From: Clostridiales bacterium
GTDB lineage: Bacteria > Bacillota > Clostridia > Lachnospirales > Lachnospiraceae
Length of the DNA: 62,682 nucleotides
Assembly: GCA_012522735.1 (NCBI GenBank)
Contig: JAAYJU010000080.1
Span: 1 to 62,682, forward strand
Reading direction: 5' to 3'
The notes under the pieces were generated by a model. That model was not told where the DNA came from. It worked only from the letters and a program-made list of their open reading frames with translations, and did not search any database. The position numbers were made by a program, and so were the translations under genes. Shown here piece after piece: positions 1 to 62,682 of this stretch (positions are counted from its first letter, which is position 1; the number at the start of each line of letters is the position of its first letter).

Positions 1-127
1 ATCGCTACTAGACCAATATCAGTTAGTTCATATTTAGTTATAAGATTGAACCGCCGTGTACCGAACGGTACGCACGGTGGTGTGAGAGGTCGGTGGCTGA
101 ATTAATCAGCTACCTCCTACTCGATTA
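1..127 (+). mobile_element. 3' end of a group II intron (domains V and VI)
   Basis: Domain V begins near 48. Its stem is formed by ACCGCCGTG..TACC and GGTA..CACGGTGGT around a GAAC tetraloop, with a two-base CG bulge, which is the catalytic hairpin layout. Domain VI follows: GGTGGCTGA (92-100) pairs with TCAGCTACC (106-114), followed by CTCCTACTCGAT, the usual 3' end with a bulged branch-site A. The intron end is estimated at about 124-127. The reverse-transcriptase ORF and 5' part lie outside the window. Identity rests on recognising the conserved D5/D6 shape, not on a covariance search. Confidence 0.85.
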
Positions 128-138
128 TAAAGCAAGAG

Positions 139-167
139 TTCACAATTGTGTACTTGTGGTATATAAT
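139..167 (+). promoter_or_regulatory. Promoter of the methyltransferase gene
   Basis: A -35 box TTCACA (139-144) and a perfect -10 box TATAAT (162-167) are separated by 17 bp. They lie just downstream of the intron end and about 40 bp before the coding start, so the gene has its own promoter and does not rely on read-through from the intron. Confidence 0.6.
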
Positions 168-206
168 AGGAGATACGATTTAAGAGTATAGAAGGGAGCC
201 TTGAAG

Positions 207-986
207 GTGGACAAATATACTGACTTTGCTTCGGTATATGATATATTGATGGAGCATATACCCTATGACGAATGGGCAAATTATATAGAGAATATATTGA
301 AGCAGCATGGTTTTGATAAGGGGCTAGTATTGGAGCTTGGATGTGGTACCGGGGCTATGACAAGAAGGATGGCTACAAGGGGCTATGATATGATTGGAAT
401 AGATATGTCCGAGGACATGCTTTCGCTTGCCAGACAAAGAAGTGAAGGTAAGAAGGATGGCATATTATATCTTTGCCAGGACATGAGAGAATTTGAGCTA
501 TACGGGACTGTAGCCGCTGTATTTTGTGTATGTGATACCATTAATTATATGCTTTCACCGGAGGAGCTTAGTAAGGTGTTTCGCCTTGTGGCTAACTATC
601 TTGATCCGGGTGGGTTATTTATATTTGATATGGACACGGTATATCTATATGAGGAGGTGCTTGGGGATAATATAAGTATTATGAATCATGAGGCAGGAGA
701 TTTCATATGGGAGAATAGCTTTTATCCTGATGAGATGATTAATGATGTTAATCTTACTTTATTTCTCAAACAGGAGAGTTCATTATATAGAAAGCATGAG
801 GAAACACATGTAAGAAGAGCATATAGCGTAGATACCATAAGGAGATTATTGGACGAGGCTGGGTTAGACATGTTAGGTGCTTATCATGAACTGACAGATG
901 AAGAGCCCAGAGTTGATAGTGAAAGGATATATATTGTTGCTAGAGAAAGGCACCAAGCTAATAAGCTTTATGTTGATAACAAGTAA
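207..986 (+). CDS. Class I SAM-dependent methyltransferase
   Basis: The product is a cytosolic methyltransferase of about 259 residues that uses S-adenosylmethionine; the acceptor is unknown. The N-terminus reads YTDFASVYDILM, typical of this family. Motif I is VLELGCGTGAMT (about residues 40-52), and the acidic residue ending the next strand lies in MIGIDMSEDML. A later CQDMREFEL segment fits the adenine-binding motif. A TTG at 201 is in frame, but the Shine-Dalgarno AAGGGAG (192-198) is only 2 nt from it and 8 nt from the GTG at 207, so 207 is the better start. In this order it lies directly before hslO, 125 nt away. A small-molecule substrate is likely, but the sequence does not show which. 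Confidence 0.85.
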   Translation: MDKYTDFASVYDILMEHIPYDEWANYIENILKQHGFDKGLVLELGCGTGAMTRRMATRGYDMIGIDMSEDMLSLARQRSEGKKDGILYLCQDMREFELYGTVAAVFCVCDTINYMLSPEELSKVFRLVANYLDPGGLFIFDMDTVYLYEEVLGDNISIMNHEAGDFIWENSFYPDEMINDVNLTLFLKQESSLYRKHEETHVRRAYSVDTIRRLLDEAGLDMLGAYHELTDEEPRVDSERIYIVARERHQANKLYVDNK

Positions 987-1111
987 TTGTTTAGTTTAAC
1001 TGTAAGAAAGCAGATTAATAAGAACCAGTAAAATATTAAGAACAAGTGGAAGAGCTTAAGCAAGAGAATAAGCTAGAGCTTGATAAAGAGTACAGAAAGG
1101 AATTAGAACAT

Positions 1112-1993
1112 ATGACAGATTATATTATTAGAGCAAGTGCAGCGAACAATCAAATACGTGCATTTGCAACAACGACCAGGGAATTAGTTGAGCATGCAAG
1201 GACTATTCATAATACCAGCCCGGTAGCAACAGCTGCTTTGGGAAGGCTTCTAACAGCCGGAGCAATGATGGGGATAATGATGAAGGGTGAAAACGACTTA
1301 TTAACCCTACAGATAAAGGGGGCCGGTCCTATCGGTGGCTTAACCGTTACTGCTAATTCAAAGGGAACAGTTAAGGGATATGCTAACAATCCCGAGGTAA
1401 TGCTTCCTCCAAGTCCAAAGGGAAAGCTGGATGTCGGAGGTGCTTTTGGAGCGGGTATGCTTACCATAATAAAGGATTTGGGACTAAAGGAGCCCTATGT
1501 AGGGCAGACAAACCTTGTTTCAGGGGAAATCGCAGAGGATTTGACCTATTATTTCGCTACCTCTGAGCAGGTTCCCTCAAGTGTTGCTCTTGGGGTGCTT
1601 ATGAATAAGAATAATACAGTCCGCCATGCAGGTGGCTTTATAATTCAGCTTATGCCATTTGCCGATGAGCAGGTTATTAACAAATTAGAGGAGAATATCA
1701 GTAAGATTGATGGAATTACCGGGCTTCTTGATAAGGATATGACCCCGGAGATGATACTTGAGCAAATACTTGGTGAGTTTGATTTAGAAATTCTAGATAA
1801 GATTCCGACTGGATATGAATGTAACTGCAGTAAGGAAAGAGTTGAAAAGGCAGTAATCTCCATAGGAAGGAAGGATATTCAGGAAATGATTGATGATAAT
1901 GAACCTGTTGAGGTGAATTGTCATTTCTGTAATGAGCATTATATGTTTAGTGTAAAGGAATTGGAGGGACTACTTGCTAGGGCAACCCACTAG
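1112..1993 (+). CDS. hslO: Redox-regulated chaperone Hsp33
   Basis: Hsp33 is a cytosolic holdase that binds unfolding proteins when oxidised. The product is 293 residues, the usual family length. The N-terminus MTDYIIRASAANNQIRAFA matches the family start, and the C-terminal redox switch is present as CNCSK followed by CHFC, the CxC..CxxC zinc site. An upstream in-frame GTG at 1046 would add 22 charged residues but has no ribosome binding site, while the ATG at 1112 has AAAGGA 10 nt upstream, so 1112 is chosen. The gene probably shares a transcript with the methyltransferase. Nothing unusual is seen in the active region. Confidence 0.95.
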   Translation: MTDYIIRASAANNQIRAFATTTRELVEHARTIHNTSPVATAALGRLLTAGAMMGIMMKGENDLLTLQIKGAGPIGGLTVTANSKGTVKGYANNPEVMLPPSPKGKLDVGGAFGAGMLTIIKDLGLKEPYVGQTNLVSGEIAEDLTYYFATSEQVPSSVALGVLMNKNNTVRHAGGFIIQLMPFADEQVINKLEENISKIDGITGLLDKDMTPEMILEQILGEFDLEILDKIPTGYECNCSKERVEKAVISIGRKDIQEMIDDNEPVEVNCHFCNEHYMFSVKELEGLLARATH

Positions 1994-2037
1994 GAATACC
2001 ACAAAAATGCATTGATTACCTTGGACTAATCCTAGTT

Positions 2038-2167
2038 AGGCGGATTAAACTCGAAAACCTACGGTTTTCTCGTTCACGTTGCGCTCATTCAAGCTAAACA
2101 TTATTATTTATTGTGGCATAAAAATAATGCCACATAAATATAATGTTCACCTTGAATTAATCCGCCT
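2038..2167. repeat. Nested inverted-repeat element, MITE-like
   Basis: The ends are AGGCGGATTAA and TTAATCCGCCT, an 11-bp perfect inverted repeat. Inside are a small hairpin (CGAAAACC-tac-GGTTTTC) and a long near-perfect hairpin whose arms start AACATTAT and meet at GTGGCAT..ATGCCAC. No ORF is present. It fills most of the 313-bp gap between hslO and the GH8 gene. It could be a miniature transposable element or a large terminator-like structure; no obvious target-site duplication is seen. Confidence 0.6.
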
Positions 2168-2248
2168 ATCGTGGATATAACAAAAAGAGGATAAATTAGC
2201 CCATTGTATCTAGCACCAAAAAATATTAGAATGATATATAAAATAATG

Positions 2249-2264
2249 GGAGGCTAATACCTCC
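2249..2264 (+). promoter_or_regulatory. GGAGG/CCTCC leader hairpin before GH8
   Basis: GGAGG (2249-2253) and CCTCC (2260-2264) form a 5-bp hairpin with loop CTAATA, 43 nt upstream of the GH8 start codon. CCTCC could also pair with the real Shine-Dalgarno GGAGG just before 2307, so two structures compete on paper. A regulatory effect is speculation. Confidence 0.25.
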
Positions 2265-2306
2265 TTTATAAGCAGCAATAAAATACATTTTATTAGGAGG
2301 TTTGGC

Positions 2307-3440
2307 ATGAAGGGTGCATTTTATACTGGAAAATATAGAAATCTATTTAAGGAACTAGGTTATAAGGAAGAAGAAATAAATAAGAAGCTGGATGATACCT
2401 ATCAGACAATATTCTACGGACCTGAGGATGAGAGATTTTATCATGAGGTTGGAGATGATATGGCTTACTTTGAGGATACCGGAAATTATGATGCTAGATC
2501 AGAAGGAATGTCCTATGGTATGATGATGTGTGTCCAGTATGATTGGAAGAAGGAATTTGACCGTCTATGGAAGTTCTCTAAGACCTATATGTGGATGGAG
2601 GACGGAATAAATAGCGGATATTTCGCCTGGTCGGTTCAGCCTGATGGAACCAAGAATTCAGAGGGGCCTGCACCTGATGGTGAAGAATATTTCGCTATGG
2701 CACTGTTCTTTGCCTCGAACCGTTGGGGAGACGGTGAGGGTATATATAATTATTCTAAGGAAGCCAGAGCAATTCTTCATGAATGTGTTCACAAGGGTGA
2801 GGATGGTAATCCGGGAGATCCCATGTGGGAGCCTTCTAACAAATTAATAAAATTCATTCCGAATTGTGATTTTACAGATCCATCCTACCATTTGCCACAT
2901 TTCTATGAATTATTTGCTTTATGGGCAAATGAGGAGGATAAAGAGTTCTGGAAGGAAGCAGCTAAAGCAAGTCGTGAGTATCTTCATCTGGCATGTCATC
3001 CTGTAACGGGACTTGCTCCGGAATATGCTCACTATGACGGTACTCCTATAGCGAAAGACAATAGAGACAGATATTACAGCGATGCTTACAGGGTGCCGGC
3101 TAACATAGGGGTGGATTATGCATGGTTTGCGGCTGATGAATGGCAGAGGGATTGTGCGGATAGGATTCAGACCTTCTTCTGTGAGACTGTAGAAGGAAAA
3201 ATCGATAGAATATATCATACCTGCGGTACAATTATTGATGAGAGAGCGCTTCATCCTGTTGCTATAATTGCAACAAATGCACAGGCATCTCTGGCGGCTA
3301 ATGATACCAAAAACCTTAGGGAATGCGTAGACCTATTCTGGAATACACCTCTTAGAAAGGGTGACCGTCGATACTATGATAACTGTCTATATCTGTTTGC
3401 ACTCTTATCATTAAGCGGGAACTATAGGATATATAGATAA
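2307..3440 (+). CDS. GH8 reducing-end xylose-releasing exo-oligoxylanase
   Basis: The 377-residue protein has no signal peptide, so it acts inside the cell. It resembles the Rex group of glycoside hydrolase family 8, which trims xylose from the reducing end of xylo-oligosaccharides. The inverting catalytic acid is Glu66 in ARSEGMSYGMM, and the probable base is Asp259 in YYSDAYRVPANIGVD. Another conserved acidic residue is Asp124 in PAPDGEEYFAMAL. The length fits Rex enzymes (about 380-390) and not the larger secreted GH8 cellulases. The start has a TAGGAGG site. The GH94 gene follows 90 nt downstream, suggesting joint use of imported oligosaccharides. Confidence 0.88.
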   Translation: MKGAFYTGKYRNLFKELGYKEEEINKKLDDTYQTIFYGPEDERFYHEVGDDMAYFEDTGNYDARSEGMSYGMMMCVQYDWKKEFDRLWKFSKTYMWMEDGINSGYFAWSVQPDGTKNSEGPAPDGEEYFAMALFFASNRWGDGEGIYNYSKEARAILHECVHKGEDGNPGDPMWEPSNKLIKFIPNCDFTDPSYHLPHFYELFALWANEEDKEFWKEAAKASREYLHLACHPVTGLAPEYAHYDGTPIAKDNRDRYYSDAYRVPANIGVDYAWFAADEWQRDCADRIQTFFCETVEGKIDRIYHTCGTIIDERALHPVAIIATNAQASLAANDTKNLRECVDLFWNTPLRKGDRRYYDNCLYLFALLSLSGNYRIYR

Positions 3441-3530
3441 ATGTATCGGTTTAGCAACATTTTCATGGGGAAGAGTTAATCTATTAAATGAATCAAGGAG
3501 TAAGAATAAATAATAAAGGAGAGGTTATAG

Positions 3531-5939
3531 ATGAGATATGGATATTTTGATGAAAGGAATAAGGAGTATGTAATAACCAGACCTGATACTCCAGCACCTT
3601 GGGCAAATTACTTGGGTTCACCTGAGTATGGAGCCATTATTTCCAATAATGCGGGGGGCTACAGCTTTGTAAAGAGCGGAGCTAATGGGCGTATATCTAG
3701 GTATATATTTAATCAGGAGGATAAGCCTGGTAGATATATTTATATTAGGGATGATGAGGACAAGGATTATTGGTCAGCATCCTGGCAGCCTGTAGGAAAG
3801 CCCTTGGGAGAAGGCTATGGGGAGTATCAGAGTGAGTGTAGGCATGGAACAGCATATACGGTTATAAAGGGAAAGTATAAGGACATATCTTCTGAGGTTC
3901 TTTATTATGTTCCCTTAGATAAAACTCATGAGGTATGGAAAGTTAAAATAACTAACAATAGTGACAGACCAAGGAAGCTTTCTGCATTTGGCTATATTGA
4001 ATTTACAAATGAAAGCTTTTATGAGAATGACCAGGTCAACCTGCAATACACTCTATTTATTACAAGGACATATCTTAAGGGTAATAAGATTCTTCAGACC
4101 ATTAATGAAAATGATGGAAAGGATAAGAAAGAGGGTACAAACTATAGAGAGCGCTTCTTTGGGCTTGTAGGAGCGCCTATCACAACCTATAATGGTAATA
4201 AGTCATCCTTTATCGGTAGTTACCGAAGCTTTAACAATCCCATAGCACTTGAAAGAGGGGAATGTGATAATGTCTTAAATTATAATTCCAATGCCTGTGG
4301 GGCCTTACATACTGCTATGGTTTTACAGCCTGGTGAAAGTAAGGAATTTGCTTTCCTCCTAGGACAGAAGAATGATAAGCAAGCCACTAAGATTCTTGAT
4401 GATTACTCTGATTTAAGTGTAATTGATAAGGAGCTTAAGCAGCTTAAAGATTACTGGCATGGTAAGCTTTCTAATTTTCAGGTAAATACTCCAAGTGAGG
4501 AGTTTAATGCAATGGTAAACACCTGGAATGCATATCAATGTTTTATAACATTTATATGGTCCAGAGCGGCATCCTTTATGTATGCCGGACTGCGAAATGG
4601 CTATGGATATCGTGATACGGTACAGGACATACAAGGAATCATCCATCTGGATCCTACAATGGCAAAGGAGAAGATTCGCTTCATGCTTTCCGCTCAGGTG
4701 GATAATGGCGGCGGGTTACCTCTTGTAAAGTTTAATCATAAAGCAGGCCAGGAGGATACCCCTGATGATGCCTCCTATGTGCAGGCAACGGGACATCCGG
4801 CATATAGGGCCGATGATGCTCTTTGGCTATTCCCCACCGTTTACAAATATATGGCTGAGACAGGTGACAAGACGTTTTTAGATGAGGTCATACCTTATGC
4901 AAATCGTGATGAGGGAACGGTATACGATCATCTTAAGAGAGCTATAAATTTCTCTATGGAGAGACTTAGTACCCATAATATGCCTGCCGGCCTACATGCA
5001 GACTGGAATGACTGTCTGCGTCTTGGTAAGAAGGGTGAGTCAACATTTGTAGCATTACAGCTATATTATGCCATGTCTGTTATTAATGATATTGCCATTG
5101 ATAAGAAGGATGATGAATATATAGCTTATATTGAAAAGGTACAAAACGAGCTTAAACAGACAATTAATGACAACTGCTGGGAGGATGATCGTTTTATCCG
5201 TGGCTTTAAGGAGGATGGTCAGGTCATAGGCTCTAAGAAGGATCCGGAGGCCAGTATGTGGCTTAATCCTCAGTCCTGGTCCGTTATCAGCGGCCTTGCC
5301 ACAAAGGACCAGGCTGAAAAGGCTTTAGATAGTGTCTACCGTGAGCTTAATACCAAATACGGAGCAAGGGTAATGGCTCCTTCATATGTGGATCATGCCT
5401 TCGACGGTGCCCTTGCTATACTATTTAATCCATCTACTAAAGAAAACGGGGGTATATTCTCACAGCCACAGGGATGGATTATACTTGCCGAGTCGCTGAT
5501 GGGACATGGAAACCGTGCATTTGAATACTTTATGGAGACTAGTCCGGCAGCCATGAATGACCATGCGGAAATTCGCGTACTTGAGCCTTATGTTCATGGA
5601 CAGTTCACAGAAAGTGTTGACAGTCCCTTTGAGGGGAGGTCTAATGTCCACTGGCTGACTGGTACTGCTTCAACTGTTATGGTCGGATGTGTTGAGGGAA
5701 TACTAGGAATGAGACCTGACCTTGCTGGTCTTAAGATTGCACCAAGCATTCCAAGCGATTGGAAGGAATTTACCATAGATAAAAATTTCCGTGATAAGAT
5801 GCTAAATATCAAGGTGAAGAATGAAACAGGTGCTCAGAGCGGATATAAGGAATTGTATCTAAATGGTAATAAGCTAGAGAATAATTATATCCCTGAATCT
5901 ATGATGAAGGATAAGAATGAGATATTATTAGTGATGTAG
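3531..5939 (+). CDS. GH94 disaccharide phosphorylase
   Basis: This 802-residue cytosolic enzyme belongs to glycoside hydrolase family 94, which splits a beta-linked disaccharide with phosphate to give a sugar 1-phosphate and saves ATP. The N-terminal beta-sandwich runs to about residue 290. The (alpha/alpha)6 barrel holds HADWNDCLRLG, with the DWND acidic pair at 491-494 containing the general acid. The N-terminus (YGYFDERNKEYVITRPDTPAPWANYLG) and the YWSASWQPV stretch look closer to chitobiose-type members than to classical cellobiose phosphorylases, so substrate is left open: cellobiose, chitobiose or another disaccharide. There is no signal peptide. The GH8 neighbour suggests plant-fibre oligosaccharides. 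The start at 3531 has AAAGGAGAGG upstream. Confidence 0.85.
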   Translation: MRYGYFDERNKEYVITRPDTPAPWANYLGSPEYGAIISNNAGGYSFVKSGANGRISRYIFNQEDKPGRYIYIRDDEDKDYWSASWQPVGKPLGEGYGEYQSECRHGTAYTVIKGKYKDISSEVLYYVPLDKTHEVWKVKITNNSDRPRKLSAFGYIEFTNESFYENDQVNLQYTLFITRTYLKGNKILQTINENDGKDKKEGTNYRERFFGLVGAPITTYNGNKSSFIGSYRSFNNPIALERGECDNVLNYNSNACGALHTAMVLQPGESKEFAFLLGQKNDKQATKILDDYSDLSVIDKELKQLKDYWHGKLSNFQVNTPSEEFNAMVNTWNAYQCFITFIWSRAASFMYAGLRNGYGYRDTVQDIQGIIHLDPTMAKEKIRFMLSAQVDNGGGLPLVKFNHKAGQEDTPDDASYVQATGHPAYRADDALWLFPTVYKYMAETGDKTFLDEVIPYANRDEGTVYDHLKRAINFSMERLSTHNMPAGLHADWNDCLRLGKKGESTFVALQLYYAMSVINDIAIDKKDDEYIAYIEKVQNELKQTINDNCWEDDRFIRGFKEDGQVIGSKKDPEASMWLNPQSWSVISGLATKDQAEKALDSVYRELNTKYGARVMAPSYVDHAFDGALAILFNPSTKENGGIFSQPQGWIILAESLMGHGNRAFEYFMETSPAAMNDHAEIRVLEPYVHGQFTESVDSPFEGRSNVHWLTGTASTVMVGCVEGILGMRPDLAGLKIAPSIPSDWKEFTIDKNFRDKMLNIKVKNETGAQSGYKELYLNGNKLENNYIPESMMKDKNEILLVM

Positions 5940-5960
5940 ATTTTATAATGCTGTAATAGT

Positions 5961-6006
5961 GGCTGCTTCAATATAGCTTAATATTTTGAAGCAGCCCTTA
6001 CTATTT
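5961..6006 (+). terminator. Intrinsic terminator after the GH94 gene
   Basis: GGCTGCTTCAA and TTGAAGCAGCC form an 11-bp stem, followed by CTTACTATTTTT. It closes the GH8-GH94 unit and separates it from purF. Confidence 0.8.
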
Positions 6007-6063
6007 TTATAAATTTATTGCATCATTATCCTAACTCTGATAAAATCAGTTATGTTCTTATTG

Positions 6064-6091
6064 ATAAATATTTATTGGGGTAAATATTTAT
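6064..6091 (+). promoter_or_regulatory. Palindrome upstream of purF
   Basis: ATAAATATTTA (6064-6074) and TAAATATTTAT (6081-6091) form an 11-bp perfect inverted repeat around TTGGGG, about 50-75 bp before purF. A TTGATA -35-like box overlaps its left edge. It could be an operator for purine control, but it does not look like the PurR boxes of Bacillus. Confidence 0.35.
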
Positions 6092-6138
6092 AAAATACGG
6101 GGATAGCAAGCAGCTGGTTAAGAAAGGATGATTGGATC

Positions 6139-7548
6139 ATGGATATGGATGGCTTAATTACCGATGAGTTGCATGAAGAGTGCGGGGTCTTAGGTGTATA
6201 TGATATCGTCGGAAATGACGTGGTATCTAACTTATATTACGGACTTTTTGCACTGCAGCATCGTGGACAGGAAAGCTGCGGAGTTGCTGTAAGTGACACA
6301 AATGGACCCAAAGGCAAGGTGATGTCTTGTAAAGGTATGGGCCTTATCAGCGAAGTATGTACCGAGGAGAATATGGAAGGCTTAAAAGGTAATATTGGTA
6401 TTGGGCATGTCCGTTATTCAAGGAGCGGAGATAACAGTATCCATAATACCCAGCCCTTGGTGTTAAACTATGTAAAGGGTACCTTGTGTATAGCCCATAA
6501 TGGTAGTATTATCAATACCTCCGAGCTTAGAGAAGAGCTAGAATATACCGGTGCTATATTTCAGACTACCAATGATACCGAGGTTATTGCTTATCATATA
6601 GCTCGTGAGAGATTAAAATCAAAAACTGTTGAAGAGGCTGTAACTAAAGCTATGGGAAGGCTGGTCGGTGCCTACTCTTTAGTTATTATGAGCCCTAGAA
6701 AGTTAATAGGTGCAAGAGATCCCCATGGATTTCATCCCTTATGTATAGGAAAGAAGGGAAGCTCTTATATTCTGGCTTCAGAAACTGCTGCTCTAAATGC
6801 AGTGGATGCTGAGTTTGTTAGAGATGTACTTCCCGGAGAAGTAGTAATGATTAATAAGGAGGGTATTCATTCTGACACCTCCCTTTGTACCAATATGCAT
6901 GCAAGATGTATCTTTGAATATATATATTTTGCCCGCCCTGACAGTCATATCGATGGTGTCAGTGTGTATAATTCAAGAATTATGGCAGGAAGAATTCTGG
7001 CACAAACTCATTCAGTGGAGGCGGATGTTATTGTAGGAGTACCGGATTCAGGCAATGCCTCTGCGTTAGGATATGCCTTGGAATCGGGAATACCATTCGG
7101 AATGGCATTTGTTAAGAACAGCTATGTAGGAAGAACCTTTATTAAGCCAAAGCAGGCAGCTCGTGCCTCTAGTGTAAGGATAAAATTAAATGTACTTCCG
7201 GAAGTGGTAGAGGGCAAGCGAGTAGTAATGATAGATGATTCTATGGTTCGCGGAACCACCACTACCAAGATTGTTAAGATGCTAAAGAAGGCAGGTGCTA
7301 CCGAGGTCCATGTAAGAATAAGCTCTTCACCATACTTATATCCATGTTATTATGGAGTGGATGTGCCTACGGGAGATCAGCTGATAGCAAGAAATAATTC
7401 TATTGATCAAATCCGTGAGATGATTGGAGCAGATTCGCTTGGTTTTCTTGCCTTGGATCGCTTAGGAGATTTAATTGGTAAAGATATGGGATATTGCGAT
7501 GCTTGCTTTACTGGTAAGTATCCGACAGAGATACCGAAGAAGGAATAA
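6139..7548 (+). CDS. purF: Amidophosphoribosyltransferase
   Basis: PurF carries out the first committed step of purine synthesis, making phosphoribosylamine from PRPP and glutamine. The 469-residue protein starts with a short propeptide, and the N-terminal nucleophile is Cys15 in HEECGVLGVYD. The glutaminase domain fills the first half. The C-terminal PRPP-binding loop is VVMIDDSMVRGTTTTK. Cysteines in RCIFEYIYFARPDS, YLYPCYYG and CDACF match the [4Fe-4S] ligands of the Bacillus-type enzyme. The start has AAAGGA 10 nt upstream. Other pur genes are not adjacent; purL lies 25 kb away. Confidence 0.97.
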   Translation: MDMDGLITDELHEECGVLGVYDIVGNDVVSNLYYGLFALQHRGQESCGVAVSDTNGPKGKVMSCKGMGLISEVCTEENMEGLKGNIGIGHVRYSRSGDNSIHNTQPLVLNYVKGTLCIAHNGSIINTSELREELEYTGAIFQTTNDTEVIAYHIARERLKSKTVEEAVTKAMGRLVGAYSLVIMSPRKLIGARDPHGFHPLCIGKKGSSYILASETAALNAVDAEFVRDVLPGEVVMINKEGIHSDTSLCTNMHARCIFEYIYFARPDSHIDGVSVYNSRIMAGRILAQTHSVEADVIVGVPDSGNASALGYALESGIPFGMAFVKNSYVGRTFIKPKQAARASSVRIKLNVLPEVVEGKRVVMIDDSMVRGTTTTKIVKMLKKAGATEVHVRISSSPYLYPCYYGVDVPTGDQLIARNNSIDQIREMIGADSLGFLALDRLGDLIGKDMGYCDACFTGKYPTEIPKKE

Positions 7549-7554
7549 TGAAAA

Positions 7555-7760
7555 GGGGCTGTTGCAAAACTGTACTCGGGGTATATAGGTATAACCTCAC
7601 ACTTTTAAGTGTGTACACACTGATTAGTAGTACAGATACCATGATATGTATGTCTTATACGGACAAAAAGTCCGTAACGACCATACATATCATGGTATCA
7701 GTTCTCCTAAATGTGCATTATGGTTATACCTATATACCCCTTATATTTTCGCAACAGCCT
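7555..7760. repeat. Long nested palindrome, MITE-like
   Basis: Several inverted pairs nest around one centre. GGCTGTTGCAAAA (7557-7569) pairs with TTTTCGCAACAGCC (7746-7759). A perfect 19-bp pair is at 7578-7596 and 7722-7740. A perfect 18-bp pair is at 7635-7652 and 7682-7699. CGGAC/GTCCG closes the centre. A further side hairpin, CACACTT-tt-AAGTGTG, is at 7598-7613. The ends resemble insertion-sequence terminal repeats, and no transposase is present. It sits between convergent purF and an ABC permease gene, so it may also stop transcription in both directions. Confidence 0.75.
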
Positions 7761-7781
7761 CGTTGTGTTGTCTTTTCTTTT

Positions 7782-8582
7782 TTACAGTGGAAGGTCTCTC
7801 TTTTTGAATACATAGAATCCTAGTCCGTACATAACTACAGCAATAATGGCAAGGGCTATAAACTGAGGTATATAACCTTGACCACCTATGATTTTATCCA
7901 CGTCGAATAGGGTGAACATGGTGAAATATTTCAGAAAACTGGTCTTTTCACCCACATCAGAAATCATTTGTATAACTAGGAAGGCAACCGGAAGACCGGC
8001 ACCAATCATGAGAGAATTCTTCGTATCATTGAAAAGACAGGAAGCGAAAAATCCAAATCCTGTTACTGCATAGTATAAGAGCAATGAACCCAGATTCATT
8101 AGCAAGAAGGCATTAATATCCAGCTTATCTGGGAAGGTAGCATTACTAAGGACTAAACCTACTATTGTTATAAATGCTATCATAATTGTAATGCTTACAA
8201 TAATGAAAAGAGATTGAGTTCTGGCTATTTTACTCCTGGTGTTAGGAGTAGACAAAAGGTATGCCATCGACCCCTTATCAACATGGGAGGCAATACACCT
8301 GTTGCAAGCAATTATGGTATAAATCATAGGTAGGAGAAGAATTAGAAAACCATAAAAATAGCTTCCGATAAAATCAATTAGGTCTGCCCCTATTTCGCTA
8401 AATCCCATAGCTGCTATCATTCCCTGTGGCATTGTATCTAAGACTTTATTTAATGATTCCTGTGTAGCCGGATCATACATAGTTATGATTATCGGAAGAT
8501 AAAGCATAAGAACCGCAACTATTATAAGAAATACCATATAATTTTGTTTGATGGTGGCTTTGAGTAATGGTTTACTTAACAT
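7782..8582 (-). CDS. ABC-2 type transporter permease
   Basis: The 266-residue membrane protein has about six hydrophobic segments, beginning near residue 15 (FLIIVAVLMLYLPIIITMY), and ends in a short basic tail, YVFKKRDLP. This fits the permease half of an ABC-2 exporter. It is 17 nt behind the ATPase gene and clearly its partner. A motif common to the group, ASHVDKGSMAYLLSTPNTRSKI, lies between the second and third membrane segments. The cargo is unknown; drug or peptide export is plausible because a TetR-type regulator heads the operon. Confidence 0.85.
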   Translation of the reverse strand: MLSKPLLKATIKQNYMVFLIIVAVLMLYLPIIITMYDPATQESLNKVLDTMPQGMIAAMGFSEIGADLIDFIGSYFYGFLILLLPMIYTIIACNRCIASHVDKGSMAYLLSTPNTRSKIARTQSLFIIVSITIMIAFITIVGLVLSNATFPDKLDINAFLLMNLGSLLLYYAVTGFGFFASCLFNDTKNSLMIGAGLPVAFLVIQMISDVGEKTSFLKYFTMFTLFDVDKIIGGQGYIPQFIALAIIAVVMYGLGFYVFKKRDLPL

Positions 8583-8599
8583 TTGATTTCTCCCCCCTT

Positions 8600-9505
8600 C
8601 TACATATTCGATGCACTATGTGGTTTATCACCATAATAGTGCATAAATATATCCTCAAGATTACTAGTTTCCGTATTAAGGTCCAATACTGTATAATTTT
8701 GAAGAGCCTTAATAAATTCAGTTACATTTCCAAGGATGCTTAGTTTTACCGTATTATCATTCACATCTATGATATCAAAGCCACTCGAATCTGCAAAGCG
8801 GGATGCTGAAGTGGAGCTATCAAAGATAACAAGATATATTTTTCTTCTTTTTAATCTTAGGTCGTGCATATTCTCCGTGGCTACAAGCTCTCCCTGTCTG
8901 ATTATTCCCACACGGTCACAGGTTCGCTCGATTTCCTCGAAGCTATGGGAGGACATAAGAATTGTTTTACCCTTGCTCTTCTCCTCAAGTATCAAACCTG
9001 CAAAGGCTTTCTGCATTAAGGGGTCAAGTCCGCTTGTAGGCTCATCAAGAATCAGAACCCTTGGATCATGCATAAAGGCACATACAATACCAAGCTTCTG
9101 CTTCATTCCCTTTGACATTTTACGAATTTTACCCTTTGTATCAAGCTCGAATAAATCTACCAGCTTATCTCTGAGACTAGTATCTCTCAGGCCTCGCATT
9201 TCTGCCATAAAATTTAAAAATTCCATTCCATTCATACCATCAAAAAAAGCAATCTCACCTGGTAGATAACCCATATGCTTCATAATGTCGGCACTGCTTG
9301 ACCTACAGTCTAGTCCCAGAATTTGTACTGAACCCTTGTCTGGGGTCAGAAAGCCCATGAGATGTCTAATAGTGGTGGTCTTACCAGCCCCGTTTGGCCC
9401 CAAGTATCCGAATATTTCACCCTCCTCAATGCTAAAGGTAAGGTCGAAGTTTCCTTTGTGATCTCCGTAATCCTTAGTTAATCCATTGATTTCTATTATG
9501 GACAT
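8600..9505 (-). CDS. ABC transporter ATP-binding protein
   Basis: This 301-residue ATPase powers the adjacent permease. It has Walker A GPNGAGKTTT (about residue 38), a Q-loop in MGYLPGEIAFF, the signature KMSKGMKQKL, Walker B VLILDEPTSGLD and the switch His in MSSHSFEEIE. The C-terminal 80 residues form the extra domain usual in drug-export ATPases. The gene follows the TetR gene by 33 nt and precedes the permease by 17 nt, so the three form one operon. Confidence 0.93.
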   Translation of the reverse strand: MSIIEINGLTKDYGDHKGNFDLTFSIEEGEIFGYLGPNGAGKTTTIRHLMGFLTPDKGSVQILGLDCRSSSADIMKHMGYLPGEIAFFDGMNGMEFLNFMAEMRGLRDTSLRDKLVDLFELDTKGKIRKMSKGMKQKLGIVCAFMHDPRVLILDEPTSGLDPLMQKAFAGLILEEKSKGKTILMSSHSFEEIERTCDRVGIIRQGELVATENMHDLRLKRRKIYLVIFDSSTSASRFADSSGFDIIDVNDNTVKLSILGNVTEFIKALQNYTVLDLNTETSNLEDIFMHYYGDKPHSASNM

Positions 9506-9538
9506 AGATGATCTTCCCCTTTCTATAATGCTTTTTTC

Positions 9539-10210
9539 TTACAAATATTCCTCCTTGTAAAAATTCTTCCTTATCATTACAACATACTGGTCATATAATT
9601 GTATGACTTCGTTATAATCAATTTCATTCTGTTTGCTTTCTGGATTCATAAGATTTTTGATCTGAATTTGATTTACAACACCTTCAGAGCACCAGGATAT
9701 AAGTTGAAGTACCATAAATGGTTCTACACCATCCTTAAACTTATATACGTCTAGATTGTCAAAAAAATCAGCTATTCGCTCATGTGCAAGCCTTTGATTA
9801 ATTAGTTGAATTTCCTTAAAGATATCTTTGGACACTTCAAATGGAGCTTTTTTAATAAAGCCGCCCATATGAGGATGTAAGAATGCCAATATCATTTTTC
9901 TTTCCTTTATATCCTCCAAACGTTCAAAAAAATCAGTCTTCTCCATATACTTAGGTATTCCATTTTTACCGGGACTGTCAACAAGCTCTTTCATGATATT
10001 TGCAGCATATTCGTAAATGTAAAGAAAATAATTCTTCTTTGATCCAAAATAGTAGAAGAGACTGCCCTTTGAAATTCTTGCTTCCTTAACGATATCTTCA
10101 ATTGAAGCCTTTGAGTAACCATACTCACCAAATATCCTAAAGCCAGCATTTAAAATGCTCTGTTTCTTATCTTCATTCAGATTTTCAAAGCTTTCGTAAA
10201 TATCTATCAC
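9539..10210 (-). CDS. TetR/AcrR family transcriptional regulator
   Basis: The 223-residue protein has an N-terminal TetR helix-turn-helix (about residues 15-60: GYSKASIEDIVKEARISKGSLFYYFGSKKNYF) and a helical ligand-binding C-terminal domain. It probably represses its own operon, including the ABC exporter downstream. Two matching palindromes lie immediately upstream at 10257-10306. The start is unclear: the GTG at 10210 overlaps the best ribosome binding site (AGAGGTGAT), so a few N-terminal residues may differ. The ligand is unknown. Confidence 0.9.
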   Translation of the reverse strand: MIDIYESFENLNEDKKQSILNAGFRIFGEYGYSKASIEDIVKEARISKGSLFYYFGSKKNYFLYIYEYAANIMKELVDSPGKNGIPKYMEKTDFFERLEDIKERKMILAFLHPHMGGFIKKAPFEVSKDIFKEIQLINQRLAHERIADFFDNLDVYKFKDGVEPFMVLQLISWCSEGVVNQIQIKNLMNPESKQNEIDYNEVIQLYDQYVVMIRKNFYKEEYL

Positions 10211-10256
10211 CTCTTTTATATAAGCCTATAATGAGATACTATTATATATTTTGTAG

Positions 10257-10306
10257 TTGACCAGTTCGGTCAAAACAAGAATACCACACTTGACCATATT
10301 GGTCAA
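10257..10306. promoter_or_regulatory. Twin TetR-type operators
   Basis: TTGACCAGTTCGGTCAA (10257-10273) and TTGACCATATTGGTCAA (10290-10306) are 17-bp palindromes with identical TTGACC/GGTCAA arms, centred 33 bp apart, about three helical turns. They lie between the divergent TetR and LysR genes, 47-96 bp before the TetR start. They are the obvious binding sites for this regulator and may also affect the LysR side. Confidence 0.85.
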
Positions 10307-10388
10307 CATATTTTTTCTTGTCTAACTTATCAATGCTATGGTATACTGATATCATATAACAAATGGAAACTCCATAAGGAGAAATTAT

Positions 10389-11276
10389 ATGGATATTAAT
10401 ATGGAATACTATAAGATATTCTATTATGTGGCAAAGGAAGGGAGCTTTACCAAGGCAGGAGAGGAGCTCTGTGTCTCACAGCCTGCGGTAAGTCAGTCGA
10501 TAAAGCTTTTGGAAGAGAATCTAGGTGCCAAACTATTTATGAGGATTCCCAAAGGAGTTACGCTGACAGCTGAAGGTGAAGCCTTGTATTCCTATGTAAA
10601 GCGTGGCTATGAGTATATCAAGCTGGGTGAAGAACAGTTTCAGAAGATGCTGGATCTTGAGCATGGTGAAATAAGAATTGGTGCCAGCGATATGACCTTG
10701 CAATTTTATCTACTCCCATATTTGGAGCGCTTTCATGAAAAGTATCCTGGTATCAAGGTAATAGTGACAAATGCTCCTACACCTAGCACTCTTGACCTTC
10801 TCTATGATGGTAAAATAGATTTCGGAGTAGTCAGTGAGCCCTTTCAAGTAAAAGTAGGAATAAAATTTAGTCGAGTAAAGAAGATAAGAGATATCTTTGT
10901 TGCAGGAAGTAAATTCGATTATTTATTGGATAAACCTTTGAAATATAAAGATCTAGAAAGCCTTCCTATTATAAGCTTGGAGGATAATACCAGCACACGA
11001 AAATACGTAAATGAATTTCTTGAGGCAAATCAGGTTATTCTTAATCCTGAGTTTGAACTCGCGACCAGTGATATGATTGTAAAATTCGCCATAAGAAATC
11101 TGGGTATTGGTTGTGTTGTAGAGGATTTTGCTGACGAAGCCATAAATAATAAGCACCTATTTAAATTAGTGTTTGCCGATGAAATCCCGGAAAGAAATAT
11201 ATGTATTGTTACTGGTAGGCAAAGTCCCATATCTGAAGCTGCTAATAAACTTTTGGAAATGCTAAACACATTATAG
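10389..11276 (+). CDS. LysR family transcriptional regulator
   Basis: This 295-residue DNA-binding protein has the LysR winged helix-turn-helix at residues 5-65 (YYVAKEGSFTKAGEELCVSQPAVSQSIKLLEENLGAKLF) and a periplasmic-binding-like effector domain after residue 90. The start has AAGGAG 9 nt upstream. The dUTPase gene follows by 14 nt, so the two are probably co-transcribed, an uncommon pairing. Its targets and effector are unknown. Divergent to the TetR gene. Confidence 0.92.
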   Translation: MDINMEYYKIFYYVAKEGSFTKAGEELCVSQPAVSQSIKLLEENLGAKLFMRIPKGVTLTAEGEALYSYVKRGYEYIKLGEEQFQKMLDLEHGEIRIGASDMTLQFYLLPYLERFHEKYPGIKVIVTNAPTPSTLDLLYDGKIDFGVVSEPFQVKVGIKFSRVKKIRDIFVAGSKFDYLLDKPLKYKDLESLPIISLEDNTSTRKYVNEFLEANQVILNPEFELATSDMIVKFAIRNLGIGCVVEDFADEAINNKHLFKLVFADEIPERNICIVTGRQSPISEAANKLLEMLNTL

Positions 11277-11290
11277 GATGAGGAGGAAAC

Positions 11291-11806
11291 ATGAAACGAA
11301 TAGCACAATTTGAAAAAGTAAGTAAGGAAAGGTTTATAAAGGATTGGTTAGCTACATTTTCATCTGATATATTTGATAAAGAGGATGTCAGTTGTATCTA
11401 TGACGATATAAAACTCCCTAAGAGGGCAACATCAGGCTCAGCTGGCTATGACTTTTATAGTCCAAAAGCATTTAGCCTTGAGCCGAGAGAAACAATTCTT
11501 TTACCTACAGGTATTCGAGTCAAGATAGAAGACGGATGGGTACTTAAATGCTATCCAAGGAGCGGTCTGGGCTTCAAATATCGTCTTCAACTGAACAATA
11601 CTGTAGGTATAATAGACAGTGATTATTACGGCTCAGATAACGAAGGACATATATTCTGTAAGCTTACCAATGACAGTAATGAAGGAAAAACTGTGAGTAT
11701 TGAAGTGGGGGTTGCCTTTATGCAGGGAATTTTCGTTGAGTATGGCATCACCTACGATGATGATAGCTCTGATGTAAGAAATGGAGGCTTTGGAAGCACG
11801 TCCTAA
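11291..11806 (+). CDS. dut: dUTP diphosphatase (trimeric type)
   Basis: The enzyme hydrolyses dUTP to dUMP and keeps uracil out of DNA. At 171 residues it is longer than the usual 145, with about 35 extra N-terminal residues before the conserved core at LPKRATSGSAGYDFYSP (motif 1). Motif 2 is PRSGLGFK, motif 3 is NNTVGIIDSDYYG, motif 4 is VAFMQGIF and the C-terminal arm RNGGFGSTS is motif 5. All catalytic motifs are intact. The start has GAGGAGG upstream and follows the LysR gene by 14 nt. Confidence 0.92.
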   Translation: MKRIAQFEKVSKERFIKDWLATFSSDIFDKEDVSCIYDDIKLPKRATSGSAGYDFYSPKAFSLEPRETILLPTGIRVKIEDGWVLKCYPRSGLGFKYRLQLNNTVGIIDSDYYGSDNEGHIFCKLTNDSNEGKTVSIEVGVAFMQGIFVEYGITYDDDSSDVRNGGFGSTS

Positions 11807-11919
11807 TCTTCACTTCCGTGTGGTAGAGTATTAGCACTTTGAATTTGTGCTATACAAATGCATAATTATGTACTATAATATCGATATATACGCTTTAAAT
11901 AATTGAAGGGAGATAGGGA

Positions 11920-13485
11920 ATGGGAGCAGATAAAATTCAATATATTATAGCTATGACTGTATATATTGGTGCAGTTATAGCGATTGGTTTTAATTATGCT
12001 AAAAGAGCAAGTGAAAGCAGTGATAACTACTTAATAGGTGGAAGATCCTTAGGACCATGGGTAACAGCCATGGCTGCAGAAGCCTCTGATATGAGTGGTT
12101 GGCTGCTTATGGGACTACCAGGTGTAGCTTATTGGTGTGGCTTAGGAGAAGCCGTATGGACTGCTATAGGTTTACTTATAGGTACTTATCTAAACTGGTT
12201 ATTTGTAGCAAAAAGACTTCGTACATATTCCCATGTTGCAGGAGATGCTATAACAATTCCTGATTTTTTGAGTAACCGTTTTAGAGAGAATAAGAAAATA
12301 ATATTAACTATTGCCGCTCTGTTTATATTGGTGTTTTTCTGTGTATATGCAGCTTCTTGCTTCGTTGCAGTAGGAAAGCTCTTTAGTACATTGTTTGGTG
12401 TAGAATATGTATATATGATGCTTCTGGGAGCTATATTCGTAGTGGTTTATACATTTATAGGAGGATTTCTTGCAGAGAGTGCGTCTGATTTTATGCAGGG
12501 AATAGTAATGTTTATCGCATTAGGATTTGTTCTTGCTTTTGGCATATTTAAAGCAGGAGGATTATCTGAGGTTATAGAGAATGCGAAAGCCATTCCTGGC
12601 TTCTTAGATTTCTTTGGTGTTGCGAGCCCCAGCCTAGCTGATGGTGTACAACAGGTATCTGCAGGCAAGCCCTTATTTGGTGAACCTGTTAAATATGGGC
12701 CTTTAGTAATTATATCAACCCTATCATGGGGACTTGGATATTTCGGAATGCCACAGGTACTTTTGAAATTCATGGCTATTAGGAAGCCAAGTGAGCTTAA
12801 GATGTCCAGAAGAATAGCTACCGTTTGGTGTGCTATATCTTTATTTGCAGCAGTCCTTATCGGAATTATCGGAAGGATACTATATCCGGACGCATTACTT
12901 ACTTCAAGTAGCTCTGAAAGTATATTTATACTAATGTCCAGTAGTTTCTTCCTGCCTCTATTAGCAGGACTTGTAATGGCGGGAATCCTGGCTGCAACCA
13001 TAAGCTCATCTGATTCCTATCTCTTGATTGCTGCATCAGCATTTTCTAAGAACGTCTATCATGGAATTCTTAAGAAGGATGCTACTGATAAGCAGGTTCT
13101 GGCTATGTCTAGAGCCACTCTAATTGTAGTAGCTATTATAGCAGCTATAATAGCTCTTGATGAGGATAGTGTTATCTTTAAGGTTGTATCCTTTGCATGG
13201 GCAGGATTCGGTGCGACATTTGGACCTATTATGCTCTTTAGTTTGTTCTGGAAGAGAGTAACAAGAGTAGGTGCTATTGCAGGCATGGTAGCCGGTGGTG
13301 GTATGGTATTCATATGGAAGCTTCTTGTTAGACCTTTAGGAGGTATAGTGGATATATATGAGCTGTTTCCGGCATTTGTAGTATCCTGTCTGGTAATCCT
13401 GATTGTATCATTGCTTACCGAAAAGCCATCTCAGGAAATACAAGAAGAGTTCGAGTACGTTAGGAATTATAAATATGATATATAA
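11920..13485 (+). CDS. putP: Sodium/proline symporter
   Basis: This 521-residue inner-membrane protein of the solute:sodium symporter family has about 13 membrane segments. Family marks include NYLIGGRSLGPWVTAMAAEASDMSGWLLMGLPG near the N-terminus, the sodium-site region in the first core helices, and GILAATISSSDSYLL around residue 360. The GLGEAVWTAIGLLIGTYLNWLFVAKRLR stretch is strongly PutP-like. Its own ribosome binding site (GGGAGATAGGG) and a 113-nt gap suggest a separate transcript. Proline is the likely substrate, but other family substrates are not ruled out. Confidence 0.9.
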   Translation: MGADKIQYIIAMTVYIGAVIAIGFNYAKRASESSDNYLIGGRSLGPWVTAMAAEASDMSGWLLMGLPGVAYWCGLGEAVWTAIGLLIGTYLNWLFVAKRLRTYSHVAGDAITIPDFLSNRFRENKKIILTIAALFILVFFCVYAASCFVAVGKLFSTLFGVEYVYMMLLGAIFVVVYTFIGGFLAESASDFMQGIVMFIALGFVLAFGIFKAGGLSEVIENAKAIPGFLDFFGVASPSLADGVQQVSAGKPLFGEPVKYGPLVIISTLSWGLGYFGMPQVLLKFMAIRKPSELKMSRRIATVWCAISLFAAVLIGIIGRILYPDALLTSSSSESIFILMSSSFFLPLLAGLVMAGILAATISSSDSYLLIAASAFSKNVYHGILKKDATDKQVLAMSRATLIVVAIIAAIIALDEDSVIFKVVSFAWAGFGATFGPIMLFSLFWKRVTRVGAIAGMVAGGGMVFIWKLLVRPLGGIVDIYELFPAFVVSCLVILIVSLLTEKPSQEIQEEFEYVRNYKYDI

Positions 13486-13543
13486 AAAATATATTTATTA
13501 AAGTTATTAAATGATTTTATATATGGTTTAGAATAGGAAATAA

Positions 13544-13581
13544 ATGCCGGATAATCAGGTGTATCACCAACTATCCGGCAT
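13544..13581. terminator. Bidirectional terminator between putP and an ABC gene
   Basis: ATGCCGGATA and TATCCGGCAT form a 10-bp stem, with GGTG/CACC pairing in the loop, followed on the plus strand by ATTTTATTT and on the minus strand by TATTTCC. It lies between convergent genes. Confidence 0.75.
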
Positions 13582-13643
13582 ATTTTATTTCAGGGGAAAT
13601 CCTCCTTGTGATTCGACATAATTCGGGGAGTACCTGGTACTGA

Positions 13644-15539
13644 TTAAGCAATATGATCGAATTGTGAATTATATAGCTTAGCATAGAAACCATCCTTAGC
13701 CAGTAGCTCATCATGATTTCCTTGTTCAACGATATCGCCTTCGTTCATAACAAGGATCATATCTGCGTCTCTGATGGTTGAGAGACGATGAGCAATTATG
13801 AAGCTGGTTCTTCCCTTCATAAGGCTATCCATGGCCTTCTGAATTAGGACTTCTGTTCTGGTGTCCACAGAGCTGGTTGCTTCATCGAGTATCAATATTT
13901 TAGGATCGGCAAGTATAGCACGGGCTATGGTTAATAGCTGCTTCTGACCTTGGGATATATTGGTTGATTCTTCATTTAATATCATCCTGTAGCCATCCGG
14001 TAGGGTGCTTATGAAATGGTGAACATGGGCAGCCTTAGAAGCTTTTATTACCTCTTCGTCAGTGGCATCAAGCTTACTGTAGCGTATATTATCCATGATA
14101 CTTCCGTTAAATAACCATGTATCTTGTAGCACCATGCCAAACATTCTTCTTAAATCGCTTCTGTCAAAGTCCTTTATATTATGACCATCTATAAAGATTT
14201 CTCCGCTTGTTACATCATAAAACCTCATTAGCAGCTTGACTATAGTGGTTTTACCTGCTCCGGTTGGTCCGACAATAGCAACCTTCCTGCCATCACATAC
14301 ATTGGCATTAAAATCATTTATAATAATTTTGTCGCTATTATATCCAAAGCTTACATGCTTAAATTCCACATTACCCCTAATGTTCTCTGTTGGTTGTGGC
14401 GAATCGGTATCTGCCAGCTCTTCCTCAGCCTCCATAAATTCAAATACCCTTTCTGCCGCTGCTGCCATAGATTGGAACATATTTGCTACCTGGGCCAACT
14501 GAGTTACAGGTAGTGTAAAGTTTCTAATATATTGGAAAAAGGATTGAATTTGTCCTATCTGAATCTTACCCTTAACAGTCAGATAACCACCAAGAACGGC
14601 AACGCCTACATAACCAATATTTCCCACAAATTGCATTATGGGATGCATAAGGCCCGATAAGAATTGTGATTTCCATCCTGATTCATAAAGAGTCTTATTT
14701 TTCTCCTCAAAATCCTCTATTACTTCATCTTCCTTATTAAAGACCTTTATAACATTGTGTCCCCCATATACCTCCTCTACCAGGCCGTTAACATGACCTA
14801 GGTATTCCTGCTGTTTCTTAAAATGCTTCTGTGACTTCTTTACGACAAGGCCCATAACACCTGCCGAGATAGGCACAACAAGAAGAGCAAATAGAGTCAT
14901 GGGGATACTAATTCTAAACATCATAATTAATATACCTATAATACTTACAACCGAGGTAATCAACTGGCCCAAGCTTTGATTAAGACTATGGCTTAGAGTA
15001 TCCACATCATTAGTAACTCTTGATAGTATCTCTCCGTGGCTCATGGTATCAAAATAATTCATTGGTAGTTTATGAATCTTTGTTAATATGTTCTTTCTCA
15101 ATTTATAGGACATCCTCTGTACAATCTCTGTGGTGATTATACCCTGAACAAAGGATAAGAGAGAGGATAAGCCATAGAGACCTAAAAGCAGTAGAAGAAT
15201 ATCTCTAAGAGCATCAAAATCAATCCCCTTGCCACCGCTGATTTTATCTATTAATCCATTTACGATTTCTGTTATAGCGTTACCTAGGATTGTAGGTCCA
15301 ATAATCGTAAATATAGTACTTCCTATGGCAAAAATAAATACTAATAAGAAAGCCCATTTATAACCGCCAAGATGGGCTATAAGCTTTTTCATAGACCCTT
15401 TAAAATCCTTGGCTTTCTCTACAGGCATACCCATCCCGCCGCCGGGGCCATGACCGCCACGGCCTCTTCTTTGATTGTATTTGGGCTGCTTATCATTATT
15501 ATTATCACTATTTGAAAGTCTATTATTAATCTTACTCAT
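13644..15539 (-). CDS. ABC exporter half, canonical subunit of a heterodimer
   Basis: The 631-residue protein has a Gly/Arg-rich N-terminal tail (about residues 18-38), six membrane helices and an ATPase domain. Walker A is GPTGAGKTTI, Walker B with catalytic Glu is ILILDEATSS, and the signature is ISQGQKQLL, one residue off the usual SGGQ. It overlaps the upstream exporter gene by 8 nt, with GGAGG inside that gene's end, so they are translated together. A heterodimeric multidrug-type exporter in the membrane is inferred. The altered signature pairs with the partner's altered Walker B, as in known asymmetric exporters. Confidence 0.92.
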   Translation of the reverse strand: MSKINNRLSNSDNNNDKQPKYNQRRGRGGHGPGGGMGMPVEKAKDFKGSMKKLIAHLGGYKWAFLLVFIFAIGSTIFTIIGPTILGNAITEIVNGLIDKISGGKGIDFDALRDILLLLLGLYGLSSLLSFVQGIITTEIVQRMSYKLRKNILTKIHKLPMNYFDTMSHGEILSRVTNDVDTLSHSLNQSLGQLITSVVSIIGILIMMFRISIPMTLFALLVVPISAGVMGLVVKKSQKHFKKQQEYLGHVNGLVEEVYGGHNVIKVFNKEDEVIEDFEEKNKTLYESGWKSQFLSGLMHPIMQFVGNIGYVGVAVLGGYLTVKGKIQIGQIQSFFQYIRNFTLPVTQLAQVANMFQSMAAAAERVFEFMEAEEELADTDSPQPTENIRGNVEFKHVSFGYNSDKIIINDFNANVCDGRKVAIVGPTGAGKTTIVKLLMRFYDVTSGEIFIDGHNIKDFDRSDLRRMFGMVLQDTWLFNGSIMDNIRYSKLDATDEEVIKASKAAHVHHFISTLPDGYRMILNEESTNISQGQKQLLTIARAILADPKILILDEATSSVDTRTEVLIQKAMDSLMKGRTSFIIAHRLSTIRDADMILVMNEGDIVEQGNHDELLAKDGFYAKLYNSQFDHIA

Positions 15540-17688
15540 AGGCTAATTCCTCCTTTGATAACTGGGAAGAGGCTATCTGCTTATAAACTTCACAATCCTT
15601 AAGAAGCTCTTTATGTTTGCCCTTACCTACTATTTTTCCTGCATCCAGAACGAGAATTTGATCTGCATTCATTATTGTATTTATTCTCTGAGCAACGATA
15701 ATCACAGTGCTATGGGATAGATCTTGCCTTAGGGCTTTTCTTAAATCACTATCGGTCTTATAATCGAGAGCCGAAAAGCTATCATCGAATATATATATTT
15801 CAGGATCCCTAGCAATAGCCCTTGCGATGGAGAGCCTTTGCTTTTGTCCTCCCGACACATTGGTTCCTCCCTGGGAGATGGGATCATTATAGCCGTCCAC
15901 CTTTTCCTTTATAAAATCCTCAGCCTGGGCAATTCGTGCTGCCTTTTCTATAATCTCAGGTGAAGCGTCCTTAACCCCAAAACCAATATTTGATTCGATG
16001 GTTCCGGTAAAAAGAACTCCCTTTTGAGGAACATAGCCAAGTCTTTTTCTAAGGTCATGTTGGGTGATATTACGTATATCTATTCCATTTAAAAGTATTT
16101 CACCTTCTGTTACATCATAGAACCTAGGAATTAGATTTGCCAAGGTACTTTTCCCGCTGCCGGTACTGCCTATAATTGCGGTGATTTCACCAGGCTTTGC
16201 TTCAAAGCTTATATTTGAGAGTACATCCTCCTCGGCATTTGGATAGCGGAAATGTACCTTCCTAAATTCAAGAAATCCCTTCTTATGAGTGTCCATGAAT
16301 TTTACTTCCTTAGGATCATGAATCAGAGGCTCCTCCCTTAGGACTTCATCTATACGATTGGCAGATACAGCAGCTCTTGGAAGAATAATTGATACCATGG
16401 TAAGCATTAGAAAAGACATTATTATCTGCATTGTATATTGTATAAATGCCATCATATCGCCGGCCTGCATGGTACCTGCATTAATTCTGTCAGCACCTAC
16501 CCATATAATCAGGAGAGAAACCAGATTCATAATTAACATAAGTGTAGGCATAAGAAATGTCATGATGCGGCCAATAAATAAGCTATTCTTAGTAAGATTA
16601 GTATTTACGTCGTCAAAGCGTTTATCCTCATGCTTCTCATTACTAAAGGCGCGAATAACCTGTAGTCCTGTGAGTATTTCTCTTAAGACAAGGTTAACCT
16701 TATCAACCAACTTTTGCATCAGCTTAAATCTGGGCATCGCTATAATTAGAAGAGTCAATACAACAAAAAGTACAGCCCCCACTCCTACACCTAGTGTCCA
16801 AGTCATTGTAGAATCGGTATTAAGAATCCGAAATATTCCTCCCAAGGCAAGTATAGGAGAATAGACTACTATACGGATTATCATAATAACCGACATCTGA
16901 ATCTGTTGTATATCGTTTGTGCTTCTGGTTATTAATGATGCAGTGGAGAAACGGTCCATCTCTGTATTTGAGAATGACAGGACCTTTGTAAATACGCTAC
17001 TCCTAAGGTCGCGACCCATTCGGGCGGCAATCCTTGATGATACAAATGTTACAAGAATTGATGCTATCATGGCTATAAGAGCCAGTGTAATCATTTTAGC
17101 ACCAACTAACATAATATATTGTGATTGAATCCTACCTACATTTACGCCGATAGCTTCATATTCAGCCTTTATAAACTGGGTAATAATCTGAGACTTAAGG
17201 GTGTCAGGTATTTGATCCATTTGATCAAAAGGATTTTCATTAGCCATTAATCCTTCTATATTGAAAGAGGCTTGTGGTGTATATGTCATGGCAACCAATA
17301 AAAGGATTGGATCAGTGATTATATCCTTGATATCTTCCTCGTTTTTTCCATCCCAGATATATAGATCTTCATCACTTAGTAAGGGGTATTTATCAAGATA
17401 TCTATCCCATTCCTTTTGACTAAGAGAATTCTTGTCTAGTAGACTATAGTGGTTAAAAAAAACATCCTGACTGTCTTCATCCATAGATAGTAGTATTCGT
17501 TTTAGCTGGGAGGTTCTGATAACCTCAGGGACAGGACTATCTATACCACTCTGCAATATGCCTACATTTACTATGTCTGAGGTGTAAGCCGGTAGGGATA
17601 AATCGCTGTAAGCCTGTATAAATAAGAGAATAACTACAAAGAGGATTGCAAGGGCTGATTTTTTTAAGTTTCGAATTATTGTCAGCAT
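15532..17688 (-). CDS. ABC exporter half with degenerate ATP site and large loop
   Basis: This 718-residue half-transporter is longer than its partner because about 150 residues lie between the first and second membrane helices, presumably outside the cell. Walker A is GSTGSGKSTL, the signature is VSGGQKQRL, and Walker B reads IYIFDDSFSALD, with Asp in place of the catalytic Glu. That substitution marks the degenerate site of heterodimeric exporters. The first membrane helix (ALAILFVVILLFIQAY) begins near residue 13. The start has AAAGGAAG upstream. The substrate is unknown. Confidence 0.92.
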   Translation of the reverse strand: MLTIIRNLKKSALAILFVVILLFIQAYSDLSLPAYTSDIVNVGILQSGIDSPVPEVIRTSQLKRILLSMDEDSQDVFFNHYSLLDKNSLSQKEWDRYLDKYPLLSDEDLYIWDGKNEEDIKDIITDPILLLVAMTYTPQASFNIEGLMANENPFDQMDQIPDTLKSQIITQFIKAEYEAIGVNVGRIQSQYIMLVGAKMITLALIAMIASILVTFVSSRIAARMGRDLRSSVFTKVLSFSNTEMDRFSTASLITRSTNDIQQIQMSVIMIIRIVVYSPILALGGIFRILNTDSTMTWTLGVGVGAVLFVVLTLLIIAMPRFKLMQKLVDKVNLVLREILTGLQVIRAFSNEKHEDKRFDDVNTNLTKNSLFIGRIMTFLMPTLMLIMNLVSLLIIWVGADRINAGTMQAGDMMAFIQYTMQIIMSFLMLTMVSIILPRAAVSANRIDEVLREEPLIHDPKEVKFMDTHKKGFLEFRKVHFRYPNAEEDVLSNISFEAKPGEITAIIGSTGSGKSTLANLIPRFYDVTEGEILLNGIDIRNITQHDLRKRLGYVPQKGVLFTGTIESNIGFGVKDASPEIIEKAARIAQAEDFIKEKVDGYNDPISQGGTNVSGGQKQRLSIARAIARDPEIYIFDDSFSALDYKTDSDLRKALRQDLSHSTVIIVAQRINTIMNADQILVLDAGKIVGKGKHKELLKDCEVYKQIASSQLSKEELAYE

Positions 17689-17753
17689 AGGACTTCCTTT
17701 CTTCTATATCAATACTAGGGGGCTTTTAATTTCTAAAGCCGCGTAAGAGTTTG

Positions 17754-18851
17754 TTATTTTAGAATACTACACAACACTTCAATAAGAGCATCATTTTGCT
17801 CGGGCTTCATAAAGCAGAAGCGTATAAATTTATTATCCAAAAAAGGAAATGTAGAACAGTCTCTTATTAGGTAACCCTTCTTTATGGCTGCCTCAAATAA
17901 ATCCATAGAGCTTACCTCATCCTTTAGTATCTTTATAAGAACAAAGTTGGCTGTGGGTGAAAAAACCTTTATATTTGGACATTCTTTAAGAATCTGGCAT
18001 ACTCTATCTCGCTCCTTGGAGATTAGCCTTCTTGTTTTTGATATATAATCCTCATCAGTAAACATGATTTCTCCTGCTATAGCTGCCAGAGAATTAATAG
18101 TCCAAGGGTTCTTGCGCTGGTTCATTTCCTTAAGAAGGTCGCCGTTTCCACAGACAGCGTAGCCAAGGCGTAGACCAGGTGCCGCAAAAAACTTTGATAT
18201 ACCCCTAAGTATAACTATATTATTATAGTATCTAGTCAAAGGAACACAGGTAATCTTCTGAACATCCTCGGTAAATTCTACATAGGTCTCATCCACCATC
18301 ACGAAGATACCCTTCTTCTTACATATGTCAAGAATCTTTCGCATATCACTTCTGGTGATTGCAGATGAGGTGGGATTATTGGGATTACAGATAACAAGAA
18401 GATCCACATCGGACTTAAGCTCATTATCCAAGGATTTTATATCTATTCGAAAATCATCTTCTTCCTCTAACCTGTAATATAGTGAGCATCCACCCCCAAG
18501 GGAAACCTCCCTTTCGTATTCGGAATAAGTGGGTCCTACTATAAGAGCCTTTTTAGGATGCTTTATCAGGATAAAGAGGGAGATAAGCTCGGTTGAGCCG
18601 TTACCGACGATAACATCCTCTATATCTGCATTTACATATTCAGCTATTTTTTTTCTAAGTGAAGCATACTCTCTGTCGGGATAGCTCATAATGGAATCTA
18701 TCTGCTCCGAAAGAGTCTCCTTTAGCTTGGGTGAAATACCCAGAGGGTTTACATTTGCAGCAAAGCTGACTATATTTTCTTTTTTGATATTATAAATCTT
18801 TTCTATTGTTTCTAAGTCACTTCCATGAAAGTGATCGCTATGTCTTACCAT
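17754..18851 (-). CDS. PLP aminotransferase, CobD/HisC-like
   Basis: The 365-residue fold-type I PLP enzyme resembles threonine-phosphate decarboxylase (CobD) and histidinol-phosphate aminotransferase. CobD-like marks are HFHGSDLETIEKIY and FAANVNPLGIS at the N-terminus. The PLP lysine is in SKFFAAPGLRLGY, the phosphate-contact GNGST is near residue 84, and the CNPNNPTS and DETYVEF motifs are present. No cobalamin or histidine gene is nearby, so the true substrate is open. The gene precedes the exporter pair by about 65 nt on the same strand. The start has AAAGGAGGAAG. Confidence 0.8.
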   Translation of the reverse strand: MVRHSDHFHGSDLETIEKIYNIKKENIVSFAANVNPLGISPKLKETLSEQIDSIMSYPDREYASLRKKIAEYVNADIEDVIVGNGSTELISLFILIKHPKKALIVGPTYSEYEREVSLGGGCSLYYRLEEEDDFRIDIKSLDNELKSDVDLLVICNPNNPTSSAITRSDMRKILDICKKKGIFVMVDETYVEFTEDVQKITCVPLTRYYNNIVILRGISKFFAAPGLRLGYAVCGNGDLLKEMNQRKNPWTINSLAAIAGEIMFTDEDYISKTRRLISKERDRVCQILKECPNIKVFSPTANFVLIKILKDEVSSMDLFEAAIKKGYLIRDCSTFPFLDNKFIRFCFMKPEQNDALIEVLCSILK

Positions 18852-19064
18852 GACTTCCTCCTTTAGACAATTTATTATAAAATAGTGTTAAATTCCCCAA
18901 TAGCCTAGGTTATAGGACTAGATTTTTTTAACATGATGCATTATAATTATTGGTATATGAAATATCAACAATTCTTAGAGATTTATTCTTTTTATTATAT
19001 GTTTGTACTTAATTATAGCTTTTTTAGAATAAAAAGCAATGATTTCCATACATGAGGTGATAAA

Positions 19065-22000
19065 TTGAAGGAAAAGATTGAACAATTAGCAGGTGGAGAA
19101 TTCGAATATGAGCTTCCTTTTCTTCGCCTTTCTGTAGAGTCAATCGATTTTGGTGTAGAAGCGGGCAAGCATTTTGAGGGAAGTATATGTATTAGTAATA
19201 GTGCAAACCGTATTATGAAAGGGATAGTGTATTCATCAGATAGATTACTCACTCTCAGTCTATCAGAGTTTCAAGGTAAGGAATGCATCCTTACATATAG
19301 ATTTGATGCATCCTATCTTAAACCTTCCGATATAGTAAATGGCAAAATTACTATCCTTAGTGATTGTGGCGAAATTATGCTGCCATTTTATGTTCATGTA
19401 AAAGCTCCTGCCATAAGTACATCTATAGGTAAAATCAAGAATCTCTTTGAGTTCGCCAATCTGGCAAGAATGGATTGGACTGAAGCGAAAAAAGTTTTTC
19501 GCTCTGAAGAGTTTGAACGGATTGTTTTAAAGAACGAAGAGAAATACCATATAATTTATCGCAATCTATTAAAGAGCATCTCTACTAGTCAGGCATTAGA
19601 AGAATTCCTAATAACAGTTAATAAAAAATCTAGAATTAATCTTGGTATCGATAAGATACAGCTTGAATATGATGTAGAGGATGAAGATTTTATGGACAAG
19701 CTAATTATTACCAAGAATCATTGGGGCTATGCGGAAATACGGGTAAGTACCGATTCCCCATTTATTTTACTTGAACAAAAGTTCCTTTGGGCAGATCGAT
19801 TTATCGGTAATAACCATCAGATATCATTTGTCGTAAGTGCAAAGAATATGGTTCCAGGAAATAACTATGGCAGGATATGGATAAAGACAGTCCATCAGAC
19901 TATAACTGTGAATCTAGTTTGTAGAAGGCATAGAGAAGTCACACCTGAGCTGGCAGAGTTTAGACATAAGATGAAGCAAGGCTATGATTATACCAGATCT
20001 TATCTGGATTTTCGTATAGGTCGTATTAATCTTAGCGAATATATACAGATTACTAAGACATTAATTGCAGGTATTAGTAATTCAGAGGAAAATACCCTGG
20101 CAAAGTTAGCCAATACACATTTGGCTGTTCTTTCGGACAATAAAAGAATGGCAACCAAGCTATTGGATGAATTATCAAAGGAAGAGACCTCGTTTCGTAA
20201 GACCTCGACCTTTGAATATTGTGCATATTTGTATCTCTTAGCTCTTTTTAAGAGAGACGATGCTACCATACAATATGTGACCGACACTATTAGTAGGTAT
20301 TATTTGAGTGGGAACTACGATTGGAGAATACTATGGTTTTTACTATTTACCGATAAACGCTATGAGAGAAATCGTAGCTATACCTTAGCTGATATAAAGG
20401 AACAGTTCGATGGAGGTTGTCGTTCACCCATACTATATTATGAGGCTGTTTGTGTATATAATGAAGAGCCTTATCTATTACGGGAATTAAATGAATTTGA
20501 AATCCACGTAATGAATTTTGGTATAAAGAACAACTGCTTAAATATGGATTTAGTTCTTCAATATACATATGTTGCAGGCCGACTAAAGAACTTTGAAGCC
20601 ATTGTATTTAGGGGGCTGACAAGGCTTTATAGAATCCATGAAAAGGACGAAATACTTTCGGCCATTTGCAGCTTACTTATCAAGGGTTATAAAAGAGAAA
20701 GCAAATATTTTGCATGGTATAGCCTAGGAGTAAATGCTCAGCTTCGTATTACTGAATTATATGAATATTATATGTATAGTGCCAATGAAAATAATATGGA
20801 GCCACTACCACAGCCCTTACTTATATATTTTATATATAATAGCAGGCTTAACGATAGCAAGCGTGCCTATCTATATGCGAATATAATTAGAAATAAAAAG
20901 GACAATGAGCATATATATCAGCTATATTATAAGAGGATTGAGGTCTTCATCCAGGCTCAGCTGGAGGCAAAGAAAATAAGCCCCAACTTGGCAATTTTAT
21001 ATATGGAATTTATGGATAAGCCCGGTCTTGATGTCTGGTTTTCAGAATATTTACCTGAGGTAATGTTTACTCATGAGCTAATATGCAAAAACCCCAATAT
21101 GACCAGTGTAGTTGTGGTGCATAAGGAGCTGGAGGATGAGGAGATTACTTCTCTAACAGATGGTATAGCAAATATAGAGATTTATACTAAAGATGCCAAC
21201 ATTTTCATGATTGATACCTTTGGTAATCGTTACGCAGTTTCTATTGATTTTAAATTGAAACCTTTGCTTAAGCCTGAAGAGTTTCACGAAATACATATGA
21301 ATTATGAGAATCATACTAAGCTTCTTCTATATCTATTTAATCATTACCAAAGTAATAGAGTGATTAGCCTAGAATCCATAGAGTTAAGAAAGCATGTACT
21401 ACAGATATCCGGTTTAAATGAGACGTACTATTTTGACTGCTTAGAAACGCTTATAGAATATTATTATGAGAATTATAATTCTGATTTACTTGAGAGCTAT
21501 CTGATGAGGCTTGATTTATCGAAGATAAGGGAAGCTCACAGGATTAGATATTTGGAATACATGGTTATATGGGGTTATTATGATAAAGCCCTGGACGCCT
21601 TAAGTAGCTTTGGAGCAGAAGGCATATCTGTCCATAGACTACTGAAGCTGTGCTCCGGATGGATAACCAATTCTGGAATGGATAAGAAGGAGGAGCTTTT
21701 AGTTTCTCTATGCTACTATATATACTCTCAGGGAAAATACGATGATGCTATATTAAATTATTTGATTAAATACTTTAATGGCTCTACCGCAGACATGCTT
21801 GCTATATGGCAATCAGCAAGAAGCTTTGATATAGACCCTAGGGAGCTTGAGGAGAGATTACTTGCGAGTATATTATTTACAGAAGGTGACCATAAGGAAG
21901 GGTTTGCAGTGTTTTTGAGTTATTACAACGGGGTGACAAACCACCTGCTTGTGCGGGCATTTCTTACATATTATGCATATAAATATTTAATCCATGACCA

Positions 22001-22613
22001 AAGTATTGATGAAGAGCTTTTTCCCATTATGCGAAGAGAATTAAACTATGAGGGAAACGATATTTGCTTGCTTGCATGGTTAAAATATAATGCCAATAGC
22101 AGTGATTATGCTGAAAATGAAATAGCCTTTATTTCATATAATATTGACAGACTTGATAGAAAGGGAATAATATTACCTTTCTTCAAAAGCTATAGTAAAG
22201 TTGTGAAGTTGCCAAGGCGGATAACTGAGAGATCTTATGTGGAATATAAGACAAACCCCAAAAAACAGGTATTTCTTCACTACCGTCTGATTAAGGACAA
22301 TAATGGCTTCTCGTATGAAACAGAACGAATGGCAAATGTGTTCTTAGGAATTCACGTGAAGGAATTTGTGCTTTTTTACAATGAAGAGATAGAGTATTAT
22401 GTAACTGAGGAATTGGAGGATAAGGTTAGTACGACAGAAAGGTTCCTGATAAGCCATGAAGCTGATACCCAGCAGGAGAATTCGAAGTTTAGTCGTATTA
22501 ATAAAATGCTAAAATTATTAGAAGCTCAGGATAATTTAGCTCTTTTGGATATGATGGCAGAATATATTGAAATGGAATATATAGTTAGAGAGAGCTCATT
22601 GCCATTATCATAA
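19065..22613 (+). CDS. Very large DUF5717-like protein, function unknown
   Basis: The 1182-residue cytosolic protein has no signal peptide or membrane segment. The first 115 residues look like an Ig/ASH-type beta-sandwich (LRLSVESIDFGVEAGKHFEG), and a second such unit is near residues 205-295 (ending TVNLVCRRHRE). The rest is mostly helical and Tyr-rich, like a long repeat superhelix. I recall this as the DUF5717 family of Lachnospiraceae, but that name is from memory. The start is TTG with a strong GAGGTGAT site. It is the first gene of an operon with an Hsp70-like protein, a helical-repeat protein and a membrane coiled-coil protein, so a scaffold role with the chaperone-like partner is inferred. 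Confidence 0.6.
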   Translation: MKEKIEQLAGGEFEYELPFLRLSVESIDFGVEAGKHFEGSICISNSANRIMKGIVYSSDRLLTLSLSEFQGKECILTYRFDASYLKPSDIVNGKITILSDCGEIMLPFYVHVKAPAISTSIGKIKNLFEFANLARMDWTEAKKVFRSEEFERIVLKNEEKYHIIYRNLLKSISTSQALEEFLITVNKKSRINLGIDKIQLEYDVEDEDFMDKLIITKNHWGYAEIRVSTDSPFILLEQKFLWADRFIGNNHQISFVVSAKNMVPGNNYGRIWIKTVHQTITVNLVCRRHREVTPELAEFRHKMKQGYDYTRSYLDFRIGRINLSEYIQITKTLIAGISNSEENTLAKLANTHLAVLSDNKRMATKLLDELSKEETSFRKTSTFEYCAYLYLLALFKRDDATIQYVTDTISRYYLSGNYDWRILWFLLFTDKRYERNRSYTLADIKEQFDGGCRSPILYYEAVCVYNEEPYLLRELNEFEIHVMNFGIKNNCLNMDLVLQYTYVAGRLKNFEAIVFRGLTRLYRIHEKDEILSAICSLLIKGYKRESKYFAWYSLGVNAQLRITELYEYYMYSANENNMEPLPQPLLIYFIYNSRLNDSKRAYLYANIIRNKKDNEHIYQLYYKRIEVFIQAQLEAKKISPNLAILYMEFMDKPGLDVWFSEYLPEVMFTHELICKNPNMTSVVVVHKELEDEEITSLTDGIANIEIYTKDANIFMIDTFGNRYAVSIDFKLKPLLKPEEFHEIHMNYENHTKLLLYLFNHYQSNRVISLESIELRKHVLQISGLNETYYFDCLETLIEYYYENYNSDLLESYLMRLDLSKIREAHRIRYLEYMVIWGYYDKALDALSSFGAEGISVHRLLKLCSGWITNSGMDKKEELLVSLCYYIYSQGKYDDAILNYLIKYFNGSTADMLAIWQSARSFDIDPRELEERLLASILFTEGDHKEGFAVFLSYYNGVTNHLLVRAFLTYYAYKYLIHDQSIDEELFPIMRRELNYEGNDICLLAWLKYNANSSDYAENEIAFISYNIDRLDRKGIILPFFKSYSKVVKLPRRITERSYVEYKTNPKKQVFLHYRLIKDNNGFSYETERMANVFLGIHVKEFVLFYNEEIEYYVTEELEDKVSTTERFLISHEADTQQENSKFSRINKMLKLLEAQDNLALLDMMAEYIEMEYIVRESSLPLS

Positions 22614-22657
22614 GTAGCTCCTAATCTGCATTAGTAGCACATACAAGGGAGAAGAAG

Positions 22658-23920
22658 ATGGACAACTCTAGAAAATTGATTGTCGGCTATGATTTGTGTG
22701 AGGATTATTCACAGATAAACTGTTATAGCTATAAGACATTCGAACCGATACCAATATGCCCTACAGAGGATGAAGAAAATACCCTCATTCCTACTGCCCT
22801 ATGTGAAAAAAGCGATTCAAGAACCTGGTTATATGGCAATGAAGCTATTGCTTGTGCAAAGGATGGTTTGGGAGTTCTGGCTGATAAGCTCCTACATAAG
22901 CTAAAGCATGGTGAAGAGGTCACCATATTTGGAGAAAAATATAGTGCGGTCTCATTGATAGAAAAGTACTTAAGAAAGACACTGATGCTTATTAAAAATC
23001 ATTTTCCCACAGAAACCATTACCCAGATCGTAGTAACCCTTCATGAAATGGATCCAGTAATAATTGAAGGAATATATGAAGCATTATATATGCTAGGAAT
23101 AGAAAAAGATAGAGCCAATGTCATAAGTCATGGTAGTAGCTTTATGTACTATGCCTTAAGCCAGGAAAGAGAGCTTTGGTTAAATGATGTTGGGTTATTT
23201 GATTTTAGTGAGGACGGGCTAAGCTTTTATCAGATAAGCATAAACCGAAGAGCAAATCCCATGATTGCAGGCATGGAGAAGAAGGATTTTTCAGACACAT
23301 TAAATTACTCCTTACTAAGAAATAAAAAAATAGATATGGAATATACATTTGAAACTATAGCTAATACGGTTTTATACAAGCAGATTATATCGACTCTATA
23401 TTTTACTGGGAGAGGTTTTACGGACAACTGGGCGGGTGAGGTGATAAAGAGCTTGTGTGCAGGGCGAAGAGTATTCGTTGGACAAAATCTCTATACCAAG
23501 GGTGCTTGCTATGCCGCAAAGGAGTTGTCAGGGGATGAAAACCTTAATAATATAATACTATTAAACAATGAGATGATAGTAAGCTCTATCGGAGTAAAGG
23601 TATACTTAGATGGAATTTCACAAGAGATTCTTATATCAAATGCGGCTGTGCCTTGGTATGAGGTAAATAAAGAAATTGAAGTAATATGTGATGAGGCTAG
23701 TGATATTGAGATCGTGATAAGAAACATCATGACTAAGGAAATAATCAGGGAGAGGATACCATTGAAGAACCTTCCAGATAGACCGAATCGAATGACAAGG
23801 TTGAATTTACATATTACATGTGAGGATAAAACTAAGGTTAAGCTGGTGATTTCCGATATGGGCTTTGGAGATATCTATCAGGCCACCGGAAAGCTTGCCG
23901 AGTATTTGTTGGATGTTTAA
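22658..23920 (+). CDS. Hsp70/actin-fold protein, DUF5716-like
   Basis: The 420-residue protein has the actin-like ATPase layout. A phosphate-1 type motif is IVGYDLCEDYSQINCYSY (residues 8-25), a phosphate-2 type motif is LFDFSEDGLSFYQI (180-193), and an adenosine-type glycine motif is YFTGRGFTDNW (248-258). After residue 300 a beta-rich part (VKVYLDGISQEILISNAAVPW) resembles the Hsp70 substrate-binding sandwich. It is shorter than DnaK (about 610) and lacks the lid. The position in the operon, 44 nt after the 1182-residue protein, suggests a dedicated chaperone or filament partner. ATPase activity is inferred and the motifs are divergent. Confidence 0.65.
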   Translation: MDNSRKLIVGYDLCEDYSQINCYSYKTFEPIPICPTEDEENTLIPTALCEKSDSRTWLYGNEAIACAKDGLGVLADKLLHKLKHGEEVTIFGEKYSAVSLIEKYLRKTLMLIKNHFPTETITQIVVTLHEMDPVIIEGIYEALYMLGIEKDRANVISHGSSFMYYALSQERELWLNDVGLFDFSEDGLSFYQISINRRANPMIAGMEKKDFSDTLNYSLLRNKKIDMEYTFETIANTVLYKQIISTLYFTGRGFTDNWAGEVIKSLCAGRRVFVGQNLYTKGACYAAKELSGDENLNNIILLNNEMIVSSIGVKVYLDGISQEILISNAAVPWYEVNKEIEVICDEASDIEIVIRNIMTKEIIRERIPLKNLPDRPNRMTRLNLHITCEDKTKVKLVISDMGFGDIYQATGKLAEYLLDV

Positions 23921-23929
23921 GTGTAACGC

Positions 23930-23955
23930 GAGCGAAAGGACGAAGTCCCCCGCTC
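23930..23955 (+). repeat. Small GC-rich hairpin inside the operon
   Basis: GAGCG-aaa-GGAC-gaa-GTCC-cc-CGCTC folds into a two-part hairpin in the 74-nt gap between two operon genes. It is GC-rich in an AT-rich region. It may be a dispersed repeat or an mRNA-processing structure. Confidence 0.5.
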
Positions 23956-23994
23956 CTATTCCGCTTATTAATATAAATTAAGTGAGGACAGAAT

Positions 23995-24840
23995 ATGGGT
24001 AAACTAATTCTTTGTAGCGGGAAAAGAACTGATAGACCATATGTTATACCTGCTACAGGGCACAGGATTTATTCTATTGAGGAGCTATGCTATTATATTT
24101 ACAACAATATCTTTTCTATTGATGAGACCTTATTCACGGATTCATTGGTAGACTGGATAGGTACTGAGCTACGCCTAATTTCAAGGGCTGAGAAGCTAGA
24201 ATTGTCTCTGAAACAGGGGGCAGATTATAAGACTCTGTTAGCGGTGGTCATGTGTAGCTCTGATTATTATACCGAACATGAAATAAAAAAGCTTTTAGCT
24301 ACAGTTGATGATATAAGGACAATGCCTCCTGCAAAGCGTTGGTTCATAAAAGCAAATTCATTTTTAAAAAGAAATCTATATGCTGAGGCTGCAGCTCAAT
24401 ATGGTAGACTACTTATTTCAGAAGAAGCTGTAGACTTAACCCCTAGAGATTATGGAGATGTACTTCACAATCAAGCTATAGCCGCTCTAAATATTTATGG
24501 ATTGGAAAGAGCACTGGACTTATTCATGCAGGCCTATGAGCGCAATCATAGAGAGGAGACCTTGCGTCAGTACCTCTATACTCTTTGGCTTGCGGAGGGT
24601 GGTAGACAGGCATTTGATGAAAAAACAGCCAATAATCAAATTAGTGAGGAGCTTAGGGAGGATATTGTATTGAGAATGGAGCAATTATCCCGTGATGCAA
24701 GGCTGTGTAAAGATATGGATGAAATATATATGCTTAAAAATCTGAATAATTCCGGAAAAATAGAGGAAGTCAGAGAAAAATGTGAGAAGATGATATATGG
24801 ATGGATAGATGAAATGAGAGTAGGTGCATGGCACCGTTAA
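23995..24840 (+). CDS. Helical-repeat (TPR-like) protein of the DUF5716 operon
   Basis: The 281-residue protein is helical from about residue 100 on, with TPR-like units (KRWFIKANSFLKRNLYAEAAAQYGRLL and NQAIAALNIYGLERALDLFMQAYE). The N-terminal 40 residues are beta-rich (KLILCSGKRTDRPYVIPATGHRIYSIEELCYYIYNN). The last residues, RVGAWHR, come from a GTGCATGGCAC repeat that has entered the gene end, so the native C-terminus may have been different. GTGAGGA lies upstream of the start. It probably links the Hsp70-like protein to its partners, but the function is not known. Confidence 0.6.
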   Translation: MGKLILCSGKRTDRPYVIPATGHRIYSIEELCYYIYNNIFSIDETLFTDSLVDWIGTELRLISRAEKLELSLKQGADYKTLLAVVMCSSDYYTEHEIKKLLATVDDIRTMPPAKRWFIKANSFLKRNLYAEAAAQYGRLLISEEAVDLTPRDYGDVLHNQAIAALNIYGLERALDLFMQAYERNHREETLRQYLYTLWLAEGGRQAFDEKTANNQISEELREDIVLRMEQLSRDARLCKDMDEIYMLKNLNNSGKIEEVREKCEKMIYGWIDEMRVGAWHR

Positions 24841-24890
24841 TCAAATATATAGACAGGTGAATTGAAAGTAGGTGCCAGGCACCATTAATC
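24819..24890 (+). repeat. Two GGTGC(CA)GGCACC repeats
   Basis: Two 24-bp copies, 24819-24842 and 24867-24890, share AGTAGGTGC..GGCACC.TTAATC and differ at three positions. Each carries the near-palindrome GGTGCnnGGCACC. The first encodes the end of the preceding gene. A related inverted copy lies at 62515-62551, so this is a dispersed, REP-like family. Confidence 0.7.
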
Positions 24891-24902
24891 GGGAGAAGTA
24901 AA

Positions 24903-26099
24903 ATGGGATGGTTAGGAAGACTATTTGGGAAATCAAATAATTTGGATACGGAAGATAATAAGGGTCTGATAAGGTTAAATAATTCTAACAAAGATCAGAT
25001 AGTAGGCTTAAATTCACATACTGATCGTAAGGGATATATTAAAGAAAACAGTGAGATAATTGCCGAAAGCTATCGTCAGATTGAGGAGTCTAAGGTAGAA
25101 TATCAGGCTGTAACCTCATATCTTACAGATATGCAGAAAATCGATAGGATACCGACGCTTGAAAGAGAAGCAATTGAGGATGCAGCTAGAAATATACTCA
25201 ATCTTAGTAAAGAGAGAAATAATATTCGTAATAGACAATATAATATCACGGATATACAATATCGATTGTTCGAGCAGTATGAGATGCAGCTGCCAAAGGA
25301 ATTAACCTCTCTTAAGGAGGCTGAGAGCTATCAGGATGATATTGAAGGAGATATCGATCGTCTTGAGAAAGAAAAGCAGAACTTTTTGGACGAACAGAAT
25401 GAGATAATAAATAAGCAATCCTTCTTAAAAGGAATCGCAAAAACTACCTTTGTAGTTATTCTTGTACTGTTTGCAATATTTGCTCTTTTATCAAGCACAT
25501 CAGGCGTGGAGATGACACTTCCGTTTTTAATGACAGTACTAATGGGAATGGGATCCGCACTTTATATATTTATGGAGGCTAGAAAAAATGCCCATGATGT
25601 AAAGATGATACAATTAAAGCTGAATAAGGTAATCATGCTTGCCAATAAGGTAGCAATAAAATCAGTAAACAACCGCAATTATCTTGACTATTGCTATAGC
25701 AAATACATGGTAGTAAGCTACGAACAGCTTAAAAAACGCTGGGAACAATATATAAAAATAAAGGATGAAAATAAAAGATTCGAAAGCAATTCACAGCTTT
25801 TGGAGTTCTATAATGATATACTAATAAAGGAATTAAAAAAATATAAGGTGACTGATTCTGAGATATGGATTTATCAGCCGTCGGCTATCCTAGACAGTAG
25901 AGAGATGGTTGAGGTAAGACATAGATTGAACGTTCGTAGGCAGAAGTTAAGAGAACGTATACAAGCTAATAAGGAACAGCAGAAAGAGGCTGCAAAGGCA
26001 ATTATGTCTTTGATAAAAGCATATCCTGATAGCGAGGCCGAGGCTATCAGTATATTAAAGAAATATAAGATTAAACAGGATGTAATTCTAAACCCTTGA
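24903..26099 (+). CDS. Membrane coiled-coil protein of the DUF5716 operon
   Basis: The 398-residue protein begins MGWLGRLFGK, an amphipathic start that may touch the membrane. Residues 45-175 are rich in Glu/Lys heptads (coiled coil). Two membrane segments follow at about 178-222 (TTFVVILVLFAIFALLSS and LPFLMTVLMGMGSALYIFMEA). The C-terminal 170 residues are again charged helices. It is the fourth gene of the operon, 62 nt after the helical-repeat gene, and could anchor the complex to the membrane. No known domain is recognised. Confidence 0.6.
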   Translation: MGWLGRLFGKSNNLDTEDNKGLIRLNNSNKDQIVGLNSHTDRKGYIKENSEIIAESYRQIEESKVEYQAVTSYLTDMQKIDRIPTLEREAIEDAARNILNLSKERNNIRNRQYNITDIQYRLFEQYEMQLPKELTSLKEAESYQDDIEGDIDRLEKEKQNFLDEQNEIINKQSFLKGIAKTTFVVILVLFAIFALLSSTSGVEMTLPFLMTVLMGMGSALYIFMEARKNAHDVKMIQLKLNKVIMLANKVAIKSVNNRNYLDYCYSKYMVVSYEQLKKRWEQYIKIKDENKRFESNSQLLEFYNDILIKELKKYKVTDSEIWIYQPSAILDSREMVEVRHRLNVRRQKLRERIQANKEQQKEAAKAIMSLIKAYPDSEAEAISILKKYKIKQDVILNP

Positions 26100-26287
26100 A
26101 TTAGGAACAGAATATTTTGACTTTATATTAATGTCTTTAAGATATGAGGTATATATTATGACAATAAAATATCTAGTCTTATTGCACAAAAGAAGCAAAA
26201 ACATTTATTCGAATTTACTGATTCGAAGAGATAAGTATTGAACATGTAACAATATAAGGATATAATACTAGAAAAGGGGGGTGTCAA

Positions 26288-26872
26288 ATGGAAAGAGAAG
26301 ATAAAATCATACAATTAATACAAGATTTATCAGGAAAGGTTAATAACATTCAGGAAGGCCAAGAAAGGTTAATCGGAAGATTTGATACTCTTGAAGGCAG
26401 ATTTGATACTCTTGAAGGCAGATTTGATACTCTTGAAGGCAGATTTGATACCCTTGAAGGCAGATTTGATACCCTTGAAGGCAGATTTGATACCCTTGAA
26501 GGCAGATTTGATACGCTAGAAGAAGGCCAAGAGAAGCTAGTCGGAAGAATGGATACGCTAGAAGAAGGCCAAGAGAAGCTAGTCGGAAGAATGGATACGC
26601 TAGAAGAAGGCCAAGAGAAGCTAGTCGGAAGAATGGATACGCTAGAAGAAAGCCAAGAGAAGCTAACAGAGACTGTTACAGAACTAAAGCTTCATATTGA
26701 GAATGTAACTGATAAGAACATTCAGGTTCTTTTAGAACAGTATGTTCCAAATGCAGAAAAGCTAGATAGAGCAACAGAGAAGATTGATAAAATTGAAATA
26801 GACGTTGATAATATTAAAAGAGTAGTAATATCACATAGTAAAGAGATTAACGAATTAATGAAACGTAAATAA
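26288..26872 (+). CDS. Repetitive coiled-coil protein
   Basis: The 194-residue protein is almost all coiled coil. Residues 30-78 are seven copies of GRFDTLE, and residues 79-120 are three copies of EGQEKLVGRMDTLE, which preserve the heptad frame. The C-terminal part (LDRATEKIDKIEIDVDNIKRVV) is also helical. There is no signal peptide. The start has a GGGGGGTG site. It is 188 nt after the DUF5716 operon and could be an accessory of it, or independent. Copy number may vary between strains. Confidence 0.7.
   Translation: MEREDKIIQLIQDLSGKVNNIQEGQERLIGRFDTLEGRFDTLEGRFDTLEGRFDTLEGRFDTLEGRFDTLEGRFDTLEEGQEKLVGRMDTLEEGQEKLVGRMDTLEEGQEKLVGRMDTLEESQEKLTETVTELKLHIENVTDKNIQVLLEQYVPNAEKLDRATEKIDKIEIDVDNIKRVVISHSKEINELMKRK
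26375..26647 (+). repeat. 21-bp x7 and 42-bp x3 coding tandem repeats
   Basis: Seven 21-bp units (26375-26521) are nearly identical, with one CTC/CCC difference that splits them into early and late blocks. Three 42-bp units (26522-26647) follow and are almost identical. Both unit sizes are multiples of three and of the heptad, so gain or loss keeps the frame. This pattern shows recent slippage or unequal recombination. Confidence 0.95.
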
Positions 26873-26889
26873 GGTAGGGTAAAAAACCC

Positions 26890-26918
26890 TTGACATAATT
26901 CGTTATTTTGCATAATAT
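26890..26918 (+). promoter_or_regulatory. Promoter of valS
   Basis: A perfect -35 box TTGACA (26890-26895) is followed after 17 bp by TAATAT (26913-26918). It lies about 35 bp before the first T-box element. Confidence 0.65.
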
Positions 26919-26950
26919 AGTAGTAATATTTTAAAAATGACAAATGCCTT

Positions 26951-27220
26951 GATAAAGAGGAGTAGGTAAGTAGCGCTTAACAGAGAGGATCATTCACCGG
27001 CTGAAAGATGATCATTAAGAGGTCTTACCGAAGGTAGCTTTGTAGCAGTATTTCTGAAGCCTTAGATTAATAAAGGTGTGTAGGATTTGCCGGGAAGTCC
27101 CGTTATAGACAGAAAAGGTGGCTAGATATAATGGATTGGTTAGCATATTCAACCATGATTTAGTCACGAATAAAGGTGGTACCACGGTTCTTCGTCCTTT
27201 GTGTCGAGGGACTTTTTTAT
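26951..27220 (+). promoter_or_regulatory. T-box riboswitch controlling valS
   Basis: This leader senses uncharged tRNA-Val. Stem I starts near GGTAAG (26973-26978), which pairs with CTTACC. The AGAGAGG loop and distal hairpin are present. The specifier GTC (Val) is at 27022-27024, just above the base stem. The T-box bulge AAAGGTGGTACCACGG is at about 27173-27188 and contains the TGG that pairs with the tRNA ACCA end. The terminator GTCCTTTGTGTCGAGGGAC plus T run ends at about 27220. A tRNA-Val with matching anticodon GAC is in this window at 57014. Confidence 0.93.
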
Positions 27221-27321
27221 TGAAAGAAAATATTGTCATATTCAATAAAATTAGATGCACAAGAAAAGTATTATTTAGTGGTTAAGATTATAGAAATTAA
27301 TGAGTGATAGGAGAGATTACA

Positions 27322-29982
27322 ATGGAGAAAGAACTTGCAAAGACTTATAACCCCAAGGATATCGAAGATAAGCTGTATCAAAAATGGTTGGATAAAAAAT
27401 ACTTCCATGCAGAGGTGGACAAAAGTAAGAAGCCATTTACTATTGTGATTCCACCACCCAATATTACAGGTCAGCTTCATATGGGTCATGCACTGGATAA
27501 TGCCATGCAAGATATCCTTATCAGGTTTAAGAGGATGCAAGGCTATAATGCCCTATGGCAGCCTGGTACTGATCATGCCTCAATAGCGACAGAGGTTAAG
27601 ATCATTGAGAAGCTAAGAGAAGAGGGAATCGAAAAGCAGGACCTTGGCAGAGAAGGCTTCCTTGAAAGAGCTTGGCAATGGAAGGAAGAATACGGTGGCA
27701 GAATTATTGAACAGTTAATGAAGTTAGGCTCATCCTGTGATTGGGGCAGAGAGAGATTTACCATGGATGATGGTAATAACCATGCTGTAAACAAGGTATT
27801 TGTTAAGCTTTATAAAGATGGATATATTTATAAAGGCTCTAAGATAATTAACTGGTGTCCTATATGTCATACCTCCATATCAGATGCTGAGGTAGAGCAT
27901 GAGGAGCAGTCAGGTCACTTCTGGCATATTAAGTATCCTATAGCAGGAGAAGAAGGATATGTGGAGATTGCTACCACTAGGCCTGAAACCATGCTTGGAG
28001 ATACTGCTGTAGCAGTTCATCCTGAGGATGAAAGATATAAGCATTTGATTGGGAAGAATGTAATACTTCCTATCATGAATAAAGAGATTCCCGTAGTTGC
28101 AGATGCATATGTAGATAAGGAGTTTGGAACCGGTGTAGTTAAGATTACGCCTGCTCATGATCCAAATGACTTTGAGGTTGGCAAGCGTCATGACCTTCCT
28201 GAGGTTAACATCATGAATGACGATGCCACAATCAATGAAAATGGTGGTATATACTCAGGCATGGATCGCTATGAGGCTAGGAAGGCTATAGTTAAGGAGC
28301 TTAAGGAGCAGGGCCTCTTAGTTAAGGTAGAGGACCACTCACATAATGTTGGTACACATGACCGTTGCCATACAACAATAGAACCACTTGTTAAACCTCA
28401 ATGGTTTGTTAAGATGGATGATTTAATTAAGCCGGCTATAGAAGCTGTAAAATCAGGCGAGATTGAGCTTATTCCCCATCGCTTTGAAAAGACTTATTTT
28501 AACTGGACCGATAATATCAGAGACTGGTGCATATCTAGGCAGCTCTGGTGGGGTCATCGAATCCCGGCTTATTACTGTGATAGCTGTGGAGAGATTATTG
28601 TATCCGAGGAAGAGCCATCTAGATGCCATGTCTGTGGCAGCACTAATTTTAGACAGGATGAGGATACCTTAGATACCTGGTTTTCATCTGCACTATGGCC
28701 ATTTTCAACTCTAGGCTGGCCTGAAAAGACTGAGGAGTTGAATTATTTCTACCCTACTGATGTGTTAGTTACGGGTTATGATATTATATTTTTCTGGGTA
28801 ATAAGAATGATATTCTCAGGCTATGCCCATATGGGAGAGAAGCCATTTAGCAAGGTATTATTTCATGGTCTTGTGAGAGATTCAGAAGGCAGAAAGATGA
28901 GTAAATCCCTTGGTAACGGTGTGGATCCTCTTGATGTGATTGATAAATACGGTGCTGATGCTCTTCGCTTTTCTCTAATCACCGGAAATGCTCCAGGAAA
29001 TGATATGCGCTTTTACTGGGAGAAGGTTGAATCTAGCAGAAACTTTGCTAACAAGGTATGGAATGCATCTCGTTTTATAATGATGAATCTAGAGAAGGCA
29101 GATATACCTGAGACTATTGATGAGAGGATTCTGACACAAGCAGATCGCTGGATATTGTCAAAGTCCAATACACTTGTTAGGGAAGCAACCGATAATCTTG
29201 AGACCTTTGAAATGGGTATTGCTGCACAGAAGGTTTATGATTTTATATGGGAGGAATTCTGTGACTGGTATATAGAAATGGTTAAACCTAGATTATATAA
29301 TGATGAGGATAACACAAAGGTGGCTGCACTATGGACCTTGCAGAAGGTATTAACCCATTCCTTAAAGCTTCTTCATCCCTATATGCCATTTGTAACTGAA
29401 GAGATATTCTGTACCCTTCAGGAAATGACAGGCCTTAAGGAAAAGGAATCGATTATGATATCCTCATGGCCGATATATAATCCTGACTGGGAATTTACTA
29501 AGGATACTGAAAGTATCGAATTAATTAAAGGAGCAGTTAAGGGTATCCGTAACGTGAGGTCTGAAATGAATGTTCCTCCTAGCAGAAAGGCTACGGTAAT
29601 TGTAGTTTCAGACAGTGAGAGGATTAGGGAGATATTCACTGAGAGTAAAGTATTCTTTGCAACCTTAGGCTTTGCTAGTGAGGTTCTAGTTCAGAAAGAT
29701 AAATCAGGTATTAGTGGGGACGCTGTATCCACGGTAATCCCCAGTGCGCAGATATATATTCCATTCGCTGATCTTGTAGATATTGATAAGGAAATCGAAC
29801 GCCTTACAAAGGAAAAGGAACGACTTGAGGGAGAATTAAAGCGTGTTAAGGGAATACTGGCTAATCCAAACTTCGTATCTAAGGCTCCTGAAAGTAAGAT
29901 AGCAGAAGAGAATGCTAAGCTGGAAAAGTATAGAGATATGATGGACCAGGTAATGGAAAGGCTACAGAGCCTAGATAAGTAA
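27322..29982 (+). CDS. valS: Valyl-tRNA synthetase
   Basis: ValRS charges tRNA-Val. The 886-residue class I enzyme has the HIGH-type motif [13 protein letters not shown] and KMSKS in [14 protein letters not shown]. The editing domain carries the [13 protein letters not shown] motif. A Cys4 zinc pair (CDSCGEI..CHVCGS) lies near residue 425. The C-terminal coiled-coil arm ([22 protein letters not shown]) is typical of ValRS. A GTG at 27304 is in frame, but AGGAG at 27309-27313 places the start at ATG 27322. Expression is controlled by the T-box upstream. Confidence 0.98.
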
Positions 29983-30004
29983 GATTAGCTATACACATAT
30001 AAAG

Positions 30005-30046
30005 GCAGTCTAGCTGAAGTTGTTAAAGCTCACTAGGCTGCTTTTA
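30005..30046 (+). terminator. Terminator after valS
   Basis: GCAGTCTAG and CTAGGCTGC pair with one mismatch, followed by TTTTATTAT. Confidence 0.7.
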
Positions 30047-30121
30047 TTATAGATTTCACAAAATAAATATGGTGAAGAATTACAATAGATATTTTGCACA
30101 ATACAATTTATATAGATTCAA

Positions 30122-30150
30122 TTGACTTAAATTCAATGACATGGTAATAT
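30122..30150 (+). promoter_or_regulatory. Promoter of the SDR gene
   Basis: TTGACT (30122-30127) and TAATAT (30145-30150) are spaced 17 bp apart and lie 44 bp before the SDR start. Confidence 0.5.
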
Positions 30151-30193
30151 GTACCTGAGAACTTGTCACCCTTCATTATAGGAGGTAGATACT

Positions 30194-30952
30194 ATGAAAC
30201 TTAAAGATAAAGTCGCTATTGTAACCGGTGCCGCATCAGGGATGGGTAAAGCAATTGCCATCCGCTATGCCAAGGAAGGCGCAAAGGTTGTACTGTCAGA
30301 TATAAACGAGCAAGCTCTGAATGAGGTGGTCAGGATAATCACCTCAGATGGAGGAACAGCTTTTGGTGTTCTTGCTAATGTGGGAAAAATTGAAGACATA
30401 GAACACCTGGTTGACACTACTGTGGATACATATAAAACAGTGGATATCCTTGTTAATAATGCAGGTATTATGGATAATTTCCTGCCTGTAGGAGAACTCA
30501 CAGACGAGATATGGGACAGAGTTATAAATATCAACACATCAGGCCCTATGAGATTAATTCGCAAATGTCTTCCGATCTTTCTTGAGAAGCAGCAGGGTAT
30601 TATAATTAATAATGCTTCGATAGGAGGATTGCATGGATCACGAGCAGGGGCAGCTTATACTGCTTCTAAGCATGCATTGATAGGTCTTACTAAGAATATA
30701 GGCTTCCAATATTCAGGCTTGGGTATACGCTGCAATGCTATTGCACCTGGTGGCGTTAATACCAATATAGGTACAACCATGAATAATCCTGATAAGTTTG
30801 GAATGGAGCGAGCTATGTCAGGAGCTTCCTTAAATCCCAGATTTGCAGAAGCTGATGAGATAGCCGGTGTAGCCTTATTCCTAGCATCTGATGATGCAAG
30901 CTTTGTAAATGGCGCAGTAATTACTGCAGATGGAGGCTGGACAGCTTATTAA
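30194..30952 (+). CDS. Short-chain dehydrogenase/reductase
   Basis: The 252-residue cytosolic oxidoreductase of the SDR family has the NAD(P) motif TGAASGMGKA (residues 12-21), NNAG (about 88), and catalytic Ser/Tyr/Lys in NASIGGLHGSRAGAAYTASKHAL. The acidic residue after beta-2 (LSDINEQAL) favours NAD over NADP. The length is standard. AGGAGG is 9 nt upstream. No neighbour explains the substrate; sugar, polyol or sterol-like ketones are possible. The gene is monocistronic or paired with mgsA 101 nt downstream. Confidence 0.9.
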   Translation: MKLKDKVAIVTGAASGMGKAIAIRYAKEGAKVVLSDINEQALNEVVRIITSDGGTAFGVLANVGKIEDIEHLVDTTVDTYKTVDILVNNAGIMDNFLPVGELTDEIWDRVININTSGPMRLIRKCLPIFLEKQQGIIINNASIGGLHGSRAGAAYTASKHALIGLTKNIGFQYSGLGIRCNAIAPGGVNTNIGTTMNNPDKFGMERAMSGASLNPRFAEADEIAGVALFLASDDASFVNGAVITADGGWTAY

Positions 30953-31053
30953 ATGTACCTTGCATTTCAGTTCCTTATCAATTAATATAAGAATATAAGT
31001 AAGACAATTAAGTCTTTACTATGATATATTACATTGAAAAGAGGAATTGAGAC

Positions 31054-31536
31054 ATGCTAATGGATGAATATATTAATTTTACAATTGCCAAGCAAAAGCA
31101 CATAGCCTTGATTGCCCATGACAGCAAAAAGGATGAAATTATTGAATGGGTAGAAGAGCACAAGGATATTTTAAAAAATCACTTTCTTTCTGGTACGGGA
31201 ACTACTGCTAGATTAATTTCAGAAAAGACTGAGCTTCCTGTCAGGGCCTATAATAGTGGTCCATTAGGTGGAGATCAACAGATAGGCTCAAGAATAGTTG
31301 AAGGGAATATTGATTTTGTTATATTCTTTTGGGATCCATTAGAATCACAGCCCCATGATCCTGATGTTAAAGCTCTACTTCGGATAGCAGCTGTATATGA
31401 CATACCTATTGCTAACAATAGGGCTACTGCTGACTTTCTAATAACTTCAAGATATATGAACGAAGAGTATGAAAGAAGGGTTATTAATTTCAACAAAATA
31501 ATGAGAGACAGGATAAATGAAATGTCCAAATCATAA
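31054..31536 (+). CDS. mgsA: Methylglyoxal synthase
   Basis: MgsA converts dihydroxyacetone phosphate to methylglyoxal and phosphate, a bypass of lower glycolysis used in sugar-phosphate stress. The 160-residue protein has IALIAHDSKKDE, the phosphate-binding GTGTTARLI, SGPLGGDQQIG, and the catalytic Asp region FFWDPLESQPHDPDVKALLR. All conserved residues are present. It may serve rhamnose use, which gives dihydroxyacetone phosphate, although the rha genes are 18 kb away. AGAGGAATTG lies upstream. Confidence 0.97.
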   Translation: MLMDEYINFTIAKQKHIALIAHDSKKDEIIEWVEEHKDILKNHFLSGTGTTARLISEKTELPVRAYNSGPLGGDQQIGSRIVEGNIDFVIFFWDPLESQPHDPDVKALLRIAAVYDIPIANNRATADFLITSRYMNEEYERRVINFNKIMRDRINEMSKS

Positions 31537-31543
31537 ATAAAGA

Positions 31544-31590
31544 GCACCGGTATTCCCTTACATCATAGTAAGAGAATATCGGTGCATATT
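31544..31590. terminator. Terminator between mgsA and a LysR gene
   Basis: GCACCG and CGGTGC form the base, with TTAC/GTAA closing the top, followed by ATATTTTT. The two genes converge here, and it can serve both. Confidence 0.75.
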
Positions 31591-31598
31591 TTTGCCTA

Positions 31599-32474
31599 TT
31601 ATGATGATAAGCTATCCAGAAAATATCTAGCCGGATCAGATAAGGGAATATCTAAGTTATAGGCTGCAACTAGCTTACGGCTAGGGATTTTCTGCTCAGT
31701 CTCTATAATAGCCAATTCTCCAAAATGCTTAATACAAAAATCAGGTACAAAGGCAATACCAAGACCAATTCTTGCTAAATCTATTAATAAATCATTGCTG
31801 GCAATTTCTATAGCAGGTACCAAATCTAGTGAATTTTCAAGGAATATATTATGAAGAAATTTGCTGGTGGTTGCCTGCTTTTCTAACATTATTATAGGAT
31901 ACTTCAAAAGTTCCCTAAAGGCAACAGGATGTTCATGTAGTGGAAAGACATCCTTTTTTGCAATAAAGACATCGCGAAATTCCTTTACCGGAATTATATC
32001 CATCAAATCATTTAGAGATGAATTTGGTGAATTAGTGACAATAAGATCTACCTCATTGCGCTCCAACATCTTGGCACATTGTATTGATGTTCCGTTAGAT
32101 ACCTTAATATGTATATGTGGATATTTTCTATGAAATATATTTAAATAAGGTACTAAGAAATATCTGCATATTGTATCTGTGGAACCAATCCTAAGCTGAA
32201 GACCACTTTTAGGGTCCACACAAAGCTGATTTTCACCCCTGGTAATCAGGTTTATAGCAGGCTCTATATGCTTTAATAGTAGCTCTCCCTCCTTAGTAAG
32301 GGCTACACGCTTTGTAGAGCGGATAAACAGTCGTTGATTTAGTCTCTTTTCCAATGTCTTAATGGACTGGCTGACGGCTGATTGAGATATAAATAAAGCC
32401 TCCGCAGCCTCTGAAAAGCTTAAGCTTTTAGCCACATTGTAAAATACCTTATAGAGCTCATAATTTATATCCAT
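31599..32474 (-). CDS. LysR family transcriptional regulator
   Basis: The 291-residue regulator has the LysR helix-turn-helix at about residues 5-60 (VAKSLSFSEAAEALFISQSAVSQSIKTLEKRLNQRLF) and an effector-binding domain. An in-frame ATG at 32501 would add nine residues, but AAGGAGG is placed correctly for the ATG at 32474. It is transcribed away from purL, and the 267-bp gap to purL is the likely place for its operator. It resembles the 10389 LysR protein in layout and may be a distant paralogue. The effector is unknown. Confidence 0.92.
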   Translation of the reverse strand: MDINYELYKVFYNVAKSLSFSEAAEALFISQSAVSQSIKTLEKRLNQRLFIRSTKRVALTKEGELLLKHIEPAINLITRGENQLCVDPKSGLQLRIGSTDTICRYFLVPYLNIFHRKYPHIHIKVSNGTSIQCAKMLERNEVDLIVTNSPNSSLNDLMDIIPVKEFRDVFIAKKDVFPLHEHPVAFRELLKYPIIMLEKQATTSKFLHNIFLENSLDLVPAIEIASNDLLIDLARIGLGIAFVPDFCIKHFGELAIIETEQKIPSRKLVAAYNLDIPLSDPARYFLDSLSS

Positions 32475-32741
32475 GACCGTCCTCCTTAGAAAATTCATCA
32501 ATAAAGCTTTAACTATCCATTACATATGTTGCTCATTTTATGAAAAATATATTAGCTTCACTAATAAAAGTATTTATATATATTAATTTTAATTATAAGA
32601 TAAGCTATGCTATAATGCAAGAAAATGATGAGTTGATTATATAATAATGGTTATATAAAATATTTTCAATCACAAGTAGCAGAAAAATAGCTGATTACTA
32701 TTAAAAAGCATATTAGATAAATTAGAATAGGAGTGTTGTGA

Positions 32742-35700
32742 ATGAGCGGTGTCAGGAAAATTTACGTTGAAAGAAAAGTACCCTATAATATACCTGCTAA
32801 TAAGCTTATGGAAGAGTTAAAAAGCCAATTAGGAATTAAGGGACTAGAAGCTGTACGAGTACTTAATAGATTTATGATAGAGAATATCAATGAGGATGTA
32901 TATAAAAGCGCAATAAAGAATATATTTGTGGAAGCTCCTGTGGATTTGTTGCATGAGGAATCTATAGTAGTAGGTCCTACTGATAGAATTTTTTCTGTAG
33001 AATATCTACCCGGACAGTTTGACCAAAGAGCTGATTCCGCAGAAAAATGCATTATGCTACTTGATGAAGAGGCCAAGCCAATAGTTCGCTCAGCTACCAC
33101 ATACATTCTTTCCGGTCATATTTCCGATGGAGATTTTGAGAGGATTAAGTCCTATATTATTAATCCCGTGGATTCCAGAGAGACCGATGAGACGAGACCA
33201 AATACATTGATTACGAGGTTCGATGTTCCTGAGGATGTAGAAGTTCTTATGGGCTTTATAGATATGGATGGGGACGGTCTAAAAGGGCTAAAGGAATCAC
33301 TTAACCTTGCTATGACAATGGCTGACTTTAAGCATATTCAAACCTATTTTAAGAATGATGAAAATAGAGATCCCTCTATGACAGAGATTCGTGTTCTTGA
33401 CACCTATTGGTCCGATCATTGCAGACATACCACCTTTTTAACAGAGCTTAAGGATATTGATTTTGATGAGGGGTATTACAGCGAACCTATTAAGGCTGTA
33501 TTTAATAGCTATATTGCTGATAGAGAAAAGCTTTACAAAGGAAGAGATGACAAATATATCTCCTTAATGGATATGGCGACTCTGGCTATGAAGAGACTTA
33601 AGGCCGATGGAAAGCTGGAGGATATGGAGGTTTCCGATGAGATTAATGCCTGTTCGATTATTGTTCCAGTAGATATTGACGGAAAGACAGAGGAGTGGCT
33701 ATTGTTCTTTAAGAACGAGACCCATAACCACCCCACAGAGATAGAACCATATGGCGGAGCCGCTACCTGTCTTGGAGGTGCAATTCGTGACCCCTTATCT
33801 GGAAGAGGCTATGTATATCAAGCCATGAGAATTACAGGAGCTTCAGATCCCACACAGCCTTTGGAGACTACCATGGATGGAAAGCTTCCACAGAGAAAAA
33901 TCTGCTTGGATGCATCGCTTGGCTACAGCACATATGGTAATCAAATAGGTCTATCATCCGGTTATCTGGATGAGATATATCATCCCGGATACGTGGCTAA
34001 GAGAATGGAATTGGGCGCTGTTATGGGAGCAGCACCAAGAAGATATGTAATTCGTGGTAATTCAGATCCTGGGGATGTAATTATTCTTATGGGAGGCAGA
34101 ACAGGCAGAGATGGTCTTGGAGGAGCTACCGGTTCTTCAAAGGTTCAAACCGCAGATGCAATGGAAACCTTAGGTGCCGAGGTACAAAAGGGTAACCCTC
34201 CTACTGAGCGTAATATTCAAAGGTTGTTTAGAAAGCCCGAGGTCAGTAAACTTATAAAGAAATGCAATGATTTTGGTGCTGGTGGTGTATCGGTAGCTAT
34301 CGGTGAGTTGGCTGACGGACTTCATATAAATCTGGATAAGGTTCCCGTAAAATATGAGGGCTTAGACGGTACAGAGCTTGCCATATCTGAATCTCAGGAG
34401 AGAATGGCTATAGTTGTTGACCCTAAGGATGCGGGTAAGATTCTGGCATATGCAGATGAAGAAAATTTGGAAGCTGTCATAGTAGCTGAGGTTACAGAAG
34501 AGAAAAGACTTGTAATGGAGTGGAGAGGCAAGCAGATAGTCAACATTTCAAGAGAATTCCTTAATACAAATGGAGCACATCAGGAAGCCTCAGCCCATGT
34601 AAATATACCAGCTAAAGAAGAGAATTATTTTAATAAGGGAGCACTGGCTCTTGATAAAAATTCTAGCACAAAGGATAAATGGCTAAAGCTTTTATCTGAT
34701 CTTAACATTTGTTCTAAAAAAGGACTTGCACAGGCATTCGATAGCACAATCGGAGCAGCTACTGTTACCATGCCTTACGGCGGAAAATATCAGCAATCAC
34801 CTATACAGACCATGATAGCAAAGATACCTGTACTTAAAGGAGAGACCAATACAGTATCCATGATGAGCTATGGGTTTGATCCCTATCTATCCAGCTGGTC
34901 CCCCTTCCATGGTGCAGCATATGCTGTATTATCCTCAGTAGCAAAAATAGTATCCTCTGGTGGGGATTATTCAAAGGTACGGTTAACATTCCAGGAATTC
35001 TTCCGTAGGCTTGGAAATGATCCTAAGCGTTGGGGAGAGCCTATGGCAGCGCTTCTCGGTGCATATGATGCTCAGATGAAGCTGGAGCTTCCTTCAATTG
35101 GCGGAAAGGACAGTATGTCAGGTACATTTCATGATATAGATGTACCTCCTACATTGGTATCCTTCGCTGTTAATACAGCTACTACTAAGGATGTTGTATC
35201 GACAGAACTAAAGAGCGCTACTAATATGCTTGTTAGATTTAACATAAAGAGAGATGCCTATGACCTTCCTCTATATGAACAGGTGAAATCCTTATATAAA
35301 AAGATTAATAGACTTATGAAGGACAATAAGTCCGCATCTGCTTTTGCTATAGGCTTTGGTGGTCTTGCTGAAGCAGTCAGCAAGATGGCATTTGGAAATA
35401 AGCTGGGAGTTACATTAAGATCTGAGCTGGATGAAAAGGAGCTATTCCTTCCTGACTATGGAAGCATTCTTATAGAGATGAAGAAAGAGGACGTAGGCAA
35501 GCTATCCGGCTATGGATTTGCAGCAGAAGATTTTGATTTAGTGGGCGAGGTTACAGATGATAAGGTATTTAGATATGGTAATGAGATAATCACCATAGAC
35601 GAGGCACTTTCATCATGGACCAATACTCTGGAGACGGTATATCCTACCCGTACTGGCGGAAATGAGCAGAAGCTTGATACCAAGCTATATGATGCTGGTA

Positions 35701-36527
35701 AGGTATATGTAGCTAAGAACAAGATAGCAAAGCCTAAGGTGTTTATTCCTTTATTTCCAGGTACAAATGGTGAATATGATGCAATAAGAGCCTTTGAGGC
35801 TGCTGGAGCGGATGTAGAAACTATTGTATTTTCTAATCTGTCTGCTGCAAATATCCGTGAATCAGTAAATGCCTTTGCTAGTGCAATAAAAAAATCACAG
35901 ATACTAATGCTAGCCGGCGGTTTCTCATCGGGAGATGAAGCGCTGGGTACCGGTAAATATACAGCTACTGCATTTAGAAATGAAAAGCTAAAGGAAGCAG
36001 TAAGTGAGCTCTTGAATAAAAGGGATGGACTTGTACTGGGTATTAGTAATGGTTTCCAAGCACTACTTAAGCTGGGACTTGTTCCATATGGTGAAATAAG
36101 ACCGCAGGATGAATCCTCACCCACGCTGACTACCAACAAGCTTGGCCGTCATGCATCACAGTATGTTTATACCAAGCTGGTTAGCAATGCTTCACCTTGG
36201 TTAATGAAGGCAGAGCTTGGAGGCATATACGCCACCCCTGCTTCCTACGGAGAGGGACGCTTTGTTGCCAATAAGGAAATGATAGAAGAATTATTTAGAA
36301 AAGGTCAGGTCGCTAGTCAGTATGTGGACCATGATGGTAATCCAACCATGAATGAGGTTTATAACCCTGGTGCATCATATGCTGCTATAGAGTCTATAAC
36401 CAGTCCGGACGGTAGAGTTCTTGGTAAGATGACACACCCTGAAAGAACTGGGGATTTTGTAGCAATCAATATTAGCGGTAATCAGAATCAACTAATTTTT
36501 GAATCTGGAGTTTCATATTATAGATAA
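32742..36527 (+). CDS. purL: Phosphoribosylformylglycinamidine synthase, glutaminase Cys missing
   Basis: The 1261-residue large-form PurL makes FGAM from FGAR, ATP and an amide nitrogen from glutamine. The N-terminal, ATP-binding and AIRS-like domains are present (TYWSDHCRHTTF, FKNETHNHPTEIEPYGGAATCLGGAIRD, GGKDSMSGT). The C-terminal glutaminase domain starts near residue 1000. The nucleophile Cys of the usual GICNGFQ is Ser1102 (AGT) in LGISNGFQALL, and PGTNCE reads PGTNGE with Gly1010. His1232 and Glu1234 of the triad remain in MTHPER. Glutamine use is therefore predicted lost, and ammonia use or a separate PurQ would be needed. AGGAGTG lies upstream. Confidence 0.95.
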   Translation: MSGVRKIYVERKVPYNIPANKLMEELKSQLGIKGLEAVRVLNRFMIENINEDVYKSAIKNIFVEAPVDLLHEESIVVGPTDRIFSVEYLPGQFDQRADSAEKCIMLLDEEAKPIVRSATTYILSGHISDGDFERIKSYIINPVDSRETDETRPNTLITRFDVPEDVEVLMGFIDMDGDGLKGLKESLNLAMTMADFKHIQTYFKNDENRDPSMTEIRVLDTYWSDHCRHTTFLTELKDIDFDEGYYSEPIKAVFNSYIADREKLYKGRDDKYISLMDMATLAMKRLKADGKLEDMEVSDEINACSIIVPVDIDGKTEEWLLFFKNETHNHPTEIEPYGGAATCLGGAIRDPLSGRGYVYQAMRITGASDPTQPLETTMDGKLPQRKICLDASLGYSTYGNQIGLSSGYLDEIYHPGYVAKRMELGAVMGAAPRRYVIRGNSDPGDVIILMGGRTGRDGLGGATGSSKVQTADAMETLGAEVQKGNPPTERNIQRLFRKPEVSKLIKKCNDFGAGGVSVAIGELADGLHINLDKVPVKYEGLDGTELAISESQERMAIVVDPKDAGKILAYADEENLEAVIVAEVTEEKRLVMEWRGKQIVNISREFLNTNGAHQEASAHVNIPAKEENYFNKGALALDKNSSTKDKWLKLLSDLNICSKKGLAQAFDSTIGAATVTMPYGGKYQQSPIQTMIAKIPVLKGETNTVSMMSYGFDPYLSSWSPFHGAAYAVLSSVAKIVSSGGDYSKVRLTFQEFFRRLGNDPKRWGEPMAALLGAYDAQMKLELPSIGGKDSMSGTFHDIDVPPTLVSFAVNTATTKDVVSTELKSATNMLVRFNIKRDAYDLPLYEQVKSLYKKINRLMKDNKSASAFAIGFGGLAEAVSKMAFGNKLGVTLRSELDEKELFLPDYGSILIEMKKEDVGKLSGYGFAAEDFDLVGEVTDDKVFRYGNEIITIDEALSSWTNTLETVYPTRTGGNEQKLDTKLYDAGKVYVAKNKIAKPKVFIPLFPGTNGEYDAIRAFEAAGADVETIVFSNLSAANIRESVNAFASAIKKSQILMLAGGFSSGDEALGTGKYTATAFRNEKLKEAVSELLNKRDGLVLGISNGFQALLKLGLVPYGEIRPQDESSPTLTTNKLGRHASQYVYTKLVSNASPWLMKAELGGIYATPASYGEGRFVANKEMIEELFRKGQVASQYVDHDGNPTMNEVYNPGASYAAIESITSPDGRVLGKMTHPERTGDFVAINISGNQNQLIFESGVSYYR

Positions 36528-36569
36528 TTCTAAAAAGTGAATACACCCTTCGTATAATGGGTAGCAATA

Positions 36570-36609
36570 GGGAGAAGAAAGACGTTCAGGCAAAGGTCTT
36601 CCTTCTCCC
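36570..36609. terminator. Strong hairpin between purL and minus-strand genes
   Basis: GGGAGAAG-a-AAGAC and GTCTT-c-CTTCTCCC form a 13-bp stem with one internal mismatch. There is no T run, so it may terminate poorly or act as an mRNA stabiliser. Confidence 0.5.
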
Positions 36610-36650
36610 CACTATCCGAATTATAAGATGATTCTACATAATGGAGCCAA

Positions 36651-36881
36651 CTAATTACTGTTGTCTTCAAACTTACTTCCAAAATATGAGTATATATTAC
36701 CGAAACCGGTACCACTGCCTGACAATTTCACATAATGTTCGATATATAGTGTCTCCTCATCTATTCTGTATATTTTAGTTCCTACGGGAAAGCTGCTTGA
36801 AACAAGTTCTTCATTTGGTACAAGTTTATTACCCCGTATTTCCTTATTTGTAACAGCTACAACACTTCCTAAGTACTCCAA
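36651..36881 (-). pseudogene. C-terminal remnant of a secreted or lipoprotein gene
   Basis: A 76-residue frame opens with TTG but has no ribosome binding site. The same frame stays open upstream into the end of the GH43 gene. The text (YLGSVVAVTNKEIRGNKLVPNEELVSSSFPVGTKIYRID) resembles the C-terminal domain of clostridial lipoproteins, without signal or lipobox. It is most easily read as what is left of a longer gene whose 5' part was replaced when GH43 arrived. Confidence 0.5.
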
Positions 36882-36921
36882 ATCATCTGTATCGTATCTG
36901 CTACCTTTTTCGGAATTATAA

Positions 36922-37872
36922 TTATAGATCTCTTACTCTTGGAATACCTTCTTCATCTATCAGCGGAATAAACATAGGTCGTTCTAATAATGTCTTGTTG
37001 GGAGAATGTAGGGTTAGGAATAAATCACCATCAAAGATCCTAAATATCATTCCATGTCCGCCATCACTTTTATAAAGCAAATCCTCATCATGTCTCCATG
37101 GGCCTGAGATAGAGCCACTATCCGATATGGAGATTATTTGAACATAGTCATTGTTATCGCTCATACTTGACCAAATCATAACTAAAGGTCTCTTATTTGA
37201 ATTGTTTGATATTGATAATGAGTTAGCATCGAAGGAGTCAGCCTTATCCTTATCTATTATGAAATTACGGTATGGACTGTCAGGCTGGAACAGATATGGT
37301 CCGTCTGTAACATAATTAGGACCGTTTCTTATGGATCTTGACCATGGTGACTTAGATGCAGTAAATAAAAGCTCAGGCTCCGATATGGCTTTGCTTAAAT
37401 CCTCCGAGAGCTTAATAGCACAGATTTCACCATCTCCCACCTGAACCCATTCATGACAAAATACCATATAAGCTTGTCCCTTATCATCGACATATAAAGT
37501 ACCGTCTAAGCATTCCCAGTCAGAGGGAGTAAGAGGTCCGTCACTATGTAATCGGAATGGCCCTATAGGAGAATCGGATATTAATATCTGAGTGCCTCTG
37601 CATCTGTCTAATGATTTAAATGATACGAAGGCATAAAATGCACCCTTATAATAGTGAACCTCCGGAGCCCAATAGTTACGGTCCGCCCAAAAGCCTTCAG
37701 GCTTATGAAATACCTCTATGGGATTACTCCAATTAGATAAATCCTCGCTTACATAGACATCAAAGCCATCGCATTCTCCCCAGCAGGTTGCCCCTCTGGT
37801 GCCATACATATAATATTTTCCATCAAAGGGAAGTACAAATGGATCGCGGATATTGATATCATTAATTGTCAT
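36922..37872 (-). CDS. GH43 family glycoside hydrolase
   Basis: The 316-residue intracellular protein has the five-bladed GH43 propeller, acting on arabinose or xylose side chains. Asp10 in INIRDPFVLPFDGKYYMYG is the general base. The second acidic site is in SDWECLDGTLYVD. Where classical members have a catalytic Glu before GP, this one reads YVTDGPYLF, and a Glu in FCHEWVQVGDGEI may take that role, as in some subfamilies. GTG at 37881 overlaps the ribosome binding site GAGAGG, so ATG 37872 is the start. Substrate is unknown; arabinan or xylan oligosaccharides are likely given the GH8 gene. Confidence 0.85.
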   Translation of the reverse strand: MTINDINIRDPFVLPFDGKYYMYGTRGATCWGECDGFDVYVSEDLSNWSNPIEVFHKPEGFWADRNYWAPEVHYYKGAFYAFVSFKSLDRCRGTQILISDSPIGPFRLHSDGPLTPSDWECLDGTLYVDDKGQAYMVFCHEWVQVGDGEICAIKLSEDLSKAISEPELLFTASKSPWSRSIRNGPNYVTDGPYLFQPDSPYRNFIIDKDKADSFDANSLSISNNSNKRPLVMIWSSMSDNNDYVQIISISDSGSISGPWRHDEDLLYKSDGGHGMIFRIFDGDLFLTLHSPNKTLLERPMFIPLIDEEGIPRVRDL

Positions 37873-38120
37873 CGGTAACACCTCTCTTCATTATATTAGT
37901 GAATATGCATGAATAATATGAGTAGCTCAACACTTATATAGGCTGAGAATTCATTATACGAGTAAAATATTCTATGTCCACTTTATTTGTAATTCATATT
38001 AATGTCAAGCAAAAGAGGGCTAATTCATACTAAATTAACCTCAAAAGGAAATACTGTTATATTTGAGCCTAAAGTCGCTAGTGTTCTTAGCTATGTTGAT
38101 AAAGAAGGTTAGGTGTATAG

Positions 38121-39056
38121 CTAGACCTCTTGTATCTGACATTCAATCGGGTCCACATCATCTCTAAAGCCTTTGAATACAGGCTGACGAAGCATACCCT
38201 TATCATTGGGCATATAGTTTACTACACAGACAAGCTCGGGCTTTAGCCAGACAGCATTCTCATGACCAGAGGGTTCTGTGGTAAAAGGAGATTCCTCCAT
38301 AGTCTCTAATTTCTTAAGTTCCCCATGTCTTACACCCATGGTTACATGACCTTGATATATAAGCTCGCTACCTTGATATTGCCCAAGGATTATACTGGTG
38401 ATACCCCTCTCCTTAACAATATATCCGCATACTACAAAATCCTTATCAGCTAAGAATTTGAACTTAATCCAGTCCTTTGTTCGCTTGTCAAAGTAATACT
38501 TACTGTTGCTTTTTTTTGCTATAACACCTTCAAGCTTCTGTGCCTTTGCGACCTCAAAAAGCTCTTTTCCCTTTTCGGGAATATATCTACTTATGGCAAG
38601 CTTTGGAGTCTCAATCACAGTATCGGAGAGTATGACCTTACGCTCCATAAGAGGAAGGTCTATAAGCTCCTTATCCTTAAGATAGAGAATATCATAAGCT
38701 ACAAAGGAAGCGGGATATTTGTCTGAGGATAATTTTATTTTAAATGGATTTGAGGTAAGGACCCTTCTTTGAATCTCAAAAAAATCGGGAACGCCGTTCT
38801 TTAGGACAAGAAGCTCTCCATCTAGGATACAGCGTTCCTTTACATTTTGATATATATCAGTAAGCTCAGGAACCTTTGGAAGAAGCCTAAGGTTTCGTTT
38901 GTTTCGTAACTCAGTATTTTTGCCTTGATTATCAAGATATAGAATACACCTAATCCCGTCTAGCTTTAGCTCATATATCCAGTCAGGATCATTAAAGGGC
39001 TCTGTCATTTCAGATATTAGCATGGGTTTTATATTTTTCTCTTCAAATATATCCAT
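38121..39056 (-). CDS. ATP-dependent DNA ligase (LigD ligase domain)
   Basis: The 311-residue protein has only the ligase domain of bacterial LigD. The AMP-binding lysine is in YELKLDGIRCILYLD (about residue 30), motif III is SFVAYDILYL, motif IV is EGVIAKKSNSKYYF and motif V is WIKFKF. The OB-fold follows (CVVNYMP). No polymerase or nuclease domain is attached. It starts at the ATG of TAATG, where Ku's stop and this start share one base, so the two are translationally coupled. Together they can perform double-strand break joining, probably in the spore or dormant state. Confidence 0.9.
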   Translation of the reverse strand: MDIFEEKNIKPMLISEMTEPFNDPDWIYELKLDGIRCILYLDNQGKNTELRNKRNLRLLPKVPELTDIYQNVKERCILDGELLVLKNGVPDFFEIQRRVLTSNPFKIKLSSDKYPASFVAYDILYLKDKELIDLPLMERKVILSDTVIETPKLAISRYIPEKGKELFEVAKAQKLEGVIAKKSNSKYYFDKRTKDWIKFKFLADKDFVVCGYIVKERGITSIILGQYQGSELIYQGHVTMGVRHGELKKLETMEESPFTTEPSGHENAVWLKPELVCVVNYMPNDKGMLRQPVFKGFRDDVDPIECQIQEV

Positions 39057-39835
39057 TAAGCAATACCTGTTTTCTCTTGCAAAGACATATCAATCGTTCT
39101 TTGTAGTGCCTCCATAAGATCTATAACATTACTCGGCTCAGAGGTATCTACAGCCACTATATCTTCTCCGCGGATTTTTTGCATTATAGCATCCCTAAGC
39201 CTTTCCTGATATTCATCCTTATATACAGAAGCGTCAAAGGGCTTTGTTAAGGAATTTAGTAAGATCTTTGCCATGGTTATTTCGGCTTCGCTTAATTCAA
39301 CCCTTGGAAGCTGCTTGGGTATAGAATTAATTTCATCCTGATAGAATAAGGTCTTTGCAATCATCCCCTCCTCTGTAGGATATAAAACGATAAGATTTTC
39401 CTTTGTACCTATAACAGTCTTTGCAAGAGCAACCTTGCCTTCCGAAAGCATAGCTGTGCGTAATAGCTCGAAGGCTTTTTCGGCACCGGCATCAGGGATT
39501 GCATAGTAGTTTTTTTCATAATAAATCTGATCAATCTCAGGAAGGTTAACAAATTGTAAAATGTGAATAGTCTTGTCTTTTTTTGTTTTAATTTTTTCTA
39601 ATTCATCCTGAGTCATTGTCACATATTTATCTTCTTCATACTCATAACCCTTGATGATATCATCTGATTTAACCTCCTTATTGCAGCTGGGACAATATTT
39701 CTTATACTTGACTCTTTCCTTTGTATCCGCACAAAGCTGGTTAAAACGAATATCATTATCTCTTGTGGTAGTATAAAGGCCAATCGGTATATATAGAAGT
39801 CCAAGTGATATGGCCCCCTTATGTGATACTCCCAT
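39056..39835 (-). CDS. ku: Ku DNA end-binding protein
   Basis: Ku forms a homodimer ring on DNA ends and recruits the ligase. The 259-residue protein starts MGVSHKGAISLGLLYIPIGLYT. It has a CPSCNKEV pair that may form half of a zinc site, unusual for bacterial Ku. The Ku core continues through ALAKTVIGTKENLIVLYP, and the C-terminal tail is short. The frame runs open to 39913, but GGAGG lies 6 nt before the ATG at 39835, so that start is chosen. Confidence 0.93.
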   Translation of the reverse strand: MGVSHKGAISLGLLYIPIGLYTTTRDNDIRFNQLCADTKERVKYKKYCPSCNKEVKSDDIIKGYEYEEDKYVTMTQDELEKIKTKKDKTIHILQFVNLPEIDQIYYEKNYYAIPDAGAEKAFELLRTAMLSEGKVALAKTVIGTKENLIVLYPTEEGMIAKTLFYQDEINSIPKQLPRVELSEAEITMAKILLNSLTKPFDASVYKDEYQERLRDAIMQKIRGEDIVAVDTSEPSNVIDLMEALQRTIDMSLQEKTGIA

Positions 39836-40026
39836 ATGCATCCTCCATTCTCTTGTAATAAGTGTCTTATAGTGTGAGACCATCAAGATTTTTAATATAC
39901 TTTGCTTGTTCATTCTTATTATTCCATATGTACAAATAAATATTAAAAGACAATAGTTTACACAAGCAAGTAAATAATATAATATAGTTAAAGGGATAAA
40001 TTATATTAATTACTATTTTTTGTAGA

Positions 40027-40332
40027 ATGGGGTATATTATGGTTTTGATTCTATTTCTTATAGCAACATTTATTGTGGGTTATGCAATATTTGCTCCTAT
40101 ATTCAGTGTGATACCATTTTCATGGACGTTCTTGATTTTTAGTTTATTTTTTGCTACATTATTTGTAGCCTTAGCAAATATTCTAAGTAACCAGGCCGAG
40201 ATTCTTGACAAGCTTGACCGCCAGGACAACAGACAGAAGCTGCTTCCTACAGAGAAAAAGGTATGTGGAAAATGTAATCATAGCTATGATATTGATTACA
40301 AATCATGTCCGAAATGTGGTAATGCTAGTTAG
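40027..40332 (+). CDS. Small membrane protein with zinc ribbon
   Basis: The 101-residue protein has two membrane segments (about residues 5-27 and 33-52), a short charged linker (ILDKLDRQDNRQKLL) and a C-terminal zinc ribbon CGKCNHSYDIDYKSCPKCG. It may start at the ATG 40039 instead. It is divergent to Ku and is followed by the M42 peptidase after 39 nt. Function is unknown; zinc-ribbon membrane proteins of this size are often co-transcribed with unrelated genes in Clostridia. Confidence 0.7.
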   Translation: MGYIMVLILFLIATFIVGYAIFAPIFSVIPFSWTFLIFSLFFATLFVALANILSNQAEILDKLDRQDNRQKLLPTEKKVCGKCNHSYDIDYKSCPKCGNAS

Positions 40333-40371
40333 TTATGGATATATATCAGATAAGGTGAAGGAAGGTAGAAG

Positions 40372-41400
40372 ATGAAGACTATAGATTATATCGTTGAGAC
40401 ATTAAATAAGCTAGTTAACACACCTAGTCCATCAGGCTACACCAAAAAAATCATGGATTATGTAAGAACCGAAGCTGAGGGCTTTGGCTATACCTGTGAA
40501 ATGAGCAGGAAGGGTGGCTTAGTTATATCAGTGGAGGGAAGAGAAAAGGAAACAATCGGACTGTCAGCCCATGTGGACACCCTAGGTGCAATGGTACGCT
40601 CCATTGATTCTGATGGAACCCTAAGATTTACCATGGTAGGTGGATATACATTGCATAGCGTAGAAGGTAGCTATTGCAAGATTCATACCAGAGATGGAAG
40701 AGTGTATAGCGGAACCATTCTAATAAAAAGCTCCTCCGTTCATAGCTATGATGATGCCAGGACTATGGAACGCACCGATAGGAATATGCTGGTTCGCATC
40801 GATGAGATTGTTGAAAGTAAGGATGATGTACTGGCACTTGGAATTTCTAGCGGCGATTATATCAGCTTCGATGCTGTATTTGAGTATACCGATAAGGGTT
40901 TCATAAAATCCAGACATCTTGATGATAAGGCTTCGGTAGCGGTATTGCTGGGATTACTTAAGGAAATGTCTGAGAAGAGATTAGTTCCAGATAAGAGTGT
41001 TAAGATATTAATTAGTAATTACGAAGAGGTCGGCTTTGGAGCAAGCTGGATACCTGAGGATATTACTGAGATAATTGCTGTGGATATGGGCGTCATCGGG
41101 GATGATTTAAATGGTTCCGAATACAAGGTATCAATCTGTGCTAAGGATTCTACCGGACCATATGATTATGATATGACTGATAGACTTATATCCTTAGCAA
41201 AAGAAAATGATATCGATTACGTGGTGGATATATTCCCTCATTATGGATCTGATGTATCGGCAGCCCTTCGGGGCGGGCATAACATCCGTGGTGCATTAAT
41301 TGGCCAGGGAGTTCACTCCTCTCACGGAATGGAGCGAACCCATATTAAGGGACTTGAAAATACCCTAAGGCTTCTTAGAGCCTATTTAAAATTAAAATAA
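40372..41400 (+). CDS. M42 family metallopeptidase
   Basis: The 342-residue cytosolic enzyme is an M42 aminopeptidase or endoglucanase-like deacylase with two metal ions. Metal ligands are visible in order: His in SAHVDTLGAM, Asp in HLDDKASVAV, Glu pair in SNYEEVGFG, Asp in AVDMGV and His in HSSHGMERTH. The inserted beta domain lies at about residues 70-165. The start has GAAGGTAG upstream. Family members form tetrahedral dodecamers and degrade peptides from proteolysis; the exact peptide preference is unknown. Confidence 0.92.
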   Translation: MKTIDYIVETLNKLVNTPSPSGYTKKIMDYVRTEAEGFGYTCEMSRKGGLVISVEGREKETIGLSAHVDTLGAMVRSIDSDGTLRFTMVGGYTLHSVEGSYCKIHTRDGRVYSGTILIKSSSVHSYDDARTMERTDRNMLVRIDEIVESKDDVLALGISSGDYISFDAVFEYTDKGFIKSRHLDDKASVAVLLGLLKEMSEKRLVPDKSVKILISNYEEVGFGASWIPEDITEIIAVDMGVIGDDLNGSEYKVSICAKDSTGPYDYDMTDRLISLAKENDIDYVVDIFPHYGSDVSAALRGGHNIRGALIGQGVHSSHGMERTHIKGLENTLRLLRAYLKLK

Positions 41401-41467
41401 AGTATGAGAATTCTATATACTTATTAAGTGATGGATTATATTGTAGTCTCATATTCTTAAGAACAGT

Positions 41468-41506
41468 GTCATCCCCAGATTTTTATTCGGGGGATGACAT
41501 TTTTAT
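41468..41506 (+). terminator. Terminator after the M42 gene
   Basis: GTCATCCCC and GGGGATGAC form a 9-bp stem around a 13-nt loop, followed by ATTTTTAT. Confidence 0.85.
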
Positions 41507-41536
41507 GGGTCTTGCACCTAATAAAAATAATTTCTA

Positions 41537-41592
41537 TTGACAGTATGTAATTACAGTGTTATAGTGTGTATAGACAGTATATACACTATAAC
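41537..41592 (+). promoter_or_regulatory. Promoter with GntR operator over the -10 box
   Basis: TTGACA (41537-41542), a 17-bp spacer and TATAGT (41560-41565) form a strong promoter. The palindrome GTTATAGTGTGTATA (41558-41572) / TATATACACTATAAC (41578-41592), one mismatch in 15, covers the -10 box and start site. Binding there by the downstream GntR protein would block RNA polymerase. Confidence 0.8.
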
Positions 41593-41662
41593 ACTAAATT
41601 TATGTGGGAAAGGAGCATAATCCAGAAGGGATGTTTGAGGAACTTGGATTATAAGATAAAGT

Positions 41663-42037
41663 ATGGATATCTTGATCAGTAATTCAAGCGATAAGCCAAT
41701 ATATGAACAGATTACCAGCCAGATAAAGCAGATGATTATTAGTGGAGAGCTTGCTTCTGGTGATCAGCTTCCATCCATGAGAATGCTTGCAAAAGAGCTT
41801 CGTATCAGTGTTATCACTACAAAGCGAGCTTATGAGGATTTGGAGAGGGATGGGTTTATATATACCGTTATGGGTAAGGGAAGCTTTATCGCAGATAAGA
41901 ATATGGAATTTGTCCGAGAGGAGCAGCTAAGAATTGTTGAGGAGCATTTGAATATGGCTGTTACCGGTGCAAAAGCAGGAGGTATAAGCTTACAAGAGCT
42001 GTTGGAAATAATGAGAATAATTTATGAAGGAGGATAA
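41663..42037 (+). CDS. GntR family regulator, YtrA-type
   Basis: The 124-residue protein has the GntR winged helix (DKPIYEQITSQIKQMIISGELASGDQLPSMRMLAKELRISVITTKRAYEDLERDGFIYTVMGKGSF) and a short C-terminal helix pair typical of the YtrA subfamily. These repressors sit with ABC transporters for peptide antibiotics and are released by cell-envelope stress. It leads a three-gene operon and probably binds the palindrome at 41558-41592. Confidence 0.92.
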   Translation: MDILISNSSDKPIYEQITSQIKQMIISGELASGDQLPSMRMLAKELRISVITTKRAYEDLERDGFIYTVMGKGSFIADKNMEFVREEQLRIVEEHLNMAVTGAKAGGISLQELLEIMRIIYEGG

Positions 42038-42088
42038 ATCCTCCGCTGTAAGCAATGCTATAAAAATTATACTCTGAGGAGGTTTAGT

Positions 42089-42991
42089 ATGGTTTCTACA
42101 TTGTATAAAAATCAGGATAAGGATATCCACACAAAATACGCAATTGAGGTAGAGAATATGTCAAAGCGTTTTGATGGATTCTTACTTGATAAGATTAATT
42201 TTAAGGTTCCGTCCGGTTCCATTATGGGATTTGTGGGAGAGAACGGAGCGGGTAAGACTACCACTATAAAGGCAATTCTTAATTTGATATATCCCGATGA
42301 AGGCTCTATAAGTATCTGGGGAAAGCCAGCGTGTAATTTATCTATGGATCTGAGGTCTAATTTAGGGGTTGTATTTGAAGGAAGTAATCTTCATGATAAC
42401 CTTACTACAGATAACGTCAATAAAATCATGATGAATATATATCCAAATTGGGATCAAAGTGTCTTTTATAATTATCTTAATAGATTTAAGCTTCCTAATA
42501 ATAAGAAGCTTAAGGACTTTTCACGGGGAATGAAAATGAAGCTTTCCATATCAATTGCCTTATCTCATAATTCCAAGCTACTTATACTAGATGAAGCCAC
42601 AAGTGGACTAGATCCTATGATAAGAGAGGAGATACTGGATATTTTCATGGATTTTATACAGGATGAAGGACATACAATCCTTTTCTCTACCCATATAATA
42701 AGTGATATTGAGAAGATTGCTGACTATGTGACATTTATACATGATGGAAGAATCGTCCTTAGTGAAAATAAGGATGAATTGATATACAGACATGGGATTG
42801 TCCGATGTAAAAGGGATGATGTAGGAAAAATTGATAGAAGCTATATTGTCGGGATAAGGGAGAATGACTTCGGAGCAGAGATTATGATTAAGGATCTTGA
42901 TACCTTCAAGAGAAGATATAGAGAGTTTATTCCTGAGAAGACAACAATAGAAGAGATTATGCTATTTGTTAGCAGAGGAAGGAGAGACTAG
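42089..42991 (+). CDS. ABC transporter ATP-binding protein of the GntR operon
   Basis: The 300-residue ATPase has Walker A GENGAGKTTT, the signature DFSRGMKMKL (FSRGM in place of SGGQ, usual for this type), Walker B LLILDEATSGLD and the H-loop FSTHIISDIE. It powers the permease that starts 1 nt after its stop. CTGAGGAGG lies upstream. It belongs with YtrA-type modules for export or sensing of membrane-active compounds. Confidence 0.93.
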   Translation: MVSTLYKNQDKDIHTKYAIEVENMSKRFDGFLLDKINFKVPSGSIMGFVGENGAGKTTTIKAILNLIYPDEGSISIWGKPACNLSMDLRSNLGVVFEGSNLHDNLTTDNVNKIMMNIYPNWDQSVFYNYLNRFKLPNNKKLKDFSRGMKMKLSISIALSHNSKLLILDEATSGLDPMIREEILDIFMDFIQDEGHTILFSTHIISDIEKIADYVTFIHDGRIVLSENKDELIYRHGIVRCKRDDVGKIDRSYIVGIRENDFGAEIMIKDLDTFKRRYREFIPEKTTIEEIMLFVSRGRRD

Positions 42992-42992
42992 T

Positions 42993-43646
42993 ATGAAAGG
43001 ATTAATTGTAAAGGACTTTATTAATGTTAGTAAGAACTTCTGGGTAATAGGTGTAATAATAATATTTTATGGTGTTCTTGCCTTTTTGACTGATAGCCCG
43101 GGTAGCTTTAGTGGAATGTTTACATTAATATTTGCAATGTTTTTGATTGGAACCTATTCTCTTGATGAATTGGCTAATTGGGATAGCTATGCATTATCCA
43201 TGCCGCTTACAAGAGATAATATTGTACAAGGTAAATATTTGATGATGCTCCTTCTAGCGCTCTTGGGATTTTTGGTTAATGCAGTATCTCTTTTGATTCT
43301 TAATATGGCGACAAAAGCTGAAAGTCTATTTGGTGGTTTTGAGTTACCTTTGGGCGGGGTTGTAGTAGTAATTATATTTTATTCTGTATTACTTCCAATT
43401 ATAAGTAAGCTTGGAATAACAAAAGCAAGAATATATTTTATAATTATATATATGGTTCCTTTTTTGCTTGGAATGTTAATCTATAAGAAGCTGAAAGAAG
43501 ATAATTTAATTCCTCCAGAGAGGCTGATGGAAGTTATTGAAATGGTTAAAAATAATATCTATATTATAGCACCCCTCGTTGTGATAGTTTTATTGGGTAT
43601 ATCATATTCCATATCCATTGGCATCTACCGTAAGAAGGAATTCTAA
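42993..43646 (+). CDS. ABC-2 family permease of the GntR operon
   Basis: The 217-residue protein has six hydrophobic segments (for example NFWVIGVIIIFYGVLAFL and GMFTLIFAMFLIGTYSL). It resembles the small ABC-2 permeases linked to YtrA-type regulators. The frame is open from 42966, but GGAAGGAGAG precedes the ATG at 42993, so that is the start. It forms the last gene of the operon; cargo is unknown. Confidence 0.85.
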   Translation: MKGLIVKDFINVSKNFWVIGVIIIFYGVLAFLTDSPGSFSGMFTLIFAMFLIGTYSLDELANWDSYALSMPLTRDNIVQGKYLMMLLLALLGFLVNAVSLLILNMATKAESLFGGFELPLGGVVVVIIFYSVLLPIISKLGITKARIYFIIIYMVPFLLGMLIYKKLKEDNLIPPERLMEVIEMVKNNIYIIAPLVVIVLLGISYSISIGIYRKKEF

Positions 43647-43722
43647 CTTTTGTCCTTCTGCACCCTTTTGCATATCCTTCATAAAATATTATGTGAACAT
43701 CTATGTAGAAAGGGTAAATTCA

Positions 43723-44247
43723 TTGAATAAAGATAAAGATAATCAAAGGGCTGATAATGTTAATATGAGACAGCCGATGAAATATCAGCAATTTATACAG
43801 GGTCCACCATTTGGAACGCCGGGGCAAAGACAACCGGGGCCAGGACCGGGCAGACCAGCAGGACCTCCATTTGGAACACCGGGGCCAGGACTAGGTAGAC
43901 CTCCAGGGCCTCCGGTACCGGGACCGGGCAGACCGGGAGGGCAGCCACCCTCGGCACCGCCAAACTTTACACCACAGCTTCCCCGTGAGGAAGAAGGACA
44001 ATTATTATTTGAGCCCTCAGGCTCTAGAGTCTCTGGTGGAAGAGTAATTGATTTTCGCAGACGTCCAAGAGATTTCCGGGGCTGTATGAATCGATTTACC
44101 TATATCTGGCTGATTAATGGCAACAATTTCTGGTTCTATCCTGTATTTATAGGACGAAACGCTATCGAAGGATTCCGCTGGCGCAGGAATAGATGGGAAT
44201 ACGAGAGAATCTTTACTAATAGGATACTTTTTCATGTATGTTTTTAA
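43723..44247 (+). CDS. Pro/Gly-rich protein with aromatic C-terminal domain
   Basis: The 174-residue protein begins at TTG 43723, with GAAAGGG 8 nt before it. Residues about 30-90 are Pro/Gly-rich with repeated PPFGTPG and GPGRP units. The C-terminal 60 residues (YIWLINGNNFWFYPVFIGRNAIEGFRW) form a compact aromatic/Arg domain that I have seen in other clostridial proteins next to membrane or coat genes. There is no signal peptide. It could be a spore-coat or surface protein, but this is inference. Confidence 0.6.
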   Translation: MNKDKDNQRADNVNMRQPMKYQQFIQGPPFGTPGQRQPGPGPGRPAGPPFGTPGPGLGRPPGPPVPGPGRPGGQPPSAPPNFTPQLPREEEGQLLFEPSGSRVSGGRVIDFRRRPRDFRGCMNRFTYIWLINGNNFWFYPVFIGRNAIEGFRWRRNRWEYERIFTNRILFHVCF

Positions 44248-44289
44248 CAAATATTGACTAAGGTTAATATACCATTTTCGATTATCAAT

Positions 44290-44382
44290 AGCTACCCGAT
44301 ATTATGCTCTTACCATATAACGTTTGGTATATATGGTAAGTTATAGCTTTATAGCATATGCTTAAATCGGGTAGCTTTTTTT
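44290..44382 (+). terminator. Nested terminator before the AraC genes
   Basis: AGCTACCCGAT (44290-44300) pairs with ATCGGGTAGCT (44366-44376), with a second hairpin TTACCATAT/ATATGGTAA inside, followed by TTTTTTTG. The outer and inner pairs are perfect. Confidence 0.85.
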
Positions 44383-44488
44383 GTTTGAATATATTCAAAA
44401 TTAAAGTATAATATAAGATGAAAGGGTAAAAAAGCTAAAAACACCAGTATACCTGAAAGTAATAAATAAAAGAAATGGGGATTCTTCC

Positions 44489-45289
44489 ATGAATAATCGG
44501 TTTACGGATGTTCAGAGGAGCTTAGAAACAACATTAAAAATAAATTTTAAGGAGAAGCAATTGCTTGCAAAGGTATTCGAATTCTTTCCTTATCCGATTC
44601 AGATTTTTTCTGTTGATGGTACTGCCAGGTTAATCAATAAAGCAACTTTGGATATGATTGGAATAAAAAGTATAGATTCCCACGTGGGGAAATATAATGT
44701 TTTTAAAGATCCAATTGTACTTGGACTCGGCTTTATGGAACAGGTAAAGCGGGTATTGGATGGTGAAACAGTGTATTTAACCGATTTTATTGCACCTTAT
44801 CAGAACATGAGACAATATTTTAACTTAGAAGACAGGGACATCCAAACAATAAGCTCAGATATAACATGCTTCCCTTTAATCAATTCAAATGGCCTTATAG
44901 AATATTTTGTCGCCATTTTTATCTTTAAAGAAATATATCGTGGCAAGAAAGAAATAGATTGGGGTAAACAATACATAGAGACAAATTGGCAAAAGCCATT
45001 TGACGCCGACAAAACTGCTCAGGCAGCATGCTTAAGTAAAGTCCATTTTACTAAGCTTTTTAAGAAATATATAGGTGTAACCCCTCATGAATATTATGTG
45101 AACTATAAAGTCGGGAAATTAAAGGAAAAGCTTTTAGATACTAATCTTTCTATTGCTCAGGCTTTTTCTGCTTGTAACTTAGATTATAGCGGGCATTCTG
45201 CAAGAATATTTAGAGAGAAAGTGGGAGTTTCACCCTCTGATTATAGGAAATTACAGAATAATGATTTTATTAAATATGATCCCAGCTAG
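44489..45289 (+). CDS. AraC family regulator with PAS domain (copy 1)
   Basis: The 266-residue protein has an N-terminal PAS-like sensor (about residues 25-150: FPYPIQIFSVDGTARLINKATLDMIG) and a C-terminal AraC helix-turn-helix pair (WGKQYIETNWQKPFDADKTAQAACLSKVHFTKLFKKYIGVTPHEYY). It binds DNA as a one-component sensor. The second copy follows by 52 nt and shares the same layout, so a tandem duplication is likely. The terminator starts within its last codons. Target and signal are unknown; the secreted protein or the rha genes downstream are candidates. Confidence 0.88.
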   Translation: MNNRFTDVQRSLETTLKINFKEKQLLAKVFEFFPYPIQIFSVDGTARLINKATLDMIGIKSIDSHVGKYNVFKDPIVLGLGFMEQVKRVLDGETVYLTDFIAPYQNMRQYFNLEDRDIQTISSDITCFPLINSNGLIEYFVAIFIFKEIYRGKKEIDWGKQYIETNWQKPFDADKTAQAACLSKVHFTKLFKKYIGVTPHEYYVNYKVGKLKEKLLDTNLSIAQAFSACNLDYSGHSARIFREKVGVSPSDYRKLQNNDFIKYDPS

Positions 45290-45307
45290 TTTTTAGCTGG
45301 GTTTTTT
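45281..45307 (+). terminator. Terminator overlapping the stop codon of AraC copy 1
   Basis: CCCAGCT and AGCTGGG form a 7-bp stem that includes the last codons and the TAG stop, followed by TTTTTT. It separates the two AraC paralogues into different transcripts. Confidence 0.85.
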
Positions 45308-45341
45308 GTAAGATGATTTATACCATAAAAAGGGGGATGAA

Positions 45342-46127
45342 ATGGTTAACAATACAAAAGCTATTCAAAATAAAAAAACATTTTTTTGTGGAAGGGATGA
45401 ACTGCTTGCCAAGATTATTGACTGCTTCCCATATCCTATTCAGGTTTATGATACGGATGGAACATCCGTCTTGGTGAATAGGGCTATGCTTGATGAATAT
45501 CATGTTTCTGATCCATATGAGATAATTGGAAAATATAATATATTTCAGGATCCTACAATTATCAAATCTGGTCAAATACATATGATAAGGCGGGCATTTC
45601 AAGGAGAGAGCATGTTTTTCTCAGATGTTAGAGTACCTCTAGAAGATATAGAAAAGAGATATGGAATAGAAGACTTAGATATTACTGCAATTTATCAAGA
45701 CATAACAATTTTTCCTATTCTGGATGATATGAAGCAAGTAAAATATGTTGTAGCTTTTTTAGTTAATAGGAGGGTATATCGCGGCAAAGATGAGATAGAA
45801 GTAGCAAAGGAATATATTGAAAACCATTGGAGGGAGGGTTTTGATGCTCATAAAATTGCAAAAGTAGCATATTTAAGTAAAGCACATTTTGCAAAGCTAT
45901 TTAAGAAGCATACAGGTATTACTCCATATGAATATTATACTAATTATAAAATAGGGAAGTTGAAGGAAAAGCTTTTGGATACTAATCTATCTATCATGCA
46001 AGCTTTTGATGAGTGTAATATTAATTACAATGGCCATTTTGCTAAGATGTTTAAAAACAAGGTCGGTGTTACCCCTTCGATATATCGAAAGCTATCAGCT
46101 GGGGAAGGCAATCATATAACACATTAA
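45342..46127 (+). CDS. AraC family regulator with PAS domain (copy 2)
   Basis: The 261-residue protein is a clear paralogue of the preceding one. The sensor (FPYPIQVYDTDGTSVLVNRAMLDEYHV) and the DNA-binding half (AKVAYLSKAHFAKLFKKHTGITPYEYYTNYKIGKLKEKLLDTNLSIMQAF) align along the full length. The recognition helix region differs at several positions, so the two may bind related but not identical sites. AAGGGGGATGAA lies upstream. Function is unknown. Confidence 0.88.
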   Translation: MVNNTKAIQNKKTFFCGRDELLAKIIDCFPYPIQVYDTDGTSVLVNRAMLDEYHVSDPYEIIGKYNIFQDPTIIKSGQIHMIRRAFQGESMFFSDVRVPLEDIEKRYGIEDLDITAIYQDITIFPILDDMKQVKYVVAFLVNRRVYRGKDEIEVAKEYIENHWREGFDAHKIAKVAYLSKAHFAKLFKKHTGITPYEYYTNYKIGKLKEKLLDTNLSIMQAFDECNINYNGHFAKMFKNKVGVTPSIYRKLSAGEGNHITH

Positions 46128-46285
46128 CAGAATTCCTTTGAATATTTTTCTTACTAAACTTAATCATATTTACCCTATCTATATACAAAACAGCCTCATA
46201 AAATCTATTTATCAGACGATTGTCGTCAGCTTGTATATTATAAGATTAGATAGTTTAGATTATGTTTATCAGGGAGGTTTGGAGT

Positions 46286-49200
46286 ATGTGGTATCTAAGA
46301 AAATTTATTAGTAAATTACTAATAGTAGCCATTCTGTCAGGATTATTTGGAATGGTAGAAGCGAATACACAAGGAAATATTTATGCAGGACAGATAACAG
46401 ACAAAACTACTCTAGCAAAATCGACACCAGTAACAAAACAAAAAATAACACCTAAGCCTACACTGGCGGCAAAGCCTACAGCAGCTGCAAAACCTGCACC
46501 GACGACAAATCCGATGCCAACTACAAAGCCACTTGTAAACATAAAGGATTCGTTGAAACCGAAAGTTGACATTAATTTAAATAAATACAATAGAGTTTAT
46601 CCCTATGCTAAACTTGAGAAACCTGCCAAGCTGGAGGGAGTAGAGATTGAGCTTCAGGATAATGTTGAATTCCTGCCTGCGGAAGCATCCTATAATATTG
46701 ATGAGGCTAATTTATCTTCCATAACAAGTGAGAGTGACATTGAGAATTTTACTCCTCAAACCGGCATACCTAATCATTTGGTGAATTTATCACCCTCAGA
46801 GAAAACTTATCAACCGGGAACAAATATACTAAAATTTAATGATAAATCCATCAATCTGCAAAAGGGTAAGATTTATATCGATGAGAACACACAGAGTACC
46901 TATAGAGTTATTGATGCTTCAGGTGAAGAAGCGGCAGTTGTACATCCTAAAGCCGAAGATGTTATTAAATCTATATACATTCCAAGTCAGGAAATCAGCC
47001 TGACCAAGGGAAATATAACTGATATGGCAGAGGGTGTTACTCTCGTGAATGAGGATGATAGTATATCTTCATACGCTTCAGATGGAATGAAGGCTGAGCT
47101 ACCTGCACCAGATACATCGAGGAATTACCATGAATTTAATATACCAGAAATGGTTTTGTTAGAAATGCCTTCAAAACCAGGGAAGCCTCCTGTAGATACA
47201 GAGCAACCGAAGGGTAAGAAGGAGCCAACCCAGAAGCCTACTCCCACACCTCATCCCGAGGATAGAGAAGCGGAAGGTACCTCTAACTCAGAATCCATCA
47301 GTATGGTGGTTAAGCTTAAGGGTGGAAAGATTAGGGTTTATGAGCCTAAGTTGATTTGTGAGGCAGATTGGGACGGAGAATTTAACCTAGGCTTTGAATC
47401 CATGACAGTGGAATCTAGTATATTGGTGGAATCAAAGATTAAATTTGAGAAGGAGATGTGTGTAAGGATATATGGCTATGGTTTGGATTATGACTCCGGT
47501 TCAGAGATACTGGGCAGAAGAATCGCAGCTCATATAGGCGTCGGAATATATGCAGTAATCGGAGTTAATGGTGAGATTACCATCACAGCAAAGATTGAAA
47601 CCGTAGGAGATATCAAAGGCGGAGTTATGGGGAACTTCTGGGGTGTTCTCGTGGGAGTCCCGTCTGCTTTGCCTTATGCCTGGTACGATTCTGAAGATTT
47701 TAAGGCAGCTATACTACTAAACGGAAAGATTAACGCTTGGGCATATGTAGGGCCACAGTTAACCCTGGATGTACTTGACTTCAATCTACTGACAGCCCAG
47801 GTGTGGCTGGGGCTGGAGGCCGAGGCTATAATTGAAGGTGAGGCAAGCGAGGAAAACGGTGCAAGCCTTCAGCTTGACTTAAGTGCTGATTTTGTTGCAC
47901 TTTTCAAGGCATGGCTTTTTAATAATCCATTTGAATATTATCTCCTGAAGCTTAGAATCTTCGAAAAGACATTTCAATTTAAAACTGGCTCAATGGTCGG
48001 TGGAGATTCAGTAAAAAATAAGGAGATTACGCCTGTCATTCAGGTAGACGCCCTCTGTGCCCATAGGGACAAAATATGGGGAAGTATCTGGTATGAGGAT
48101 GAGCTGGCAGGTGTGGTTGGTGCAGCAAACATACCGCTTAATATTGAAATGAATCGAAACGGAACAAAAACCACCAGGCAAGTAAACACAGATTCATTAG
48201 GAAATTTTGAGTATGAATTCACCGCTAATTATAGGCTTCTTCCTACAGACAGTATTTCATTAAGTATTAATCATGTTGTGGAGGATGGTGACCAAACCAC
48301 TACCTACAAAGCAAGTACCCTAAAAGCGATGAATCCTACAATACCATTTAAACCCTTTATTCTGGAAGCAGATGCATTTAATGATATTGTCAGCGGAACA
48401 ATATCCCCTTGTAAGACAGCTCTACCCGGATATCCGGAGGAAGAGCATTATGATGGCGAAATTAAAATTAATGTTTATGATGAGAATGGAAATCGCATTG
48501 CGAGTAAATGGTTGTCTGTAAATGATGGAACCTTTGAATACGAGTTTACTGATCCTGATGTTCTTGCAGGAGGGCACAAGGTAATTGCCGTACTTGATTT
48601 TGAAGGAGCATCAACAGATTCGGGTTATGTAGAAGCCAACCTAAACAACTTAGATTTTATAGTTGAATGCTTAATTGATGGTGTGGATGGAGGGTTAATT
48701 AGTGATTTACAGCAAAACAGAATGGGTGAGCATGGTATATTAGTAGAGAGTTTAGTTGCAGAGGGAGCTGTAACTAATCTGAAGAATTTGCTACCATATG
48801 AGGGCGATGTAACTATATATATCGATTATCCATTTGGAGCCGGTGGGTGGGAAAATAGTATTCCTATGAATTTAGATATGGATATACCTGATTTTTTTAA
48901 GTTATATAATACAATTGTCTCATTTGGAAAGATTGATGTAGATATTGACCTTGATGAGGAATTTGATTTTGACCTAGGAGAGGAATTTGATGAAGACCTT
49001 ACAGAGGATATGTTTGACAGACTGCTTTCACCTACGAGTGCATTCAGCTTTGAAGCAGACTCGGACGCTCTAGGAGATATGGGTAGATTTGTGTCCCGAG
49101 TAATATTTGAGATTGAATATGAAGATATTACAAAAAGTGTTATTTTTGAATTCACATATAAAGACCCTGATATAGTAGTGGGTCCTACAAATCCCGGAGA

Positions 49201-49627
49201 AGAAGCTATATATGGTGATCGTGAATCTAGAGTAAACTGGCCAGATGTAATGATTACTGTGGGACAATCGCAAATGAGAGTGAACGGTAGGATGAGATCA
49301 ATTGATGGCAGAGGTAACACCTCAGTCATGATGGTTGACAATGAGGTATTTGTACCTATTGAGGCAATTGTAGAAGCTCTTGGTGGGTCGGTGTCATACG
49401 GTACAAATCAGAAACTAACCGTCAAACTAAATAACAAGTCTGTAGTCAGCTTTAATGGTAAGAGTGCTATTACAGCTAACGGAAAGAAGGCAAGTATGGA
49501 AGCGGCTCCTTTCATGACCAGTAATGGTACGATGATGTTCCCAGCTACATTCCTTTCGAAAAATCTCGGGCTAAAAACTGAATGGTCAGCGGATACTAAC
49601 ACCCTGTCAGTATGGGTTGCAAAGTAA
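46286..49627 (+). CDS. Large secreted protein with C-terminal stalk domain
   Basis: The 1113-residue exported protein begins with a signal peptide (MWYLRKFISKLLIVAILSGL, cleavage after VEA). A Thr/Pro/Lys/Ala-rich linker covers residues 30-90, and a Pro/Thr/Lys linker is near 310-330. A mostly beta-rich middle part holds several Ig-like units. The last 130 residues are a copper-amine-oxidase N-terminal (stalk) domain (DNEVFVPIEAIVEALGGSVSYG). AGGGAGG lies 8 nt before ATG 46286; an upstream ATG at 46262 is not supported. It is probably attached to the cell surface or matrix; no enzymatic domain is recognised. Confidence 0.75.
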   Translation: MWYLRKFISKLLIVAILSGLFGMVEANTQGNIYAGQITDKTTLAKSTPVTKQKITPKPTLAAKPTAAAKPAPTTNPMPTTKPLVNIKDSLKPKVDINLNKYNRVYPYAKLEKPAKLEGVEIELQDNVEFLPAEASYNIDEANLSSITSESDIENFTPQTGIPNHLVNLSPSEKTYQPGTNILKFNDKSINLQKGKIYIDENTQSTYRVIDASGEEAAVVHPKAEDVIKSIYIPSQEISLTKGNITDMAEGVTLVNEDDSISSYASDGMKAELPAPDTSRNYHEFNIPEMVLLEMPSKPGKPPVDTEQPKGKKEPTQKPTPTPHPEDREAEGTSNSESISMVVKLKGGKIRVYEPKLICEADWDGEFNLGFESMTVESSILVESKIKFEKEMCVRIYGYGLDYDSGSEILGRRIAAHIGVGIYAVIGVNGEITITAKIETVGDIKGGVMGNFWGVLVGVPSALPYAWYDSEDFKAAILLNGKINAWAYVGPQLTLDVLDFNLLTAQVWLGLEAEAIIEGEASEENGASLQLDLSADFVALFKAWLFNNPFEYYLLKLRIFEKTFQFKTGSMVGGDSVKNKEITPVIQVDALCAHRDKIWGSIWYEDELAGVVGAANIPLNIEMNRNGTKTTRQVNTDSLGNFEYEFTANYRLLPTDSISLSINHVVEDGDQTTTYKASTLKAMNPTIPFKPFILEADAFNDIVSGTISPCKTALPGYPEEEHYDGEIKINVYDENGNRIASKWLSVNDGTFEYEFTDPDVLAGGHKVIAVLDFEGASTDSGYVEANLNNLDFIVECLIDGVDGGLISDLQQNRMGEHGILVESLVAEGAVTNLKNLLPYEGDVTIYIDYPFGAGGWENSIPMNLDMDIPDFFKLYNTIVSFGKIDVDIDLDEEFDFDLGEEFDEDLTEDMFDRLLSPTSAFSFEADSDALGDMGRFVSRVIFEIEYEDITKSVIFEFTYKDPDIVVGPTNPGEEAIYGDRESRVNWPDVMITVGQSQMRVNGRMRSIDGRGNTSVMMVDNEVFVPIEAIVEALGGSVSYGTNQKLTVKLNNKSVVSFNGKSAITANGKKASMEAAPFMTSNGTMMFPATFLSKNLGLKTEWSADTNTLSVWVAK

Positions 49628-49647
49628 AAAATAAGAGATAAATTTCA

Positions 49648-49692
49648 GGGACGCTTTAAAGCCATTAAATCTGGTATCGAAGCGTCCCTTTG
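49648..49692 (+). terminator. Terminator after the large secreted protein gene
   Basis: GGGACGCT and AGCGTCCC form an 8-bp stem, followed by TTTG. Confidence 0.7.
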
Positions 49693-49776
49693 TCATGCAA
49701 ATTTATATTCTACATTGACTTCTTATGCAAAATATATTTATTTTTTGTCTTTCATTGACTTGTTCCTCAAAGTACA

Positions 49777-49805
49777 TTTACATAAATTCTTTAAATCTGT
49801 ATAAT
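49777..49805 (+). promoter_or_regulatory. Promoter of the rha operon
   Basis: TTTACA (49777-49782) and TATAAT (49800-49805) are spaced 17 bp apart, 35 bp before rhaB. No operator or catabolite site is obvious next to it. Confidence 0.65.
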
Positions 49806-49840
49806 GAAATTAGTGAGTTAACAAGGAAAGGTAGGTTGCA

Positions 49841-51331
49841 ATGAATACATATTATCTTGCTGTTGATATCGGTGCGTCCGGCGGACGGCATATTTTGGGA
49901 TATGTAGAGGATAATAGGATAGTGACAGAGGAAATCTATCGTTTTTCTAATGGCATTAAGAATAGAAACGGCCATTTATGCTGGGATTATGATTATCTTT
50001 TTCAGGAAATAAAGAATGGAATGATTAAATGTAAGGAAGAGGGCAAAATACCTTCTAGTATGGGTATCGACACCTGGGCAGTGGATTTTGTCTTGTTGGA
50101 TGAGCAAAACCATGTGATTGGTGATACAGTAAGCTATAGAGATGCTCGCACAACAGGTGTAGATGAAAAGCTGTATCAGATTATTCCCGAGAAGGAGCTA
50201 TACTATAGAACCGGCATTCAAAGACAATCCTTTAACACCATATATCAATTATTTTCTATAAAGGAGCAATATCCTGACCATCTGGTATCTGCTAAGGCTC
50301 TTCTTATGGTACCGGACTATTTCAATTATCTGCTCACCGGAGAAAGGGTCAGCGAATACACCAATGCTACCACAACACAGCTTGTGGCAGCAGGGGAAAG
50401 AGCCTGGGATTATGATTTAATTGAAAGACTGGGATATCCTAAGGATATATTTATGCCCATTAAATCACCGGGAACATTAGTTGGAAGGCTAGTAAATAAG
50501 GTGGCAGAGGAGGTAGGTTTTAATCTAGATGTAGTACTTCCCGCTACCCATGATACTGGCTCTGCTGTACTGGCAGTTCCTTATGTCGGGGACAATCCCC
50601 AGGATGAACTTCTCCAGGATGATCCTCAGAATATATTTCCTGAGGATAGATGTTCTGAGGATGCACATCAGAATATATTTCCTCTATATATAAGCTCCGG
50701 GACCTGGTCGCTTATGGGGACCGAGTTAGATGAAGCACTTTGTAATGAGGAAAGCCGAATACATAACTTCACTAATGAAGGAGGCTATGGATATCGCTAC
50801 CGTTACTTGAAAAACATCATGGGTCTTTGGATGATACAAAGGGTAAAGGCTGAATTAGATGATAAATACTCCTTTGAGAGCTTGTGTAATATGGCAGATG
50901 AGAACAGTAGGTTTCCATCAAGGGTAGATGTGAATCATCCTGATTTTCTAGCACCAGACAGTATGATAAGGGCTGTTCAGAGTTATTGTAGGGATAATAA
51001 TCTTCAGGTGCCTGAAACACCGGGTGAGATGGCCGCCTGCATATATCTTAGCCTTGCGGATTGCTATGGCAGGACAGTCAAGGAGATTGAAGAATTGACA
51101 GGAAGAAGGTATTCTGCCATTCATATAATCGGTGGGGGAAGCAATGCAGAGTATCTTAATCGTTTGACAGTGGAAAGCACGGGGAAGACAGTACTGGCAG
51201 GACCCTCGGAGGCAACGGCCATCGGTAATATAGCAGCCCAAATGCTATATGCTAGGGAATTTACTTCTGTAAAGGAAGTTAGACGATCAATATATGATTC
51301 ATTCGGGGTGAAAAGATATGACCCTTTATAG
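49841..51331 (+). CDS. rhaB: Rhamnulokinase
   Basis: RhaB phosphorylates L-rhamnulose at C1. The 496-residue sugar kinase has the FGGY-family phosphate motif DIGASGGRHILG near residue 7, GIDTWAVDFVLLD, and HIIGGGSNAEYLNRLTVE. An extra acidic stretch of about 30 residues at 252-282 carries two QNIFP copies coded by an exact 15-bp repeat. It stands just before YISSGTWSLMG. The kinase motifs are intact, so it is probably active. AAGGAAAGG lies upstream. It is the first gene of rhaB-rhaA-rhaD. Confidence 0.95.
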   Translation: MNTYYLAVDIGASGGRHILGYVEDNRIVTEEIYRFSNGIKNRNGHLCWDYDYLFQEIKNGMIKCKEEGKIPSSMGIDTWAVDFVLLDEQNHVIGDTVSYRDARTTGVDEKLYQIIPEKELYYRTGIQRQSFNTIYQLFSIKEQYPDHLVSAKALLMVPDYFNYLLTGERVSEYTNATTTQLVAAGERAWDYDLIERLGYPKDIFMPIKSPGTLVGRLVNKVAEEVGFNLDVVLPATHDTGSAVLAVPYVGDNPQDELLQDDPQNIFPEDRCSEDAHQNIFPLYISSGTWSLMGTELDEALCNEESRIHNFTNEGGYGYRYRYLKNIMGLWMIQRVKAELDDKYSFESLCNMADENSRFPSRVDVNHPDFLAPDSMIRAVQSYCRDNNLQVPETPGEMAACIYLSLADCYGRTVKEIEELTGRRYSAIHIIGGGSNAEYLNRLTVESTGKTVLAGPSEATAIGNIAAQMLYAREFTSVKEVRRSIYDSFGVKRYDPL

Positions 51332-51453
51332 CATATTTGAAAGTATATACTTAATAACACACTAAGGACATTCTTAACTTTAGTCAAGAGAGGTTCAAAG
51401 TATAGTAGTATATGGTTAGTCAGGTGAAATATTTTAATAAATTGGAGGATAAT

Positions 51454-52710
51454 ATGGATATTGTGAAGCGCTACCAAGAAGCTAAAGAACTATATAAGCA
51501 AATCGGAGTAGATACTGAGCATGCAATCAAAAAGCTTTCAGAGGTCTCTATCTCTATGCACTGCTGGCAGGGAGATGATGTGACAGGCTTTGAAGGAGCA
51601 AGGGGACTATCAGGAGGGATACAGGCTACTGGCTCTTATCCCGGTAAAGCAAGGACTCCCAAGGAGCTTATGGACGATATGGACATGGCTCTATCCTTAA
51701 TCCCCGGAACCCATAGGATAAATCTTCACGCAAGCTACGGTGTATTCGAAGAGGGAAATTCAGCTGATAGAGACAAGATAATACCCGAGCATTTTAAGCC
51801 ATGGGTGGAATATGCAAGAGAAAGAAATTTGGGAATCGATTTTAATCCAACATTCTTCTCTCATCCTCTGGCAGATTCGGGGCTAACCTTATCCCATCCG
51901 GATGAAAGGATAAGGAGATTTTGGATTAATCACGGTAAGGCATGTCTGAAGATATCCGAATATATAGGTAAAGAGCTTAATAAGCCCTGCCTTATGAATA
52001 TATGGGTACCCGATGGTTATAAGGATATACCTGCGGACAGATATTCACCGAGAAAAAGACTTATGGATTCCTTGGATGAGATATTATCGACAGATTATAA
52101 GAAAGAATATGTTCGTATATCTGTAGAATCCAAGGTATTTGGCATCGGCCTAGAATCATATACCGTGGGCTCCCATGAATTCTATATGAATTATGCTTCC
52201 ACCAGAGGCGTGCTTTGCCTATTGGATAGCGGCCATTACCACCCAACCGAAACTATATCAGATAAAATCCCGTCATTATTATTATTCTCAGATAAGCTAG
52301 CACTCCATGTGACCAGGGCGGTGCGATGGGATAGTGATCACGTGGTTTTATTTGATGATGAGCTTAGGGAGATTGCCAAGGAAATTATCCGAAACAATGC
52401 TCTAGATAAGGTCTTGATTGGCTTGGATTATTTTGATGCAAGCATCAATCGCATTAGTGCTTGGGTAGTTGGAATGAGAAATATGATGAGGGCAATGCTC
52501 TATGCCTTGCTGCTTCCCAATGAGAGGCTGGCTCAATATCAAAGCGAAGGTAATTTTACCGAACAGATGATTCTTCAGGAGGAGTTAAAGTCTTATCCCT
52601 TCGGAGATGTATGGGATTTCTTTTGTGAGAAGATGGGGGTTCCCGTAAGGGAGAAGTGGTATATGAAGGTTAAGGAATATGAAGACAAGGTACTAGTAAA
52701 AAGAGTATAG
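51454..52710 (+). CDS. rhaA: L-rhamnose isomerase
   Basis: RhaA turns L-rhamnose into L-rhamnulose using metal ions. The 418-residue protein has the expected length and motifs, including ISMHCWQGDDVTGFE, HASYGVFE, INHGKACLKISEYIG, the metal-binding ALHVTRAVRWDSDHVVLFDDEL, and LDYFDASINRISAW. The frame is open from 51412, but GGAGG lies just before ATG 51454. It is the second gene of the operon. Confidence 0.98.
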   Translation: MDIVKRYQEAKELYKQIGVDTEHAIKKLSEVSISMHCWQGDDVTGFEGARGLSGGIQATGSYPGKARTPKELMDDMDMALSLIPGTHRINLHASYGVFEEGNSADRDKIIPEHFKPWVEYARERNLGIDFNPTFFSHPLADSGLTLSHPDERIRRFWINHGKACLKISEYIGKELNKPCLMNIWVPDGYKDIPADRYSPRKRLMDSLDEILSTDYKKEYVRISVESKVFGIGLESYTVGSHEFYMNYASTRGVLCLLDSGHYHPTETISDKIPSLLLFSDKLALHVTRAVRWDSDHVVLFDDELREIAKEIIRNNALDKVLIGLDYFDASINRISAWVVGMRNMMRAMLYALLLPNERLAQYQSEGNFTEQMILQEELKSYPFGDVWDFFCEKMGVPVREKWYMKVKEYEDKVLVKRV

Positions 52711-52729
52711 GCGTTTTGGAGGAGAAAAT

Positions 52730-53551
52730 ATGGATTTATTAAAGGAAGAATTTATCAGGGAATTTATAGACATAACAAATGAGGGATATCAAAAGGGCTG
52801 GCATGAAAGAAACGGTGGTAATGCTAGCTACCGCATTAAGCCAGAGGAGATTGAGCATATTAAGCCCTATCTTACATATGATAAGCCATATGATAAAATC
52901 GGTGTCTCGGTTCCTAATCTTAAGGGAGAATATTTTCTGATTACCGGAAGTGGCAAATATTTTCGTAAGATAAAAAATAAACCCGATGAAAATCTTGCGA
53001 TTATTGAGATTGATTCTAGCGGTCAGAATTATCGCCTAGTTTGGGGACTGACCAAGGGAGGCAGACCGACAAGTGAGCTTCCTACTCACCTTATGAATCA
53101 TTCCGTTAAAAAGGATAGAACTCATAATAGCCATAGGGTTATATACCACTGTCATCCGGCAAATGTTATTGCATTAACCTTTGTACTTCCCTTAGAGGAT
53201 GCTGTGTTTACACGGGAGCTATGGGAGATGGCCACCGAATGTCCTGTGGTATTTCCCGATGGAATCGGTGTAGTTGATTGGATGGTACCCGGTGGACGAG
53301 ATATAGCCCTGTCCACAAGCAAATTGATGGAGAAATACAATGTGGCCATATGGGCCCACCATGGAATATTCTGTTCTGGAGAGGATTTTGACGAAACTTT
53401 CGGATTGGTGGAGACTGTGGAAAAATCAGCCGAGATTCTGGTTAAGGTCCTATCCATGGTAAATGAGAAAAGGCAGACCATTACACCTGAAAATCTAAGA
53501 GATTTAGCCAAGGACTTTCAGGTAAGTCTGCCGGAGGAATTTCTTCAATAA
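52730..53551 (+). CDS. rhaD: Rhamnulose-1-phosphate aldolase
   Basis: RhaD cleaves rhamnulose 1-phosphate to dihydroxyacetone phosphate and lactaldehyde. The 273-residue class II aldolase has GGNASYRI, the phosphate-site GKYF, ELPTHLMNH, the zinc histidines in YHCHPANVIAL and in WAHHGIFCSG. It is last in the operon, 19 nt after rhaA, with GGAGG upstream. No lactaldehyde reductase or transporter is adjacent. Confidence 0.96.
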   Translation: MDLLKEEFIREFIDITNEGYQKGWHERNGGNASYRIKPEEIEHIKPYLTYDKPYDKIGVSVPNLKGEYFLITGSGKYFRKIKNKPDENLAIIEIDSSGQNYRLVWGLTKGGRPTSELPTHLMNHSVKKDRTHNSHRVIYHCHPANVIALTFVLPLEDAVFTRELWEMATECPVVFPDGIGVVDWMVPGGRDIALSTSKLMEKYNVAIWAHHGIFCSGEDFDETFGLVETVEKSAEILVKVLSMVNEKRQTITPENLRDLAKDFQVSLPEEFLQ

Positions 53552-53658
53552 TAATATAGTTTTATAGTAACTACAGTTTTTATTTGTATTAATATGCAAA
53601 ATGATGTAAAATAATATAAAGATATTATATTATTCAATATACCTTTAGATAAACTATA

Positions 53659-53671
53659 GTCTATAATAGAC
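53659..53671 (+). promoter_or_regulatory. Palindrome over the -10 box of the HTH-TPR operon
   Basis: GTCTATAATAGAC is a 13-bp palindrome that contains the -10 box TATAAT (53662-53667). No good -35 box is seen 17 bp upstream. It may be a site for autoregulation. Confidence 0.4.
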
Positions 53672-53689
53672 CTTCCAAGGAGTAAAGCT

Positions 53690-54649
53690 ATGTATAAGGA
53701 TATAGATATAGATAGTAACAATAATATAGGCTCAGCGATACAGTATTTTCGTGAGACATATCATATATCTCAAAGCAAGCTATGTAAGGGGCTTTGCTCC
53801 GTATCGACCTTGTCAAGAATTGAAGCGGGAGAAAGAGATATAGATGCCTTTATATTAGAGACTCTTTTAGAGCGCCTTGGAAAAATTCCCTATCATTTTG
53901 AGCTGATTCTTACGGATTTCGACTATGAAGCCTATCAAAGCAGGATGGAAATCAATAAGCTGATTGAAGATGGAGCTATAGACGAAGCTCATAAATTAAT
54001 AAAGGAATACGATGAATTGGCATCCGATAAAGGTTCTCCCCATAGACAATTTGTAATGGTCTGCAAAGCAAGGCTTAATGAGCTAAAGGGGGGCAAGCCT
54101 GAGGTAACCATAGATATGCTAATGGAGGCCATAGCCTGTACGGTACCTGATTTTGACACAGAGGAGTTGGCAGAGTATTTTCTAAGCACCTCAGAATTTA
54201 ATATTATTCTGGATATATTACAAAGGATGATATCTACTGGTATGACTGATAGAGCACATAAGACCTTAGACCAGATTATCAATTATCTTTTCTGGCATAG
54301 TCAGATGGAGCAAAATATTAATATCTATCCAAAGATAGCAGCCATAGGTGCTAGGTTTTTATTAGAGCAAAATGACCTTGACAGAGCCTTGGAGCTGTGC
54401 AATAAGGGTCTTGAGATGAATAAGGGTAGCCGTAGAATTAAGTATCTTGGTAAGCTAAGCCTTATTAAGGCCCGAGCAACCGAGGGAAAATTTAAAGCTG
54501 CCGGTCTGTGGGAGACATGTGATAAGGGGGAATGTATCTGCCTCTATCTTAAGGCATATCATCTGTTTCATTTCTTCGATGATTATACTAAATCAGATAG
54601 AATCAAGAAGCATTTGCGGGAGGAGTATGGATGGGAAGATATAGATTAG
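53690..54649 (+). CDS. HTH-TPR regulator of RRNPP type (first)
   Basis: The 319-residue protein has an N-terminal XRE helix-turn-helix at about residues 12-60 (AIQYFRETYHISQSKLCKGLCSVSTLSRIEAGERDIDAFILETLLERLGK) and a helical-repeat C-terminal part with TPR-like pairs (RFLLEQNDLDRALELCNKGLEMN). This is the layout of peptide-sensing RRNPP regulators such as PlcR, Rgg and NprR. It overlaps the second regulator by 19 nt, and a convergent gene for an exported small peptide lies 8 nt past the second one. It is therefore proposed to bind the imported peptide and control the peptide promoter or neighbours. CCAAGGAG lies upstream. Confidence 0.8.
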   Translation: MYKDIDIDSNNNIGSAIQYFRETYHISQSKLCKGLCSVSTLSRIEAGERDIDAFILETLLERLGKIPYHFELILTDFDYEAYQSRMEINKLIEDGAIDEAHKLIKEYDELASDKGSPHRQFVMVCKARLNELKGGKPEVTIDMLMEAIACTVPDFDTEELAEYFLSTSEFNIILDILQRMISTGMTDRAHKTLDQIINYLFWHSQMEQNINIYPKIAAIGARFLLEQNDLDRALELCNKGLEMNKGSRRIKYLGKLSLIKARATEGKFKAAGLWETCDKGECICLYLKAYHLFHFFDDYTKSDRIKKHLREEYGWEDID

Positions 54650-55563
54650 GAGATATAGTTCGTATGACCAGAAAGTCTCTGTCTATCACCCAGGAGCAGC
54701 TATGTGAGGATATCTGCTCTGCGGAGACTCTTTCCAGGATAGAGACCGGAAGGCAAAATCCCAGCAAGGATGTATATGAGCTTCTTATGGAGCGAATGGG
54801 CAGGATCAGGGACCGCGCTTATTCCATGCTGTCTGTTTCTGATTTTAAGGTACTGGAGAAGATGCGACAGTTTGAGACGTGTATTCATATCTATGATTAC
54901 CATAGGGCGGAGTATATATTAGAGGACATTAAGAGGATGCTTGGGGGGACTAATCTTGATAAGCAGTTCATTATCCGTGCCGATAGCCTAGTAAATTATC
55001 GACTAAATCGGATTGATACAGATGAATTCCTAGAGGAGCTACAAAAGGCAATCCGTATAACCATTCCCAGATATGGAGAGATATCACTATCAAATTGGCC
55101 TCTCAACCATAACGAGGTAACAATACTATTAAATATATCCTCAGTCTATTCTGAAAAGGAGGACTATAAGAAGGGAATTGATATTCTGGAGGAGGTGAAT
55201 AATGCCCTAAAGCAAAGCTATATAGACAGGGAGCAAAGAGCTATCCTGCAGGTAGTAATTACTTCAAATTTATCGAAATGGTATGGTCAGATTGAAGAGC
55301 ATCAGAAGGCTATTGAGACTGCCTATGAAGGCATAGAGATATGTAAGGAGTTTAAAATCGGTAATGTTCTCCCTCATCTATTATATAATTATGCCTGGAT
55401 TATGGAGCAGCTAATAGAAAAGGGAGAGCAATCACCTGAGAACAAGAGAGAATGTATTAGCTATCTTAAGCAAGCTTATTATATAGCATGTGCTATGCAA
55501 CAGTCATATATGGAGCAGTTTATCAAAGGTCATCTAGCTATGTATCATGATATTATGCTGTAA
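54631..55563 (+). CDS. HTH-TPR regulator of RRNPP type (second)
   Basis: The 310-residue paralogue starts inside the end of the first gene, with GGGAGGAG at 54618-54625. The helix-turn-helix is at about residues 5-58 (LGDIVRMTRKSLSITQEQLCEDICSAETLSRIETGRQNPS). The helical part has clearer TPR pairs (NISSVYSEKEDYKKGIDILEEVNNALKQ and WYGQIEEHQKAIETAYEGIEICKEF). The two regulators differ enough to bind different peptides or sites. A tandem pair of such regulators is uncommon. The gene ends 8 nt before the stop codon of the convergent peptide gene. Confidence 0.8.
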   Translation: MGRYRLGDIVRMTRKSLSITQEQLCEDICSAETLSRIETGRQNPSKDVYELLMERMGRIRDRAYSMLSVSDFKVLEKMRQFETCIHIYDYHRAEYILEDIKRMLGGTNLDKQFIIRADSLVNYRLNRIDTDEFLEELQKAIRITIPRYGEISLSNWPLNHNEVTILLNISSVYSEKEDYKKGIDILEEVNNALKQSYIDREQRAILQVVITSNLSKWYGQIEEHQKAIETAYEGIEICKEFKIGNVLPHLLYNYAWIMEQLIEKGEQSPENKRECISYLKQAYYIACAMQQSYMEQFIKGHLAMYHDIML

Positions 55564-55571
55564 ATCCAGTA

Positions 55572-55727
55572 TTAAAATAAACCAGGGGTATCAACGACAG
55601 GTGCACCGCCACCTGCGCAAACTGTGATGCCTGCATCAAGATTTGCACCAGCCTGTCCAACAGGGAGTACAAAACCTAATACCATAAGTAATGATGCTAC
55701 TACTAGTAAACTTCTTAATTTCTTCAT
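55572..55727 (-). CDS. Exported small peptide, putative quorum-sensing precursor
   Basis: The 51-residue peptide starts at ATG 55727, with GGAGG 8-9 nt upstream. It begins MKKLRSLLVVASLLMVLGFV, a basic then hydrophobic signal sequence. Probable signal peptidase cleavage is after A-G-A (residues 26-28), releasing a 23-residue peptide with one Cys (Cys37) and ending GGGAPVVDTPGLF. It converges on two RRNPP-type regulators. Phr, PapR and SHP precursors are similar in size and layout. The mature active form may be the last 5-8 residues, but this is inference. It could also be a small bacteriocin-like peptide. Confidence 0.75.
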   Translation of the reverse strand: MKKLRSLLVVASLLMVLGFVLPVGQAGANLDAGITVCAGGGAPVVDTPGLF

Positions 55728-55820
55728 TGTAAAATCCTCCTTCAATTATTGACTGGTTAATATGGGGTTGCTTATGCGACCTGTAATTTGCTTTTTTTAA
55801 CAGCTCTGATAAGCAACTTC

Positions 55821-55849
55821 ATTATATTATGAATAAATATAAATTAACA
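55821..55849 (-). promoter_or_regulatory. Weak promoter of the peptide gene
   Basis: On the minus strand a perfect TATAAT (55826 to 55821) has a very poor -35 region (TGTTAA, 55849 to 55844) at 17 bp. Such promoters usually need an activator. The leader would be about 87 nt. The palindrome at 55848-55896 begins where the -35 region ends. Confidence 0.45.
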
Positions 55850-55896
55850 TGTCGTAATTGGAAAAAATTTAATAAAAATTTTCCAAATACGACATG
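55848..55896. promoter_or_regulatory. Long palindrome between peptide gene and EAL gene
   Basis: CATGTCGTAATTGGAAAA (55848-55865) and TTTTCCAAATACGACATG (55879-55896) are 18-bp arms with one mismatch. The palindrome abuts the weak peptide promoter, as an activator site would. On the plus strand it is followed by GTTTTTTATTTTTT, so it may instead, or as well, be a terminator. Confidence 0.6.
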
Positions 55897-55975
55897 GTTT
55901 TTTATTTTTTGATGGTTTATGATGTAATTGTCAGAACAGCAGCAAGGCAACATAATAGACAGCGCATAAGTAGGA

Positions 55976-56845
55976 ATGCATATGATGAAGGAAAATCAAA
56001 AATACTATGACTCAAGTAAGGATTTATTGGTTTCAAAGATATGCAGCTTTAAAAATCAAATAGTGCAGAACATAGGACAGAACAAAATGGTAGGCAGAAT
56101 TCAAATGGGAATTACTAGGGACGAGTTCACCTTGTTTTATCAGCCTGAATATGACCTAAACACCAAGAAGATAATTGGTGTAGAGGCGTTAATAAGATGG
56201 ATTTCTCCTGGGAAAGGTATAATACCTCCTGATGCCTTTATACCTCTGGCAGAAAAAACCGATTTAATATACGAGCTAGAGCGTATGGTTATTTGCAAAG
56301 CGCTAGAACAAAAGCAAATATGGGAGCAGGAGGGTCTTGGGCATATCGTGCTTTCGATCAACCTATCCAGCAAATCGATAGAAAGTGAAGATGATTTTAG
56401 GATTATTGAGGAAATTATCTCATCATATAAGGTAGATTATAATACGGTTATATTTGAAATTACAGAATCAGTGGTTATTACTAATATTTCTATGGCAATG
56501 GAGCGGCTAAACAGACTTAAGAAGCATGGTATAAGGCTAGCTCTGGACGATTTTGGTACCGGATACTCCTCCTTGGTACATCTGGTGAAATTGCCTATTG
56601 ATATTATAAAGATAGATAGAAGCTTTATTAGGTCAATTCCTCATAGTAACGAAGAAACATCAATTACAAAGAACATACTTACCATGGCTCATGATCTGAA
56701 CTTTAAGGTTGTGGCTGAAGGAATTGAGACTAATGCACAGTTGGAGTATTTAAAGCAAAACTCCTGTGAAGGAGGCCAAGGCTTCCTCTTATGTGTCCCG
56801 CTACCCTCAGAGCAAGTCGCTCAGGTGATAAAAGGAAAGATGTAG
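55976..56845 (+). CDS. EAL domain cyclic-di-GMP phosphodiesterase
   Basis: The 289-residue protein is a stand-alone EAL domain that degrades cyclic di-GMP. The signature EAL is at 70-72 (GVEALIRW). Metal and catalytic residues are seen in LSINLSS, FEITES, LDDFGTGYSSL, IIKIDRSFI and VVAEGIET. The end QGFLLCVPLP replaces the usual QGYYFSKP. There is no GGDEF domain or membrane segment. It lies 80 nt past the palindrome of the peptide module, so it may be under its control. The start is one of three nearby ATG codons (55976, 55982, 55985), with a weak site. Confidence 0.9.
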   Translation: MHMMKENQKYYDSSKDLLVSKICSFKNQIVQNIGQNKMVGRIQMGITRDEFTLFYQPEYDLNTKKIIGVEALIRWISPGKGIIPPDAFIPLAEKTDLIYELERMVICKALEQKQIWEQEGLGHIVLSINLSSKSIESEDDFRIIEEIISSYKVDYNTVIFEITESVVITNISMAMERLNRLKKHGIRLALDDFGTGYSSLVHLVKLPIDIIKIDRSFIRSIPHSNEETSITKNILTMAHDLNFKVVAEGIETNAQLEYLKQNSCEGGQGFLLCVPLPSEQVAQVIKGKM

Positions 56846-56915
56846 TAAAGCGGGCACTGATTAAATTGTCAGTTTCTTATGCATTGCCAGTTATTGGCAA
56901 CGGGTATATGGGGAT

Positions 56916-56949
56916 AATGAAAGACGCATCATACGATGGGTCTTTCATT
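56916..56949 (+). terminator. Hairpin after the EAL gene
   Basis: AATGAAAGAC and GTCTTTCATT form a 10-bp stem, with GCATC/GATG pairing further in, followed by TTGAAC. It is a possible terminator with a short T tract. Confidence 0.55.
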
Positions 56950-56981
56950 TGAACTTAAAAGTGGTAGCTACTACCAAATAA

Positions 56982-57009
56982 AAAAATCCATCGTCAACGA
57001 TGGATTTTT
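56982..57009 (-). terminator. Terminator of the tRNA genes
   Basis: AAAAATCCATCGT and ACGATGGATTTTT form a 13-bp stem ending, on the minus strand, in a T run. It lies just past tRNA-Val. Confidence 0.85.
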
Positions 57010-57013
57010 AAAG

Positions 57014-57087
57014 TGGAGTCAAAGGGATTCGAACCCATGACCTTTCGCACGTCAAGCGAACGCTCGTCCCAGCTGAGCTATGACTCC
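57014..57087 (-). tRNA. tRNA-Val (GAC)
   Basis: The 74-nt tRNA has acceptor GGAGTCA/TGACTCC, D loop AGCTCAGCTGGGA, anticodon stem TTCGC/GCGAA with loop TTGACGT (anticodon GAC), and T arm GGGTTCGAATCCC. CCA is not encoded. It reads GUC and GUU, matching the GUC specifier of the valS T-box in this window. Confidence 0.97.
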
Positions 57088-57091
57088 AATA

Positions 57092-57164
57092 TGGAGCATA
57101 GGGGATTCGAACCCCTGACCCCCACACTGCCAGTGTGGTGCGCTCCCAGCTGCGCTAATGCCCC
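57092..57164 (-). tRNA. tRNA-Ala (GGC)
   Basis: The 73-nt tRNA has acceptor GGGGCAT/ATGCTCC with the G3-U70 wobble that marks alanine tRNAs, anticodon stem CCACA/TGTGG with loop CTGGCAG (anticodon GGC), and T arm GGGGTTCGAATCCCC. CCA is not encoded. It lies 4 nt before tRNA-Val in the same transcript. Confidence 0.97.
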
Positions 57165-57293
57165 AGTAATATAAAGTATAGCAAAACTATTCGAAAAGTC
57201 AATCCATATATTCAGGTAGTTTTTAGGGGGATTTTTAGAGTTTTTAGGGGGTACTTATTTGACCTTGCTTTATATATAAGGGGAAAGCAGTAT

Positions 57294-57488
57294 ATGGCCA
57301 AGCTATTTCCCTTACATAGAGCTGTTTCAGCCGCAAATATGTCTTTTGGAATTTTCGAGCCTAATAAGTATGCACAACTTATAGTGGGTGAGATAATTCT
57401 AGGAGTATGCTTTTACTTAATAGCATTCATGATGTTAAAGATTATGGAAAAGATGGCCATAAAAAAAGCGAGCTTGGAAATGTTTTGA
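57294..57488 (+). pseudogene. Probable C-terminal remnant of an ABC-2 permease
   Basis: A 64-residue frame ends with one hydrophobic segment and a charged tail (IVGEIILGVCFYLIAFMMLKIMEKMAIKKASLEMF), like the ends of ABC-2 permeases. A ribosome binding site AAGGGG is present, so expression is possible. The missing N-terminal two thirds suggest a decayed gene near the tRNA cluster. It could also be a genuine small membrane protein. Confidence 0.45.
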
Positions 57489-57645
57489 CTATTGTGGGAA
57501 AGATTTCTGATTCTTAAGTTTTCTTTAAATCTTTTATTACTACTTCAAATTTCGAGAATATGTGATAAAATAAGATAGCAATTTATCGGTAAAAGACATT
57601 TGAAGCTATCTAGATAGTGACATATTAGAAGAAGAGGGGATTATA

Positions 57646-58788
57646 ATGAAGGATAAGTACACAGAGGAACTGTTAAAACAACAGGTTCTTGATATAATGG
57701 AGGAGGATAAGAACCCTCAGAAAAAAAAGCCTAAAAAGGGTAAGAAGAAAAAGCATAGGTTTCTTAAAGGTATGGGAATAGCTCTTCTGGTAATGCTAGC
57801 CCTGCTTTTGTTTTTTGTGGGAACTAAGCCTGGAAGAACCTTGCTTTATAAAGTAGCAAGCAAATTCGTATATAATAATGTGCAGCATAATTTACCTGGA
57901 GATAATGATGACAAACAGGCCAAGGGAAAAAGAAAGCCTTCTGATGATGTAGTTAGTGAGGATTATGTATACAATTATCTTATATTTGGTATTGAAGAAA
58001 TCGGTGGTGCAAGAAATACAGATGCCATGCTGATAGGCTCTATCAATACAAAGGACGGCAAGCTGAAGCTGACCTCGTTGCTACGAGATTCCTATGTGGA
58101 TATTCCCGGATATAAGGCCAATAAGTTAAACTCTGCCTATTCAAGAGGCGGTGTTAAGCTATTAATTGAAACTATAGAGAAAAATTATAAGATACACATA
58201 GACGGATATGCTTCGGTAAATTTCGATGCCTTTGAGAAAATAGTGGATCTACTGGGCGGCGTAGAGATAGAGCTTGGTAAAGAGGAAGCAAATTACCTTA
58301 ACAGGACAAATTATATATCAAAAAAGTCCAATAGAAATGTAGTGCCTGGGCTTAATAAGATGAATGGTAATCAGGTTATGGGATATGTAAGAGTTAGAAA
58401 GGTTAAGACGTTAGGAAGCGCTAATTTTGACTATGGTCGTGTAGTACGTCAGCAAAGAGCCCTAGCTGCTATGTTTGACAGCCTGATGTCCAGGGGAAAT
58501 ATCCTTAAGATAATTCCTATCAGTACACAGGCTTTAAGCTATTTAACGACAGACTTAGAACAAAAGCAGATTGAGAAAATGATGGAAGCTGTAATTGAAA
58601 ACAAGATGACCAAATTGGAAACCTTCAGAGTTCCTGTGGATGGTGCATTCGAGGCACCAAAAAAGTATAATGGTATCGGTTATCCCATAGTTCTTGATTG
58701 GGAGACTAATAGGCTAGAGCTATACAAGTTCATCTTCGGATATACCCAGGAGGAGGCCGTAGAGGCACTAGCGAAAGTTAATAAATAA
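57646..58788 (+). CDS. LytR-CpsA-Psr family cell-wall protein
   Basis: The LCP family attaches teichoic acids or polysaccharides to peptidoglycan. The 380-residue protein has a Lys-rich cytoplasmic start (about residues 20-40), one membrane helix (MGIALLVMLALLLFFVGT, about 43-60), and the extracellular LCP domain with NTDAMLIGSINTKDGKLKLTSLLRDSYVDIPGY, NKLNSAYSRGG and GYVRVRKVKTLGSANFDYGRVVRQQRAL. The conserved Asp and Arg residues are present. AAGAGGGG lies upstream. It is followed by a hairpin and an ABC exporter pair. Confidence 0.95.
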   Translation: MKDKYTEELLKQQVLDIMEEDKNPQKKKPKKGKKKKHRFLKGMGIALLVMLALLLFFVGTKPGRTLLYKVASKFVYNNVQHNLPGDNDDKQAKGKRKPSDDVVSEDYVYNYLIFGIEEIGGARNTDAMLIGSINTKDGKLKLTSLLRDSYVDIPGYKANKLNSAYSRGGVKLLIETIEKNYKIHIDGYASVNFDAFEKIVDLLGGVEIELGKEEANYLNRTNYISKKSNRNVVPGLNKMNGNQVMGYVRVRKVKTLGSANFDYGRVVRQQRALAAMFDSLMSRGNILKIIPISTQALSYLTTDLEQKQIEKMMEAVIENKMTKLETFRVPVDGAFEAPKKYNGIGYPIVLDWETNRLELYKFIFGYTQEEAVEALAKVNK

Positions 58789-58796
58789 TATATATT

Positions 58797-58830
58797 GGGA
58801 CTGTCTCTTGATTTATACTGAGATAGTCCC
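58797..58830 (+). terminator. Hairpin after the LCP gene
   Basis: GGGACTGTCTC and GAGATAGTCCC pair with one mismatch. There is no T run on the plus strand. Confidence 0.6.
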
Positions 58831-58907
58831 AAAATATATACTTCCTTTATTTGGTGCTTACTGGTATAATAATCAAATATAATATAAGTTAGGTGTGGGG
58901 GATAAAA

Positions 58908-60710
58908 ATGGAGCAAAGTAAGAAAAATAAGAAAAGTATTATACTACGAATGCTTGATAATGCCAGAGCTAATGATAAGAGCGTTTTTGTTGGCTGTGCT
59001 ATCTTTACCTTAGCAGCGCTTATTGTACCACTTTTTTCAATAGCTATGCCAAAGGTTTTAATTGACTATCTGATGGGACCGGCTCCTGAACTTTGGGGAA
59101 TTATTAGGATAGTGGCCTTGTTTTTTCTAGGAGGATCAATATTTAGTTTCTTAGAGGAGTGGTTGGTTTACTTTTTTTATCCTAAGATTACAGCACTTAG
59201 GATAGATTATGTGAGAGATCAGGCGGTCAAGCTTCTTACCATGGACTATAAATATATGGAATCTGCAAAGTTCTTTGAAGAAAGGTCCATGGCATTTGAA
59301 TCTACATCGAGTAATAATAACGGAATTGAAATGATTTATCATAAGCTGTTTCAACTACCTCAGCTGCTTCTTCTTATTCTTTTGCTTTCTATTTTTATAG
59401 GACTAGCAAGTCCAATCATTTTGATAGCAATAGTAGTCAATATAGCAGTTAGCTCCTGGGTATCTGTAGCAATCAACAAGTATGAATATAGTAAGAAGGA
59501 AGAGCTTTCAAAGCATAAACGCAGGGTTGATTATTATGGTAAGACCGCCAAGGATTTCACTTATGGTAAGGATGTACGACTATATGATTTGAAGGAGCGG
59601 ATTCTTGATAATTTTAAGCTAGAGATAAAGGCCTATGTGGATGTATTCAAGTTAATTAAGAATAGAGAGTTTTGTTTGGGATTTATAAGCCTTATAACAC
59701 TTTTGATATCTGATATAGCAACATACGGTATCCTTACATATTTGACTGTGAAGGGAATGCCCATCGCTGACTTTTCAATGTATATAATTGCGACCTCTAC
59801 ATTATCACAGAAGATGACCTCTCTTTCAGAGCATATTACATATATCATGAGAGAGAAAATGTATGTCCGTGATCTATTTAAGTTCCTAGATGAAGACTTA
59901 GGAGAGACTGGGGGAGAGAGGTTAGCATTACCTAAGGAGTGTCCCCTTGAGATAGAATTTGACCATGTTAGCTTTAAATACCCTGACACTGATATGAACA
60001 TCTATGAAGACTTCTCCTTGAAGATTCCTGCTGGGCAAAAGCTTGCTCTTGTGGGAATTAACGGAGCAGGTAAGACCACATTTGTAAAGCTTCTAACCGG
60101 CCTGTTTACTCCGGATTCAGGCAGGATACTGATTAATGGATATGATATTAGTGAATATAAAAAATCCGAACTATTTAAGATGTTTGGTGTGGTCTATCAA
60201 GAGATTAATATATTGGCATACTCCATAGCAGAGAATATAGCCTGCTCTGCTGAGAATATAGATTATGATAAGGTTGATAGAGTTCTTAAGCAGGTTGGGC
60301 TCTATGATAAGGTTTATAGCCTTGAAAAGGGTGTAAATACCATGATGCTAAAGATTATTGATGAGGAGGGTACGGTATTTTCAGGCGGTGAAAGCCAGAA
60401 GCTTGCTATTGCCAGAGCCTTATATAAGGGCGGTAATTGTGTCATAATGGACGAGCCCACAGCGGCACTTGATGCTTTGGCTGAGGCGGAGATTTATTCG
60501 GAATTTGATACTCTAGTAGAGGGAAAAACAGCAATCTACATATCCCACAGACTGGCATCCACAAAGTTTTGTGACATGATAGCACTTATCGACGGAAGTG
60601 GTCTTAAGGAATATGGTACCCATGATGATTTAATGAAGCAGGGCGGTGAATATCATAAGATGTTTGTTATCCAAGGCAAATATTATCAGGAGGGTGGTGA
60701 TGTGGCATGA
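58908..60710 (+). CDS. ABC exporter half (first of a pair)
   Basis: The 600-residue half-transporter has six membrane helices in the first 300 residues and an ATPase domain. Walker A is GINGAGKTTF, signature FSGGESQKLA, Walker B NCVIMDEPTAALD with catalytic Glu, H-loop ISHRLAS. A frame is open from 58893, but GGGGGAT and ATG 58908 are the better start. Its stop overlaps the next gene by 4 nt (ATGA), so the pair forms a heterodimer. Peptide or lipid export is possible; nothing nearby shows the cargo. Confidence 0.93.
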   Translation: MEQSKKNKKSIILRMLDNARANDKSVFVGCAIFTLAALIVPLFSIAMPKVLIDYLMGPAPELWGIIRIVALFFLGGSIFSFLEEWLVYFFYPKITALRIDYVRDQAVKLLTMDYKYMESAKFFEERSMAFESTSSNNNGIEMIYHKLFQLPQLLLLILLLSIFIGLASPIILIAIVVNIAVSSWVSVAINKYEYSKKEELSKHKRRVDYYGKTAKDFTYGKDVRLYDLKERILDNFKLEIKAYVDVFKLIKNREFCLGFISLITLLISDIATYGILTYLTVKGMPIADFSMYIIATSTLSQKMTSLSEHITYIMREKMYVRDLFKFLDEDLGETGGERLALPKECPLEIEFDHVSFKYPDTDMNIYEDFSLKIPAGQKLALVGINGAGKTTFVKLLTGLFTPDSGRILINGYDISEYKKSELFKMFGVVYQEINILAYSIAENIACSAENIDYDKVDRVLKQVGLYDKVYSLEKGVNTMMLKIIDEEGTVFSGGESQKLAIARALYKGGNCVIMDEPTAALDALAEAEIYSEFDTLVEGKTAIYISHRLASTKFCDMIALIDGSGLKEYGTHDDLMKQGGEYHKMFVIQGKYYQEGGDVA

Positions 60711-62491
60711 AGAATTCTAAGAAGGTAAAGATGGTAATGAGTCTGGTCTGGAGTATTTCTCCCCTATATTTCTTTATGCTTATATTTAACTCTTTGATTT
60801 TTTCAGGGCAGATTCTTGGGAATGTTATTCTACCTAAGTTTCTAATCGATGAGCTTACCGGAGGAATGAGACAAGACAAGCTAATACTTTGGGTCGGGGC
60901 AATCGTAGCAAATAATCTTATATTCACATTCCTAAAGAAGACCTCAAAGAGGCTTCTTGATGTAAAGGAAAAGGAGGTCTACTGGCAGATTGAACGGGCC
61001 TTTGCAAGAAAGGTTATGTCTGTGGAATATTGGAACTTAGAGGACCCCCATTATCTTGACTTGAAGGAACGGGCAAGCTTTGCCATGCAAAACCAGAGTG
61101 CGGTATCAAATCTGATTGTCAATACAATGGAGTTTTTAAATCATACAATTACCGTTATTGGACTTATAGCAGTAATGCTACAGCTTTCCTGGATTCTAGT
61201 CGTGACGCTATTTGTAACTATATTAATAATGCTTATAATTCAAGGCTCCTTTTCCGGCTACCAACAGAAGTTTTTTGGTGAGATACTTCCTATTAACCGT
61301 AAATATGGTTACTACGTGAATTTAGCCTTTGAAAAGGATGGTCATAAGGATTTTCGTCTATTTAATATGAGTAGGATGTTGGGTGACACCATTACATCTT
61401 ATAATATGGAGATAAATCGATGGTTTACATCGTTCTTTAGAAAGATGGGATTGTTCTTAGGGCTATTCCAAATAATTGTAGTATTTCAGACGGTATTTGC
61501 CTATGGCTTTGTAGGAGCTCAGACTCCCCATGGAGGTATAGGTATTGGGGATCTTACCATGTATGTATCCTCGGCTATCAATTTCTCCTCCTCGATTATG
61601 AAGGTTGGGATGGCGATTATTACTATATTCCAGATGCTTGGATACCTTGAGCCCTTTGTGGAGCTTATGAGTGTACCTGATGAAGCGGCAAGGAGAGGAA
61701 GCAAAGTAATAGATTCGGTTTCTTCCATTCGCTTTGAGAATGTGACATTTTCATATCCTAAGACAGATAAGAAGGTACTTGACAATATATCATTTGAGAT
61801 TCATGAGGGTGAAAGTGTAAGTATAGTTGGACTTAACGGTGCCGGAAAGAGTACGGTTGTAAAGCTTATATGCAGATTATATCATCCTGATTCCGGTACC
61901 ATATATATAAATGACACTGATATATTCGAGTATGAGTATACATCATATCTTGCATGTGTAGCTGCAGTATTCCAGGATTATAAATTGTTCAACATCTCCA
62001 TTCAGGAGAATATTACTTGCAGGCCTGTAGGAGAGGATGATGAAAGAGTAGACAAAATACTTGATGAGGTAGAGATTAAGGATAAGATCAAGTCCCTTAC
62101 TAAAGGTGTTAAGACCTTGTTTGGTAAGGAATACGATAGTGAAGGAGTTGAGTTCTCAGGTGGACAGTCCCAAAAGATTGCCATCGCAAGAGCACTTTAT
62201 AAGGATGCCTCCTTGGTAATACTAGATGAGCCCACATCTGCCCTTGATCCCATAGCAGAGGCAGAAATCTATGAGAATTTCAATAGTATGGTGGGAGATA
62301 AGACCGCTATATATATTTCCCATAGAATGTCCTCTTCGGTATTTTGCGATAGAATTCTTGTCCTTAATAATGGTATAATAGAGGCATACGACAATCACAA
62401 GAAGCTTATGGAGAATACAGAAGGCCTTTATTATAAGCTTTTCAACTCACAGGCTGAAAATTATAAGCTTGAAGCAGAGCTTGGCTATTAG
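60707..62491 (+). CDS. ABC exporter half (second of a pair)
   Basis: The 594-residue partner has six membrane helices and an ATPase domain with Walker A GLNGAGKSTV, signature FSGGQSQKIA, Walker B LVILDEPTSALD and H-loop ISHRMSS. Both halves keep a canonical Walker B Glu, unlike the 13.6-17.7-kb exporter pair. Its ATG overlaps the upstream TGA. The two are paralogues and most likely form a heterodimer. Confidence 0.93.
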   Translation: MKNSKKVKMVMSLVWSISPLYFFMLIFNSLIFSGQILGNVILPKFLIDELTGGMRQDKLILWVGAIVANNLIFTFLKKTSKRLLDVKEKEVYWQIERAFARKVMSVEYWNLEDPHYLDLKERASFAMQNQSAVSNLIVNTMEFLNHTITVIGLIAVMLQLSWILVVTLFVTILIMLIIQGSFSGYQQKFFGEILPINRKYGYYVNLAFEKDGHKDFRLFNMSRMLGDTITSYNMEINRWFTSFFRKMGLFLGLFQIIVVFQTVFAYGFVGAQTPHGGIGIGDLTMYVSSAINFSSSIMKVGMAIITIFQMLGYLEPFVELMSVPDEAARRGSKVIDSVSSIRFENVTFSYPKTDKKVLDNISFEIHEGESVSIVGLNGAGKSTVVKLICRLYHPDSGTIYINDTDIFEYEYTSYLACVAAVFQDYKLFNISIQENITCRPVGEDDERVDKILDEVEIKDKIKSLTKGVKTLFGKEYDSEGVEFSGGQSQKIAIARALYKDASLVILDEPTSALDPIAEAEIYENFNSMVGDKTAIYISHRMSSSVFCDRILVLNNGIIEAYDNHKKLMENTEGLYYKLFNSQAENYKLEAELGY

Positions 62492-62514
62492 GTGCAGATT
62501 TGACTAATCATGGT

Positions 62515-62551
62515 AGTGCCTGACACTGAAAAAATATCGGTGCCAGGCACT
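62515..62551 (+). repeat. Inverted GTGCC repeat
   Basis: AGTGCCTG and CAGGCACT form an 8-bp inverted pair 62515-62551. The GGTGCCAGGCAC core matches the repeats at 24819-24890. No transposase of the REP-associated type is seen. The remaining 130 bp to the window end show no gene. Confidence 0.65.
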
Positions 62552-62682
62552 TATGTATGCTTGAGTTTCCGTAAATTGCACTTTGAAAACGAATAAACCT
62601 AACTAAAATGCCTGTGTGCTGCTTTTTGTAAGATTTATATGAGCAGTTTTTGAAGTAGAGGCACTTTAATAAGCCCCGCTGA

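Follow-up and report, generated by a model that had tools for sequence, protein, structure and literature searches.

In the window, i.e. the whole stretch of 62,682 nucleotides that was analysed, two overlapping genes for HTH-TPR regulators are followed by a convergent gene for a putative exported peptide and by a divergent gene for an EAL-domain protein. Regulator 1 (53690..54649, + strand, 319 aa) and regulator 2 (54631..55563, + strand, 310 aa) both combine an HTH with a TPR-like region, and the second gene starts 19 nt inside the 3' end of the first. In both proteins HTH_3 exceeds the Pfam cut-off, which the RNPP_C and TPR matches do not reach: regulator 1 matches HTH_3 with an E-value of 1.3e-6, and regulator 2 matches HTH_31 (1e-7), HTH_3 (2.8e-7) and, below cut-off, RNPP_C (1.2e-4). 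When compared by sequence with the PDB, regulator 2 found PlcR as its best match (E 1.5e-5), and nothing convincing was obtained for regulator 1 (best E 0.099). A promoter-like block, TTGTAT-17-TAAAAT, belongs to the pair (53584..53612, + strand).

The peptide gene lies on the opposite strand, convergent to regulator 2 and separated from it by 8 nt (55572..55727, - strand, 51 aa from the ATG at 55727, stop at 55572), with an AAGGAGG ribosome-binding site directly upstream. Its product is composed of a basic start, a hydrophobic core, the residues LP and a variable tail, GQAGANLDAGITVCAGGGAPVVDTPGLF; 28 residues follow the hydrophobic core. The signal sequence fits a simple hydropathy rule of our own (SignalP was not run), and the peptide has no family match in Pfam or NCBIfam. 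Divergent from it stands the gene of a c-di-GMP phosphodiesterase (55976..56845, + strand, 289 aa), in which Pfam recognizes an EAL domain with an E-value of 1.4e-70 and which is the presumed output of the circuit. Between the two genes, a near-perfect palindrome of 49 nt (55848..55896, CATGTCGTAWTTGGAAAA..TTTTCCAAATACGACATG) forms a putative operator common to both. The original prediction of two overlapping HTH-TPR genes with a convergent 51-codon peptide gene 8 nt further on is confirmed by the coordinates, the HTH_3 matches and the PlcR-like models described below; it did not include the shared palindrome or the divergent EAL gene. One copy of the module is present in the genome, which is 92% complete. 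The receptor lengths of 319 and 310 aa, the 51-aa propeptide and the 8-nt gap all fall inside the RRNPP signature (250-500 aa, 10-100 aa and -60 to 400 bp, respectively), as given in the part of its description available to us (PMC10075063).

A scan of genome contigs revealed four relatives of regulator 2 (L033-L036) that are 78-85% identical to it, one of them labelled Herbinix; these four loci and the window are hereafter called Herbinix-type. The order regulator 1, regulator 2, peptide gene, EAL-like gene is kept in all four close relatives found, as is the promoter-like block of the pair. A run of N interrupts regulator 2 in L036, and its ORF therefore looks short. Upstream, the unit is bordered by a rhamnulose-1-phosphate aldolase-like gene at three of the loci (the window, L033, L035) and by another gene in L034 and L036, so that the four genes appear, from this comparison of gene neighbourhoods, to travel together as a unit. 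The idea that a tandem pair and a convergent exported peptide make up a module thus holds in all four close relatives, and the layout recurs elsewhere, with the receptors either paired or fused.

Because the peptide ORF occupies the same place in L033-L036, because its indels are whole codons and because pN/pS across these loci and the window is 0.46 overall, with 0.28 for alignment columns 1-22 and 0.56 for the tail, we regard this ORF as coding. On this comparative evidence the peptide gene is real. The Herbinix-type peptides share starts resembling MKKLRSLLVV..LLMVLGFVLP and differ in the ends of their tails (..DTPGLF, DTFGLY, DSLGLF, DVIIMF, EVIGLY): as in pheromone precursors, the signal part is conserved and the short tail is variable.

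Structure predictions were built from only 10 sequences for each regulator and reached a pLDDT of 85.5 for regulator 1 and 82.7 for regulator 2. Both models are all-helical except for short stretches. The top PDB match of regulator 1 is the PlcR-PapR7-DNA complex 3u3w (E 1.9e-6) and that of regulator 2 is PlcR-PapR, 2qfc (E 7.8e-8). ComR and Rgg2 come next for both models and PrgX stands lower in the list, where Rap and NprR also appear for regulator 2. The PlcR matches give TM-scores of 0.49-0.61 by query length with an rmsd above 10 A; the models therefore have the PlcR fold, with a different domain angle or curvature. Judged by these matches of predicted models, the regulators meet the description of receptors with TPRs of the peptide-binding type, although peptide binding by the TPRs has not been demonstrated.

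To find more distant members, we used regulator 2 as a query and obtained matches in 32 of 299 genomes of the family, its own included. Several lay in long frames (600-700 codons) that were matched twice, at separate places, each match starting at an HTH. As read from these frames, they are fused double receptors. Across the family, the fused proteins measure 558-699 aa and consist of two HTH-TPR halves. The N half is regulator 1-like and the C half regulator 2-like in 10 of the first 12 (L006, L008, L009, L011, L014, L016, L024, L028, L030 and L031); the exceptions are L019, whose C half came out even, and L023, which is off pattern. A profile of 616 positions was built from these 12 fused receptors. 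Regulator 1 covers its positions 3-260 and regulator 2 its positions 311-610, i.e. they correspond to the N and C halves of the fused double receptors.

Searching with this profile gave matches in 53 of 397 Lachnospiraceae genomes at E 1e-20; in a class-wide draw, 6 of 391 genomes matched at E 1e-40, all from the window's family and one other (own genome included in both counts). At most three candidates were scored per genome in the family search, so that copy numbers are lower bounds. We fetched 60 loci chosen by regulator match: 48 places of fused type, defined by near-full profile coverage and excluding shorter ones, and 12 places with a pair or a single regulator. Five faecal records named 'Bacteriophage sp.' matched in a phage collection. 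Two of them were inspected, both marked unverified: L139 carries the pair and the peptide, and L138 a fused gene without peptide. A plasmid collection yielded one matching record, with 19% coverage. Mobile spread was not retained as an explanation on the strength of these few records.

We then counted exported-peptide genes at the 3' end of the receptors. To pass the strict rule, an ORF of 25-90 aa needed a basic start, a hydrophobic core and a ribosome-binding site no shorter than 4 nt, and it had to lie on the opposite strand and end within 60 nt of the regulator 3' end. Such an ORF accompanies 30 of 46 fused genes, leaving 16 without one, and none of 247 other genes of the same loci (Fisher p 1e-29); two contig-edge regulator genes, L112 and the C fragment in L121, were left out of this count. 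With a looser rule the numbers become 32/46 against 12/247 controls, and with the loosest 35/46 against 58/247. Fisher tests assume independent loci, and these are not fully independent. The commonest gap between regulator and peptide gene is -4, which corresponds to overlapping stop codons (15 of 44 matches). A chance origin of the peptide ORF is rejected on account of the control genes and the codon evidence.

Single regulators, for which a further 20 loci were fetched, less often have a strict peptide gene (3/19, p 0.0003 against fused). The 19 are part, not all, of those found in the profile searches, and one of them, L154, sits at a contig start where a partner could be missing. Adding three more single-looking genes, namely L122 (strict), L123 (strict, at a contig end) and L125 (looser rule only), brings the count to 5/22 (p 0.0016 against fused). 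Single regulators with a peptide include L143-L145 and L122. The original prediction raised the question of whether the peptide gene always lies beside the pair. It does so in all four close relatives and, under the strict rule, in L118, L119, L124, L128 and L129, but it is absent at L120 and L151, and the only candidate in L134 is 114 nt away. A peptide gene is also found in L139 and in L121, where the second regulator gene is a short fragment. On the gene maps, the convergent-peptide layout is common to fused and split loci.

For comparison of the peptides we assembled a set of 50, dropping the strict match of L126, which has no polar tail, and adding 7 found by looser rules or by reading loci (L036, L121). 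Their lengths range from 36 to 76 aa, with a mean of 54. A tail motif, [IV].[TVP][CYLF].[DG], occurs in 12 of the 50 against 1.2 in shuffled sequences. The pattern was picked after viewing the peptides and the set contains near relatives; this possibly shared motif is only a lead.

All five Herbinix-type loci conserve the 49-nt palindrome. Much of the family has a long palindrome upstream from the peptide gene, built of arms of some 20 nt, which at several loci start with CCATGACGT or alike and include GGAAA. A palindrome score of at least 15 was reached upstream of 31 of 49 peptide genes (L121 was too short to be counted), 3 of 58 regulator genes and 6 of 137 other genes (p 7e-17 for peptide versus other genes). 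In the window, the palindrome is flanked by a -10 box of the peptide gene (TATAAT, 55821..55826, - strand) and one of the EAL gene (TATGAT, 55918..55923, + strand), each 21 nt from its edge of the palindrome and each recognized by sequence match only. Across 32 loci, TATAAT-like boxes matching at least 5 of 6 positions stand 16-24 nt from the palindrome edge in 25 loci on the peptide side and in 20 on the other side; with the Herbinix-type loci counted once, these numbers are 21/28 and 16/28. These 9 of the 45 positions scanned hold 30 of 47 matches on the peptide side and 23 of 35 on the other. The expected -35 places coincide with the palindrome edge, and no -35 box is recognizable in 44 promoters, where matches to TTGACA average 2.77 of 6 against 2.55 in shuffles. 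The promoters should therefore be weak without an activator. In so far as spacing alone can tell, this geometry is what a symmetric activator site flanked by divergent promoters would show. Both arms together, with up to 2 mismatches per arm, occur only at the window locus in its own genome. A wider regulon in that genome was looked for and not found: besides the window there is one single-arm match (C136), probably due to chance, upstream of what we take to be a nicotinate phosphoribosyltransferase gene.

The gene beyond the palindrome varies. It is divergent in 36 of the 45 loci that have a next gene, EAL-like in 5/5 Herbinix-type loci, and L070 also has an EAL protein. Elsewhere the divergent gene codes for a radical-SAM enzyme (L084, L094, L095 and L109; in L091 it is the second ORF), ThiF (L086) or a histidine kinase (L083). 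RiPP maturase matches of these neighbour enzymes in NCBIfam are mostly below curated cut-offs, as is the best match, lantibiotic protection, of an ABC protein encoded by the second gene of L115. Under a loose rule, 13 of the 36 divergent genes code for proteins shorter than 340 aa with a signal-like start. Half of the neighbours checked in Pfam (10/20) had no match at E 0.01.

We consider it probable that the locus is a self-contained RRNPP-type pheromone circuit with a double receptor, its pheromone activity being inferred in the absence of binding or expression data. The 51-aa precursor would be exported through its signal sequence and then trimmed, and its variable tail would probably be re-imported by an oligopeptide permease; the oligopeptide-binding protein family PF00496 is present in the genome. 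The tail peptide is inferred to bind regulator 2, and perhaps regulator 1 too, in the TPR groove, and the two regulators, which form a single polypeptide in many relatives, would act together as a hetero-receptor. Once loaded, this receptor would bind the 49-nt palindrome and activate the two outward-facing promoters, binding and activation (rather than repression) both being inferences. Activation of the peptide-gene promoter would provide positive feedback and the EAL promoter would be co-activated; at high cell density, c-di-GMP is inferred to fall through the EAL protein.

In a tree built from 65 C halves, the fused or split label needs 8 changes, 4 of them forced by well-supported branches; when the rows that are broken, single or at a contig end are removed, leaving 47 fused and 10 true pairs, 4 changes are still needed. 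Pair and fusion therefore seem interchangeable, an indication that both receptor halves matter. The likeness of the first TPR domain between loci tracks that of the second (r 0.58), and the HTH and the PlcR-like predicted fold are kept in both halves. These comparisons speak against the possibility that peptide sensing and DNA binding fall to regulator 2 alone, regulator 1 being a modulator or a decaying duplicate, which we hold to be unlikely without being able to set it aside. Indeed, over 26 loci, the likeness of operators goes with that of the second HTH (r 0.353, p 0.002; 0.332, p 0.004 given the first HTH; 0.205, p 0.026 given the second TPR domain) and not significantly with that of the first HTH (r 0.144, p 0.094). 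Operator likeness also correlates with the second (0.376) and first (0.255) TPR domains, so that relatedness accounts for part of this signal. Moreover, L143 and L122, which have a single regulator of C-half type with a peptide, carry palindromes as long as those of double-receptor loci; two HTHs are therefore unnecessary for such an operator. The same two loci weaken a four-HTH footprint model, in which the long operator results from two HTHs per unit. The hetero-receptor remains our preferred reading, although regulator 1 may still turn out to be passive.

The same parts could also operate with the opposite sign, the regulators repressing both promoters and the peptide relieving this repression, as happens with Rgg3 or PrgX. 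In both promoters, the -35 position lies under the edge of the palindrome or abuts it, and a site placed there would suit a repressor equally well. Since the promoters lack a recognizable -35 box and the nearest fold, PlcR, is that of an activator, we judge repression to be improbable.

Another reading would make the small gene product a secreted effector, bacteriocin-like or an immunity peptide, under the control of regulators whose TPRs sense another signal. The frequent small secreted proteins and RiPP-type enzymes among the divergent neighbours are compatible with it. So is the lack of covariation between peptide tail and receptor: the covariation suggested by the original prediction was not significant in Mantel tests on 36 loci, for either the second TPR domain (Spearman r 0.10, p 0.10) or the first (r 0.06, p 0.21). 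Yet the peptide gene keeps to the receptor 3' end while the neighbour changes from EAL to RiPP-type enzymes or histidine kinase, the conserved signal part with its variable short tail is that of pheromone precursors, and the nearest folds are PlcR, ComR and Rgg, which leaves this explanation with little credit. That the peptide ORF and the palindrome are mere chance or an RNA hairpin or terminator, as the AT-rich region and the T runs after the palindrome on the + strand might hint, is scarcely conceivable given the empty controls, the peptide orthologues under constraint in 4/4 close relatives, the position of the palindrome, which stands between divergent genes and upstream of the -10 box of each, and the recurrence of strong palindromes in 31/49 loci.

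RRNPP peptide quorum sensing is best known from Bacilli. Among the known systems closest to the pheromone circuit that we favour is PlcR-PapR of the Bacillus cereus group, which matches both regulators best by structure and, within the PDB, matches regulator 2 best by sequence. There, an exported precursor with a C-terminal signal is encoded beside the receptor and a positive feedback operates; the PapR gene lies downstream of PlcR on the same strand, and the receptor is a single HTH-TPR protein. The window does not meet this layout, as it has two receptors, a convergent peptide gene and a palindrome of about 49 nt common to two divergent promoters.

A convergent peptide gene downstream of the receptor gene is known from the group III Rgg/SHP systems of streptococci (PMC3679016, available in part). 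The likeness is one of orientation only. A single receptor is involved, the SHP precursors tabulated there have 22-26 aa against 51 aa in the window, with its 28-residue tail, and a family mean of 54 aa with long tails, so that the short-hydrophobic-peptide criterion is not met, and the portion of that paper at hand does not mention a symmetric divergent operator. According to similarly partial sources, SHPs are exported by PptAB (PMC10075063) and Rgg-SHP systems trigger RaS-RiPP production (PMC12322106). RRNPP-type systems have been described in Clostridia, in C. acetobutylicum and C. saccharoperbutylacetonicum (PMC7206700, PMC7376267), each system of the latter being reported to comprise, besides another component, a putative RRNPP regulator (PMC7206700); the accessible sections of these papers mention no paired or fused receptor. 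The novelty ascribed to the layout by the original prediction is thus upheld in part: the double receptor is unreported in the literature found, and convergent peptide genes have precedent.

How such receptors may have escaped notice is suggested by the search methods. RRNPP_detector looks for receptors whose length is 250-500 aa and which have a propeptide encoded next to them, as far as the consulted part of its description goes (PMC10075063); the fused relatives, at 558-699 aa, fail this filter and were therefore left out by design. A survey seen in part places seven RRNPP subfamilies in Lactobacillales and Bacillales (PMC9765709). The word stem Lachno is absent from the main text, as available, of both PMC9765709 and PMC10075063, and what was accessible of PMC12700828 does not mention a tandem or fused receptor. 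Our literature search, which left most subscription papers outside its coverage, found no paper on RRNPP systems in Lachnospiraceae and none whose title or abstract start announces a double receptor, paired or fused, and the literature searched held no report of the symmetric divergent operator.

The module looks like a member of the RRNPP-type systems whose new part is the paired or fused double receptor together with the symmetric divergent operator; it also looks like a widespread, undescribed unit of cell-to-cell signalling. A further-reaching proposal, which we advance tentatively and which could well prove wrong, is that of a distinct receptor class: a constitutive hetero-receptor, paired or fused, with two TPR grooves, two HTHs and its own convergent peptide, driving two divergent promoters from one symmetric operator, a cassette that Lachnospiraceae place before outputs as varied as c-di-GMP phosphodiesterases, RiPP clusters and secreted proteins. 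The loci give a ready list of receptor-peptide-operator-target sets, several of them beside RiPP-type enzymes. Should the module operate as inferred above, Lachnospiraceae, a major gut family, own a pheromone class with a built-in double receptor, whose fused form was overlooked by a 250-500 aa length filter, and the module of the window would tie cell density to c-di-GMP.

Directly upstream of the module, at 49841-53551 of the window, lie a rhamnulose-1-phosphate aldolase gene and two further rhamnose-type genes, which we take to be rhamnulokinase-like and rhamnose isomerase-like. These genes are not next to the module in L034 and L036, two of its close Herbinix-type relatives. The L036 contig (SHOH01000003.1) belongs to a MAG labelled Anaerolineaceae, while the genes compared are Herbinix-like; a binning error is probable. 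Two other records, L138 (MT837868.1) and L139 (MT837634.1), are unverified faecal scaffolds of about 6 kb deposited as 'Bacteriophage sp.' and carrying genes of the double-receptor family. In our opinion they are more likely to be bacterial fragments than phages.

In comparison locus L100, the divergent neighbour (6358-7206) gave a HEPN_Swt1 match slightly under the Pfam cut-off and is possibly a defence-type output. Strong palindromes were also observed upstream of two control genes, L086:5802-7397 (score 22.8) and L092:6004-7713 (score 19.9), and could be terminators or second operators.

Seven HTH-TPR genes of the double-receptor family, encoding 313-324 aa each, stand in a row over about 16 kb in genome G345 (L126, L127). 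Convergent peptide genes are absent from this row, apart from one weak candidate in L126. Two fused double receptors, single proteins with two HTH-TPR halves, are arranged in tandem at L106:3995-8191, with a strict convergent peptide gene at the end of the second only. Stop codons interrupt the fused receptor genes L094:3983-5857 and L111:3485-5347, and the peptide gene is retained beside both.
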